A program made the translations under genes and the position numbers. The notes under the pieces were generated by a model. That model was given only the letters and a program-made list of their open reading frames with translations, did not search any database and had not been told where the DNA came from. A stretch of 51,400 nt of DNA, taken from IMG/VR virus record IMGVR_UViG_3300047094_002116, positions 1-51,400 of that record; one strand, given 5' to 3'. Positions 1-51,400 of the stretch are shown here, one piece after another. The first letter of the stretch is position 1; the number at the start of each line of letters is the position of its first letter. This DNA comes from a virus.

Positions 1-2
1 AT

Positions 3-440
3 AACCCAAACACTATAAAGCAAGCCATATACAATATGATTGTGACTAATTACAATGGAATTAATAAAGATTTATTACTTAAAAACCTGAAAAAATATAG
101 AAAGGTATCAGGAAATAGAATCAACACAAGAGACTTGATAAATTATTATATGGATTTGAATAAGTATTATCCTGTGTCTTATGGAAGTGAGAATAGTGCA
201 GCTAGTCCTGAAGAACTCAAAGTAAAAGCACTACAAGAATTTATTGATTATGTAAAAAGACATGCAAAAAAATTGAAGAAAAAACTTTATTTGAAAGACA
301 ATGTCAAAGGAACATTTACACCAACAATTGGATTTTCAGATGATGATATAAGAAACTTAGAAAAAATTAAACAAGAATTTATTAAAGAACCTATATTAAA
401 GACATATTCAACCGCGAGCGGGAAAAAAACTAGATTCTAA
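3..440 (+). CDS. Hypothetical protein, probably 5'-truncated by window edge
   Basis: The reading frame is open to the left edge, with no stop before the first ATG at 36 and no A-rich leader in front of that ATG. The protein therefore probably starts outside the window; a 134-residue protein starting at 36 is the alternative. The visible part is Lys-rich and soluble, with a very basic helix around residues 75-90 counted from the ATG and a basic C-terminus. There is no signal peptide or membrane segment. I do not recognise the family. It lies about 200 nt upstream of the tail tube gene, so a virion or assembly role is possible but unproven. Confidence 0.55.
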   Translation, partial: NPNTIKQAIYNMIVTNYNGINKDLLLKNLKKYRKVSGNRINTRDLINYYMDLNKYYPVSYGSENSAASPEELKVKALQEFIDYVKRHAKKLKKKLYLKDNVKGTFTPTIGFSDDDIRNLEKIKQEFIKEPILKTYSTASGKKTRF

Positions 441-586
441 TAGAGAATATCCGAAAAAAAAACAAAGTAAATAGAAAAATTTTTCAACGCTCAAATTTCT
501 TCAAAAAAACAATGGTACCACAATTAATTTTTTTTTTGATTTTTCAATAAATTTTGATCTGTCGTAAAATATTTTAGGCATGGATA

Positions 587-593
587 TATTTAT
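587..593 (+). promoter_or_regulatory. TATTTAT motif, candidate late promoter
   Basis: This TATTTAT lies about 50 nt before the tail tube start codon, inside a roughly 200-nt A/T-rich gap (441-642) that holds no gene. The same heptamer precedes many other genes here. On its own it could be chance in such AT-rich DNA. Confidence 0.3.
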
Positions 594-616
594 TAAGTGT
601 ATTTAAAAAGTACGAC

Positions 617-624
617 TATAAATA
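617..624 (+). promoter_or_regulatory. TATAAATA box, T4-type late promoter candidate
   Basis: An exact match to the T4 late promoter box TATAAATA, 18 nt before the tail tube ATG at 643. T4-type late promoters consist of this single box, read by a gp55-type sigma factor. No such factor is in this window, so use of the box is inferred from its position before a highly expressed structural gene. Confidence 0.45.
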
Positions 625-642
625 TAATCAAAAAAAAATAAA

Positions 643-1131
643 ATGGCAGATTTACTGATGAAAATGCCGGTTCCATACGAACCGAAAAGAGTAAATAGAT
701 TTATATTAAGATTTGACTCTACCCTTGGGATTAACGAATGGTTTGTTGAATCGACGGATAGACCTTCGATTGATATCACATCTGTGGCAATCCCTTTCCT
801 AAACACAGAAACCTATGTAGCTGGTAGGTTTAAATGGAACGCTATGAACGTAGTATTCAGAGACCCAATTGGACCTTCGGCAACACAAGCCCTTATGGAG
901 TGGGTACGATTACATGCGGAATCTGTCACAGGTCGTATGGGATACGCCGCAGGATATAAAAAGAATGTGGATCTAGAAATGTTAGACCCAACGGGTGTAG
1001 TGGTTGAAAAATGGATATTGGACTCTTGTATGATTACGAAGTCAGCTTGGAATCAAGCACAATATGGTCAAGATGGTTTGGCAACATTGTCAGTCACTTT
1101 ACAACCTGATCGTTGTATTCTTGTTTACTAA
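643..1131 (+). CDS. Tail tube protein, T4 gp19-like
   Basis: This is the likely major protein of the inner tail tube, which stacks as hexameric rings inside the contractile sheath. The 162 residues match the gp19 family in length (T4 gp19 is about 163). They show the family features: an N-terminal PKRVNRFILRFDS strand, the central VVFRDPIGPSATQALMEW segment, LDPTGVVVEKW, and a C-terminal beta strand ending LQPDRC. The ATG follows an A-rich leader without a Shine-Dalgarno sequence, a TATAAATA box is 18 nt upstream, and a strong terminator follows the gene. That arrangement suits a separately controlled, abundant virion protein. Confidence 0.85.
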   Translation: MADLLMKMPVPYEPKRVNRFILRFDSTLGINEWFVESTDRPSIDITSVAIPFLNTETYVAGRFKWNAMNVVFRDPIGPSATQALMEWVRLHAESVTGRMGYAAGYKKNVDLEMLDPTGVVVEKWILDSCMITKSAWNQAQYGQDGLATLSVTLQPDRCILVY

Positions 1132-1150
1132 AAAAATCTACAATACTTAA

Positions 1151-1184
1151 AAATCTCGTGTAGCAATATACGAGATTTTTTTTT
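1151..1184 (+). terminator. Rho-independent terminator after tail tube gene
   Basis: A 9-bp perfect stem (aaatctcgt at 1151-1159 with acgagattt at 1170-1178), a 10-nt loop and a run of T residues to 1184. It lies about 20 nt after the tail tube stop codon and would separate tube transcripts from the downstream operon. Confidence 0.85.
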
Positions 1185-1185
1185 G

Positions 1186-1192
1186 TATTTAT
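1186..1192 (+). promoter_or_regulatory. TATTTAT motif, candidate late promoter
   Basis: TATTTAT directly after the terminator T-run and 38 nt before the ATG at 1231. A promoter is expected here, since transcription from upstream should stop at the terminator. Confidence 0.4.
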
Positions 1193-1230
1193 TTTTCTTT
1201 GGTTGCGTCTTACATTAAAAAAAAATAATT

Positions 1231-1593
1231 ATGATAGAGATTCCAAATTTGATAGAACCATTAATGGCGAACAGGTACGCGATAGAAGTCGTAGGAACCG
1301 AGATTCCTAGTTATTTGTTTAGAGAATTCAAAATTTTCAATGAGGGGGACGAACTTATTTTTACGACAGAATTTTATGAAACAGTCAATTTTTGTTTTAA
1401 CCCAAATGAGTTCTTCAAAATTACAGCAGTAAAAATATTATATCTAGATCCTATAGGTAGTGTTGTCAATGAATTATTGTTTGAAACAAAATCTATGAAT
1501 TATGAAAAAACCGCATCATATGGTAGTGACGACCTACTGACTAATAAAATGAGGTTTGTAATTGGAAAAACACACAACTTCATTACTTTGTGA
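1231..1593 (+). CDS. Second tail-tube-like (gp19/gp54 fold) protein
   Basis: A 120-residue protein with the outline of the tube fold. It has an N-terminal strand (LMANRYAIEVVGTEIPSYLF), a KILYLDPIGSVVNELLFE segment that parallels LDPTGVVVEKW in the tube protein at 643, and a final MRFVIGKTHNF strand. It is shorter than gp19 and much more divergent. A minor tube or tube-initiation component is plausible, but this rests on pattern similarity only. The ATG follows an A-rich leader (aaaaaaaataatt) and the next gene starts 34 nt downstream. Confidence 0.55.
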   Translation: MIEIPNLIEPLMANRYAIEVVGTEIPSYLFREFKIFNEGDELIFTTEFYETVNFCFNPNEFFKITAVKILYLDPIGSVVNELLFETKSMNYEKTASYGSDDLLTNKMRFVIGKTHNFITL

Positions 1594-1627
1594 AAACAAA
1601 AATTAAAACAAAATTATATTTTAAGCC

Positions 1628-2377
1628 ATGGACGAAAATTTAAAAAAATACGGACAAGAAAATTTTTCATTACCACATGACGTTGTAAAACTACCAAGTG
1701 GTGGTAAATTCTACCCAAATAAAAAAAAGTCGGTTAAAGTTGGATATCTAACAGCAAGTGATGAAAATTTATTAATGGCGAGTAACACAGATGACTTAAT
1801 TATCAACCTATTAAGGTCAAAGGTGTACGAACCAGATTTGAGACCTGATGATATGATAAACGGAGATTTAGAAGCTATTCTAATTTTTCTCCGAAACACA
1901 TCTTTTGGTCACGAATACAACCTTCAATCTGTAGACCCAAGTACGGGGAAATCATTCTCAGTTGTAATACCTTTGGATGAACTAGAATTCAGAAAACCAA
2001 ACGTAGAACCAGATGAAAACGGAACTTGGACTATTACATTACCCAAGTCACAATCTACTGTTACTCTTCGTCCTTTAATTTATAAAGAAATAACCGATAT
2101 AAACCGACAAGTTGAATCTTATCCCCAAGGTAGAGTAGCACCAAGAGTTACTTGGAGATTACACAAACAAATCGTATCTGTAAATGGGGACAACCAACCT
2201 CAAACAATTCACAAATTCGTGGACTCTATGCCAATAATGGATTCCAAATACATTAAGAACTTTTTGGAAGAGAACGAACCAAAAATAGATTTAAAACGCA
2301 CAGTTATAGCCCCGTCAGGAAACAAGGTAGATGTAGAAATCACCTTTGGGGCGGAGTTTTTTCGTGTTTTCTTCTGA
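1628..2377 (+). CDS. Baseplate hub assembly protein, gp26-like
   Basis: A 249-residue soluble protein that resembles the T4 gp26 baseplate family. It has an N-terminal LPSGGKFYP segment, an alpha/beta core with ASDENLLMASN and a C-terminus ending in an FGAEFF motif, which in this family lies close to the end. In T4, gp26 helps assemble the central hub of the baseplate. Its place just before a small overlapping gene and the tape measure fits the T4 order of 26, 51 and 29 genes being clustered. The last 14 bases overlap a second reading frame (2364-2510). The family call is from memory of motifs, not a search. Confidence 0.6.
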   Translation: MDENLKKYGQENFSLPHDVVKLPSGGKFYPNKKKSVKVGYLTASDENLLMASNTDDLIINLLRSKVYEPDLRPDDMINGDLEAILIFLRNTSFGHEYNLQSVDPSTGKSFSVVIPLDELEFRKPNVEPDENGTWTITLPKSQSTVTLRPLIYKEITDINRQVESYPQGRVAPRVTWRLHKQIVSVNGDNQPQTIHKFVDSMPIMDSKYIKNFLEENEPKIDLKRTVIAPSGNKVDVEITFGAEFFRVFF

Positions 2378-2510
2378 TTATAGAGGTTATCAAATCGACG
2401 AGTTTTTTTTATTAAATCAGAGATTGAACGTTTCGTACTCTGATTATTTGAGTATGCCTATTTTTTGGAGAAGGAAATTATTAGAAAAAATCAACAATCA
2501 ATCTATCTAA
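2364..2510 (+). CDS. Small overlapping gene, possible gp51-type chaperone or frameshift tail
   Basis: A 48-codon frame in +1 relation to the gp26-like gene, overlapping its last 14 bases. It reads from GTG (2364) to TAA (2508-2510). The peptide looks real: DYRGYQIDEFFLL, then SYSDYLSMPIFWRRKLLEKI. The aromatic and basic MPIFWRRKLL pattern is common in tail or hub assembly chaperones that follow gp26 genes or are made by frameshift. It may be translated from GTG or by +1 slippage near the TTC TGA stop of the upstream gene; the sequence does not decide between these. Without it, 2378-2538 would be an unusual gap in a dense operon. Confidence 0.6.
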   Translation: MFSSDYRGYQIDEFFLLNQRLNVSYSDYLSMPIFWRRKLLEKINNQSI

Positions 2511-2527
2511 GAAATTGTTGTAGTGGC

Positions 2528-2534
2528 TATTTAT
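2528..2534 (+). promoter_or_regulatory. TATTTAT motif, candidate late promoter
   Basis: TATTTAT only 4 nt before the ATG at 2539. If it works as a -10-type box the transcript would be nearly leaderless; otherwise it is a translational or chance motif. Confidence 0.35.
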
Positions 2535-2538
2535 TGAT

Positions 2539-4539
2539 ATGGATGAAAACGGACAAATTGGGGGATTTTTTGAAGAGTTAAAAAAATTTTCACAACAAGC
2601 CCTTGCTAGTTTGAGTAATTTGAGTGGAGAGGCTTATGAATTAAATAAACAGATCCTAGAGGCAAATACTACACTAGCAGGAACTTTTGGAAGAACACAA
2701 AGTGCTGTACAAGGTCTTCGAAAAGAATTAGTTATTGCACTACCCGAGGTGGTTCGTTTGGGTGGAAACCTATCTGATGTAATTAACATACAAGATACAA
2801 TATCTAAAAATTTAGGAACAAACAGGATATTACTAGGCGAAACTACGTCCGATTTGTTTGTCGCAATGAAAGCCTTGGGACAGACAGATTATGGTGCGGT
2901 AGTTGGTTCATTTCAAGACGCGGGAATTCAAGTTGGTTTAATAAAAGATCGAATGCAAGAAACCGCAAACATTGCTCGATTGGTTGGTGTCAATAGTTCG
3001 AAAGTATTCGATTTGGTTTCACAAAATTTGGATAAACTAAACCAGTACGGATTCAAAAATGGAGTAGAGGGACTCTCAAGTATGGCGACTAAAGCGGCTA
3101 CCATGAGATTTGATATGTATCAAGTTTTTTCTTTTGCTGAAAAAGTGTTTTCTCCTGAAGGAGCTATTGAAGCGGTGTCTGCTTTTCAAAGATTAGGGGT
3201 TGCGGTTGGTGACTTAGCGGATCCATTCAGGTTAACGTATTTAGCATCCGAAGATGTCGATGGATTGACAGACCAAATAATTCAAATGACGAGTAAATTC
3301 ACTTACTTTGATGAGAAAAGTAAGGAATTCAAAGTGTTTCCCAACGCTAAAAGAGATTTAAGAGATCTTGCGCCGGTGGTGAATATGTCGTATGAAAATT
3401 TAGTCAAAACGTCTATGGCACAAGCTAAACTTAATAAGCTCTCTTCAGAATTTAAGTTTTCTAGTTTTGATAAAGATGATCAACAATTAATTGCCAATTT
3501 AGCACAATTTAGTAAAGAGAAAAACGCCTTCGTAGTGGAGGTCAGTGGTCAACAGAAATTAACTACTGAATTGAACCAACAAGATGTTGAGAAACTTAGA
3601 GGAAGACCTGAAACTATGGAGGAAATAGCACAAGCCCAACTTACGGAAACCGAATTACTAATAGCGGCAATCAAAAGTTTAAGAGATACGTTTGCGGGCG
3701 TATCAGCTGGTAATAAAATGACTCAAGATTTAACACAAGCTGTAAGAGCAAGTATTGAAGCGACGAACGTAGCACCAAGAACTTTAACGACAAGAATGAG
3801 AGGAGGACTCGAAAAAACCGACGAAACCTATAAAAATTTCCCAGAACTTATAAAGGAAATATCTCAAGATTTTGCCGCGGGGAACTTAGATTTTGCGAAA
3901 TATTCAAAAAAATTGTTTGATGCCTCTGGAGTATATTTAGACGGCTTGGAAAAGTTAGGAAAACAAATAGGTACTTTTGATTTTTTAGGTAATCTATCAA
4001 AAAGAATTAGTGATGACAATCTAATAGCAAAATTAACGGGTGGAGGAATAGATATAATAGAAAAGATTTTAGGAGAGGCTGATAATTTTTTATTAAAACC
4101 CGTCAGAGAGAGTGTATCCAATGTTAAGAATGAATTAAATAATATTAAAACAACAACAGTAAATAATAATTTAAATAATTTAGGTACACAAGCGACTAAG
4201 ACTGCAACAGAGTTAGGAAATTTACAATCGACAATTAAAAATAAGTCTACAGTCTTGTCACAACCCACTACAATTAACACTGCACCACCTATAAAACCCC
4301 AAAATACCCAGACCACAGTAGTTGCAACATCTCCAACTAGTATAAATCAAAATGTATCATTTTCACCAATAACGGGGGGGATCGAGTTGAAGGTCGTAAC
4401 CCAAGACGGACGAAGTTTGGATGTAACTAATCAAGTCGTGAATAGTTCCGAATTTCAAAGAAAAGTTGTTGAATTAATTTCAGAAAGAATGAATCAACCA
4501 ACATACAGTAATTTACCAAATTCGACAAGAACTACGTAG
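2539..4539 (+). CDS. Putative tape measure protein (gp29-like)
   Basis: A 666-residue, mostly helical protein rich in Ala, Leu, Gln and Asn. Its N-terminal half has long helices with small residues (around 60-210), the middle is charged, and the C-terminal 150 residues are Asn/Thr-rich with low complexity. There are no enzymatic motifs. Its place between a gp26-like gene and tube/baseplate genes is where T4-like phages encode the tail length determinator and hub protein gp29 (590 residues in T4). The call is from context and composition, not a diagnostic motif. The start is ATGGATGAAAAC, preceded by a TATTTAT motif; the ORF is unbroken. Confidence 0.55.
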   Translation: MDENGQIGGFFEELKKFSQQALASLSNLSGEAYELNKQILEANTTLAGTFGRTQSAVQGLRKELVIALPEVVRLGGNLSDVINIQDTISKNLGTNRILLGETTSDLFVAMKALGQTDYGAVVGSFQDAGIQVGLIKDRMQETANIARLVGVNSSKVFDLVSQNLDKLNQYGFKNGVEGLSSMATKAATMRFDMYQVFSFAEKVFSPEGAIEAVSAFQRLGVAVGDLADPFRLTYLASEDVDGLTDQIIQMTSKFTYFDEKSKEFKVFPNAKRDLRDLAPVVNMSYENLVKTSMAQAKLNKLSSEFKFSSFDKDDQQLIANLAQFSKEKNAFVVEVSGQQKLTTELNQQDVEKLRGRPETMEEIAQAQLTETELLIAAIKSLRDTFAGVSAGNKMTQDLTQAVRASIEATNVAPRTLTTRMRGGLEKTDETYKNFPELIKEISQDFAAGNLDFAKYSKKLFDASGVYLDGLEKLGKQIGTFDFLGNLSKRISDDNLIAKLTGGGIDIIEKILGEADNFLLKPVRESVSNVKNELNNIKTTTVNNNLNNLGTQATKTATELGNLQSTIKNKSTVLSQPTTINTAPPIKPQNTQTTVVATSPTSINQNVSFSPITGGIELKVVTQDGRSLDVTNQVVNSSEFQRKVVELISERMNQPTYSNLPNSTRTT

Positions 4540-4557
4540 AAAAAAATCAAGGATGGG

Positions 4558-4564
4558 TATTTAT
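4558..4564 (+). promoter_or_regulatory. TATTTAT motif, candidate late promoter
   Basis: TATTTAT 13 nt before the ATG at 4578, in the only gap between the tape measure gene and the next gene. Confidence 0.4.
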
Positions 4565-4577
4565 TTGTAAATAATAT

Positions 4578-7500
4578 ATGCCATCTAGATTAACATTTGA
4601 TGCCACTTCAGCGGTAAGAAATAGTTTGTTAGTTAGGAATTTAAAACCATACTACAAACCAGGCGCTTTTGGATATTCAGTATCAAACCAACCAAATCAG
4701 TACGAACCGAGTCAATATTCCGTTATTGATTCTCCTGATCAGTTAATTGATTTAGCACCATTTGCTGATGGCTTATACTTAACAAATGAATTCGGACCTT
4801 ATGGGGGATATAATAAGGATATTTCAGGATTAATATCTGTATCTCAAAACCCAACCAACAGAGGTCCTTATGGTCCATTCCCCCCTTATACAGACGCACT
4901 TAAGGTATTTTCGGAAAGTTTTCAAAAAAAAGGTCAAATAAAAAATGAATATTCACCGAGAGATGGTTTTATAAGATACTATGATATTGGTGATATCGTT
5001 AAGGTACAAAAAAATGCAACCTATTGGGATCCACCAAGTTTCAGACCTTCTTCCTACTCACCTTTCAGTGTTTTATTACAAGAAATACCTGAAGGGTCTA
5101 ACGGACCCGTCACGGACGACTCGAGGCTGGCACAATTGAGTGTTGAGTTTCTTAAAAACGCATATCAACAAAGAGTAGATCAAAACGTTCGAACTGAAAC
5201 TCTCGGTAGGGTTAACATATTAAATGGTCTCCAAGATCCAATCAACTTATCATTAATTGTTGCGGGTAAGAGACCGTTAATTTTTAGAGATTATAAAATC
5301 ACATCGGGTGGTGGAAATATTCTATCACAAGGACAAGATATTGTCCAAAGAATCGCAGGATTTACTTTACCATTGTCACCTATCCCAGGTGATTATTTTA
5401 CAGTAGATAATGAACAAAGAACTATAAATTCAACACAATCTTTAGCAAGAGCTAGTGAGGGGGGAACTAGAGGTGGTGTATTTGGATTATTTGGAAGTAG
5501 ACCAACGTCTCCTTCACAACTCTTTTTAGATTACACAGGTGAAGGTCAAAGAGCACAACTAACAAACAACTTAGATTACAACAGATACAGACCAAGGTAT
5601 AACACTGGCGGAAGGGGGATCGTATCAGCAATTGGACAGGCAATTTTTGGGTCTCAAGCTCAAGATTTAGGTCAAGGATTATACTATGTGGGTTCACCAG
5701 ATAGAGAACCAATTTACTTAAATTCACCCCCTGGTGCAGTTCCAATCAACGAGTTTGGGCAAGAAGTTTTAGCACCTGTTTATGGACCACAAGTATTGGG
5801 TAAAGAATATGAAGGTCAAGAACTTTCAGAACAATTAAACTTTGGTTTTGTTGGAACAACATATCAAAGTCAAGGAAATATAACGGGAGGGTTTTCTTGG
5901 GTTAATAGTAGAGTAGCTCCAGACGCGGGAAAACGAGTTGGTCCTGATGGAACAGCTTTAACCGAAGATCCTGACTATTCTGTCATAGCTAATCAGTTTG
6001 TTGCAAGTGAGTCATCAAAATTAAGATATGAATTTAAACCTGGATCTATTCTTGATGATACACAAAGGTTAGTTGAGTCAATGCCTTTGGACGGTAATAG
6101 ATACTCACATGTTGGGAATGCTATAAATCAGACAAGTAAAATTTTTAGTGACGGGTACAAATTGATTACCAAAGGGTCAAGAGTTTTGAGTTTCACACCA
6201 GGCCAACTCAATACCCCTTTGGAATATTGCCGAGTTTTTACTAAAGATACTCCGTATATTTCATATGGTGATTTACAAAAATCGGATGGAAACATTCGAA
6301 AAGCTTCCTATTCAATATTGGATAAGACTTATCAACTTAACATTGCACCCGAAAAAGGGGGTGACTCGATATTACGAGGAGAGGGTGGTGTCAAAAAGTA
6401 TATGTTTTCCATTGAAAATTTGGCTTGGAGAACCTCGTCAAGACCTGGACTTAGATACCAAGATTTACCAAAATGTGAACAAGGACCGAATGGGGGAAGA
6501 ATTATGTGGTTTCCTCCGTATGATTTGGAATTTAGCGAGGACACGAGACCACAATTTAACGAAACAACATTTTTGGGTAGACCTGAACCAGTATACACCT
6601 ACAGAAATACAACAAGAACTGGTACGTTAAAATGGAAAATTTTAGTAGACCATCCATCGGTATTGGATTTGGTTGCTCAAAAAGTTTTGGCGAATGAGGG
6701 TTCAAGAGAAATAGCCGATCAGGTAATTAATTCATTTTTTGCGGGTTGTAAAAAATATGATTTGTATGAGTTAGCGACATTTTATAATAATGTCCCATTG
6801 ACAGAACTTCAAGCATGGCAAGAAGTCGTAAACAATCCAAAGGCCACGCAGGAACAATTACAAGACGCTATCGATAATAATCAATCTGACCCACAAAGTG
6901 TTAGTATAACAACAGTCGAACAACCACAAATTCCTAATTTACAAGAATATCTAAATTTTGGATTTTATTTTGATAATGATATACCAAAATCTAACGATGC
7001 AAACTACGAACCATTATACTCGGCATATACATCAGTTGCGACCAAAAATAACTATCGGGCAAACACTAAACCACAAAACCAAGTCCAACCTGTTCAAGAA
7101 TTTTTTACCTCAGTAGTTCAAGGTAATTTCGAAAAAATGAAAGAGTTGTGTCAGAAAATGTACGATATTCTTTCACAGAACTCAGACGTAAAGATTAAAA
7201 TTAATTTGTTCTCATCGGCATCTGAACCTGGAAGAATCTCATATAATCAGAGTCTTTCAGAAAGAAGAAATCAATCCGCATTAACTTTCTTTAAAAACTA
7301 CAAATTCAGTGGAGGTAAAAGTTTATCGGAATATATCAATAACAGTAGATTAACTTTTCAATTAAATGCGGTCGGTGAAACAACTACAGCAAACCCCAAG
7401 AGGGGGGATGGTCAATGTGGTAATTCAGTAAATTGTGGAGACGTTTTGACAGGTAATGCCAAAATATATTCTACTGCGGCTATGGCATGTAGACAGGCAA

Positions 7501-9488
7501 ACATCCGAAGTATTCAGGTAATCTCCGAACCGAGGAATCCAACACCAGCAAATGTAGGTTCTAACATTGTATTGACACAAGATGGTCGAGAAAACCAAGC
7601 ATCAGCAAGACCGACACCAGTATCAGTTAATCAACCTACCAAAGACTTATACAAGGGTGCGTCTAAAAAACTTTTGAGACTATTGTTAAATGAATGTGAT
7701 TATTTTGAAGTACTTAAAGAAACAGATTTCTTTGCGTACGACTCAATCAAGAATAAATTAAAACATTTCAATCCTTCATTTCATTCAATGACCCCCGAAG
7801 GATTAAATTCACGACTTACTTTCATTCAACAATGTTCAAGACCTGGTGATACTATTCCGACAATAGGACCTGAGGGACAACCAATATACAATGCCGCTTT
7901 AAACACATCTTTTGGAGCTCCACCAGTATTAGTGTTAAGAGTTGGAGATTTCTACAATACCAAGATAATTCCAACTGCATTTGGTATTACTTACGAGAAA
8001 ACTTACGATATGAACCCTGAGGGTATAGGGTTTCAACCTATGATTGCAAGTATCACCATGAGTTTCAATTTCATCGGTGGATCAGGTCTTGCTAAACCGA
8101 TAGAAACACTCCAAAATGCTCTGTCTTTTAACTACTATGCAAATACAGAAGTTTACGATGAGAGAGCAGAAACAACCGACACGTCGTTTAATGCTCTCGA
8201 TAAACAAATTATTGAAAAACTACGGAACACTTTACCTGGTGTAGGTGTGGCAAATAACATTTACAATCTACAAAACGCCGGTGGAGACACTATCGGACTT
8301 TTTGTTGGAACAGGTGAAAACGTTTCGGGGGTTACAGGTAATTTGAACTACAAAACATTTGTCAATACTTTTGTGGAGGCGACAAAATTTTATTATACAA
8401 CTACGATTAGTTTTTTTGATAATATTTTGAAAAAGTATGGGTATGGTCTTTTATCTTTAATGAATACAACGAACGGAAATAATAGAGGATATTCTCAAGG
8501 AGTTTTGGGGACTTTACCAACTTACTTATATGGAAAACCACTTTTGTATCAAAGAAATGTAGATTCCGTTTTTGGAATATTACAATCTTATGTTGAATCA
8601 CAGACTTTGAATATATTCAGTGCCGCAACACTAAATAGTGCTGGAGTTGTAACGTTCAGTATTGGAGAATTTAGTGATCCGTCAGTCACAGAAACAGACA
8701 AAGAAATTTTTAAGGGAAATTATCAAAGATTTTTGGATACCTATAGATCAAGTTTTATAAATGAAGCCACTGAAATGGTGTCTAACTTGGTAGAGTTTGA
8801 ACAGAATTATGTTTTTCAAATAGATAGATCCAATTATATTATAACAGAACAGGTGGATGGAAAAATTGATTCTAAGGGTATTGCAGTAATTTATAAATTC
8901 TCAGGGTCAACATCTCAAAGAACACAACTTGAACTTGATATAAATAGTATATCAACGAACAACACTTCCTTTTTGAATTCTTTAGGTGCAGGAGGATTAT
9001 ATTTGGAGAATTTTCAACCCAATTTGAACCAACCTTTAACAAATCCATCTAATTCTTATATTTACACTACTACATCTTTGAGTTCCTCTAATTTTTTGAT
9101 AAGCGCTCCACAACAAGCGGAGTTTTTGATTTTGAACAAAATTTATAGAGACAATACGGCACTACAAAATTTTGTAGCAGATTTAGTGGTTGGTTTATCT
9201 GAATATTCTAAGAATGTAATTACCCAATACTATGGAATTTTTTTAAAAGATACTTATGATGGTCTTACAAGAGCAGGAGTTGATCTTCTAGAAAACTATA
9301 AATTAACACGTGGTAAAAATTTTGTGAACTACACACCATCATTTTCCTTGACTGAAGAAAGAGTAATTGATTTTCAACAAGATTTGACAAACGACATTGG
9401 TTATACATCTAATTTACAACAATTGTACTCACCGAATAATCCAAATACAAGTCCTATTAATTTTAATCTCAAAAAGAAATTCAACTAA
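4578..9488 (+). CDS. Giant tail tube-baseplate protein (gp48/54-like) with OmpA-like insert
   Basis: A 1636-residue structural protein. Around residues 675-700 a TRTGTLKWKILVDHPSVL segment, and around 1115-1200 an LVLRVGDFYNTKIIPTAFGI segment followed by an IASITMSFNFIGG strand, resemble the tube-fold strands of the T4 tube-baseplate connectors gp48 and gp54. Between them, about residues 865-1000, lies an OmpA C-terminal-like region with YNQSLSERRNQSALTFF, the Asn/Leu-Ser/Arg-Arg signature of peptidoglycan-binding domains. The usual Asp of the TDxxG motif is not conserved (SASEPG). This suggests a baseplate ring that also touches peptidoglycan on injection. Its stop overlaps the next start (TAATG), implying coupled translation. 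Confidence 0.6.
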   Translation: MPSRLTFDATSAVRNSLLVRNLKPYYKPGAFGYSVSNQPNQYEPSQYSVIDSPDQLIDLAPFADGLYLTNEFGPYGGYNKDISGLISVSQNPTNRGPYGPFPPYTDALKVFSESFQKKGQIKNEYSPRDGFIRYYDIGDIVKVQKNATYWDPPSFRPSSYSPFSVLLQEIPEGSNGPVTDDSRLAQLSVEFLKNAYQQRVDQNVRTETLGRVNILNGLQDPINLSLIVAGKRPLIFRDYKITSGGGNILSQGQDIVQRIAGFTLPLSPIPGDYFTVDNEQRTINSTQSLARASEGGTRGGVFGLFGSRPTSPSQLFLDYTGEGQRAQLTNNLDYNRYRPRYNTGGRGIVSAIGQAIFGSQAQDLGQGLYYVGSPDREPIYLNSPPGAVPINEFGQEVLAPVYGPQVLGKEYEGQELSEQLNFGFVGTTYQSQGNITGGFSWVNSRVAPDAGKRVGPDGTALTEDPDYSVIANQFVASESSKLRYEFKPGSILDDTQRLVESMPLDGNRYSHVGNAINQTSKIFSDGYKLITKGSRVLSFTPGQLNTPLEYCRVFTKDTPYISYGDLQKSDGNIRKASYSILDKTYQLNIAPEKGGDSILRGEGGVKKYMFSIENLAWRTSSRPGLRYQDLPKCEQGPNGGRIMWFPPYDLEFSEDTRPQFNETTFLGRPEPVYTYRNTTRTGTLKWKILVDHPSVLDLVAQKVLANEGSREIADQVINSFFAGCKKYDLYELATFYNNVPLTELQAWQEVVNNPKATQEQLQDAIDNNQSDPQSVSITTVEQPQIPNLQEYLNFGFYFDNDIPKSNDANYEPLYSAYTSVATKNNYRANTKPQNQVQPVQEFFTSVVQGNFEKMKELCQKMYDILSQNSDVKIKINLFSSASEPGRISYNQSLSERRNQSALTFFKNYKFSGGKSLSEYINNSRLTFQLNAVGETTTANPKRGDGQCGNSVNCGDVLTGNAKIYSTAAMACRQANIRSIQVISEPRNPTPANVGSNIVLTQDGRENQASARPTPVSVNQPTKDLYKGASKKLLRLLLNECDYFEVLKETDFFAYDSIKNKLKHFNPSFHSMTPEGLNSRLTFIQQCSRPGDTIPTIGPEGQPIYNAALNTSFGAPPVLVLRVGDFYNTKIIPTAFGITYEKTYDMNPEGIGFQPMIASITMSFNFIGGSGLAKPIETLQNALSFNYYANTEVYDERAETTDTSFNALDKQIIEKLRNTLPGVGVANNIYNLQNAGGDTIGLFVGTGENVSGVTGNLNYKTFVNTFVEATKFYYTTTISFFDNILKKYGYGLLSLMNTTNGNNRGYSQGVLGTLPTYLYGKPLLYQRNVDSVFGILQSYVESQTLNIFSAATLNSAGVVTFSIGEFSDPSVTETDKEIFKGNYQRFLDTYRSSFINEATEMVSNLVEFEQNYVFQIDRSNYIITEQVDGKIDSKGIAVIYKFSGSTSQRTQLELDINSISTNNTSFLNSLGAGGLYLENFQPNLNQPLTNPSNSYIYTTTSLSSSNFLISAPQQAEFLILNKIYRDNTALQNFVADLVVGLSEYSKNVITQYYGIFLKDTYDGLTRAGVDLLENYKLTRGKNFVNYTPSFSLTEERVIDFQQDLTNDIGYTSNLQQLYSPNNPNTSPINFNLKKKFN

Positions 9489-9808
9489 TGGAACAATATT
9501 ACAACAGATACAAAGAGTTTTTAATCAACGGAGAACAGACCGTTGTACCATTTGTTCCATTACCATCTAAAGGGACCGATCAGAGATATATTTATAAAAC
9601 CGCTGTGAGTAGATTGGATAAAATATCACAACAATACTATAACACCCCCTTTTTTGGTTGGTTAATTTTACAAGCTAATCCACAATTTGGAGGGTTAGAA
9701 TGGAATATTCCTGACAATTCAATAATAACCATTCCGTTTCCTTTGGTATCATCTCTTCAAGATTACCAAAACGAGTTAAACAACTATTTCTTATATTATG
9801 GCAGATAA
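9488..9808 (+). CDS. Baseplate wedge protein gp53-like with LysM-like fold
   Basis: A 106-residue protein that looks like T4 gp53, a wedge component with a LysM-like fold. The YNTPFFGWLILQANPQF segment followed by WNIPDNSIITIPFP matches the LysM pattern (a helix, then a turn of the xxLxxGxxIxIP type). In T4, gp53 joins wedges around the hub. The start codon shares its A with the upstream stop, and the end overlaps the following gene by 11 bases. The three genes 4578-16331 therefore form a tightly coupled hub/baseplate unit. Confidence 0.65.
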   Translation: MEQYYNRYKEFLINGEQTVVPFVPLPSKGTDQRYIYKTAVSRLDKISQQYYNTPFFGWLILQANPQFGGLEWNIPDNSIITIPFPLVSSLQDYQNELNNYFLYYGR

Positions 9809-12800
9809 TCTTTCAAGAGTTAATGAAGATGTATTTGTTGTTCAGAGTTACGACAATATCCTTTTGGTTGACCCAAACAAAGTAATTAACCAAGACGGAC
9901 AAGTCAGGGAGAGAGGTATAAGACAAGAAGATTTTGTAATGTATGCGAATCTAGAAGCTCAAATGTTACCGAGAACCAAGCTTATCCAGGGGCAAGCACA
10001 AGATGACGGAATACAGACTCAAGTGTTAGCGTCTATAAATTTTTTGAGACCTGGAGGAAAGACCTTTTTAGACAACACTTATACAGATCAATTTACGGGG
10101 TTAAACTCTTTGATCGGTGAAGGCATCAATCAACCTAGTATTCAACAAATAAGTAAACCAAATAAATCATCTGAATTTTATTATGCTCAAAACACAATAA
10201 ATAAACAAGACACGGGTCTTTTGGGTATTGAAAGTATTGCGATAAAAAACACGAGATCATTCACACCTACAGTGGATATGGTTTTGATAGACACACACGG
10301 TAGAGCTTTATTTGAAAAAGGTGAAAATTCAGAGTATGCTTTTTTCTTTAATTTACCATATCCGACGTTTTATTTAACAATCAAAGGGTATTATGGTAAA
10401 GCTATTAAATACCAATTGATTCTCACCAAATTTTCGGCAGCATTTGAATCAGCGACAGGCAACTACAGAATTACATTACAATTTTATTCATACAAGTATA
10501 CGGTTCTTGCAGAAACACAAATAGGTGCTTTGTTTGCAACACCATTTATGTACGCTAGTGATTTCAAAATAACAACAGAACAATCACCATCAATCTCGGC
10601 ATCTCAAGTTTCAGTTGGTAATGACAAAAAAACAGCAATAAATGTAAGAACTACTCGTGGTCGACAATTTATATCAGATGTGTATAAAAAATACAAGTCG
10701 CTAGGTTTATTAGATCCTGATTTCCCAGAAGTTTCTTTTCCTGAATTTAGAGCACAACTCCAATCATTACAGAAAAATTTAGAAACAACTTTTGGACAAT
10801 CAGATTTTACACCACTAACAAACGCGGATGAATATTTCGAAATACTACAAACATTCAGAACGGCTATTACAGATCCCACAACAGAGTCTAGTTGGTTCAG
10901 AAAATACATTGACACCGATAAACTATTTATTCTTAACCAAGTTAATAATAAACCCCAAACTCAAGTTTGGATTTTGAATCAACAAACAAGATCCAATAGT
11001 CAATTTGTCGAAAACGCACTTACTGAGTTACAACAAATTGTAACAAAATACAAAAGTGTTTTACAAAAAAACTCAACGTTTGGAGTTGGTGGAACTTTTA
11101 CAGTAGAGAAGTTAAGATATACTAGTCAAATAAAGACAATAGAACAAATAGATGCCTCGAAGAGTAAAGATAAGGCTCTAGTTCAAGAAAATAGTTTTGT
11201 TAAACTATTAAATGCAAATGATATTGACTGGATTGCAACTTACGAGGCGAGGTACAAAAGAAAACCGTTGAACGAGTTGGAATGGACAACACTTAGAAAT
11301 GAAGAAACACAATTTTTTCAAACTATTTTGGATGAAACATTAAAAGATGTCAAGTTCCCAAATTATACGTTTGTTTTTTCAGATGGTGTGGGACAATTTG
11401 AAGAAATAATCGATAAAACTTTCGGTGAGCTACAAAAACAAAGATCGATTGTAATTGAAAAACTATCTCTTTTTTTATCAAAAAAAATAGAAGGACCGAA
11501 TGGTTTAGGATTCAAACCTACTATGAGAAATGTAATGGGTATTATTTTTGCCTCTGTGGAGGCCTTTTATAGGTTATTGAATCTCGTACATAAGGATGCT
11601 TGGTCACAAAGAAATAACCCTTTAAAAAAATTGGCTTGTTATGGTCAAGGAAACGATGGGGTTTCACCTGATATCAAAAACAACAATAAAGATGTTAATC
11701 AAAACAACCTAGTTAATCAGGAGGTTTATCCATGGCCTTTGTATTTAACCAAACAGATAGAAAAAGATGGGAAACAGAATTATGTTGTAATGTATCCTGG
11801 CGAACAATCAGAGTTACAAAGGACAAGAGCGTCTGATTATCAGATTTGGCCTGAAGTCCAATTCGTTGAAGAATATATCAGAGGGATAACCAAAAGTTAT
11901 CAAAGCGAATCTCAACAATCGGGCAACTTAAGTGAAAATGATATCGGACGAATAATCAATAGGATTACAGTTAATGCGGTTGAATTTCCAACAAGTAATG
12001 CTATACTAAGTGACTTACAAGATGTAAAGTTCCTATATGAAATATATGAGAGAGTACTTTTACAAACCTTTTGGGATCGACTATCAAGACCTAATGCTGA
12101 GAAAGTTGGTATTATTGATAGTTTGTCTGAAATGGAACTGATAAATATTCGAAATGCATTGAATTCATTTTCTAACCCATTAATTACAAAATTATTAAAG
12201 AACACCGCTTTTAGTTCTGCAAATTATTTACAAGTTTTGAGAAACATATCGAACGAGGGGGTTGGTATTTCATGGCAACAATTTATAAGAGGAATTTTTA
12301 CATCTGATTATTTAAGAGCAAAAACACAAAAAGATTTTTCTATTTTATCTGTAGCAACAATTAGTTCAGGTGCCCAGAATTCAAGCAAAGATACAAGTAT
12401 ATTGAAAAATGTCCAAGAGTTTATTAAGAGTAGTTCATCAAACACAACTGATTTATTGGATTTGTATCCGTTTGTAGATAATTCTTGGGTACAACAAAAT
12501 CTATCTAATGTAAATAATAATTCATCGTACAATAGTACTACACGGAGTTTGTTTTTGAACGATACTCTAAATTACATTACTAATTTTCAAACTATTGCAA
12601 ACACCGAAAACAATATTAACAGACCATTTGTTAACAATTCTTATTTGTCCTTCACAGAACCTAATATTGTAATTTCTAATTTTCCACAACAAATCGGGTC
12701 TAATAATTTTGTGGACTTTAACACATACTACACAGAAAACAGAACTTTATCTAAATTTGCAATCACAGAAGGTTCTTTAAGTTATAATGGAAATACAGGT

Positions 12801-15800
12801 AATCTCACACCAAATCAAACGGTATCAATGTTGAATACCCCGTATTTTACAAACGCATTTATCGAAGGTGTACAAAACGATAGAAATGACATTCAGTATC
12901 CATATCTAAAAGCCGCATATCTATTTTTGAATAGTTTACCATTATCCACTTTGAGGGAACCTCTCAAAGACATCGTAGACGTAACATCTAATGTTAACAA
13001 TGTTTCTAAGGATTATTTATTTGCAACACTGACAAAGTTTGGTGCTATACATAGATTACCTTATGCATGGGTCTTAAAATATGGTTCCATATGGCACCGA
13101 TATAAAAAGTATGTTGAGTCTGGGATCGACATTTTAGATTCTGTGTGGAAAAATGTGGATGTGGGGCAAATATATTATCCAACAACAAACAGTTTACAAC
13201 ATCAATATGTTACAAAAAATTTGTATGGTAGTGGAATTACAATATACGCTCAAACAGAAATTTTGAATCCATTTTCAATTGAATCAATTCAGAAAAAGTA
13301 TGTTGGATTTTATCCGTCACTTGTAAATGATGTTTTATTCTTTTATACTGGGTTAGACTTTTTGACTGGTTATACAAATAATGATTTAGATAACTTTGTT
13401 GATGAAGGTTTAAACATTGGAGCTACAGACGCAACAATGAGAGAGGGAATTGGGTTCGATCCTAATTTCATAAATCGTAACGCTTCTTTGGATTTTCAGG
13501 GTTGGTTTATGACCTTCAATACTAAAACATCCGCAAAATTCAATACCACTGCTCGAAACAAAACTATAGTTTTACCTAGTTTTGGTACTAATTACAATCA
13601 AGTAAAGTACGAGTGTTTCAAGAATAACGGAACAAGGTTGATTATGTCACAACCAATTTTAAACAACACGGCAGTTAACGATGGGTCAATTAGATTTTTC
13701 TGGGGAGCCCCGAATTTTGGGTATTTCGACAGTAGTAGTATTACAAAACCAGCATACAATGAATATATCAATTTAATACGACCATCCAATGATAATAGTA
13801 ATGCGTTCGAAATGTCAAATAAGTATTCAAACATTGAAGAAATTTTTGGTGTTTTTAAGACAGAAATATTGGATGAATTCGAAACAGAATTTTTAAATTT
13901 TTCTAGGTCTACTCGACAATTTAATAGTCAAGAACTTTTGTCTGATGATTTTGTAAACAGATCATTCCAACAAGTTTTTGCAAATTGTTTAGTTGTTGAT
14001 GAAGTTTCTAAAGAACTGACACAAACAAATTATGTGAATACTTGTGTAACAAAACAAGGTAAGGTATTAACAGAGGCCATACAAAAATTCTTAAATTATA
14101 ATATTGCTTTCAAATTTGGCAACCCAGGAAATTTTGATAGAAAGTTATTTGGAAGTGTCACTACAGACGATAGGTATAGAGTTTTTGATGGATACGATTT
14201 TTCTCCATATGTACTTGGATCTTTACCAGGGGATGGATCGGGAATTAGTTTAGTTCAATCAGAATTAAACAATCCAGAGTCGTGGAAAACCTTGAAGACT
14301 TATGTTGGATTCGCAAGTGTAGATGGTATGAAGTATAGTGACAATGGAAGTTATATTACAGATTTTTTTATCACTATGAATGTGGGGTTTACACCTGAGA
14401 ACATACAAATAGTTGCACCACTCGTAAAAATATTTGCGACACAAAAACTAGGAGAACCGTTTAACAATTATACAAGAAGTGATTTCGTTACAGAAATAAA
14501 TGATTTTTATACCACAAAAAATAATTTCTTGAATTTAGTTTTAAATTCACTTTTCAACCTATTACAAAAACAATTACCCCAAGTAGAAGAATCAACAGTG
14601 AAACCTCTATTAACTGCAATCGACGGGGTTCAACCTAAAATTGAGTTATATCAAGCATTCAAGTCTTTTAATGACAAATGGATAGCTGGCGCTAATTTTG
14701 ACGAAAAAACGATATTTGAGGAAGTTTTATTTTTAGACAGAGCAAACAGAGATGTTGGAGATGTTCTTGTAGATCCATTTAAATTACTAGAATTCTTTAA
14801 TTCTTATGCGAGTTTAGACGCACGCGTTATTGATTTTGTCAGTAAAATTTTAGTTGACAATAAATTTTTTATGATGCCAATACCTGCCTACATTAATTGG
14901 TGGGGTCAAGGTGAAGTCCGAAATGGTGTTGAACCAAAATCTCAAACGGTTGAAGACATTGCAAATAATTTATTCGGGATATACAATAATGTAGATACAC
15001 GTGATTCCAAACCAGCATTTTTGTGTTATTATGTTGGAAATCCAAGCGAACATTTGGATTTGAATCAGAACTCAAATTATGGATGGAGATCGGATGGTTT
15101 TGATTTTGCAAACCAATCTCAAAATAGTTTGGCAACCACAAACACTAAACAAAATTGGGCAAACACAAATAGGGTGGTTGGTTTTAATGTGGATTTTGGA
15201 ACTCGTAATCAAAGTATATTTAGTTCCATTAATTTGGATCAAAATCTCGGGGCATCTACCACTGAAGCAAATAAGGTAATTACAGAAATGGCAGCACAAG
15301 CGGGTGGATTAAGAACAAGTTTAGGTAGTGTAAGTCTATACAATCTTTATAAGACAAGGAGTTATAATGTACGAGTTGAAGCTTTGGGATGTGCACTTAT
15401 CCAACCTACCATGTATTTCAATTTACGATATGTACCCATGTTTAATGGTGCATACCAAATACAATCAGTAGAACATAGAATAGAAGCAGGCTCTTTTAAA
15501 ACATATTTCGAGGGAATAAGAATGCCTTTTTATTCATTAGCTAAAATTGACAAACAACTTTTATCAATCAATAACAACTTATTAAGCGAATTAGTTCAAC
15601 AAGTTAGAAGATTGAAACAATCGAGCGCACTAACAACTGAAACTACAAACAATATAAGTATAGTAAACTCAATTCAAACAAACCTTCGTTATACTACCGC
15701 TCAACCCATATTTTGTGACGCAAGTATACGAAGTTCAGAGTTACCATATAAAAATTGGGAAGGTACTGAAGGGTTTGTATCTGGAATCACCTATGCTAAT

Positions 15801-16331
15801 TTTAGTAACATTTTGAAACAAAAAACTACAGACCCAAGAGTAAGAGCAATGGTATTCTACACCGCATACAATAATGGACATGACGACAACCAATTTATTA
15901 CGTTCAACTACGACCTAGGAGGTACCCCGTTAGGTGGATACCCAATACCAAACATAAGTTATGGCGGATTGAATAGTTACATGTCAGATGTTTATACTTG
16001 TAAACAATTTCCAAATGGTGGTAGAGTTCCATTCGCTACCTTTGCAAGTTTTGAAAAATCAATTGAGTTTATCAAAAACTTGTATTTTACAACAAATAGT
16101 AACAATCTTTTAATACCTGATACTAAAATTGGTTATAATAATAAGTGGGTAACTGAAGCAGATTATGTTGAAAATATGTTAAACCTTTGGGCTTACTATT
16201 GGCCAAGAAAAAGATTCCAAACTTCAGAAGATTTCCAAAAATGGAAAACGAATAATACGGATCAGACAGAAACATTTGCAAAAGTAGGAAAGGAAGTTTA
16301 TCAAAAACTTAAACAATTTAAGTTGATTTAA
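9798..16331 (+). CDS. Giant baseplate hub protein with possible C-terminal murein hydrolase
   Basis: A 2177-residue protein, far larger than T4 gp27 (about 390) or gp5 (about 575). Residues about 150-260 contain a hub-like beta domain with PYPTFYLTIKGYYGKAIKY. Residues about 1855-1910 carry the segment FNGAYQIQSVEHRIEAGSF leading to a final IRMPF, typical of gp27/gpD-type hub proteins. The last 170 residues (about 2010-2177) form a separate domain with DPRVRAMVFYTAYNNG, FNYDLGG and RVPFATFASFEKSIEFIKNL, similar in outline to glucosaminidase or lysozyme domains that open peptidoglycan. The catalytic residue could not be fixed. The middle 1500 residues are unassigned beta-rich, Asn-rich sequence. 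Confidence 0.6.
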   Translation: MADNLSRVNEDVFVVQSYDNILLVDPNKVINQDGQVRERGIRQEDFVMYANLEAQMLPRTKLIQGQAQDDGIQTQVLASINFLRPGGKTFLDNTYTDQFTGLNSLIGEGINQPSIQQISKPNKSSEFYYAQNTINKQDTGLLGIESIAIKNTRSFTPTVDMVLIDTHGRALFEKGENSEYAFFFNLPYPTFYLTIKGYYGKAIKYQLILTKFSAAFESATGNYRITLQFYSYKYTVLAETQIGALFATPFMYASDFKITTEQSPSISASQVSVGNDKKTAINVRTTRGRQFISDVYKKYKSLGLLDPDFPEVSFPEFRAQLQSLQKNLETTFGQSDFTPLTNADEYFEILQTFRTAITDPTTESSWFRKYIDTDKLFILNQVNNKPQTQVWILNQQTRSNSQFVENALTELQQIVTKYKSVLQKNSTFGVGGTFTVEKLRYTSQIKTIEQIDASKSKDKALVQENSFVKLLNANDIDWIATYEARYKRKPLNELEWTTLRNEETQFFQTILDETLKDVKFPNYTFVFSDGVGQFEEIIDKTFGELQKQRSIVIEKLSLFLSKKIEGPNGLGFKPTMRNVMGIIFASVEAFYRLLNLVHKDAWSQRNNPLKKLACYGQGNDGVSPDIKNNNKDVNQNNLVNQEVYPWPLYLTKQIEKDGKQNYVVMYPGEQSELQRTRASDYQIWPEVQFVEEYIRGITKSYQSESQQSGNLSENDIGRIINRITVNAVEFPTSNAILSDLQDVKFLYEIYERVLLQTFWDRLSRPNAEKVGIIDSLSEMELINIRNALNSFSNPLITKLLKNTAFSSANYLQVLRNISNEGVGISWQQFIRGIFTSDYLRAKTQKDFSILSVATISSGAQNSSKDTSILKNVQEFIKSSSSNTTDLLDLYPFVDNSWVQQNLSNVNNNSSYNSTTRSLFLNDTLNYITNFQTIANTENNINRPFVNNSYLSFTEPNIVISNFPQQIGSNNFVDFNTYYTENRTLSKFAITEGSLSYNGNTGNLTPNQTVSMLNTPYFTNAFIEGVQNDRNDIQYPYLKAAYLFLNSLPLSTLREPLKDIVDVTSNVNNVSKDYLFATLTKFGAIHRLPYAWVLKYGSIWHRYKKYVESGIDILDSVWKNVDVGQIYYPTTNSLQHQYVTKNLYGSGITIYAQTEILNPFSIESIQKKYVGFYPSLVNDVLFFYTGLDFLTGYTNNDLDNFVDEGLNIGATDATMREGIGFDPNFINRNASLDFQGWFMTFNTKTSAKFNTTARNKTIVLPSFGTNYNQVKYECFKNNGTRLIMSQPILNNTAVNDGSIRFFWGAPNFGYFDSSSITKPAYNEYINLIRPSNDNSNAFEMSNKYSNIEEIFGVFKTEILDEFETEFLNFSRSTRQFNSQELLSDDFVNRSFQQVFANCLVVDEVSKELTQTNYVNTCVTKQGKVLTEAIQKFLNYNIAFKFGNPGNFDRKLFGSVTTDDRYRVFDGYDFSPYVLGSLPGDGSGISLVQSELNNPESWKTLKTYVGFASVDGMKYSDNGSYITDFFITMNVGFTPENIQIVAPLVKIFATQKLGEPFNNYTRSDFVTEINDFYTTKNNFLNLVLNSLFNLLQKQLPQVEESTVKPLLTAIDGVQPKIELYQAFKSFNDKWIAGANFDEKTIFEEVLFLDRANRDVGDVLVDPFKLLEFFNSYASLDARVIDFVSKILVDNKFFMMPIPAYINWWGQGEVRNGVEPKSQTVEDIANNLFGIYNNVDTRDSKPAFLCYYVGNPSEHLDLNQNSNYGWRSDGFDFANQSQNSLATTNTKQNWANTNRVVGFNVDFGTRNQSIFSSINLDQNLGASTTEANKVITEMAAQAGGLRTSLGSVSLYNLYKTRSYNVRVEALGCALIQPTMYFNLRYVPMFNGAYQIQSVEHRIEAGSFKTYFEGIRMPFYSLAKIDKQLLSINNNLLSELVQQVRRLKQSSALTTETTNNISIVNSIQTNLRYTTAQPIFCDASIRSSELPYKNWEGTEGFVSGITYANFSNILKQKTTDPRVRAMVFYTAYNNGHDDNQFITFNYDLGGTPLGGYPIPNISYGGLNSYMSDVYTCKQFPNGGRVPFATFASFEKSIEFIKNLYFTTNSNNLLIPDTKIGYNNKWVTEADYVENMLNLWAYYWPRKRFQTSEDFQKWKTNNTDQTETFAKVGKEVYQKLKQFKLI

Positions 16332-16344
16332 TTCAATATCAATA

Positions 16345-16351
16345 TATTTAT
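16345..16351 (+). promoter_or_regulatory. TATTTAT motif, candidate late promoter
   Basis: TATTTAT 12 nt before the ATG at 16364, in the short gap after the giant hub gene. Confidence 0.4.
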
Positions 16352-16363
16352 TGAAAAAAGATT

Positions 16364-16588
16364 ATGGAACTACAAAATATTTTAGACAATTATTTGGGTA
16401 AAAGAACACGTTATACCCAAAAACAAGTAGCAAATGGCTTTAGTGAGGTTTGCGATTTAGATACAGGTGACTGTTATACTGTTAGAGAAAGAGACGGATT
16501 AATTGAGAGAGTTGACAATACAATGAGAACAAATAAAAAAATCCAAGTAGAAACATCTCACGGAATTAAACAATTATTAAATGGATAA
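16364..16588 (+). CDS. Small hypothetical protein
   Basis: A 74-residue soluble protein with two Cys residues in the segment VCDLDTGDCY and a beta-rich middle (CYTVRERDGLIERVD). Its ATG follows an A-rich leader and a TATTTAT motif, and the next gene starts 3 nt after its stop. I do not recognise the family. Its position between hub genes and the terminator at 17303 suggests a small virion or assembly factor, which is inference only. Confidence 0.6.
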   Translation: MELQNILDNYLGKRTRYTQKQVANGFSEVCDLDTGDCYTVRERDGLIERVDNTMRTNKKIQVETSHGIKQLLNG

Positions 16589-16591
16589 CAT

Positions 16592-17278
16592 ATGTCTATA
16601 GAAAAAAAAATTCTTCAAGAAATCAGACGCCATCACCAAATTAACAAATATGTGACGGAACAAGAAGTTGCACCTGATGCAGCACCACCAATTCTAGATC
16701 CTAATGCCCCACCACCTGTAGATCCAATGGCGGGGGGTCAAACTCCACCACTCGGTGCTACAGACCCTATGCTCCCACAAGAGGCTCCACCACCTGAAGT
16801 TATTGATGTATCTCAAGATGACGAAGTTGAGAAAATAGGTTCTGAAGGTCAAACTGAGGAAACAGAATCAGGAACCGAGGAACTCGAGATTACGGATCTA
16901 GTAAATGCTCAAAAGGATATACAAAGTAAACAAGAAGAATACTTTGATAGGATGTTTAAACAATTAGACACACTTCAATCGAAAGTAGGTGAGATGGATC
17001 AGTTAATTGATAAAATCAATTCCTTGGAAACAAAAGTTGAAAAATACAGACCCAAAACCGCTCAAGAAAAATTAGAATTGAGAAGTTTGGATTCAGGCCC
17101 ATTCAACCAAAAGTTGACAGATTTTTTTGATGAAAAAGAGGAAGACCTTGAAAAGTCAGGAAAAAATGAGTATATTCTGACATCAGACGAAGTAGAAAAC
17201 ATTGTACCATCAGAAGTTAAAAAAAGTTTTGATATTACTCTACCTACACCTGATACAAATTTCAGATCCTATTATTGA
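16592..17278 (+). CDS. Hypothetical Pro-rich, acidic coiled-coil protein
   Basis: A 228-residue protein with three parts. The first is a short basic helix (residues 1-20). Residues about 25-70 form a Pro/Ala-rich disordered stretch with PPP repeats. An acidic Glu/Thr stretch then leads into a coiled coil (about 105-155) with heptads such as FKQLDTLQSKVGEMDQLIDK. The C-terminus is acidic and ends FRSYY. There are no enzyme motifs or membrane segments. It is the last gene before a rho-independent terminator and is probably co-transcribed with the gene at 16364. A scaffold or virion linker role is possible but the family is unknown to me. Confidence 0.6.
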   Translation: MSIEKKILQEIRRHHQINKYVTEQEVAPDAAPPILDPNAPPPVDPMAGGQTPPLGATDPMLPQEAPPPEVIDVSQDDEVEKIGSEGQTEETESGTEELEITDLVNAQKDIQSKQEEYFDRMFKQLDTLQSKVGEMDQLIDKINSLETKVEKYRPKTAQEKLELRSLDSGPFNQKLTDFFDEKEEDLEKSGKNEYILTSDEVENIVPSEVKKSFDITLPTPDTNFRSYY

Positions 17279-17302
17279 TTTTTTCACATTTTATCGTATA
17301 TT

Positions 17303-17330
17303 AAAAGGGTTATTAAACCCTTTTTTTTTT
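17303..17330 (+). terminator. Rho-independent terminator before replication genes
   Basis: A 9-bp perfect stem (aaaagggtt 17303-17311 with aaccctttt 17316-17324), a 4-nt loop and T residues to 17330. It ends the tail operon and isolates the gp32-like gene that follows. Confidence 0.85.
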
Positions 17331-17360
17331 TATTCACTATTTTAAATTTCTAAAAACAAC

Positions 17361-18191
17361 ATGATGAGTTCATTAGACGCCGTTTTGGCACAGTACGAGA
17401 AAAACCACTCAGGTGATGGTTTATCTCAAGAGGAAAAAATGAAGAAATACTTCGCTTGTATCCTCCCACAAAATTCCTCAACAGGACAAAAAAGAGTACG
17501 AATTCTCCCTACCAAAGATGGTTCGTCCCCATTCAAAGAAGTTTACTACCATGAACTTCAAGTCGGTGGAAAATGGGTAAAACTGTATGACCCAGGTAAA
17601 AATGATAATGAGAGGTCTCCTTTGAACGAGCTCTACGAAGAGTTGAGGTCTACAGGAAAAGAGTCAGATAAAGAGTTGGCGAAACAATATAATTCAAGAA
17701 AGTTTTATATTGTAAAAGTCATCGATCGTGATGCTGAAGAAGAGGGTGTAAAGTTTTGGAGGTTCAAACACAACTACAAAAATGATGGGATTCTTGATAA
17801 GATCATTCCTATTTGGAGACAAAAGGGTGATATCACAGACTCCGAAAAAGGTCGAGATTTAATTATTGAGATGGCAAAACAAAAAACACCCAAAGGTGCG
17901 GAGTATACCGCAATCCAAACCATCATGCATGATGACCCTAGCCCACTACACACTGATCCAAAAATCAAAGAAGAGTGGATTAAGGATGAACTAACGTGGA
18001 ATGATGTATACTCTAAAAAACCAGTCGAGTATCTTGAAGCAATTTCAAGAGGAGAAACACCACGTTGGGACTCTAATGCTAATAAGTACGTTTACGGAGA
18101 TTCAACTGAATCACAAACAAGTATGGGCGGTGCGTCATCCTATGAAGATCCACAAATGAACGCTGATCCAGACGAAGATCTTCCTTTCTAA
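17361..18191 (+). CDS. Single-stranded DNA-binding protein, T4 gp32-like
   Basis: Coats single-stranded DNA during replication and recombination and would work with the UvsX and gp41 proteins encoded next to it. The 276 residues have the gp32 layout: an N-terminal helical part, an OB-fold core with RVRILPTKDGSSPFKEVYYH and RKFYIVKVIDRDAEEEGVKFW, and an acidic C-terminal tail ending DPDEDLPF, the usual partner-binding tail of SSB proteins. T4 gp32 holds a zinc ion through a Cys/His cluster; here the core has only one Cys, so the zinc site seems absent. Either of two adjacent ATGs could be the start. A terminator lies just upstream, so the gene has its own transcription start. Confidence 0.8.
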   Translation: MMSSLDAVLAQYEKNHSGDGLSQEEKMKKYFACILPQNSSTGQKRVRILPTKDGSSPFKEVYYHELQVGGKWVKLYDPGKNDNERSPLNELYEELRSTGKESDKELAKQYNSRKFYIVKVIDRDAEEEGVKFWRFKHNYKNDGILDKIIPIWRQKGDITDSEKGRDLIIEMAKQKTPKGAEYTAIQTIMHDDPSPLHTDPKIKEEWIKDELTWNDVYSKKPVEYLEAISRGETPRWDSNANKYVYGDSTESQTSMGGASSYEDPQMNADPDEDLPF

Positions 18192-18203
18192 GATTAGAAA
18201 AAA

Positions 18204-18650
18204 ATGAAAAAAGTATACATTGCTTCAGACCACGCAGGGGTAGATTTGAAAGAACTACTTGTGAAAAGATTACAGTCGGATGGTTTAGATGTTGAGGATC
18301 TAGGTCCTAACACCTATGATGCGGTCGACTACCCAGACTTCGCTCACAAAGTATCCAAGAAAATCTCAAATGAACCTGAGAATTTTGGAATACTCCTGTG
18401 TGGATCTGGTAATGGTGTATCAATTACATCCAACAAATGGGCAAATGTTAGAGCGGCAGTTTGTTGGAACTCTGAGACGGCATCTCTAGCAAGGTTACAC
18501 AACAATGCAAACATATTGTGTATACCTGCTAGATTCGTCTCTGTAGAAGATGCTATCGATATTTTGGATTATTTTATGGAAACCAAATTCGAAGGTGGAA
18601 GACACGAAAGAAGAGTCAACAAAATTCACATACCAACACATTTAATTTAA
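18204..18650 (+). CDS. rpiB: Ribose-5-phosphate isomerase B (RpiB/LacAB family)
   Basis: Interconverts ribose 5-phosphate and ribulose 5-phosphate in the pentose phosphate pathway, feeding ribose to nucleotide synthesis. The 148 residues are full length. Family residues are visible: Asp9-His10 (IASDHAG), the catalytic Cys66 in LLCGSGNG, the ring-opening His99 in RLHNNANIL, Arg110 in PARF, and the phosphate-binding Arg residues near 133-137 (GGRHERR). It sits 12 nt after the gp32-like gene and 3 nt before uvsX. It is therefore expressed with replication genes and probably supports ribonucleotide supply for NrdA/NrdB. It is an auxiliary metabolic gene, likely acquired from a host. Confidence 0.85.
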   Translation: MKKVYIASDHAGVDLKELLVKRLQSDGLDVEDLGPNTYDAVDYPDFAHKVSKKISNEPENFGILLCGSGNGVSITSNKWANVRAAVCWNSETASLARLHNNANILCIPARFVSVEDAIDILDYFMETKFEGGRHERRVNKIHIPTHLI

Positions 18651-18653
18651 GTT

Positions 18654-19667
18654 ATGGCAATTAAGAAAAAAGATTTTACAGATATTAAGAAAAAGTTTTC
18701 CACATCCGCTAAATACAAGCCTCAAGAGTACTTTGATTTAGGCCGTGAATTTTTGGATGCCGTTGGCTTACCAGGTCCAGCGATTGGTCACATCAATATG
18801 TTACTCGGTCACTCTGACACGGGAAAAACCACCGCATTAATCAAAACAGCGATTGATGCTCAAAGGAGAAATATTCTACCCGTATTTATTATAACCGAAC
18901 AGAAATGGGATTTTGGTCATGCAAAAATGATGGGTTTCGAATGTGAAGAAATTGTTGATGAGTCGACAGGTGAAATAGATTGGGAGGGTTTCTTTTTATT
19001 CAACAATAATTTTTTGTACATAGAACAAATCACAGATTATATCAATGAAATTTTGGATGCCCAGGAAAAAGGAGAAATTGATTATGATTTAGTTTTCCTT
19101 TGGGATAGTGTGGGATCGGTACCTTGTAAAATGACTTATGACGGTAAAGGTGGTAAACAACACAATGCATCTGTTCTATCTGATAAAATTGGTATGGGTA
19201 TCAATCAAAGAATTTCTGGAACAAGAAAATCTGAATCAAAATTCCAAAACTCACTGGTAATTGTTGCCCAACCTTGGGTTGAGCTTCCTGATAATCCATT
19301 TGGACAACCCAAAATCAAGAGTAAAGGTGGTGAATCTATTTGGTTAAACTCATCGATCGTATTGTTGTTTGGGAATCAAAAGGGTGCTGGTACAACTAAA
19401 ATTACGGCAACCAAGGACAAGAGAACTGTCAAATTTGCATCTCGTACCAAAATTTCAGTATTGAAAAACCACATTAATGGTTTGGGTTATGAGGATGGTA
19501 AAATCATTGTAACACCTCATGGGTTTATTTCGGGTAAAGATAGTACCGAAGAAAAAACTTCTGTTGAAAAATACAAAAAAGAATACGCCGATTATTGGAA
19601 AGAAATTCTCGGACTGGAAGGTGATTTTACATTGAAGGAAGAAACTGAGATAGATAATGAACAATAG
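18654..19667 (+). CDS. uvsX: UvsX/RecA-like recombinase
   Basis: An ATP-dependent strand-exchange protein that forms filaments on single-stranded DNA, driving recombination-dependent replication in T4-like phages. The Walker A motif is at about residues 54-61 (GHSDTGKT). A Walker B-like strand is LVFLWDSVGS near residue 150, followed by KIGMGINQRISG and the conserved LVIVAQPWVELP segment. The length (337 residues) is slightly below T4 UvsX (391). Its stop codon overlaps the GTG start of the next gene, showing translational coupling. The C-terminus is acidic. Confidence 0.85.
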   Translation: MAIKKKDFTDIKKKFSTSAKYKPQEYFDLGREFLDAVGLPGPAIGHINMLLGHSDTGKTTALIKTAIDAQRRNILPVFIITEQKWDFGHAKMMGFECEEIVDESTGEIDWEGFFLFNNNFLYIEQITDYINEILDAQEKGEIDYDLVFLWDSVGSVPCKMTYDGKGGKQHNASVLSDKIGMGINQRISGTRKSESKFQNSLVIVAQPWVELPDNPFGQPKIKSKGGESIWLNSSIVLLFGNQKGAGTTKITATKDKRTVKFASRTKISVLKNHINGLGYEDGKIIVTPHGFISGKDSTEEKTSVEKYKKEYADYWKEILGLEGDFTLKEETEIDNEQ

Positions 19668-20674
19668 TGAAAACATTATTAATTGATGGAGATAATTTAT
19701 TCAATCTCGGATTCTTTGGTGTCAGAGACTTCTTTGTTGACGGAACACACATCGGTGGATTATACCATTTCATCGACGCCATTCGTAAACAATTGGACGA
19801 ACACGATTACGACAAAGTTTTTGTCGTTTGGGATGACGAACATAACTCAAGTAGGCGACGAGAAATATACCCTTACTATAAGTTAAATCGTAGAGAAAGA
19901 CTGAATGAGTTCCAAAGAGAATCATTCAATATTCAAAAAAACAAAGTCCAAAATTATCTAGAGGAGTTTTTTATAAGACAACTTAAAGTTCCTTACAATG
20001 AGGGTGATGATTTAATTTCCTACTATTGTCTACACGCAGAAAAAGAAACAATTACCATTTTTTCTTCAGATAAAGATTTACTTCAACTTTTAAATTCACG
20101 AATTAGTGTTTATTCTCCACTTCACAAAAAATATTTTTACGAAGGTGATAAAATAAAACTTGATGAAATAGAAGTTCCTCACGTTAACTTACTACTTGCT
20201 AAAATTTTATTAGGTGACAAATCTGATAATGTTTTTGGAATATTAAACTTCGGTGAAAAAACTTTGGTTAAATTTTTTCCAGAGGTATTGGAACATCCAA
20301 CAACACTTGAACATATTCTAAGTAAAACAAAAGAAATATATCAAACTAAAAAATTGAAGGGGTTAGAAAATCTGATGAGTGGTAGATGTAAGAATTCGGA
20401 AGAGGGACTAGAGTTTTTCAATAAAAGAAGAATGATTATGGATTTACACAACCCTATGATAACTGAAAACGCAAAAGAGTTGGTTCTAGAAAACATTCGA
20501 GATAATATAGACCCTGAAGGAAGAAGTTACAAAAATGTTATTCGAATGATGACACAAGATGGATTTTTTAAGTATCTCCCTAAAACAGATGAAGGGTTTG
20601 TTGAGTTCCTTCGTCCGTTTATGAAGTTAACAAGAAAAGAAAAAAGAAAATTCAACAGAGAAGAAAAAAGTTAA
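19667..20674 (+). CDS. RNase H-like 5'-3' exonuclease (FEN family, T4 Rnh-like)
   Basis: A flap/5'-nuclease of the type that removes RNA primers from Okazaki fragments. The 335 residues (T4 RNase H has 305) show the acidic metal-binding motifs of the family in order: LLIDGDNLFNLGFFG at the N-terminus, VFVVWDDEHNSSRR, EGDDLISYYC, IFSSDKDLLQLL and LLGDKSDNVFGI (helix-hairpin-helix region). The start is GTG at 19667, overlapping the uvsX TAG by one base; it gives the conserved KTLLIDGDN start, so later ATGs would remove the first catalytic Asp. It belongs to the replication operon with gp32, uvsX and gp41. Confidence 0.85.
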   Translation: MKTLLIDGDNLFNLGFFGVRDFFVDGTHIGGLYHFIDAIRKQLDEHDYDKVFVVWDDEHNSSRRREIYPYYKLNRRERLNEFQRESFNIQKNKVQNYLEEFFIRQLKVPYNEGDDLISYYCLHAEKETITIFSSDKDLLQLLNSRISVYSPLHKKYFYEGDKIKLDEIEVPHVNLLLAKILLGDKSDNVFGILNFGEKTLVKFFPEVLEHPTTLEHILSKTKEIYQTKKLKGLENLMSGRCKNSEEGLEFFNKRRMIMDLHNPMITENAKELVLENIRDNIDPEGRSYKNVIRMMTQDGFFKYLPKTDEGFVEFLRPFMKLTRKEKRKFNREEKS

Positions 20675-20679
20675 AAAAA

Positions 20680-20710
20680 TTTGAAAAACCCAAAAAAACC
20701 CTTATATTTT
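20680..20710 (+). promoter_or_regulatory. Bacteroidota-type sigma-70 promoter candidate
   Basis: TTTG at 20680-20683, a 19-nt spacer, then TATATTTT at 20703-20710. The Bacteroidota housekeeping consensus is TTTG, about 19-21 nt, TAnnTTTG; only the last base differs. It lies 17 nt before the ATG at 20728 and probably gives host-driven early or middle expression of the gp41 region. Confidence 0.5.
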
Positions 20711-20727
20711 AATAAATTCAATAAATT

Positions 20728-21177
20728 ATGAAAGAACAAGATTTAACTAAGTTAGAATTCCTTATCACATTGAATAACAATATTGTTATTCAAAGATATT
20801 TCAATGTGAAAAATTACAATCCCGTGGCTGAGAGATCACTCGATGTTTATGAATACATGAAATATTTTGTCGAAGAATTTCTTATGGAACAGAAAATGAG
20901 GACCACAGTTTATATGATGGATCTCGTGGATGAGATTATGGAGGATCCTACAATATTGGAGACCTCTATGACCGATGGACCTGAAATTTTTCACTTCAAA
21001 ATAATGAAAGAAAATATGACAATTTGTCATAGATCACTAGATGCAAAAATTTTTCCACCTAAAATAAGATACACCGTAGACATACGTCAGCAAGTAAAAA
21101 GTGTACTTAAGGACCTTACTGACATTTTTGCAGCGAAAGATTTTGAGACAAATTACCTTGACTATAGTCTAGTTTGA
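20728..21177 (+). CDS. Hypothetical protein in replication operon
   Basis: A 149-residue soluble protein of mixed alpha/beta content. The N-terminal part has KLEFLITLNNNIVIQRYFNV, then a Met-rich helix (around residues 40-60) and a C-terminal helix with VKSVLKDLTDIFA. No catalytic motif, zinc ligand set or membrane segment is seen, and I do not recognise the family. It is preceded by a Bacteroidota-type promoter and followed 31 nt later by the replicative helicase gene. A helper role in replication, for example helicase loading, is a guess from position. Confidence 0.6.
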   Translation: MKEQDLTKLEFLITLNNNIVIQRYFNVKNYNPVAERSLDVYEYMKYFVEEFLMEQKMRTTVYMMDLVDEIMEDPTILETSMTDGPEIFHFKIMKENMTICHRSLDAKIFPPKIRYTVDIRQQVKSVLKDLTDIFAAKDFETNYLDYSLV

Positions 21178-21180
21178 TTG

Positions 21181-21187
21181 TATTTAT
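21181..21187 (+). promoter_or_regulatory. TATTTAT motif, candidate promoter
   Basis: TATTTAT 21 nt before the helicase ATG at 21209, in a 31-nt gap. It is unusual in preceding a replication gene rather than a structural gene, so the motif may not be strictly late. Confidence 0.35.
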
Positions 21188-21208
21188 CAATACACAAAAG
21201 AAAAAATT

Positions 21209-22591
21209 ATGTCGAGAAACTTTGAATATTTAGGAGAAACTTTCCAATTACAACTTATCAATCAACTTATTGTTGAGAAGGATTTCTCACACACTATCCT
21301 CGACGTGTTAGAATCAACACACTTCGAAAACAAGTATTTCAAAACACTTGTTCAACTGATAAAAGAGTATTACATCAAGTATGAATGCTCACCTTCCTTT
21401 GAAACACTTTATCAAATTGTTAAAAGTGAATTTCCACAAGAACTGATGTTGAAGATATTGAATGATACAATATCTAAAATTCAAAAAGCCCCCATCGATG
21501 GTCTTGCCTTTGTACAAGAAAAAGCCCTGAAGTTCTGTAAACAACAAGAATTACAGAAAGCCATTACCAAATCGCAAAAGATATTGGATAGTGGGGAGTT
21601 CGAAAACTACGACAAGTTAGAGGAATTGATTAAATCAGCTCTTCAGATTGGAGAAAACAACAAAAACATTGTAGATGTTTTCGATGATCTCGAGGACCTT
21701 CTTAAAGAAGATTTCAGACACCCAATTCCTATGGGTATACCTGGTATCGACAACCTATTAAAAGGTGGACTAGCAAAGGGAGAAATAGGTGTAATACTCG
21801 CTCCGACAGGGGTTGGTAAATCGACCATTCTTACTAAGATCGCAAACACAGCGTTCAACTTAGGATTCAACGTACTTCAAATATTTTTTGAGGACAACTT
21901 GAAAGTAATCCAAAGAAAACACTTCACACTTTGGACTGGAATCTCTCCCGATGACTTACCAAATCATAAAGAAGATGTAATTGCTAAAGCTGAAGAAATC
22001 CAAAACACTTCTCAAAATAATTTATACCTTAAAAAACTAGCATCAGATACATATACTATGACTCAAATCAAAAGTATGGTAAGAAAAATGATAGCGGACG
22101 GTAATCCAATTGATATGATTGTTTTGGATTATATTGATTGTGTCGTACCTGATAAAAACTTGGGAGATGAATGGAAAAGTGAAGGTTCTGTGATGAGGGG
22201 ATATGAGGCGATGTGTCATGAAATTGGTGTTGCAGGTTGGACTGCAACCCAAGGAAATAGGAGTAGTATATCCTCTGAGATCGTAACTACCGATCAAATG
22301 GGTGGATCTATTAAGAAAGCACAAGTTGGTCACGTAATTATTACAGTTGCTAAGACCTTACAACAAAAAGAAGCGGGTCTTGCGACAATGGCCGTTACGA
22401 AGTCTAGAATAGGTAAGGATGGAGTAGTATTTGAAAATTGTAAATTTGATAATGAAATGCTCGTTATTGATACAGAAAATTCTGTAACTTTCTTAGGATT
22501 CGAAGAGAACAAAGAAGAAAGAAAAAGAGACAGAATTAAAGAACTTATGGAACAAAGACAACAAAGATTGTCAGAAAAAACAAACAACTAA
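21209..22591 (+). CDS. Replicative DNA helicase, DnaB/T4 gp41-like
   Basis: A hexameric 5'-3' helicase that unwinds the replication fork. The 460 residues match the family (T4 gp41 has 475). Residues 1-150 form a helical N-terminal domain; the RecA-like motor follows. The Walker A motif is APTGVGKST at about 197-205. The conserved [12 protein letters not shown] and Walker [11 protein letters not shown] are at about 300-312, with a TATQGNRSS sensor segment near 350 and a late [11 protein letters not shown] arginine-finger region. The basic C-terminal tail ([19 protein letters not shown]) is helical. It lies 17 nt upstream of nrdB. Confidence 0.85.
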
Positions 22592-22607
22592 TTTAAATTT
22601 AATAACT

Positions 22608-23570
22608 ATGGAAAAGATTTTACAAGAAAATCCGAATCGTTTTGTCCTATTCCCAATCCAACATGAAGATTTGTGGAAACTCTACAAACAAGCTCAATCT
22701 TGTTTTTGGACAGCTGAAGAAATTGATCTACAACAAGACCTAACTGATTGGGAAAAATTAAATGAGGGTGAAAAATATTTTGTCAAGAATGTATTGGCGT
22801 TTTTTGCGGCCTCGGACGGAATCGTAAATGAAAACCTTGCTGAAAACTTCGTAAAAGAAGTTCAGTATACTGAAGCAAAGTTTTTTTACGGGTTTCAAAT
22901 CATGATGGAAAACGTTCACTCAGAAACTTATTCTCTGTTGATTGACACCTATATCAAAGATAAAGAAGAACAAAATATATTGTTCAATGCAATAGAAACT
23001 ATTCCTGCCGTTAAAAAGAAAGCGGACTGGGCACTTAAATGGATTGGATCGTCCTCCTTTACGGAAAGGTTAATTGCCTTTGCGGCAGTAGAGGGTATAT
23101 TCTTTTCTGGTTCATTTTGTTCAATCTTTTGGCTTAAAAGACGTGGATTAATGCCTGGGTTGAGTTTTTCCAATGAATTAATATCTCGGGATGAGGGACT
23201 ACATACCAATTTTGCGGTTCATTTGTATCGCCATCACATCCAAGACCAACTATCAAAAGAGAGAGTTTTAGAGATTCTAACCTCAGCACTTACGATTGAA
23301 AAAGAGTTTATTACCGAATCACTTCCAGTAGATTTAATCGGAATGAACTCTAAACTAATGTGTCAGTACTTGGAGTATGTTACTGATAGACTGTTAGTTG
23401 ATTTGGGTATTGGTAAAGTTTATAATTCAGAAAACCCATTTGATTTTATGCAAAATATTGCATTAGAAAACAAAACAAACTTTTTTGAAAAACGAGTATC
23501 TGATTATTCTAAACGAGGGGTGGGGGATGTAATTGAAACCAAAGAAATAAATTTTGAAGAAGATTTTTAA
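22608..23570 (+). CDS. nrdB: Ribonucleotide reductase class Ia, beta subunit
   Basis: Holds the di-iron tyrosyl radical that starts reduction of ribonucleotides to deoxyribonucleotides. The 320-residue protein keeps all expected metal ligands: Asp70 (FFAASD), Glu101 and His104 (MENVHSE), Glu162 (VEGIFF), and Glu196 and His199 (RDEGLH). The radical Tyr108 lies in ETYSLLID. The sequence is closest in style to the eukaryote-like class Ia branch ([10 protein letters not shown]). It is followed 12 nt later by the first half of nrdA and must pair with the spliced NrdA. The C-terminal tail NFEEDF would dock on the alpha subunit. Confidence 0.9.
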
Positions 23571-23582
23571 AAATAAAAAGTA

Positions 23583-24773
23583 ATGGAAGTTGTAAAAAGA
23601 GACGGAACAAGAGAATATGTGAAATTTGAAAAAATTTCATCAAGAATCAAAAAGCAAACATATGGTTTGAATGAAGATTATGTTGATTACTTTGAAGTAT
23701 CAAAAAAAGTAATTGCTGGTTTATATGACGGAGTGACAACGGAGGAACTAGATCGATTGGCTGCGGAAACATCAGCATCACTAGTAACTAATCATCCTGA
23801 TTATTCTACCTTGGCGGCACGTATTGCGATTACGTCGTTGTATAAAAGAGTTGATAAAAGGTTCACTGCTACAGCAGATAAGTTATATCATTACATCAAT
23901 CCTAAAACAGGTGAGAAAGCGGGTATGATTTCAGATGAAGTGTACAAAGTAATTGTTCAACACGGAAAAGAATTGGATGCGATGGTTGTCCATGATCGTG
24001 ATTTTAATTTTGATTACTTTGGTTTCAAAACCTTAGAAAAAAGTTATCTACTTAAAATGTTTGGTGAGGTTGCAGAAACCCCCCAACATTTATACATGAG
24101 GGTTGCTGTAGGTATTTGGCTTGATAATTTGGAAATGGTACAAAAAACCTATGATATGTTATCACAAGGGTTATTTACCCATGCAACACCTACGTTATTT
24201 AATTCTGGAACCAAACGACCACAATTGAGTTCTTGTTTCTTGTTAGATATTGATGATGATTCAATTCCTGGAATTTACAAGACATTATCAGATTGTGCGG
24301 TGATATCTCAAAATGCTGGAGGTATAGGTGTAAATATTCACAAAATAAGAGCTAAAGGTGCTTATATTAAAGGAACCAATGGATCTTCAAATGGTATTAT
24401 TCCTATGTTGAAGGTGTTTAATGAAACTGCCCGGTATGTTGATCAGTGTTTTGTTCCAGATACAAAAGTTAAAACAAATCTTGGTTATAAAAAAATTTCA
24501 GAGATTACTGTTGGTGATATGGTTTTGAATTCAAACGGTACTTACAATCCAGTATCAAATGTCAAGAAGTTCGAAAAGAAAGAAAGAGATTTTATAACCA
24601 TCAATTCTTCTATTGGTGAGAATACTGTAACACGAGGGCACCTATATCTTACAATAAAAAATGGTAAGAAAGATGAAAACTTAACATATAAAATTCAAAA
24701 CAAGTTGGTAAAAGCGGAATGGGTTGAAGCTGAAAATTTGACAACTGAAGATATTTTGATTAAAATTAAATAA
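23583..24773 (+). CDS. nrdA: NrdA N-terminal half fused to N-intein
   Basis: Encodes the first 288 residues of the class Ia ribonucleotide reductase large subunit followed by a 108-residue N-terminal split intein. The NrdA part has an ATP-cone-like start (VVKRDGTREYVKFEKI), the redox Cys218 in LSSCFLLD, and ends in the conserved NETARYVDQ. There the extein breaks off at Cys289, intein residue 1. The intein shows block A (CFVPDTKVKT) and block B (VTRGHLYLT, with Thr62-x-x-His65 in intein numbering), then a WVEAENLTTEDIL ending and a stop codon. The rest of nrdA is at 25710-27500; trans-splicing would be needed to restore the enzyme. Confidence 0.9.
   Translation: MEVVKRDGTREYVKFEKISSRIKKQTYGLNEDYVDYFEVSKKVIAGLYDGVTTEELDRLAAETSASLVTNHPDYSTLAARIAITSLYKRVDKRFTATADKLYHYINPKTGEKAGMISDEVYKVIVQHGKELDAMVVHDRDFNFDYFGFKTLEKSYLLKMFGEVAETPQHLYMRVAVGIWLDNLEMVQKTYDMLSQGLFTHATPTLFNSGTKRPQLSSCFLLDIDDDSIPGIYKTLSDCAVISQNAGGIGVNIHKIRAKGAYIKGTNGSSNGIIPMLKVFNETARYVDQCFVPDTKVKTNLGYKKISEITVGDMVLNSNGTYNPVSNVKKFEKKERDFITINSSIGENTVTRGHLYLTIKNGKKDENLTYKIQNKLVKAEWVEAENLTTEDILIKIK
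24447..24770 (+). other. Split intein, N-terminal part (108 residues)
   Basis: Begins at the Cys codon 24447-24449 directly after the NrdA residues YVDQ and ends with the stop at 24773. Block A, block B with the Thr-x-x-His motif, and a terminal ENLTTEDIL are present. There is no endonuclease domain inside; the endonuclease is encoded as a separate gene downstream. Confidence 0.85.
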
Positions 24774-24790
24774 AATTTCTTCCACCTCTA

Positions 24791-24797
24791 TATTTAT
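24791..24797 (+). promoter_or_regulatory. TATTTAT motif before homing endonuclease
   Basis: TATTTAT 14 nt before the ATG at 24812, in the 38-nt gap after the N-intein stop. It suggests the endonuclease gene has its own phage-type promoter. An AAGGAG just before the ATG is too close (1 nt) to be a good ribosome binding site. Confidence 0.4.
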
Positions 24798-24811
24798 TTG
24801 TAAAAAGGAGT

Positions 24812-25702
24812 ATGAAAAATTTTTATTCAAATGATAAATCGGGAAAGAAAAAAAAATATCATTATATGATAACATATCATCCTCAAATAACAAAAGATAT
24901 TTTGGATTGGGCAAAAATTCATGGTTTGTATGGTCTTTCTTTTGATGAATTAAGTTATTTAAAGTTTCATAATTTAGAATCAGTACCATCAGACCAAAAT
25001 GGATTTAAACCTTTTCATGGTTGGTCTAAAGGTTATAACAAGAATGGAAAAATAAAAAAACTTGAAGAAAAATTCATTGAAAATGATTTATTAAAGTTTA
25101 AAGTTTCACTTACTACTGAGCAATTGGAAGGTCAAAAAAAATGTGGAATGATATCTCAAATAATACAAAACAATTATATTTTGTCGGAAAAAATTGATCA
25201 ATTATATGATAATACAATCCCAAGGAGACAAAAAGTTGATATGTTTTTAAATGACATAGTTGAAATTCCAAAATGTGAAATATGTAAGAAGACATGTCTC
25301 TCTAGATTGACACATAGGGAATTCAGAAAAACGTGTTCGGAAAAATGTAGACGGGAGTTAGAGGCTAGTTTTAAATCATATGTGTTAGATATAGGGGGTG
25401 AAAAAATTAAAGTTCAGGGATATGAAAGGTATGTATTACCAACTTTAATTGAACAATATGGTAGATCTGACTTAAAAATAGGATTCGAAAATAATCCTAT
25501 AGAATATACTATGGATGGAAAATTAAAAAATTATTATCCTGATATATTCGTTAAAAGTGAGAACAAAATTATTGAAGTAAAATCTACTAGAACATTTGAA
25601 CTTGACAGAAAAAAAAATTTATGTAAAAGAGATGGTTGTATATCAAAGGGATATAATTTTAACTTTTACATTTGGCACAAAGGAAAAATAAAAATAATTT
25701 AA
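24812..25702 (+). CDS. Free-standing homing endonuclease, Vsr/PD-(D/E)XK-like with zinc finger
   Basis: A 296-residue protein encoded between the two nrdA halves, presumed to cut intein-less nrdA alleles and so spread the insertion. The N-terminal 140 residues are Lys-rich and probably bind DNA ([17 protein letters not shown] resembles a helix-turn-helix). At about residues 155-185 two Cys pairs (CEICKK and CSEKC) form a likely zinc finger. The C-terminal nuclease core has YYPDIFVK then [11 protein letters not shown], the Asp and Glu-x-Lys of a PD-(D/E)XK or Vsr-type site, followed by [13 protein letters not shown]. Codon use is very AT-rich compared with its neighbours. The family call rests on motif and context. 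Confidence 0.75.
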
Positions 25703-25709
25703 AAAAACT

Positions 25710-25907
25710 ATGAAAAATACAAATATTCAATTAGACCATCAAATTTTAGATGGTGAAATCGTAAGTGAAATTGTTAATCTAAATTTAGATGAGATTGAGT
25801 TAGTAACTATAGAGTCTATTCAGGAAACAAAAATAGATACTGAAGTATATGATTTGGAAATCGAGCAACTCCCAAATTATACTACAGATATAAGTTTAGT
25901 TCACAAT
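25710..25907 (+). other. Split intein, C-terminal part (66 residues)
   Basis: Runs from the new ATG to the Asn codon 25905-25907. It is longer than the usual 35-45 residue C-inteins because about 25 extra residues precede the VTIESIQ strand. It ends His-Asn as expected, but the +1 codon is ggc (Gly). Confidence 0.85.
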
Positions 25908-27500
25908 GGCGGGGGTAGGAGAAAAGGTTCTATTGCGGTATATCTTGAACCTTGGCATGCTGATGTATTTGACTTTTTAGACCTTAGAAAAAATCATGGT
26001 AAGGAAGAAATGAGAGCTCGTGATTTGTTTTTAGCTATGTGGACACCAAACCTATTTATGGAAAGAGTTGAGAGTGATGGACTATGGTCTTTATTTTCAC
26101 CTGAGGAAGTACCTGGTTTGATTGATGCATATGATACACCTGATTCGAAAGCTTTCACTGAGTTTTATACAAAATACGAACGGGAGGGTAGAGCCATCAA
26201 AACGATCAAAGCTCGTGAACTTTGGGAAAAGATTTTGGATTCACAAATCGAGACTGGTACTCCATATATGTTGTACAAAGATGCTGTCAATTACAAAACT
26301 AACCAAAAAAATTTGGGTACAATCAAATCGTCAAATTTGTGCTGCGAAATATGCCAATATACCGACAAAAACGAGATCGCAGTTTGTAATTTAGCGTCAG
26401 TAGCACTTCCTAAATTTGTGGACATTCCATCAGGAAAAGTACGTGAGAAAAACAAAAAGTTGCGGACTTACAACTTCCAAAAGTTATATGAAGTTGTTTA
26501 TCAAATGACAGTTAACTTGAATCAAGTAATCGATATAAATTATTATCCTACAATAGAAACAAGAACTTCAAATTTCAAACATAGACCCATAGGTTTAGGA
26601 GTGCAGGGTTTAGCGGATACCTTTGTAATGTTATCTCTACCTTTTGAAAGTCCTGAGGCTCAAAAATTGAATAGTGAAATATTTGAAACAATTTATTTTG
26701 CGGCGTTGTCAGCATCAAAAGATTTGGCAATGAAACATGGTCCATATGAAACATACGAAGGATCACCAGCATCATTTGGAAAGTTACAGTTTGATTTGTG
26801 GGATGTCAGTATGGAGAATCTTTCTGGTTTATGGGATTGGAGTACGTTAAAGTCTCAAATTGAAAAACATGGACTTAGAAATTCCTTACTTGTAGCTCCG
26901 ATGCCTACTGCGAGTACCGCACAAATTCTTGGTAATAACGAATGTTTTGAACCTTTTACAACTAACTTATACAAAAGAAATGTATTAAGTGGTGAATTTG
27001 TAATCATCAATAAACATTTGGTTGAGGATTTGGTTAACCTTGGACTTTGGAACGATAGAATTCGATTGAAACTATTTGACGGAAATGGGTCAGTCCAAAA
27101 GATAGATGAAATACCATCTGAGATCAGAGAAGTTTACAAAACTGTTTGGGAAATGAAGGGTAAAACTATTTTGGATATGGCTCGAGACAGAGCAATTTTT
27201 ATTGACCAATCACAATCTCTAAACATTTTTATGCAAGATGTAACACAATCTAAGTTATCTTCGGCACATATGTACGGATGGAAATTAGGATTGAAAACAG
27301 GAATGTATTATTTGAGAACTAAGGCTAAAGCTGCGGCGATCAAAGGATTGGGTGTTGATATGTCAGCGTTGAATACTCCAGAAACACAAGAAAGTTTCAA
27401 ACCCAAACCACTCGAAAACAATAATTTGACATTGACAGAAGATATGATAAACAAAGTTTGTTCTTTAGATGATCCAAATTGTTTGACATGTAGTTCATAG
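25710..27500 (+). CDS. nrdA: C-intein fused to NrdA C-terminal half
   Basis: The first 66 residues are the C-terminal split intein, ending in [12 protein letters not shown] and ISLVHN (His65-Asn66). Residue 67 onward is the large part of class Ia NrdA, starting [20 protein letters not shown]. The catalytic Asn209, thiyl Cys211 and Glu213 are in NLCCEI; Cys226 (VCNLASV) is the redox partner of Cys218 in the other half. The C-terminal shuttle pair Cys591/Cys594 is in DPNCLTCSS. The spliced enzyme would have 818 residues. The residue after Asn66 is Gly rather than Cys, Ser or Thr, and the block F His is replaced by Pro, so splicing may not follow the standard route. Confidence 0.9.
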
Positions 27501-27527
27501 AACTACATCACAAAATTCAAGGTGGTA

Positions 27528-27534
27528 TATTTAT
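27528..27534 (+). promoter_or_regulatory. TATTTAT motif at start of baseplate operon
   Basis: TATTTAT in the 70-nt gap between nrdA and the baseplate genes, 36 nt before the ATG at 27571. It is the first signal after the nucleotide genes and could start the gp25-gp6 transcript. Confidence 0.4.
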
Positions 27535-27570
27535 ATGAAACCCATCAGTCTTCAACCGATGGAATAAAAG

Positions 27571-27759
27571 ATGGGAATTGATTGTAAAAAAAACCAAATG
27601 AAAAACATCCAAATTAAAGGATATAAACAAACATCGTCAGGAACTGACGATTACAGACGTGGAGATGAAATAAGACCAACTATTGTTGGTACAATCAATG
27701 AAGCGTCCAAAATTCTGAACTTAGTTTCAGAATCCCAATCATCTTTAGTGGTTGGGTAG
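27571..27759 (+). CDS. Small hypothetical protein upstream of gp25
   Basis: A 62-residue polar protein whose N-terminus (MGIDCKKNQMKN) and GTDDYRRGDEIRPTIVGTINEASKIL core have no motif I know. It ends 9 nt before the gp25-like gene and would be co-transcribed with it. A second in-frame ATG at residue 10 is an alternative start. It may be a small wedge or assembly protein, but this is inference from place only. Confidence 0.5.
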   Translation: MGIDCKKNQMKNIQIKGYKQTSSGTDDYRRGDEIRPTIVGTINEASKILNLVSESQSSLVVG

Positions 27760-27768
27760 TTCAAACGT

Positions 27769-28230
27769 ATGGCTCAAGGAAAGACATATGGAATAAGTTT
27801 TCCATTCGTGGATAGTATGGAAGGTAAGTATTTGGAGTTAACTGAATATGTTGCTGAAGAAATCCGAACGAATCTTATTCATCTTTTACTCACAAGAAAA
27901 GGTAGTAGATATTTTCTACCGAATTTTGGGACTAGATTGTATGAATACATTTTTCAACCAATGGACGGACCTACCTTTTCTGAAATTGAATCTGAGATAC
28001 GAGACTCTGTACAACAATTTTTACCCAACTTACAAATCACAAATATAGTCATACAGGCAGCTTCTGATGAAGCTGCTGGTATGACAGTGACAACTGCGGG
28101 AAATGTGGTTAATCCTGAGTTATCAATACCAAATCAAAATGTCTCAGAATATACAGCTAAAGTTAGAATTGATTACGCAATTTCTAACGATGTCTTTAAT
28201 TCTAAAGATTTTGTAATTATTAATATCTAA
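27769..28230 (+). CDS. Baseplate wedge protein, gp25/GPW family
   Basis: A conserved wedge component next to the tube and sheath in contractile tails. The 153 residues show the family core: YVAEEIRTNLIHLLLTRKGSR, FLPNFGTRLYEYIFQPMD, a helix with IESEIRDSVQQFLPNLQI, and a final strand KVRIDYAIS. T4 gp25 is 132 residues; the extra length is an Ala/Thr loop around 100-120. It is followed after 1 nt by the gp6-like gene, the same order (25 then 6) as in many myoviruses. Confidence 0.85.
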   Translation: MAQGKTYGISFPFVDSMEGKYLELTEYVAEEIRTNLIHLLLTRKGSRYFLPNFGTRLYEYIFQPMDGPTFSEIESEIRDSVQQFLPNLQITNIVIQAASDEAAGMTVTTAGNVVNPELSIPNQNVSEYTAKVRIDYAISNDVFNSKDFVIINI

Positions 28231-28231
28231 T

Positions 28232-30073
28232 ATGGCTGAAAGAAAAATATCATACACTGCGAGAGATTTTGTAACTATAAGACAGGAACTCATCAATTAT
28301 ACAAGGACATATTATCCTGAGTTAATTGACAACTTTAACGACGCTGCCGTATTTTCGGTATTTCTAGATCTTAACGCTGCGGTTGCGGACAATCTTCACT
28401 ATAATATAGACAGAAGTATTCAGGAGACCGTACTTCAATTTGCACAACAAAGATCATCAATTTACAACATAGCAAGGACATATGGATTAAAAATTCCAGG
28501 TCAAAGACCTTCAGTTGCTTTGGTTGATTTTTCGATAACGGTACCTGCGTTTGGGGACAAAGAAGATGAACGGTACTTAGGTATTCTAAGAAGGGGAAGT
28601 CAAGTAATTGGCGCAGGTCAAATATTTGAAACGGTATATGACGTTAATTTTGCATCACCTTTCAATATTGATGGGATTCCAAATAGGTTGAAAATACCTA
28701 ATTTCGACGTAAATAATAATTTAATTAATTACACAATAACCAAAAGAGAAACTGTAGTTAATGGAATTACAAAGGTCTTCAAAAGAACCATTCTTCCAAA
28801 TGATGTAACACCCTTCTTTAGTTTTTTCTTACCTGAAAAAAATGTCTTAGGAATTACATCGATGATACAAAAGCCTGGAACTGCCTATTCGAATATTCCA
28901 TCGGATCAAGAATTTTTAGGTGCTCAAGGTAGATGGTATGAAGTCCCAGCGTTGGCTGAGAGTCGCATATTTGTTGAGGATCCATCAAAACCATCCGATG
29001 ATCCAGCAATCAAAGTAGGTGTATACATTGAAACTCAAAACAGGTTTATCACAGAATACACACCCGAGGGTTTTTATAAAATTACTTTTGGTGGAGGTAC
29101 TAACACTGCGGATGACCAACTTAGAGAATTCACGGCTTTAGATGTACCACTCAAGGTACAACGATATCAAAATAACTCACTAGCGTTGGGGGCTATACCA
29201 CAAGCAAATTCGACATTATTTATTCAATATAGAATCGGTGGTGGACTTGGTACAAATTTAGGGGTCAATGTAATTAATCAAATTGGGTCTGTAAATTTCT
29301 TTGTAAATGGCCCATCTGAGACAATCAATACCCAAGTAGTTAATTCTTTGGTTTGTAACAACCCAACTGCGGCTATAGGAGGTGCAGGATACCCATCAAC
29401 GGAGGAAATTAGAAATTACGTAACATACAATTTTAGTGCTCAAAATAGAGCGGTAACAATCCAGGATTATGAAGCTGTTTTAAGAAATATGCCACCACAA
29501 TTTGGTGCACCTGCAAAAGTTTCAATAACTGAAAATAATAATAAGATAAATGTTAATGTTTTGTCATACGATCAAAATGGTAGATTGATTCCTGAGGTAT
29601 CTCAAACTTTGAAAAATAACATTGCTGAATATCTTTCAAACTACAGGATGATAAATGATTATGTTACAATCGGTAGTGCTCAGGTTATTGATATTGCAAT
29701 AGATACTTCAGTGGTCTTAGATGCGTCACAAAATCAAGGAGTTGTTATCACTAATATAATTGATAAGATCTCTACATTTTTCAGTCCAGCTATCAGAGGT
29801 ATGGGACAAAATATAGTACTATCGGAACTTTATAGAATCATACAAAATGAAAATGGAGTATTGAGTATAAACGACATTTCAGTTTTTGGAAAAGTTGGTG
29901 GACAATATTCATCCGCACAAACATCGATGCCGTATTCTGATTCTGAAACTAAAAAAATATCTTTGGTTGATAATACAATTTTCGCAGAACCAAATCAAAT
30001 TTATCAAATCAGATTCCCAAATAGAGATATTACTGTAAGAACCAAAAACTACCAGTCAATTATTTTGACGTAA
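28232..30073 (+). CDS. Baseplate wedge protein, gp6/baseplate J-like
   Basis: A 613-residue protein (T4 gp6 has 660) that would form the dimeric ring joining baseplate wedges. The N-terminus YTARDFVTIRQELINYTRTYYPE then FNDAAVFSVFLDLNAAVADN is the usual gp6 start. The middle has a beta domain, GYPSTEEIRNYVTYNFSAQN marks the J-like core near residues 390-410, and the C-terminus holds the AIRGMGQNIVLSELYRII segment. It is directly downstream of gp25. Confidence 0.8.
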   Translation: MAERKISYTARDFVTIRQELINYTRTYYPELIDNFNDAAVFSVFLDLNAAVADNLHYNIDRSIQETVLQFAQQRSSIYNIARTYGLKIPGQRPSVALVDFSITVPAFGDKEDERYLGILRRGSQVIGAGQIFETVYDVNFASPFNIDGIPNRLKIPNFDVNNNLINYTITKRETVVNGITKVFKRTILPNDVTPFFSFFLPEKNVLGITSMIQKPGTAYSNIPSDQEFLGAQGRWYEVPALAESRIFVEDPSKPSDDPAIKVGVYIETQNRFITEYTPEGFYKITFGGGTNTADDQLREFTALDVPLKVQRYQNNSLALGAIPQANSTLFIQYRIGGGLGTNLGVNVINQIGSVNFFVNGPSETINTQVVNSLVCNNPTAAIGGAGYPSTEEIRNYVTYNFSAQNRAVTIQDYEAVLRNMPPQFGAPAKVSITENNNKINVNVLSYDQNGRLIPEVSQTLKNNIAEYLSNYRMINDYVTIGSAQVIDIAIDTSVVLDASQNQGVVITNIIDKISTFFSPAIRGMGQNIVLSELYRIIQNENGVLSINDISVFGKVGGQYSSAQTSMPYSDSETKKISLVDNTIFAEPNQIYQIRFPNRDITVRTKNYQSIILT

Positions 30074-30124
30074 GAATTCACTTATCGATTCGTAGAATTA
30101 CATTTTGAAAAATAGTAGTATTAC

Positions 30125-30131
30125 TATTTAT
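30125..30131 (+). promoter_or_regulatory. TATTTAT motif, candidate late promoter
   Basis: TATTTAT 17 nt before the ATG at 30149, in a 75-nt gap after the gp6-like gene. It probably starts a second baseplate transcript. Confidence 0.45.
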
Positions 30132-30148
30132 CAAAAAAAGACATTTCT

Positions 30149-33100
30149 ATGTCCAATAGCTACAGAATCAGAACCCAGGTAGGGGTAGACAAACAAATCA
30201 GTATTCAATTGGATCAAGATTTTGACCAATTAGAAATTTTATCTTTGAAGATTCGACAAGAAGAGGCATATCCACGTTTTTGTGCGGATTACGGAGTTGT
30301 TGCGGGGAGAGTTATCGTAAATGATGGATTTGGTGTTCCAAATGTTAAGATAAGTATATTTGTACCTCTAGATCAAGTTGACTTACAAAATCCAATAATA
30401 TCGACTTTATATCCGTATAGAGATGTAACAGATGTTAATGATGATGGTTACAGATACAATCTTTTACCCTACGATAAACAACACGGTGGTCACACACCAA
30501 CAGGTACTTTCCCGTCAAAACAAGATATTATTACTAATCCTGCACTGATAGAAATATACGATAAATATTACAAATATACTGTTAAAACCAATGCTAGTGG
30601 GGATTTTCTAATAATGGGGGTACCACTTGGTGAACAAAAATTGGTCATGGATTGTGATTTATCTGACATCGGACCGTTCTCATTAGCACCACAAGATTTA
30701 GTTGACATAGGACTTGCAACACCTGAAGAGATAGACGGTAACAAATTTCCATCATCTAACAATCTAGACTTACTACCACAGATAATCAATCAAGTAAAAA
30801 CAATTCAAGTTCAACCTTTTTGGGGTGATCCTGAAACCTGTCAAATAAGGATTACACGAGAAGATTTTAACTTACTTGATTCAGGAGTTAAAATTATACC
30901 TTCAGCCATTTTTATGGGATCTTTGTTTTCCAATGTAGATGAACAAAGCTTAAGTAAAAGATGTAGACCTAAAAATGGAATTGGTAAACTTTGTAATCTA
31001 ACGAGTGGTCCTGGTGAAATAGTTGCGGTTCGTCAAACAATTTTCAATGATGAAAATGGGTATCCTATTCTAGAACAAGCTGAACTACCAAATGGTGGTA
31101 AAGTTATCGATGTTGATGGTACATTTGTTTTTAATGTTCCTATGAATATGGATTACGTAACAACTAACGAGTTTGGAGAACAAATCATTAGTTTGGATCC
31201 ATCTGTCGGTATTCCAACATCAGGAAAATATCGGTTCAAAATTAAGTATGATCAACCACCAACTTTTCAAAAAAGAGAAATACGAAGAGGTTATTATTTG
31301 GTACCAAATATAAAAGAGTATGGATGGTCTGTATCACAAACCGATCCTGCCTACAATATTAGCACTAACTCAACGGAGTATAAAAAATTCCAAAGTTCGT
31401 ATTATTTTGGACTAGATTGGAGTGGTTATACAAACGGATTTACAATAACTAACAATGAATTTATAGATAGGATGACCGAGATGGTAAATTGTCAAGACAC
31501 ATTTTATCAACTCAAATATAGAAAAGTTTACACAACTGCAGCCTTAATAGATAATTTTAAAAGTGGTGATTTTGTAAATAGATTTGTAGCCATCAAAGAT
31601 ATTACTGATGAAACTTGTGAAGGTACAATCAATAAATTTCCATCGACCGATGCAAATTATAAATTTGATTTTATTTTTTTTGTTGCAAATATCTTATTAA
31701 CTATTTTAGGTCCGATATTACTTGTCCTTATTGTTCAACTACATGTACTTTCATTATTACTAACATTCATCAGAGAATTTTTTATAGTTGTGTTGTTACC
31801 AGTACTTAAACTAGTTTACAGGTTATGTAATTGGGCAAACAAAATCGGGTTCAAGGTAAAATGTAAAAAACCACCATCACCATCAGAAATTAGGAAAAGA
31901 TTTCCAGATTTGAAAAAACTTAAAATACCGATGTTAACTTATCCTGATTGTCAAGCTTGTGATTGTTCTAGTGATGATATATTAGGTGGTGGTGGATTTG
32001 ATGATACAAGTTGTAATGCTGATTTGAACATTGCTGAAAATTGGACACAACCATACAATGCTGGACCAAATGGTGAAAGTATAGAATTCGATAATATTCA
32101 ATATATGTTTGCAGGATGGGGTTGGGATGAAGTCGAACCACGAGGACATCCTTATGAACAAAGAATCCCAAAAGCAGAGATGGGAGGAAATTCATACAGA
32201 AATTGGTATTATTATGTAAATTCGTTACCCCCATGGGAAACTATCAATATGTTTTCACTAAAAGGAAACTATTTTAATCACCCTACTGTGGGGGCTACGA
32301 GTGGAGGTATTAGTAGAATAGGTGTAACATTCAATCCAGATTTCAATGTTGGAAAACAACATTACGACAACGCAATTGCTCTGATAGTAGATGAACAATG
32401 TTTCACATCTCTTTCAGGACAAACATTATTAACATTCCAAAACCCGAATTTATCTAAGGATATTAACGCGGCTAATGTTATATCAGGTGTAACTTATACA
32501 AATATAGATATAGAAGTAAATTATGCCAATTTTTCAAACACTAATTTACAAAACAGTTCAGTTAATTATAGGATTGGAGGAAATGCCCCATTACAAACGA
32601 CAGATTCGAAGTACTTTTTTCCTTCAGACTTGGAATACTTTCAGGTAATAACTGGAATGTCTTACAATCAGTTTGTTTCGTTAAACGTAACAAACAGTTC
32701 TTCTGGAGGGATTAATTTTCTATGTTTAAATGTGACTTTTAATTTATTACCAGACCCAAATATTAATGTAAATGCACAAAATTACCAAACATTAAATGAA
32801 CACACGATCGAATATACGGATTGTTTTGGAGTTCAACAAATTGAAAGTTTAGTACCAGGACAATACTCAAGATGTGTCAGAACCCAACAAGGACAACAAC
32901 CTCAAATAACAAATCAATGGACTGATCCAGCTAATCACACACAACCAGGTAGTGCAACACCAATTTCACCGCAAATACTATTCACTACAAACTGTTCTAA
33001 TCAACCCACTCCACCACCTCAGAACGTATATGTACTGTCAGATAGTTTATACAAAAGATTATCAAAACAATTTACTTTATATTGGGATCCTCAAGGGTTC

Positions 33101-35428
33101 CAAACAGGTGCACCTTTTTCAGCCCCGAACTTGAGTGATTATTTGAGTTATTATAAAGGAGAACAACTTTACATAATTTTTATGGTAAGAGGGGTTGATC
33201 CATACAGTGGGAAACATAAAGTAAAATATGATTTATCTAGGTTATTTGGGTATGATACAAGTTTTAACCCAAACACAATAACTGTTGAGGGAAATTATTA
33301 TTTAAATGTCCCAATACAAGCTGGTGGTCGTTGTGTTAGACACGACCAATTGGTAACCAATTCAGATACACAACCAGACGGAAATAATTCAAACGCGACT
33401 TTAAAACTTTACTTTGAGTCATACCTATTCGCGCCTGGTATAAATTGGAATTCTTACAATTCAGATTTACATTTATATTATTCCTCATTGGATGGTACAC
33501 AAATAGACAAGTTCCAAGCACCTGGTTATTTCAATAACCAATTAAGTTTAGGACCCACTCTGTCAATAACTGATGTTAATCAAACTACAACATCGTTAAA
33601 ATTGGAAGTAAAAGTACAGGGGACGAATAATGCATATATTCAGGATGAGTATATTGAAGGCGGTTCATACATTAGATATGGACCTTCAGGGGTCAATTCT
33701 TTTCCAGGTAATATAAAACCTACTGTATATTTTGGTCCATCCTATATCAATGGTTCGTATTCTACACCAACACCACCACCGAACAGACCTATTTTACAAA
33801 TGACCGATCAATTTAAATTGGTAATGAGAACGGACAGATTACCTACAGGTACTGATTTGGATACATTGGGTACCAATACATTTTCATTTCAGTGTAGCAC
33901 AAGTTTAGGTTTTTACTTTATTTCAGAATCTGGTGCAACAAATGTTATTTTGGGTGACTTGGTACCAGACCCACCTTTAGATGATTTGAATGATGATATT
34001 GTTACGGGTAACACAACTCAAAAAATTTTGGAAAGTTTAACTTGTCAAGGATTGGTTGATTTGGATTGTTATGTGGGTTATGGTTCTAATTTAATCATCA
34101 AACCTTCTACAGACCCATGTAACACGAATACGAATAGGAATTTACCAGTAATCAAAGATGGGTGTTATGTACTTTTGAATGAACCTTTTGGTAGTTTGTT
34201 TGGGAGAAATAACGATTTCACAATATTAAGTGAATGGAAACTTAGGTTTCGTACAACACTTGCACTATGTCGCGGTGTTGTTTCACAAAGTTTTAATAAT
34301 TCTTGGGTTAATGGAGGTCTATTTGCATTTCCGTTCAGTAGTAATGTTTTTTTCGATTCTAATAACAAACCATTTGTTAGGAGAGTAGGACCTAATGTCC
34401 AAGGACAATCTGTTGAGTATAGTTTTTGTGGATTACAATTAGCATTTGAAGAACAATCAAATAATTTTTATTACAGATCTAGTCCTTACAGTTTAACTTC
34501 AGGATTTATTGGTGCGTCGTATAGTCCAAACTTTTACAGAAGACAGTCAAATTCAAAATACTTGAAATACCCGACCACTATGGTAGATTTGGGTCCCCAA
34601 TTTTTTTGGACAAAAGATGTGTACTATTCGAATGATTACTACGGGTATAATATGGACAATTTGGATCCAACCTCATATGGCCCAACAGAAAATTTAACAT
34701 CTGTATTTGCCCTGTCACGTATTCTCAATACTAACGAATTTTTCTCGGCAGGTGTTGTAAGAGGTTTATTTTCTAGATCTAACTTAAGAGTTGATGGTGA
34801 TTACGCTCAAATGTTACAAATAAATTCTCAATACGGTATAAATCCATTTAATGCTGAAAATTATCCCGACGATGGAACAACTTCATCTTCAATATATTTT
34901 GGACTAACTCCGTCCAATTTTATAGGTTTAAGGCCCAAACCAGTATTTGGTATTTTTTATTCTGGTGAAACTACGGATAGAGATTTGATTTCACCCAAAA
35001 GGATCGACTACACCCTAACAGGATCGGTTGTAGATTTTGTTGCCGACAGTTTGCCTGTTGTAAACCAGACAGTTCCATTTTACCCATGGAAAAATAATGG
35101 TTTTTCGAATATAGCCAACAATGGTGTTTTCTCTATATTCGGAAGTGAATCAAATAGTTGGATTACAGATAAAACCACGTTTTCAGCCTTCACTTATCAA
35201 AGATTGGACAGATTTTATTTTCCTTTCTTTGTTGGTGGAAACCAACAGGTTCAAAATTCTTTGGGATATATCTATCAAACAGATCCTACAGGTTTGAATT
35301 TACCTAGTGTTGTGCCTGGAACAACAAATTTAGAAACATTAACTTCAGGGCCTTTCTACTTTTATTTTGGTATTAAAAATGGTGCTACAGCGATAGATAA
35401 ATTTAGACAAAAATATATTCCGAACTAA
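30149..35428 (+). CDS. Very large baseplate protein with internal membrane-like segment
   Basis: A 1759-residue virion protein of unknown exact family, placed where T4-like phages carry wedge proteins such as gp7. Near residues 50-160 a beta-sandwich of the carboxypeptidase-regulatory type is suggested by VVAGRVIVNDGFGVPNVKIS and the DFLIMGVPLGEQKLVM turn. Residues about 503-555 are strongly hydrophobic (FIFFVANILLTILGPILLVL and FFIVVLLPVLKLVYRL), like two or three membrane helices. A Lys/Pro stretch and a Cys cluster (YPDCQACDCSS) follow. The remaining 1100 residues are beta-rich and Asn/Ser/Tyr-rich, like fibre or wedge material. A stretch that could insert in a membrane is unusual for a baseplate protein. 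Confidence 0.65.
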   Translation: MSNSYRIRTQVGVDKQISIQLDQDFDQLEILSLKIRQEEAYPRFCADYGVVAGRVIVNDGFGVPNVKISIFVPLDQVDLQNPIISTLYPYRDVTDVNDDGYRYNLLPYDKQHGGHTPTGTFPSKQDIITNPALIEIYDKYYKYTVKTNASGDFLIMGVPLGEQKLVMDCDLSDIGPFSLAPQDLVDIGLATPEEIDGNKFPSSNNLDLLPQIINQVKTIQVQPFWGDPETCQIRITREDFNLLDSGVKIIPSAIFMGSLFSNVDEQSLSKRCRPKNGIGKLCNLTSGPGEIVAVRQTIFNDENGYPILEQAELPNGGKVIDVDGTFVFNVPMNMDYVTTNEFGEQIISLDPSVGIPTSGKYRFKIKYDQPPTFQKREIRRGYYLVPNIKEYGWSVSQTDPAYNISTNSTEYKKFQSSYYFGLDWSGYTNGFTITNNEFIDRMTEMVNCQDTFYQLKYRKVYTTAALIDNFKSGDFVNRFVAIKDITDETCEGTINKFPSTDANYKFDFIFFVANILLTILGPILLVLIVQLHVLSLLLTFIREFFIVVLLPVLKLVYRLCNWANKIGFKVKCKKPPSPSEIRKRFPDLKKLKIPMLTYPDCQACDCSSDDILGGGGFDDTSCNADLNIAENWTQPYNAGPNGESIEFDNIQYMFAGWGWDEVEPRGHPYEQRIPKAEMGGNSYRNWYYYVNSLPPWETINMFSLKGNYFNHPTVGATSGGISRIGVTFNPDFNVGKQHYDNAIALIVDEQCFTSLSGQTLLTFQNPNLSKDINAANVISGVTYTNIDIEVNYANFSNTNLQNSSVNYRIGGNAPLQTTDSKYFFPSDLEYFQVITGMSYNQFVSLNVTNSSSGGINFLCLNVTFNLLPDPNINVNAQNYQTLNEHTIEYTDCFGVQQIESLVPGQYSRCVRTQQGQQPQITNQWTDPANHTQPGSATPISPQILFTTNCSNQPTPPPQNVYVLSDSLYKRLSKQFTLYWDPQGFQTGAPFSAPNLSDYLSYYKGEQLYIIFMVRGVDPYSGKHKVKYDLSRLFGYDTSFNPNTITVEGNYYLNVPIQAGGRCVRHDQLVTNSDTQPDGNNSNATLKLYFESYLFAPGINWNSYNSDLHLYYSSLDGTQIDKFQAPGYFNNQLSLGPTLSITDVNQTTTSLKLEVKVQGTNNAYIQDEYIEGGSYIRYGPSGVNSFPGNIKPTVYFGPSYINGSYSTPTPPPNRPILQMTDQFKLVMRTDRLPTGTDLDTLGTNTFSFQCSTSLGFYFISESGATNVILGDLVPDPPLDDLNDDIVTGNTTQKILESLTCQGLVDLDCYVGYGSNLIIKPSTDPCNTNTNRNLPVIKDGCYVLLNEPFGSLFGRNNDFTILSEWKLRFRTTLALCRGVVSQSFNNSWVNGGLFAFPFSSNVFFDSNNKPFVRRVGPNVQGQSVEYSFCGLQLAFEEQSNNFYYRSSPYSLTSGFIGASYSPNFYRRQSNSKYLKYPTTMVDLGPQFFWTKDVYYSNDYYGYNMDNLDPTSYGPTENLTSVFALSRILNTNEFFSAGVVRGLFSRSNLRVDGDYAQMLQINSQYGINPFNAENYPDDGTTSSSIYFGLTPSNFIGLRPKPVFGIFYSGETTDRDLISPKRIDYTLTGSVVDFVADSLPVVNQTVPFYPWKNNGFSNIANNGVFSIFGSESNSWITDKTTFSAFTYQRLDRFYFPFFVGGNQQVQNSLGYIYQTDPTGLNLPSVVPGTTNLETLTSGPFYFYFGIKNGATAIDKFRQKYIPN

Positions 35429-35432
35429 AATT

Positions 35433-37178
35433 ATGGATGTACAAAATTATCTAGTTGTAAAACCTGACTTGCTAAATGCCGCAGCACCTCAGACGGATAT
35501 AAATATTAATACACAACTCAATGAAACTCAATCACAACTTATTGAGTATGAACAAACGTCTAACGTAAGTCTGATTACTGTATTTGATAATGAAAGACAA
35601 GATTCTAACATTTTTAGACCGACATATAAAATAAATTATATTTACGAAAATAATATAGTAGGTTACTGTCCAAACCCATCTTGGGAAAATTATTTGAATA
35701 ATTTACACTATGTTGACCCTATAACATCTTTAGTTTCACAACAATGGAGTGGACTTCCATCTTATCAAGAATTTGAGTTTATACGAACAGATGTAACGAA
35801 TACACAACTTAATATACCTGGACTTTTTGATGGATTTATAACAAAAAGTGCATCTTCTTATAATTGGGCGGTAAGATTATCATATCCTTTTGAAAACCTT
35901 ACGGGAGTGACTATGTCATATAATTTTGGACCAAACAACTCATTCACATGGAAATCGGATGATGGGGTGCCTTTTATACTATCTATAGGGTCTGATAATG
36001 GGTTACAAATACTTCAGTTTAATTGTCCTGTCAAACATGGTTTATCTATTGGGGAATATGTTCAATTACTGTCTGGATTTACATACAACAATGTTGATAC
36101 ATATCAAGTTTATAGTTTGGGTAATAACACTTACGGTTCGGACGAATATATTTTCAACCTTTATAATGTTGGATACACGGGTAATACTTTTTTTTCAAGT
36201 AAAACTGGAACTTTCAAAAGAATAATTGACATTTATAATTCAGGAGAAACCAAGTCTAGGTATTATGTAAGAAATCATAAAATTATATCTAATGCTCAGG
36301 ATACCATTACTACTCGAAGTGCTTTTGAAGAAAATTCTTATGCAAACAAATCTTCCTACCAACTGTCGGCATTAACACCAAATAAGATCGCTAAGATATT
36401 TCAGTATCAAAGTTCATATACATATAACGTAACATTTGAGCGTGATTTAGATTTAACAAATTTATTAGACAACAACAAACGACCTGTTTCAGAAATATTT
36501 GCGTCGTTCCAATGGGTAGGATATTTTGGATGGCATAATCGATTACAGAGGGGTTGGCAATTTAATTTAACAAGTGGTGCGACAAATACATGGTTCGATT
36601 TCACCAATTCGGACTCAATAGAAGATGTTAGAACATCCCAATATTCAAGAGTTTCTAGAGGATTATTCAACACGACTCCAAATTATTTCAATTTTACAAT
36701 CAATTTACCAAAACAAAGTGGTGATACTGTTCTTGGAGATTTTTGTGAGTTTAACGACACAGAACAATTGGAAAGGGTCATATCTCCGTATATGAATAAA
36801 TTTACTTACAATCAATCGTTATTTACAACTGATGTCACCGCAAATCAAACAAATCCGAATGGGTTTTATTATCAAGTTCATTTTCCTGTAAGAATTAAAA
36901 CTTTTTCTAATTATGTAGAAACTGCACCCCCCAATTTGGTGGATGTAGTTCCTAGTTACGCTTTTTTTTCAGAAAATCAAAATCTTTGGTTGTGGAGAGA
37001 TCTCTACACTTATGGGTTTATCGATGATGAAGGAAGAGGAGTTGACTTTCCATTTCTAAATGAAGCACATTACCCATTTGGAAACATAACATTCAGATTG
37101 TTCTCTGATGAATCATCTTTCAATCCAATTGATTATTATCAAATAACAATACAACCTTTAATAGATCCGTGTGAATAA
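35433..37178 (+). CDS. Putative baseplate/tail structural protein
   Basis: A 581-residue protein rich in Asn, Tyr, Phe and Thr, with alternating beta-strand patterns typical of tail or fibre proteins. There are no enzyme motifs or membrane segments. It starts 4 nt after the upstream giant protein and overlaps the next gene by 8 bases. That coupling suggests it is made in fixed ratio with its neighbours in the wedge complex. I do not recognise the family. Confidence 0.6.
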   Translation: MDVQNYLVVKPDLLNAAAPQTDININTQLNETQSQLIEYEQTSNVSLITVFDNERQDSNIFRPTYKINYIYENNIVGYCPNPSWENYLNNLHYVDPITSLVSQQWSGLPSYQEFEFIRTDVTNTQLNIPGLFDGFITKSASSYNWAVRLSYPFENLTGVTMSYNFGPNNSFTWKSDDGVPFILSIGSDNGLQILQFNCPVKHGLSIGEYVQLLSGFTYNNVDTYQVYSLGNNTYGSDEYIFNLYNVGYTGNTFFSSKTGTFKRIIDIYNSGETKSRYYVRNHKIISNAQDTITTRSAFEENSYANKSSYQLSALTPNKIAKIFQYQSSYTYNVTFERDLDLTNLLDNNKRPVSEIFASFQWVGYFGWHNRLQRGWQFNLTSGATNTWFDFTNSDSIEDVRTSQYSRVSRGLFNTTPNYFNFTINLPKQSGDTVLGDFCEFNDTEQLERVISPYMNKFTYNQSLFTTDVTANQTNPNGFYYQVHFPVRIKTFSNYVETAPPNLVDVVPSYAFFSENQNLWLWRDLYTYGFIDDEGRGVDFPFLNEAHYPFGNITFRLFSDESSFNPIDYYQITIQPLIDPCE

Positions 37179-37992
37179 AATCGAAGTTATATTTAATAAC
37201 CAATCAAAAGATTTGGTAATTCCACTAGAATCCTCATGGGATTTCTATGGTCAACAGGAGGGTGTTGAAAAATTTGAACAGAGTGTCTTGGAGCAAATTA
37301 TTAACAAAGACCAAGATTTCGAAGTTTCAAGATTTGAACATAAATCCTACTACACAAATGTTAAAGAACAAACATCAATAAACTATGAGTTTTGGTTGTA
37401 CAATCCTAACGTTATTAACACAACTACGACGATACCTGCATTATCAGGTACTTGGGAAAACTCATATACATCCAAGTTTTCTAACTTGGACATTTATTAT
37501 CAAAGGCCTAATTTCAATAAATCTTTTTGGAAATTAGATTTGTACGATACACCAAATAATATTAATCAGAAAGTCTATATTACTATTATTTTACCCACAC
37601 ATCAAGGTTTAACACAACCCTCACAGTTAGGATTTTTCCAAAATGTGTTGATAAAAAAACCAAAATACGTTTTGGATTATTTAGGGGATAAAGAAGGGTT
37701 TTTTATTTATTGGTTAAAAAAAAGAAATTATTTGGATATTAATACTTTTTATATGTCTGCTAAATTTTTTAATGGAAATACTGGACAATTCATAAGAATG
37801 TTGAATAAACCTCAATATCAATTGGCGAATACATCAAATCCATTCTCTTTTAGTCAAGAAGATTATTTCTATTATCGAGTGAACTTAGATTATACGATCC
37901 AAAAGTATGAAGTATTTAAGTATCCGAATATAGTTAGAGTAGGGACTGAACTTGAACCCATAAAGTGGTATGAATATGTAAACCCGACATAG
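37171..37992 (+). CDS. Putative baseplate/tail structural protein
   Basis: A 273-residue protein with a GTG start overlapping the end of the previous gene; the next ATG would cut off much of the N-terminal strand MNKIEVIFNNQSKDL. It is aromatic-rich (many Tyr, Phe and Trp) and beta-patterned. It ends immediately before the ATG of the following gene. No known family is recognised; the tight coupling supports a role in the same wedge or fibre sub-complex. Confidence 0.6.
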   Translation: MNKIEVIFNNQSKDLVIPLESSWDFYGQQEGVEKFEQSVLEQIINKDQDFEVSRFEHKSYYTNVKEQTSINYEFWLYNPNVINTTTTIPALSGTWENSYTSKFSNLDIYYQRPNFNKSFWKLDLYDTPNNINQKVYITIILPTHQGLTQPSQLGFFQNVLIKKPKYVLDYLGDKEGFFIYWLKKRNYLDINTFYMSAKFFNGNTGQFIRMLNKPQYQLANTSNPFSFSQEDYFYYRVNLDYTIQKYEVFKYPNIVRVGTELEPIKWYEYVNPT

Positions 37993-39075
37993 ATGGAATC
38001 CGAAATAATAAGAGTCAAAATATCACCTGAATTTTTATTAACCAATAAATCAGAAATTCAAGTTTCAGGTGAAACATATGGAGTTTACTCAGGAGTTACT
38101 CAAATGCTCAAAAGTGGACCCAACGGGTCTTCTTTGTTTACAGGATTTACCATTCCAATCTTACTTACCCAAACAACCATTGATGTAGGTTATTTTTCTG
38201 TTTTTGATGGGGCATTATCTCAACTCAATGTTGTAACTAATTTTATATTTTCTTCTACTACAGGTAACCCATATACTTGGTACATTTACAATACATCCGA
38301 CAATGAATTCAAATCATTTCTTGATTTATCATCCTACCGAGTGGATTGGGGTGATGGATCGCCTTTAGAAACAATCACAGCGTATACACCAAATTCTATT
38401 GTTCACAACTATCCAAACTCACCTAGTGGTTATACAATAACACTACAACAAGTAAATCCTTGGGGAAACACAACAGTCTTCAAACAAATCAAAACCCCAT
38501 ACCAACTAGTTCCAATATTGGACCCAACTGGTGAGGCGTATTTCACACCGATGGTCGGTAGTTGGACAGGAACTCCAATTTCTTATAATTTTATTTTCAG
38601 TGGTGATGCTGTGAACAATGTATCAGCTCAAATAAGTTCAGCATACATTACAGTTCCTTTTACTGTAAGTGGTATTACAACATCAAGACTAAGAGAATTA
38701 TACATTTATGGGCCTCCACCAAATTACATTATCAATGTACCAGTCATACAAAACGGGGATATATTCGGAATTATTACAGATATCAATCCCGTATTTACCG
38801 CATATACTATTCAAAATATAGACTTTTTTGATTATAGTGATGGTACTTCAATTTATTTTTTAAACTCTAGTGGATTAACAGAGAATCATTTAGTTGCTGA
38901 TCCGTTGGTTAAAGAAGAATTCTTATTAGGAGTCGTTTCAGAACCTGAAGTACAATCTGACATATTCATTGATCGTGGTAAAAATTCAGCATTAGAAAGA
39001 ATTCAGAGGCTTGGTGAAATTGATAGTTTTAGGGATTTAACTACTTATGGTTATGGATTTTTTGATGTTAGCTAA
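37993..39075 (+). CDS. Tail protein with PKD-like domain
   Basis: A 360-residue protein. Residues about 110-165 have the PKD fold signature (SYRVDWGDGSPLETITAY followed by IVHNY), an Ig-like beta-sandwich often used in surface adhesion. The N-terminal 100 residues and C-terminal 190 residues are beta-rich and unassigned. It starts directly after the previous stop. The position suggests a baseplate-peripheral or short fibre protein. No signal peptide is present, as expected for a virion component. Confidence 0.6.
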   Translation: MESEIIRVKISPEFLLTNKSEIQVSGETYGVYSGVTQMLKSGPNGSSLFTGFTIPILLTQTTIDVGYFSVFDGALSQLNVVTNFIFSSTTGNPYTWYIYNTSDNEFKSFLDLSSYRVDWGDGSPLETITAYTPNSIVHNYPNSPSGYTITLQQVNPWGNTTVFKQIKTPYQLVPILDPTGEAYFTPMVGSWTGTPISYNFIFSGDAVNNVSAQISSAYITVPFTVSGITTSRLRELYIYGPPPNYIINVPVIQNGDIFGIITDINPVFTAYTIQNIDFFDYSDGTSIYFLNSSGLTENHLVADPLVKEEFLLGVVSEPEVQSDIFIDRGKNSALERIQRLGEIDSFRDLTTYGYGFFDVS

Positions 39076-39088
39076 AATGAAATTTCGA

Positions 39089-39100
39089 TATTTATAAATA
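39089..39100 (+). promoter_or_regulatory. TATTTAT overlapping a TATAAATA late box
   Basis: TATTTAT (39089-39095) overlaps an exact T4-type late box TATAAATA (39093-39100), 17 nt before the ATG at 39118. This is the best late promoter candidate in the second half of the window. Confidence 0.5.
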
Positions 39101-39117
39101 AAGTAAACTAAAAAAAA

Positions 39118-40026
39118 ATGGCAATAGGTACATACGGAACAATAAGACCTGCGGACTGTTCACCTGAAGATGTAGAAATTTTAATGAACTACACACCTTC
39201 TAGGGACGTAACAAATGATTTTGTACTTACAAAATTAGATGCAACACAAATTTTAAGACCCTACTTTAACAACGCACAAACTGGGGGTAATGATAATGAA
39301 ATTTTGGGGGGTCTTTATAATCTGAGACTACCAGCGGAAACGTTTACTCAACTTGGAATTTATACATTATACATTCGTCCAGCTCAGATAAGAACATCAA
39401 TCACTGACTGTAATGTGCTTTCTGCTCTACCAAATGTTAAAGGTATAATAATTGATTTATCTAATGTACCAAGTCAATATGTAAATAAATTCCAAGCTCA
39501 AGGGTTAGTTGGTTTCAGGGTGGAATATCTCGATAGTAATGGAAGTAAAATTCCAAATTTTTTCAGAATAATAACATCTAACTTTTTTTGTGAAGCAATT
39601 GTTCAAAATCTTACAAACACATCACAAAAATCAATTAGATACCGATATAGTGAAGGTCAAACTAATTTAGTTTTTTGTACAGTATCACCTAGTAGTTCAC
39701 CAAGCAATAATCCAGCGGCAACACCTTATATTGGTCAACCTGGACAAAATATTATCATTTCGAATACGTTTTTCAATCCTGTAACGGTAGAGGTTCAGGT
39801 AACCCAATATGATTTGGAAACACTGAATATTGCATTTTACGGTAATCAGACCAAGTCTATGGAGGATGGTATCTATACAATATACGATCCACAAAATAAC
39901 ATATATCAACAATTCAATCTTTATGAAATCAAAGATGAGTTCGATAACCTATTGTTTGAGGTTAAACAAAATAGAGGTGAAAATATCGATTTCAGTAAAT
40001 CTTTTCAATTAATAACACAACAATAA
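39118..40026 (+). CDS. Putative baseplate/tail structural protein
   Basis: A 302-residue protein with an A-rich leader before its ATG. It begins GTYGTIRPADCSPEDVEILM and contains a beta-rich core (LGIYTLYIRPAQIRTSI) and a Ser/Pro-rich linker at about residues 190-210. I do not recognise the family. It lies between the PKD-containing gene and the large wedge protein at 40031 (4 nt away), and has its own promoter candidate, so it is probably a separately controlled virion protein. Confidence 0.6.
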   Translation: MAIGTYGTIRPADCSPEDVEILMNYTPSRDVTNDFVLTKLDATQILRPYFNNAQTGGNDNEILGGLYNLRLPAETFTQLGIYTLYIRPAQIRTSITDCNVLSALPNVKGIIIDLSNVPSQYVNKFQAQGLVGFRVEYLDSNGSKIPNFFRIITSNFFCEAIVQNLTNTSQKSIRYRYSEGQTNLVFCTVSPSSSPSNNPAATPYIGQPGQNIIISNTFFNPVTVEVQVTQYDLETLNIAFYGNQTKSMEDGIYTIYDPQNNIYQQFNLYEIKDEFDNLLFEVKQNRGENIDFSKSFQLITQQ

Positions 40027-40030
40027 GTGA

Positions 40031-43000
40031 ATGGAAAGAAGGTTTTTTCGAACTAACGGAGCATCAGGAGCCGATACACCATTTGACAATATTGTTGGCT
40101 TACAAACGGTGACTGGTGGAGGGTTAACTCAAGGTAATTTTGAGTTCGATATTTCTTTGTCCGAAAAAAACAATAGAACCTTCAACATCGGAGTTTTTGG
40201 AGATCCAATATCATTGGATGTTTTAGGATTGACCTCGGTAAACGAGTCACGAGAATTACAATCAAAAGAATACAGAGTTTTTCCGAATATTGACTTATCG
40301 TTAGTAACCAATTTCACTCTTTATGGTTCACTGAGAAAACGTCTAGAAGTCTCAGTTCAACGAATACTTGGTTTTTTCCCTGCAGGGCTACAAATAGATT
40401 TTTTAGATTTAGATTATTCTACAGGAAATACCGCTTACAATATTTCTTACAATCAGATATCAGATTTGACAACATTAACAATAAACGTTAGTAAAATCCA
40501 GAATCCTTTTTCAATCGATTATAGTTCTAAATCAAGAATTAATTTACAAAATAGAGAGTCGGAATTTTCACCAATACGAGATTTAACTAATCGTTTCAGG
40601 GATTACGTCTTGGTGGTTGATGGGGTTAATTATACTATTATAGATTTTAGACCATCAGATAGTTTAACTTCAGGAACTATCACATTAAAAATTACAGGTA
40701 GACCTTTTGACACGAGTGTCACAAATTCAAATCTTTTAATAAGACCGAGTGATTTTTATGTTGAAAAAATATTTTCTGAAGATTTTGACGAAGTAGTTCA
40801 ATTTTTATTGAACAGATTAGTTACACCAAAATATACTGCAACTTTTGCAGTACCTGTCGAGGGGGATAACGGAATAGCCGCAATACAAGCTAAATCGATT
40901 ACCTTTCCTCTAGATGGTATTTGGAATCTAGACATTAGGACTAACAATTTCGAAAACTATTTGAGTAAACTTAACGAAATCGGCCAACAATTTGATGAGT
41001 TTAAAACCAACTTAGTTACAAGGTTTTTGACAACAAACTCTTTTTTAGAATTTGACACCCAAGACCAAAAAGTGTTCAAGGTACTTCAAATTTATGGTAG
41101 GAGTTTTGACCAAATAAAATTATACATTACCGCACTTGCGAATATGACAAGTGTACAATACCAACTAGGTGACACCATACCAGATGAGTTGTTAAAATAT
41201 TTAGCACAAACGTTGGGTTGGAACATAAATGTTTCACCAATTGTTCAACAAGGTTATTTACAATCAACTTTATCAACATCAGGAGTAACTCAATATGAAG
41301 GTTACTCTCGAGAATTAACAGAAAATGAAATTAATTACAACTTTTATCAAAACTTAATTTTAAATTCAGCCTATTTGTATAAATCAAAAGGAACGAGAAA
41401 AGCAATCGAGTTTTTACTTAGATTTTTGGGTATACCCGAAGCTGTTACCGAGTTTAACGAATTTGTATATGTTGCAGATCAAAGAATTGATATGCAAAAA
41501 TTTTATGACCAATTGTTTCAACTTACAGGTGGAACATATGTTAATGAGGTTACCGAATACGATTCTGAAATAACTTTTTCGATTTACGGAATAACCTATA
41601 CAGGTTTCAGTTCTTCAACAATCGTACAATCAGTGAGTGTTAATTTCGACGACTACCCTGTTGATGAATTGGGATATCCATATGCTCCTATCGAAACTGA
41701 CAATTATTTTTTCGAAAAGGGTGCGGGGTGGTTCGAATCAACTCCACAACATAGAAGTCCTGAAGTTGTTGTTCCAACATTTTCTGTCTTTACAGGTTCA
41801 AGTCCATTCGTACAAACAGAATTACAACCATTTACTTACGGTCAAGAATATTTTGAGAGGTGGAGATCATTCCCTTATATGAATTTGGGTTTCAATCTAA
41901 AATTAGTTAGAGACAACAAAAAATCGTGGCAACCACCTATTTTAAGAAAAAGTTCTAATGGTGGACTTAACGCTTACTATATTGTAGGAGATGATCGATT
42001 AGCAATTAATGCTAAGAATACCGAAATATATTTAAATCCAGGTCAGGGTTTATTATATGACGTGTGGTATATGTCTAGAAATTTTAACTATCCTATACCA
42101 AATTCAGGTATGACACCTGCTTACCCTAGTTTAGGGAGTTATAATTGGAGTTTCATTAACCCAGAAGCGGATAAGAAAACTTTTTTCGAATTTCAAATAG
42201 ATTTTATTAGATCGACAATAAATGCTAGAGACAGATGGTTTAGTACTGACGGGAAAACGAGTGGTTATTCATCACTTTTAGATATTTTTTATAATTTCTT
42301 ACAGTCCGTTCAAAATGCTGATGTACCTAACTATAATTTTACTTATAAAAAATTAATAGAATATGTTGATGGTTTGGGTACAAATTGGATACGATTGATA
42401 GAACAATTTGTTCCAGCAACAACTATATGGCAAACTGGTATAAGATATGAGAACTCTCCAATGCAGAGACAAAAGTATGTTTGGAAAAAACAAGAACCAT
42501 GTTACTTGGTTTCATTGCAAGTAGCTAGAGTTCCTGTTACTCCAAGTCCAACTGCATCAGTCACGGCAACTCTGAATCAAACACCAACAACTACACCTAC
42601 TAATACAATAACACCATCTATTACACCAACTATAACCCCTACTAATACTTTGACACCAACTGTAACTCCTACTGTTACACCGACTAACTCAATTACCCCA
42701 ACAACCACTGCTACGTTCGGATTAACACCAAGTGCAACTCCAACGAACACTAATACTCAAACCCCAACAGTTTCCACAACCGTAACAAACACACCTTCGA
42801 ACACTACAACAAATACGGTTACACCAACTAATACTGCGACACCTACGAACACACGTACGGTTACACCAACGACAACACCAACGAGAACACAGACACCCAC
42901 TCCATCAGTGACATGTTCTGGTAGTACAGTTACTTGTTATGAGTTCTTACTTGATAACACGGGTATTGGTGCAACAACATATGGGTATACCGATTGTACT

Positions 43001-43183
43001 AACACAAGTCAAACAATTACTGTTGCTGCTAACAATTATGATGTAGTTTGTGCAATTACAATTCCTTTTAGAATTTCAGGAGCAATAGGTCCTGTACCAG
43101 TACAATTAGATCCTTGTGGTTCGGTATGTATTCCTCTTACACCAACACCTACACCTACTAGAACCCCAACACCAAGTAGTTAA
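40031..43183 (+). CDS. Large wedge protein with tail-protein-I-like domain and Thr-Pro linkers
   Basis: A 1050-residue protein. Residues about 340-480 include DELLKYLAQTLGWNI and SKGTRKAIEFLLRFLGIPE, resembling the tail protein I domain of P2 and related contractile baseplates that links fibres to the wedge. Residues about 834-958 are a Thr-Pro repeat (TPT-x-TPT type), then a 75-residue Cys-containing domain (CYEFLLDNTGIGATTYGYTD) and a second short Thr-Pro tail ending TPTPSS. Such stretches are probably extended linkers that hold a distal receptor-binding piece. Two further genes downstream carry the same kind of linker. Confidence 0.6.
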   Translation: MERRFFRTNGASGADTPFDNIVGLQTVTGGGLTQGNFEFDISLSEKNNRTFNIGVFGDPISLDVLGLTSVNESRELQSKEYRVFPNIDLSLVTNFTLYGSLRKRLEVSVQRILGFFPAGLQIDFLDLDYSTGNTAYNISYNQISDLTTLTINVSKIQNPFSIDYSSKSRINLQNRESEFSPIRDLTNRFRDYVLVVDGVNYTIIDFRPSDSLTSGTITLKITGRPFDTSVTNSNLLIRPSDFYVEKIFSEDFDEVVQFLLNRLVTPKYTATFAVPVEGDNGIAAIQAKSITFPLDGIWNLDIRTNNFENYLSKLNEIGQQFDEFKTNLVTRFLTTNSFLEFDTQDQKVFKVLQIYGRSFDQIKLYITALANMTSVQYQLGDTIPDELLKYLAQTLGWNINVSPIVQQGYLQSTLSTSGVTQYEGYSRELTENEINYNFYQNLILNSAYLYKSKGTRKAIEFLLRFLGIPEAVTEFNEFVYVADQRIDMQKFYDQLFQLTGGTYVNEVTEYDSEITFSIYGITYTGFSSSTIVQSVSVNFDDYPVDELGYPYAPIETDNYFFEKGAGWFESTPQHRSPEVVVPTFSVFTGSSPFVQTELQPFTYGQEYFERWRSFPYMNLGFNLKLVRDNKKSWQPPILRKSSNGGLNAYYIVGDDRLAINAKNTEIYLNPGQGLLYDVWYMSRNFNYPIPNSGMTPAYPSLGSYNWSFINPEADKKTFFEFQIDFIRSTINARDRWFSTDGKTSGYSSLLDIFYNFLQSVQNADVPNYNFTYKKLIEYVDGLGTNWIRLIEQFVPATTIWQTGIRYENSPMQRQKYVWKKQEPCYLVSLQVARVPVTPSPTASVTATLNQTPTTTPTNTITPSITPTITPTNTLTPTVTPTVTPTNSITPTTTATFGLTPSATPTNTNTQTPTVSTTVTNTPSNTTTNTVTPTNTATPTNTRTVTPTTTPTRTQTPTPSVTCSGSTVTCYEFLLDNTGIGATTYGYTDCTNTSQTITVAANNYDVVCAITIPFRISGAIGPVPVQLDPCGSVCIPLTPTPTPTRTPTPSS

Positions 43184-43194
43184 AATATAAGTTT

Positions 43195-43695
43195 ATGAGA
43201 ATTGTCAATCCTAATAACCGAGTTTTTATACTTAACTACAATAGTGTAGCAAACGGACAATTATTTTCTTATGATTGTAACTACCAATACGTGACTACCA
43301 ATATATTTCCTTGGGTATCAGAGTCTTCAGGTGTTTCTTCATTTTCGGATGTTTTGTATAACGTTTTGAATACCTATTTGAATAGTCAAAACATACTACT
43401 GAGTGATTGTTTATCGAATAGTTTGAATTCGTTTTGGTCGGTAGAAATAAAAATTAATGGTGTGGTCTTAGTTACACTACCCTTTTTCAGTGGAGTTGGA
43501 ACTACACAAGTACCTAATAATAGTCAATGGAGAAGTGCAGTCAATTTGGCACTTTCACAATTACTTGGATTTAGTTATTATTACTTTTTTGTTGGCGAAG
43601 TTGTAACAATTTATAACCTATTGTGTCCACCAACTCAAAATTTAGTAGCAGTTGACATAAATGTAGGAATAAATTTCATAATTGAATGTAATTAA
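43195..43695 (+). CDS. Small virion protein sharing a domain with the next gene
   Basis: A 166-residue protein. Its segment VEIKINGVVLVTLPFF, then QVPNNSQWRSAVNLALS, aligns with the C-terminal domain of the next protein (VESQIQGVTISSLFF, then QIPSDEQWYSAVYSLLS). Both end with a similar hydrophobic strand followed by a Cys. This is a paralogous module, probably a fibre tip or adaptor fold. The gene starts 11 nt after the previous stop and ends 3 nt before the next gene. Confidence 0.6.
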   Translation: MRIVNPNNRVFILNYNSVANGQLFSYDCNYQYVTTNIFPWVSESSGVSSFSDVLYNVLNTYLNSQNILLSDCLSNSLNSFWSVEIKINGVVLVTLPFFSGVGTTQVPNNSQWRSAVNLALSQLLGFSYYYFFVGEVVTIYNLLCPPTQNLVAVDINVGINFIIECN

Positions 43696-43698
43696 AAT

Positions 43699-45891
43699 AT
43701 GGCTGGTACTTTTAACGCAATTTATTCAGTAACAGGATCATGTCAAAATATTAATGCTGGTTCTATTACAATTTCTGCTTTCGGTGGAATAGAACCTTAT
43801 TTTTATACTTGGTTAGACCCTTTATCATTTACAGGATCACAAATTTCAGGATTGGGTCCTGGGGTTTATAATGTATTCATCAACGATAGTGCCGCACCTG
43901 TCAATAACTATCTTTATTTAAATATTTCAGTATCAAGTGGATTATGTTTGAATCTCATAACTTCAGCGAATACCACTTGTGGTGACTCAAATGGTAGTAT
44001 TATTGTTTCAGCAATTACTGATTACAACGAAATAACCTACTCATTACTTGATAGTAACAACAACTTACTAAGCCAAATAGGTAATAATCAATTGAGTTGT
44101 CAGTTTACTAATTTAAGCGCTGGAACATATTCAATCCTAGCGAATAGTTTAGCTGGTTGTTCTGCGCGAACCGAAACGATAATCATAAATTCGGGTCAGA
44201 CATTAGACTTTGGTTTTTATATTGTGAATGACACCGAATGCGATGTAAATCCGACTGGTAAAATTTTTGTAACAGGAGTCACAGGTAATGGACCATTTTT
44301 ATATGAATGGACAAATGGTTTCACAGGAACATCAATAACAGGGTTAACTCAAGGTGTTTATGGTTGTACTGTTAGAAGTTCTGATAATTGTGTTTTGAGT
44401 AAAGTCGCTTCGGTAGATTTCGTTCCTAGTTTGGGTTTAGGTTCTTGGAGTGCTGCAACAATACCTACTTGTTTCAACAATGATGGATCTTTAATTCTGA
44501 ACATCACAGGTGGAACAGGTCCATACTATTATTCTGGTTCCAATAGTTACATTACAGTTTCTTATTCTCAAACACAAACATTCACAAATTTACCTGAAGG
44601 AATATTCACGGTCGATGTAACAGATGCTACTTTTTGTAAACAAACTTTTTCGACAAATTTAGATATTGTAAATACGATCAATAATGTCACATTTACGGTT
44701 AATGATTCTTTTTGTAGTGTTTCAGGTGGTTCAATTAATATACAAGTATTTGGTGGTTTACCACCTTTCATTTATAGTTTATCAGGATCTAGTGAATCTG
44801 AAAATGCAACAACTAACACTTACGAATATAGTTTTGAAAATTTAAGTCCAGGGGAATATAACATTACCGTTTCGAATATTGGACAGTGTACATACACACA
44901 AAATTTTACGGTATTAGCTCAAAATAAATTCACACATTCAATTTCAACATCAGGTACAACTTGTGGAAATAACAATGGTGTCTTATCAATAGAAATTTCG
45001 ACAGGTGGTACCGCACCTTACATATATGCATTATCTAATGGTTTTAGTTTTCAGACCGATGCATTGTCATATTCGTTCTTGAATTTACCATCGGGACCAT
45101 ATACCTATCAAGTCACAGACGTAGATGGTTGTCGTCAAGAAGGTACAACTTTCATTTTGGGCTCACAATCAGTAAACTTTGAACTGTACCCAATACCTTG
45201 TATTTCAGGTGGAAATGGATCCATTACCGCCCTCATCAGTAGTGGTACTCCACCATTTACCTTCGATTGGTCAAGTAACGTATCAGGTAATCCTCAAGAA
45301 ATATACATAACAGGTTTGACCGCGGACACTTATACACTTCTTATTGTCGATGCAAACGGATGTAGTTATTCTGCTTCAACCATAGTCAGTTGTTTAGATA
45401 TCATTTCAACTTATCAGGTATATGGAATGAGTCAAAATAACTTCTCTTATATTTCAGGTTCACGAAGAGGTATGTTAGAAATGTTGAATCAAGGTTATGC
45501 TAACTTGACTTCAGGATTGGGGGGTTGTTTATTGAGTGCAACTACGTTTACTGTAGAATCCCAAATACAAGGTGTGACCATCAGTAGTTTGTTTTTTACA
45601 GGTTCAACACTACTTCAAATACCTTCAGATGAACAATGGTATAGTGCGGTTTATTCATTATTATCACCCTACGCACAAGTACTAACAATTGATAATCAAA
45701 ATAGTGAACTCACTATTGAAGTACCAAATAACCCACCTAATCCTGTTTTCACAGTCAATTTATTAATTGATTATGTAATAAATTGTTTATCTACACCGAC
45801 TCCTACGGTTACACCTACTGTAACACCAACTAGTTCAGTTACCCCAACATTCACACCAACAAATTCAGCCACACCAACACCTTCAATCTAA
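43699..45891 (+). CDS. Tail/adhesin protein with about seven SprB-like repeats
   Basis: A 730-residue protein built of roughly seven repeats of 75-85 residues, each with a Cys and a pattern such as GSITISAFGG, PYFYTW, ISGLGPGVYNV and a closing DxxGC-like turn. This is the signature of SprB-like repeats known from surface adhesins of gliding Bacteroidota. After the repeats (to about residue 565) comes the domain shared with the gene at 43195, then a Thr-Pro linker (about 699-730) ending TPTPSI. It is likely a receptor-binding or adhesion protein displayed on the tail. A tnpB element follows on the other strand but does not seem to interrupt it. Confidence 0.75.
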   Translation: MAGTFNAIYSVTGSCQNINAGSITISAFGGIEPYFYTWLDPLSFTGSQISGLGPGVYNVFINDSAAPVNNYLYLNISVSSGLCLNLITSANTTCGDSNGSIIVSAITDYNEITYSLLDSNNNLLSQIGNNQLSCQFTNLSAGTYSILANSLAGCSARTETIIINSGQTLDFGFYIVNDTECDVNPTGKIFVTGVTGNGPFLYEWTNGFTGTSITGLTQGVYGCTVRSSDNCVLSKVASVDFVPSLGLGSWSAATIPTCFNNDGSLILNITGGTGPYYYSGSNSYITVSYSQTQTFTNLPEGIFTVDVTDATFCKQTFSTNLDIVNTINNVTFTVNDSFCSVSGGSINIQVFGGLPPFIYSLSGSSESENATTNTYEYSFENLSPGEYNITVSNIGQCTYTQNFTVLAQNKFTHSISTSGTTCGNNNGVLSIEISTGGTAPYIYALSNGFSFQTDALSYSFLNLPSGPYTYQVTDVDGCRQEGTTFILGSQSVNFELYPIPCISGGNGSITALISSGTPPFTFDWSSNVSGNPQEIYITGLTADTYTLLIVDANGCSYSASTIVSCLDIISTYQVYGMSQNNFSYISGSRRGMLEMLNQGYANLTSGLGGCLLSATTFTVESQIQGVTISSLFFTGSTLLQIPSDEQWYSAVYSLLSPYAQVLTIDNQNSELTIEVPNNPPNPVFTVNLLIDYVINCLSTPTPTVTPTVTPTSSVTPTFTPTNSATPTPSI

Positions 45892-45910
45892 GTTAAGTTT
45901 TAGTAATGAA

Positions 45911-47110
45911 CTACCAAACCACTAAAGATGGTTTGGTTTCTTGGGCTGATTGACTAACGTCCATCATATCTCCACAAGCGTGAATTTCTGCCGTTCCAGC
46001 AGTATTATTTTTTGTAAAGGCAAAGTGTTTAATGTTATTCGCAGCAAGAACATCTCTATCGTGAGTTGTTCCGCAGGAACTACAAGTCCAAACCCTATCA
46101 CTTAACTTTAATTGTTTATTTATTACACCACAAGAACACATTCTAGAACTAGGTTCAAATTGCCCTATTCTCAAAATATTACATCCAAACCATTCTGATT
46201 TATAATCAATAAGTCCATTAAACTTTGCTATCGAAATATCACTTAAAGCTTGAGCTAGTTTATGATTTTTCATCATATTACCCGATTTTAAGGTTTCTAA
46301 ACACAAAGTATCGAAATTTGTAACTAAATAATGAGAAGTTTTGTGTAAAAAATCATTTCTTTTATTTGTAACTTTTTCATGAATCAAAGCCAATTTTTTA
46401 ATTTCTTTTTTACGATTATTACTTCCTTTAACTTTTCTACTAACTTTTCTTTGTTGTTTTTTTAACTTTTTAAGGGATTTTTTTAAATGTTTTGGGTTTT
46501 CTATTTCCATTCCATTTGATAATGTTGCAAAAGTTTTAATACCTAAATCAATACCAATAGCTTGTTTTTCGTCTAAGGGTTTCTTTTTAGGTAACTCTTT
46601 TTCCAACTCAACTAAAATAGAAATGAAATATTTTCCTGTTGGTGTTTTTGTTATCGTACTAGTTTTTATTATTCCTTCAAAAGTTCTATCAATTTTAACT
46701 TTTATTGATGTTTTAAATTTTGGTAACCAAATCTTATTTTTTTCAAAATCAATTTCTGTATTCTGAGGAATATTAAAACTTTGCCTATTATCTTTTTTTG
46801 ATTTGAATTTTGGAAATCCTTTTTTTTCTTTAAAAAATCTTGTGAATGCTTTGTCTAAATTTTCTAAAGATGCTTGTAATGTTTGTGAATTTACTTCTTT
46901 CAACCAAGAAGTGTCTTCATTTTTTTTAAGTTGAGGTAAATCTTTCTGAATATCAAATCTATTTAAACCTTTTCCAGTTTCCTGATATGATGTTATTTTT
47001 TTGTTTAAAGCATAGTTATAAACCCATCTAGAACAACCCATGTGTTTTAACATAAGTTCTTCTTGTTCTTTGTTCGGATAAATTCTATATTTAAACGCTT
47101 TGTAAATCAT
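45911..47110 (-). CDS. tnpB: TnpB RNA-guided nuclease
   Basis: A 399-residue TnpB, the RNA-guided DNA nuclease of IS200/IS605 elements and ancestor of Cas12. The ATG at 47110 gives the standard start MIYKAFKYRIYPNKEQ; an upstream TTG at 47128 is less likely. The RuvC acidic residues are intact: Asp188 in GIDLGIKTFATLSNG, Glu272 in LCLETLKSGNM and the DRD of THDRDVLAANNI. The zinc finger pairs are CSCG and CSSCG. It should therefore be catalytically active with an omegaRNA made from its 3' end. It is the only minus-strand gene here. A TATTTAT motif and a short palindrome lie just upstream. Confidence 0.9.
   Translation of the reverse strand: MIYKAFKYRIYPNKEQEELMLKHMGCSRWVYNYALNKKITSYQETGKGLNRFDIQKDLPQLKKNEDTSWLKEVNSQTLQASLENLDKAFTRFFKEKKGFPKFKSKKDNRQSFNIPQNTEIDFEKNKIWLPKFKTSIKVKIDRTFEGIIKTSTITKTPTGKYFISILVELEKELPKKKPLDEKQAIGIDLGIKTFATLSNGMEIENPKHLKKSLKKLKKQQRKVSRKVKGSNNRKKEIKKLALIHEKVTNKRNDFLHKTSHYLVTNFDTLCLETLKSGNMMKNHKLAQALSDISIAKFNGLIDYKSEWFGCNILRIGQFEPSSRMCSCGVINKQLKLSDRVWTCSSCGTTHDRDVLAANNIKHFAFTKNNTAGTAEIHACGDMMDVSQSAQETKPSLVVW
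45913..45937 (-). repeat. Right-end hairpin of tnpB element
   Basis: A 9-bp perfect stem (accaaacca with tggtttggt) around the loop ctaaaga on the + strand. It overlaps the last codons of tnpB. In IS200/IS605 elements this is where the right-end hairpin and the 3' part of the omegaRNA scaffold lie; the guide would be read from the sequence beyond it, at lower coordinates. Confidence 0.65.
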
Positions 47111-47114
47111 TATA

Positions 47115-47128
47115 TTGATAAATATCAA
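47115..47128. promoter_or_regulatory. Palindrome with TATTTAT motif before tnpB
   Basis: Inverted repeat TTGATA-AA-TATCAA. On the minus strand it contains TATTTAT (47118-47124), 7 nt before the tnpB ATG. It could be the tnpB promoter or an operator. Confidence 0.4.
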
Positions 47129-47202
47129 TGAAACTTAAAAAGTTTAGAATAATATTGTTTTTTTTCAAAAAAATATTTATTGTTATTACAGAACAACAAT
47201 TC

Positions 47203-47229
47203 ATCCCACAAACTAAAGATTTGTGGGAT
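47203..47229 (-). repeat. Left-end hairpin of tnpB element
   Basis: A 10-bp perfect stem (atcccacaaa with tttgtgggat) around loop ctaaaga, the same loop as in the right-end hairpin. Matching subterminal hairpins are what a Y1 transposase would recognise. Confidence 0.65.
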
Positions 47230-47272
47230 TTCTTGTTGAGTTTATTTAAAAAAAGTTTCAAGAAATCTTGTT

Positions 47273-47306
47273 CCATCTATTTATTAAATATTTAATAAAT
47301 AGATGG
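47273..47306. repeat. Perfect 34-bp palindrome over start codon
   Basis: Arms of 17 bp without any spacer (left arm ccatctatttattaaat). The right arm contains the ATG at 47303-47305. TATTTAT occurs in both arms, once on each strand. There is no T-run, so it is not a typical terminator. Confidence 0.85.
47278..47284 (+). promoter_or_regulatory. TATTTAT motif, candidate late promoter
   Basis: TATTTAT in the left arm of the palindrome, 18 nt before the ATG at 47303. The spacing is like that seen before 30149 and 4578. Confidence 0.4.
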
Positions 47307-48274
47307 CATTAATTGAGATATCATCAATAACTGGTACTTCCCCATATCAACTATTTGTTTCCGATGTTTATGGTAACAATGAAACTTTTATATCCTCATT
47401 TTCAGGAGCGGTACCGCCCTCACAATATTTTAATTTACCATCTTTATTTGATACTGCACCTGTTGTATTAATTAAAGTGATAGACGCTAGTGGTTGTACA
47501 ACATTTCATCAAGCAAGTTGTCAAGTTATTGTACCTTCACCTACTCCGACACAAACTATCGGATTCACACCAACACCAACACCTACTATTACACCAACGG
47601 TAACAATCTCAGCAACACCTCCGACAACACCAACAATAACACCTACAAGTAGTATTACACCAAGTGTAACAACCACTCCGACTGTTACACCGACACCTTC
47701 AACTGTATTTATGTATGCGTATTTGTTTATAGAACCATTCTCAGGATCAACTGACATTGGTAATTATATGGCAAATGTGGGCAGTGGTTTCTATGGATTC
47801 ACAAATGGTTTTGGACCAGACACTTCATCACCAAGTCAATTTAATATTGATATGAATGAATATGTTTCGTATAGTGGTTGGACAAACGATTTCCCTTCTG
47901 TTAGAAGTCAATTAATACCAATATCATCAGGAGGTTTAGACTCATTCGGTAATGCAAAAATAGCATACAACTTCACAACACATGAGGTTCCGATCGGAAC
48001 TGTCGAAGGTCTAGCATGGTACACTTGGATCATTATGACGGGTGATACAGGTGGTGGAATACAAAGATCAATTGGATATACAACAGATGGAAATCCAAAT
48101 TCATTAACAAACGTGTTTATGGACTCTACAATTTACAATAACACATTTACATATACGGGTTCAACTATACCAAGTGGAACTTATAGGGTTTACACTACTT
48201 GGGCATCAACACCATTCCAAATTGATAATTCATCAACAAATATTTTCTTCAAAGGTGACACAGTAACCTTCTAA
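47303..48274 (+). CDS. Tail fibre-type protein with Thr-Pro linker
   Basis: A 323-residue protein in three parts. Residues 1-77 form a single Ig/SprB-like beta domain (ISSITGTSPYQLFVSDVY, closing with VIDASGC). Residues about 78-134 are a Thr-Pro linker. Residues 135-323 are a Gly/Ser/Thr-rich beta domain beginning MYAYLFIEPFSGSTDIGNYM. It is probably a fibre or adhesin. The start codon lies in a perfect 34-bp palindrome directly beside the tnpB element, so element insertion may have altered its expression. Confidence 0.65.
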   Translation: MALIEISSITGTSPYQLFVSDVYGNNETFISSFSGAVPPSQYFNLPSLFDTAPVVLIKVIDASGCTTFHQASCQVIVPSPTPTQTIGFTPTPTPTITPTVTISATPPTTPTITPTSSITPSVTTTPTVTPTPSTVFMYAYLFIEPFSGSTDIGNYMANVGSGFYGFTNGFGPDTSSPSQFNIDMNEYVSYSGWTNDFPSVRSQLIPISSGGLDSFGNAKIAYNFTTHEVPIGTVEGLAWYTWIIMTGDTGGGIQRSIGYTTDGNPNSLTNVFMDSTIYNNTFTYTGSTIPSGTYRVYTTWASTPFQIDNSSTNIFFKGDTVTF

Positions 48275-48279
48275 AGTAG

Positions 48280-48286
48280 TATTTAT
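48280..48286 (+). promoter_or_regulatory. TATTTAT motif, candidate late promoter
   Basis: TATTTAT 5 nt before the ATG at 48292 in a 17-nt gap between fibre genes. A transcript from here would be nearly leaderless. Confidence 0.35.
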
Positions 48287-48291
48287 CACAA

Positions 48292-51200
48292 ATGAGTTCA
48301 TTAAACTATAACAACCCAAATACACCCTATAAAGTAGGGGTTCAAAGTTCTATTCCATCGACTTCAACGATAGGTATAACATTTAGTGTTTTTGACACGG
48401 GGGGTTATATGGAATTTTATAATTTGACCGATTTAGTATGGCAATATACTGGTGGTACGGGACAAATAACAGGATCTACAATACCAATTAATTTTGTAAA
48501 AGGTAATGGCACAATCATAAGTCCCGATTACTTAGTTTTGAATTCAGACAATATTTCAACAGGTCGAAGAAGACTTGGAATGTTGGCATATGTACAAGAG
48601 ACAGGATTAATATATCAATTTACCATACCAAATTATGATTCATTATGGTCAGCAGTAACTGGTTTGACGGGGGCTTCAGCAATAACGGTAACTGATTTTG
48701 CAACAATTGTTCGTGCTAATTCCCAACCAAGTATTGATTTTATAAATGCATGGACGGGATCGACGATTGATGGTTATGATGCCCCATGGAGTGGTGCTAC
48801 TTGGAGAGTATTACCAGGCTCTTATGCTACAATAACAGGTGGTACTTATTTTTCGGCAACATCGATTCTTGAATTGTATAACACAACAGGTGGTACTGTG
48901 TCAATACCCATTGAAGGTATAGCAGGAACTGCAGGAAGTTCAGGATCTTCAGGTTCAAGTGGTAGTAGTGGAAGTTCAGGATCTTCAGGTTCAAGTGGAA
49001 CGAGTGGTTCATCGGGTAGTTCAGGGTCATCTGGTTCATCAGGTAGTTCAGGGGCATCAGGATCTTCAGGTTCAAGTGGAACAAGTGGTTCATCAGGTAG
49101 TTCAGGAACGTCAGGTTCATCAGGTTCGAGTGGAACAAGTGGTTCTTCAGGAAGTTCAGGAACATCAGGTTCAAGTGGAACAAGTGGTTCTTCAGGAAGT
49201 TCAGGAACATCAGGGTCAAGTGGAAGTAGTGGTGTATCAGGTGTAACAGGTACTAGTGGTAGCTCTGGGTCATCAGGAACTTCAGGCTCAAGTGGAACAA
49301 GTGGTTCTTCAGGAAGTTCAGGAACTTCAGGTTCAAGTGGAACAAGTGGTTCATCGGGAAGTTCAGGAACATCAGGGTCATCAGGTTCAAGTGGAACAAG
49401 TGGTTCATCAGGTACTTCAGGTTCTAGTGGAACAAGTGGTTCTTCAGGTAGTTCAGGAACATCAGGGTCAAGTGGTAGTAGCGGAAGTAGCGGTTCTAGT
49501 GGAAGTAGCGGATCGTCGGGAAGTAGCGGGTCCAGTGGAAGTAGCGGATCTTCTGGAAGTAGCGGATCTAGCGGATCTTCAGGGACTAGCGGATCATCTG
49601 GATCTTCAGGATCTTCTGGTACTAGCGGTCAGGATGCTTTATCAAGTGGTGTTAATTTATTCTTTAACGCTTCAGTTAATAGTGATATTTCTGGTGATAA
49701 AGAATTAGGAACATTAACAACAACAGCTGCTCAATATACTGATACAGTAAATCTTACCTCAAACCAACAAAACGTTTTAGTTAATTCATCGTTTGTTACA
49801 GCACCGGATTTTCCATCAGTTACGATAATTCCAAATGGTATTTGGCACGGTTACTTGTACTTCACTAAAAATGCTCAAAATGACAATTTAGAAGCTTATT
49901 ATGATGTATCCAAGGTAAACTCAACTGGAGGAGGTAAAACTTTATTATTTACTAGTGACCCTGTTGAACTTGGATGGTTAAATAATAACACAACACCAGT
50001 TGAAATTAAACTTAATGCAGTTGCAACAAATGCGGCATTACTAATTACAGATAGAATTGTTATAGACATCTATGTCAATAACAACGACAACCAAAACAGA
50101 ACTATTACTTTTTATACAGAAGGTACACAACACTATTCATATATTGTAACCACATTAGGTATTCCTTCAGGAACTAGCGGAAGCTCTGGTTCCTCAGGAA
50201 CTTCAGGAACGAGTGGGTCATCAGGTACTTCAGGTTCAAGTGGAACAAGTGGTTCTTCAGGAAGTTCAGGAACATCAGGGTCATCAGGTTCTAGTGGAAC
50301 AAGTGGGTCATCAGGAAGTTCAGGAACCTCAGGATCAAGTGGAACAAGTGGTTCATCGGGTAGTTCAGGAACATCGGGATCATCAGGGTCATCAGGTTCA
50401 AGTGGAACAAGTGGTTCATCGGGAAGTTCAGGAACATCAGGGTCAAGTGGAAGTAGTGGTGTATCAGGTGTAACAGGTACTAGTGGTAGCTCTGGGTCAT
50501 CAGGAACTTCAGGATCAAGTGGAACAAGTGGTTCATCAGGAAGTTCAGGGACTTCAGGTTCTAGTGGAACAAGTGGTTCATCGGGAAGTTCAGGAACATC
50601 AGGATCTTCAGGTTCAAGTGGGTCCTCAGGAAGTTCTGGTAAGTCAGGGTCTAGTGGAACGAGTGGGTCATCAGGTACTTCAGGTTCTAGTGGAACAAGT
50701 GGTTCATCAGGTACTTCAGGTTCAAGTGGGACAAGTGGTTCTTCAGGAAGTTCAGGAACATCAGGGTCATCAGGTTCTAGTGGAACAAGTGGTTCATCGG
50801 GAAGTTCAGGAACATCAGGGTCATCAGGTTCAAGTGGAACAAGTGGTTCATCAGGAAGTTCAGGAACATCAGGTTCTAGTGGAACGAGTGGGTCATCAGG
50901 TACTTCAGGTTCAAGTGGAACAAGTGGTTCTTCAGGAAGTTCAGGAAGCTCTGGTTCCTCAGGAACTTCAGGTTCATCGGGAAGTTCAGGAACCTCAGGA
51001 TCAAGTGGAACAAGTGGTTCATCGGGTAGTTCAGGAACATCGGGATCATCAGGGTCATCAGGTTCAAGTGGAACAAGTGGTTCATCGGGAAGTTCAGGAA
51101 CATCAGGGTCAAGTGGAAGTAGTGGTGTATCAGGTGTAACAGGTACTAGTGGTAGCTCTGGGTCATCAGGAACTTCAGGATCAAGTGGAACAAGTGGTTC

Positions 51201-51400
51201 ATCAGGAAGTTCAGGGACTTCAGGTTCTAGTGGAACAAGTGGTTCATCGGGAAGTTCAGGAACATCAGGATCTTCAGGTTCAAGTGGGTCCTCAGGAAGT
51301 TCTGGTAAGTCAGGGTCTAGTGGAACGAGTGGGTCATCAGGTACTTCAGGTTCTAGTGGAACAAGTGGTTCATCAGGTACTTCAGGTTCAAGTGGGACAA
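48292..51400 (+). CDS. Long fibre protein with Gly-Ser-Ser/Gly-Thr-Ser triplets, 3'-truncated
   Basis: Starts at ATG 48292 and stays open for 1036 codons to the right edge. Residues 1-211 are a globular start (SSLNYNNPNTPYKVGVQSS; GRRRLGMLAYVQETGLIYQF). Codons 48925-49629 encode 78 Gly-x-y triplets, mostly GSS and GTS. A 180-residue globular module follows (49630-50169; SGVNLFFNASVNSDISGD), then a second triplet run from 50170 to the edge. Gly at every third place recalls collagen-like fibres, but Pro is absent. It is probably a long, flexible fibre with receptor-facing modules. Frames on both strands across the repeats are shadows of this gene. Confidence 0.8.
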   Translation, partial: MSSLNYNNPNTPYKVGVQSSIPSTSTIGITFSVFDTGGYMEFYNLTDLVWQYTGGTGQITGSTIPINFVKGNGTIISPDYLVLNSDNISTGRRRLGMLAYVQETGLIYQFTIPNYDSLWSAVTGLTGASAITVTDFATIVRANSQPSIDFINAWTGSTIDGYDAPWSGATWRVLPGSYATITGGTYFSATSILELYNTTGGTVSIPIEGIAGTAGSSGSSGSSGSSGSSGSSGSSGTSGSSGSSGSSGSSGSSGASGSSGSSGTSGSSGSSGTSGSSGSSGTSGSSGSSGTSGSSGTSGSSGSSGTSGSSGSSGVSGVTGTSGSSGSSGTSGSSGTSGSSGSSGTSGSSGTSGSSGSSGTSGSSGSSGTSGSSGTSGSSGTSGSSGSSGTSGSSGSSGSSGSSGSSGSSGSSGSSGSSGSSGSSGSSGSSGTSGSSGSSGSSGTSGQDALSSGVNLFFNASVNSDISGDKELGTLTTTAAQYTDTVNLTSNQQNVLVNSSFVTAPDFPSVTIIPNGIWHGYLYFTKNAQNDNLEAYYDVSKVNSTGGGKTLLFTSDPVELGWLNNNTTPVEIKLNAVATNAALLITDRIVIDIYVNNNDNQNRTITFYTEGTQHYSYIVTTLGIPSGTSGSSGSSGTSGTSGSSGTSGSSGTSGSSGSSGTSGSSGSSGTSGSSGSSGTSGSSGTSGSSGSSGTSGSSGSSGSSGTSGSSGSSGTSGSSGSSGVSGVTGTSGSSGSSGTSGSSGTSGSSGSSGTSGSSGTSGSSGSSGTSGSSGSSGSSGSSGKSGSSGTSGSSGTSGSSGTSGSSGTSGSSGTSGSSGSSGTSGSSGSSGTSGSSGSSGTSGSSGSSGTSGSSGSSGTSGSSGTSGSSGTSGSSGTSGSSGSSGSSGSSGTSGSSGSSGTSGSSGTSGSSGSSGTSGSSGSSGSSGTSGSSGSSGTSGSSGSSGVSGVTGTSGSSGSSGTSGSSGTSGSSGSSGTSGSSGTSGSSGSSGTSGSSGSSGSSGSSGKSGSSGTSGSSGTSGSSGTSGSSGTSGSSGT
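48925..49629 (+). repeat. First Gly-Ser-Ser/Gly-Thr-Ser triplet run
   Basis: 705 bp of in-frame 9-bp units coding Gly-Ser-Ser or Gly-Thr-Ser. Codon use changes near 49480-49570, where agc and tcg codons become common, which suggests a segment with separate history. Confidence 0.85.
50314..50734 (+). repeat. Exact 421-bp direct repeat, copy 1
   Basis: Identical base for base to 50980-51400, with a period of 666 bp (222 codons). The flanking bases before 50314 differ between the copies. Confidence 0.85.
50980..51400 (+). repeat. Exact 421-bp direct repeat, copy 2
   Basis: Identical to copy 1 up to the window edge, so the true repeat may be longer. Confidence 0.85.

What the first reader, a model, noticed from the sequence alone, without database searches (positions are those of the whole stretch)
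24812..25702. Free-standing Vsr-like homing endonuclease nested between the nrdA halves
The gene has its own start, a TATTTAT motif and codon use unlike its neighbours. It combines a two-Cys-pair zinc finger with a C-terminal PD/EVK nuclease motif. The arrangement matches fractured genes with split inteins (Dassa et al. 2009) and may be a new family member.
Basis: partly seen in the sequence, partly recalled or inferred. Interest (0 to 1): 0.65.

Follow-up and report, generated by a model that had tools for sequence, protein, structure and literature searches.

The report
Homing endonuclease inside split-intein nrdA
A phage's ribonucleotide reductase gene is cut in two by a selfish genetic element, a self-removing protein tag split in half with a DNA-cutting enzyme gene between the halves; this is a known kind of arrangement, but the cutter belongs to an uncharacterised nuclease family and the tag lacks the chemical group normally needed to rejoin the protein.

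Summary
Observation confirmed. 24812-25702 encodes a 296-aa protein with its own start, ribosome site and TATTTAT element, exactly between nrdA halves that carry split-intein halves (insert 24447-25907; near-identical phages L015/L128 lack it). It is not of the Vsr/EDxHD family of Dassa et al.: it matches Pfam DUF7487 (E 1e-18), has a conserved E205-PD244-EVK257 motif, and its modelled core resembles TnsA (Z 8.4), then I-Bth0305I, Hjc and Vsr, i.e. PD-(D/E)XK. Related phages fill the same nrdA site with DUF7487 enzymes (six lineages), Vsr/EDxHD enzymes (L067, L286), an HNH enzyme (L111), split intein alone, or nothing. L067 shares the window protein's N-terminal and zinc modules (BLASTP 1e-20) but carries a Vsr-type nuclease: a catalytic-domain swap on one targeting module. 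Phages about 99% identical to the window around nrdA show all three states (empty, intein only, intein plus enzyme), and divergence is lowest at the insert, as homing predicts. Unexpected: every intein seen at this site is followed by Gly, not Cys/Ser/Thr, so the canonical splicing route is closed; ligation by direct aminolysis (as in A-type BIL domains) or a two-chain NrdA is implied. Cleavage and splicing are untested.

The parts
23583..24446 (+). nrdA N-extein (ends ...ARYVDQ)
   Evidence: Pfam ATP-cone, Ribonuc_red_lgN, lgC start; joins seamlessly to GGG in intein-less relatives
24447..24773 (+). N-half of split intein: Cys1 (CFVPDT), TxxH block B (TRGH), own stop
   Evidence: Hint/Hint_2 matches; boundary set by empty-site alleles L015/L128/L075
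24768..24773 (+). AAATAA, 5' copy of a 6-nt direct repeat flanking the endonuclease gene; the endonuclease-less alleles look like a deletion between it and 25692-25697
   Evidence: comparison with L102/L070/L072/L103/L104
24791..24797 (+). TATTTAT promoter-like element of the endonuclease gene
   Evidence: enriched 14-fold upstream of genes in the window; absent from endonuclease-less alleles
24805..24810 (+). AAGGAG ribosome-binding site
   Evidence: sequence
24812..25702 (+). DUF7487 homing endonuclease gene, 296 aa
   Evidence: PF24308 E 9.6e-19, 68.6 bits, cut-off 27; dN/dS 0.12-0.22
24812..25261 (+). N-terminal module (about residues 1-150), presumed DNA-recognition part, shared with the Vsr-type enzyme of L067
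   Evidence: BLASTP 1e-20 to L067; A1; N-module tree
25274..25348 (+). zinc module C155-x2-C158 ... C175-x3-C179
   Evidence: invariant in A6 and, in A1, in L067
25370..25699 (+). PD-(D/E)XK nuclease core, residues 187-296 (E205, D244, E255, K257)
   Evidence: AF2 core pLDDT mostly 70-91; TnsA Z 8.4 over 105 residues; invariant residues
25692..25697 (+). AAATAA, 3' copy of the direct repeat, at the end of the endonuclease gene
25710..25907 (+). C-half of split intein, own ATG, ends VHN
   Evidence: Intein_splicing match; alignment A2
25908..27500 (+). nrdA C-extein; +1 residue is Gly (GGGRRKGS)
   Evidence: Ribonuc_red_lgC E 2e-174; intein-less relatives read YVDQGGG

Best explanation
24812-25702 encodes a homing endonuclease of the DUF7487 family: an N-terminal recognition module and a two-Cys-pair zinc module joined to a TnsA/Hjc-like PD-(D/E)XK nuclease core. 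It sits, with its own phage-type promoter and ribosome site, in the gap of a split intein that interrupts nrdA at YVDQ/GGG. Inferred cycle: the enzyme cuts intein-less nrdA of a co-infecting phage at or near this site; recombination copies intein plus endonuclease (and flanking nrdA) into the break; the two NrdA precursors then meet through the intein halves, which remove themselves. Because +1 is Gly, rejoining must go by a non-canonical route: Cys1 thioester, Asn cyclisation, then attack of the freed Gly amine on the thioester, as proposed for A-type BIL domains; or the pieces stay as a functional two-chain NrdA. Shown here: gene order, domains, conservation, alleles, module swap, +1 Gly. 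Inferred: DNA cleavage, target site, splicing chemistry.
For: DUF7487 match and conserved active-site set; modelled PD-(D/E)XK core with TnsA Z 8.4, I-Bth0305I 6.6, Hjc 6.5, Vsr 6.0; purifying selection; insert absent from L015/L128 at 99% identical upstream DNA and from L075; intein without enzyme in L102/L070/L072/L074/L104 and L016; identity to the empty-site phage L129 peaks at the site (97-99%) and falls to 74-91% upstream and about 80% downstream, and differences among enzyme-bearing phages are lowest (0-3 per kb) at 24-27 kb; same nrdA site filled by six DUF7487 lineages, Vsr/EDxHD (L067, L286), HNH (L111) and LAGLIDADG (continuous inteins) enzymes; +1 Gly in all.
Against: No cleavage, target site or splicing is shown. 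Whole-model pLDDT is only 68.8 with four sequences, and Foldseek alone gave no match with E below 0.001. The HEN tree is not significantly different from the NrdA tree (AU p 0.06 with six taxa), so independent mobility of the enzyme among the distant lineages is not established. Raised identity around nrdA could be ordinary recombination.
Confidence: 0.72

Rival explanations
1. The enzyme targets the endonuclease-less split-intein gap, not intein-less nrdA, so it moves only itself between phages that already carry the intein.
For: Endonuclease-less split-intein alleles exist in nearly identical phages; different enzyme types occupy the same gap.
Against: All endonuclease-less contigs near the window share one gap sequence that looks like a deletion between AAATAA repeats and keeps the last codons of the gene, i.e. 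loss; empty-site phages show the identity peak centred on the whole insert.
Confidence: 0.15
2. It is a Vsr/EDxHD-type enzyme of the family defined by Dassa et al..
For: Same genomic arrangement; the model also superposes on I-Bth0305I (Z 6.6) and Vsr (Z 6.0).
Against: Matches DUF7487, not Vsr; has E205/PD244/EVK257 where that family has YEFxGDYWHGNP; its core has no BLASTP match at 1e-3 to the L067 Vsr-type domain, which instead matches over 50 Vsr-type proteins at about 40-56%.
Confidence: 0.05
3. It is a phage nuclease with another job (junction resolvase, or cutting competitor phage DNA for exclusion) that happens to lie in the intein gap.
For: Core resembles Hjc and TnsA; free-standing DUF7487-like nucleases exist outside inteins in phages Va1, PaBG, GR7B.
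Against: Presence is polymorphic in near-identical phages, so it is dispensable; six lineages hold it at precisely the same intein gap.
Confidence: 0.1
4. It is an inactive relic.
For: Most AT-rich gene of those compared.
Against: dN/dS 0.12-0.22 and invariant active-site residues; intact ORF in all complete copies.
Confidence: 0.03

Closest known systems
Fractured genes with split inteins and nested endonucleases (Dassa et al. 2009, NAR 37:2560; cited via PMC3653736)
   Same: Conserved phage DNA-metabolism gene broken by a split intein with a free-standing endonuclease gene between; nrdA was among their hosts (7 nrdA loci per PMC3653736).
   Different: Nuclease family is DUF7487 PD-(D/E)XK, not EDxHD; whether their nrdA loci include this +1 Gly site could not be checked (paper not held).
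I-Bth0305I / EDxHD (Vsr-like) homing endonucleases
   Same: Extended phage homing endonuclease with separate DNA-binding and nuclease parts; superposable core (Z 6.6); a true EDxHD enzyme sits at the same intein gap in L067 with the same N-module.
   Different: Different catalytic motif; no sequence match of the nuclease domains.
TnsA / archaeal Hjc (PD-(D/E)XK nucleases)
   Same: Best structural match of the core (TnsA Z 8.4 over 105 residues); weak Pfam TnsA-like match in L065 (E 1.6e-4).
   Different: Fused to a recognition and zinc module; lies in an intein gap.
A-type bacterial intein-like (BIL) domains
   Same: End in His-Asn with no C/S/T at +1; can ligate by aminolysis (PMC4031507).
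   Different: BILs lie in variable, non-conserved proteins (PMC7765530); these lie in the active-site region of NrdA and are mobile inteins with endonucleases.
Phage Aeh1 nrdA split by mobE
   Same: nrdA cut in two by a homing endonuclease gene.
   Different: No intein there; the two NrdA chains work without ligation (PMC2988022).

Membership tests
Fractured gene with split intein (Dassa 2009) | Conserved enzyme gene broken in two by the halves of a split intein | tested here: met
Fractured gene with split intein (Dassa 2009) | Free-standing endonuclease gene between the halves | tested here: met
   (nuclease by family and fold, activity not shown)
EDxHD / Vsr-like homing endonucleases | EDxHD-type catalytic motif | tested here: not met
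   window protein has E205, PD244, EVK257 instead; the motif YEFYGDYWHGNP is in L067
EDxHD / Vsr-like homing endonucleases | Vsr-type fold of nuclease domain | tested here: inconclusive
   superposes on 3r3p Z 6.6 and 1vsr Z 6.0 but better on TnsA; same superfamily
DUF7487 (PF24308) | Score above the curated cut-off | tested here: met
   68.6 bits against 27; L095 and L065 also
PD-(D/E)XK superfamily | Conserved E, D, (D/E)xK set on the alpha-beta core | tested here: met
   E205, D244, E255, K257 invariant; core topology and TnsA/Hjc matches; model of moderate confidence
Homing endonuclease | Occupied and empty alleles of one site in close relatives | tested here: met
Homing endonuclease | Site-specific cleavage of the empty allele followed by conversion | not testable with these tools
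   needs enzyme and mixed-infection assays
Canonical class 1 intein | Cys/Ser at position 1, TxxH in block B, C-terminal His-Asn | tested here: met
   CFVPDT..., TRGH, VHN
Canonical class 1 intein | Cys, Ser or Thr at +1 | tested here: not met
   Gly in every intein found at this site: 30 viral stretches and 9 Bacteroidota NrdA genes
A-type BIL domain | His-Asn end without +1 nucleophile | tested here: met
   definition PMC4031507
A-type BIL domain | Located in variable, non-conserved proteins | tested here: not met
   located in NrdA at a conserved site; PMC7765530
A-type BIL domain | Sequence kinship with BIL domains | not tested
   no BIL set was aligned

The most novel reading that the evidence does not exclude
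The NrdA YVDQ/GGG inteins form a widespread, mobile lineage (split and continuous, in phages and Bacteroidota) that ligates its host protein without a +1 nucleophile, by attack of the freed Gly amine on the Cys1 thioester; and their nested endonucleases evolve by swapping whole nuclease domains (DUF7487 PD-(D/E)XK, Vsr/EDxHD) on a shared recognition module that keeps them aimed at this one nrdA site.
Probability: 0.4. Interest if true: 0.72.

Novelty: new variant of a known kind. Interest (0 to 1): 0.55.

Why it matters
It gives DUF7487 a first concrete role. It offers one gene site where four nuclease types, endonuclease loss and empty alleles can be compared, including all three stages of the homing cycle in near-identical phages, and a pair (window, L067) in which the recognition module is kept while the nuclease domain is exchanged. 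The +1 Gly rule at this site makes a long-standing question directly testable: can natural inteins in an essential enzyme splice without the +1 nucleophile? If so, the split halves would be a scarless ligation tool that needs no Cys/Ser/Thr in the product.

Tried and rejected
phmmer of the enzyme and hmmsearch with A4 against PDB sequences gave nothing useful (one hit, E 0.018, to an unrelated acetyltransferase-like entry, outside the nuclease core). Foldseek alone had no match below 0.001 for the window model; only the second-look aligner ordered the PD-(D/E)XK families, so the fold call rests on it plus the motif. HEN-NrdA tree incongruence: HEN data do not reject the NrdA topology (AU p 0.06 with six taxa; the KH and SH tests and the five-taxon run also keep it), so I do not claim it. 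Lower synonymous divergence of the enzyme (pS 0.58 against about 0.70) between window and L007 may only reflect its AT bias. A T4-style RBS-sequestering hairpin is not supported in the window (z 0.40) or L007, only in L095 (z -5.5). Rfam found nothing in the window. Bp8p-C, P100 and vB_BcoS-136 matches of the C-intein query turned out to be intein-less at this site. 'Foreign codon use' was reinterpreted: the gene uses the phage's own preferred codons more strongly. 14 of 23 genome-collection pattern hits were chance frames, not NrdA.

Full report
WHAT IS THERE. The ORF at 24812-25702 is real: 296 aa, ATG, AAGGAG ribosome site, TATTTAT 21 nt before the start. It lies between two ORFs that together make one NrdA. 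The first ends ...ARYVDQ followed by CFVPDTKVKT... (an N-intein with Cys1 and a TRGH block B); the second starts with a C-intein ending ...DISLVHN followed by GGGRRKGS.... Intein-less relatives read [14 protein letters not shown] without a break, so the insert is exactly 24447-25907, 1461 nt. nrdB and T4-type replication and baseplate genes surround it; the closest annotated NrdA C-halves are those of an uncultured phage (83% over 53 residues) and, among isolates, Cellulophaga and Tenacibaculum phages (76-79%), suggesting a Bacteroidota phage (inference).

COMPOSITION AND MOTIF. The gene is the most AT-rich of those compared (GC 25.9%, GC3 17%), but its synonymous choices are the phage's own preferred ones, more strongly. 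TATTTAT is the top 7-mer in the 60 nt upstream of the window's genes (11 of 31, 14-fold). It is thus a phage promoter-like element that the endonuclease gene carries; the endonuclease-less alleles lack it.

WHAT THE PROTEIN IS. Pfam DUF7487 (PF24308) matches at 9.6e-19, 68.6 bits against a cut-off of 27; relatives L095 and L065 match too. Among five full-length homologues E205, PD243-244, E255, K257 and the Cys pairs C155/C158 and C175/C179 are invariant. An AlphaFold2 model has a confident core (residues about 190-290, block pLDDT mostly 70-91) and a poor N-terminal part. The second-look structural aligner placed the core on TnsA (Z 8.4, 105 residues), I-Bth0305I (6.6), Hjc (6.5) and Vsr (6.0). 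With the motif, this is a PD-(D/E)XK nuclease nearest TnsA/Hjc. Pairwise dN/dS of 0.12-0.22 shows that it is maintained.

THE SAME SITE IN OTHER PHAGES. By scans of IMG/VR the YVDQ/GGG site of nrdA was found (a) empty, in most relatives; (b) with split intein halves and no enzyme (L016, L070, L072, L074, L102, L104, L244); (c) with a DUF7487 enzyme in six lineages (window, L007, L095, L065, L249, L251; 34-78% identity); (d) with an enzyme ending in YEFYGDYWHGNP (L067, and with a different N-terminal part in L286); (e) with an HNH enzyme (L111); (f) as continuous inteins, some with LAGLIDADG domains (L114 family by Pfam; others by sequence) and one mini-intein (L113); and (g) as continuous inteins of about 355 aa in nine Bacteroidota genomes.

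DOMAIN SWAP. L067's enzyme matches the window protein over residues 3-182 (BLASTP 1e-20) and not in the nuclease part. In a tree of the N-terminal plus zinc modules L067 falls among the DUF7487 enzymes, as sister of L251 (bootstrap 89), while its nuclease domain matches over 50 Vsr-type proteins at about 40-56% and none of the DUF7487 cores at 1e-3. The L067 model's nuclease part (pLDDT above 90) matches Vsr (Foldseek probability 1.00; Z 8.0). So one recognition module carries two different nuclease domains at the same intein gap. Because Vsr and PD-(D/E)XK folds are distantly related, extreme divergence is an alternative, but L067's closeness to other Vsr-type proteins argues for a swap.

THE HOMING CYCLE IN ONE PHAGE POPULATION. 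L015/L128 is 98.9% identical over the 4.4 kb upstream and lacks the insert; L102 is 99.1% identical upstream and has the split intein but no enzyme; L001-L005 have both. All endonuclease-less relatives near the window share one gap, ATTAAAATGAAATAATTTAAAACTATG, as expected from a deletion between the AAATAA repeats at 24768 and 25692, which keeps the last codons of the gene: loss, not an ancestral state (inference). Against the empty-site phage L129, identity is 97-99% beside the site but 74-91% two kilobases upstream and about 80% beyond the end of nrdA; among enzyme-bearing phages differences are 0-3 per kb at 24-27 kb and rise on both sides. This fits co-conversion around a homing site; ordinary recombination near nrdA is not excluded.

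THE +1 GLYCINE. At this site the residue after the intein's His-Asn is Gly in every case: 30 viral stretches and nine bacterial NrdA genes carry HN|GGG, and continuous inteins with HN|GG occur beside them. The pattern search required Gly, but the protein-based scans did not and gave no intein at this site with Cys, Ser or Thr. Class 1 splicing needs such a nucleophile. Type A BIL domains lack it and can splice by Cys1 thioester, Asn cyclisation and attack of the freed amine, though cleavage products dominate (PMC4031507); trans-splicing by a BIL domain is on record (Aranko et al. 2013, cited in PMC7664689). A Gly amine is unhindered, which suits this route (inference). The alternative, a two-chain NrdA, has a precedent in phage Aeh1, where split NrdA is functional (PMC2988022). 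A second, continuous intein in L070/L072/L074/L075 at another NrdA site is followed by Cys, so the Gly goes with the site.

NOVELTY. The arrangement is known (Dassa et al. 2009; seven nrdA loci in ocean metagenomes per PMC3653736). I found no paper naming DUF7487 and none in the held library that discusses +1 Gly NrdA inteins, but the 2009 paper is not held, so I cannot say that it was overlooked. Verdict: a new variant of a known kind, with two testable surprises.

Noticed in passing
L095:4954-5001 (leader of the DUF7487 gene): A near-perfect hairpin (z -5.5) covers the ribosome site and reaches the start codon, with TATTTATA in its loop: the layout of T4 I-TevI/mobE late-promoter hairpins (PMC2988022). 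The window's leader keeps a similar 5' arm (CTTCCACCT) but no significant hairpin.
   Followed up: partly
L121:5130-5440 and L286:2750-3030 (LR756504): NrdA is interrupted again right after HN|GGGK by about 300 nt without an ORF before RKGS resumes: looks like a self-splicing intron a few codons from the intein; Rfam gathering search of L121 found none.
   Followed up: partly
L070, L072, L074, L075, L102 (nrdA-C ORF of about 961 aa): Second, continuous intein of roughly 365 aa in the NrdA C-half at SSNL/C, with +1 Cys.
   Followed up: partly
L177:563-4282 (Acinetobacter phage KARL-1): A cultured T4-like phage with nrdA fractured by a different endonuclease gene; the intein is split directly after its first motif and +1 is Cys, three residues upstream of the site studied here.
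   Followed up: partly
L251 (reverse strand 9264-10184): A second endonuclease-like gene (zinc module plus HNH-like end) lies just upstream of the fractured nrdA that already holds a DUF7487 enzyme.
   Followed up: no
window 45911-47128, minus strand: IS605-type OrfB/TnpB gene (OrfB_IS605, HTH, Cas12f1-like TNB), the only convincing minus-strand gene found; guide RNA and ends not examined.
   Followed up: no
window, upstream of 11 gene starts (e.g. 4558, 21181, 30125, 39089, 47278): TATTTAT as a recurring upstream element, probably a phage promoter motif.
   Followed up: partly
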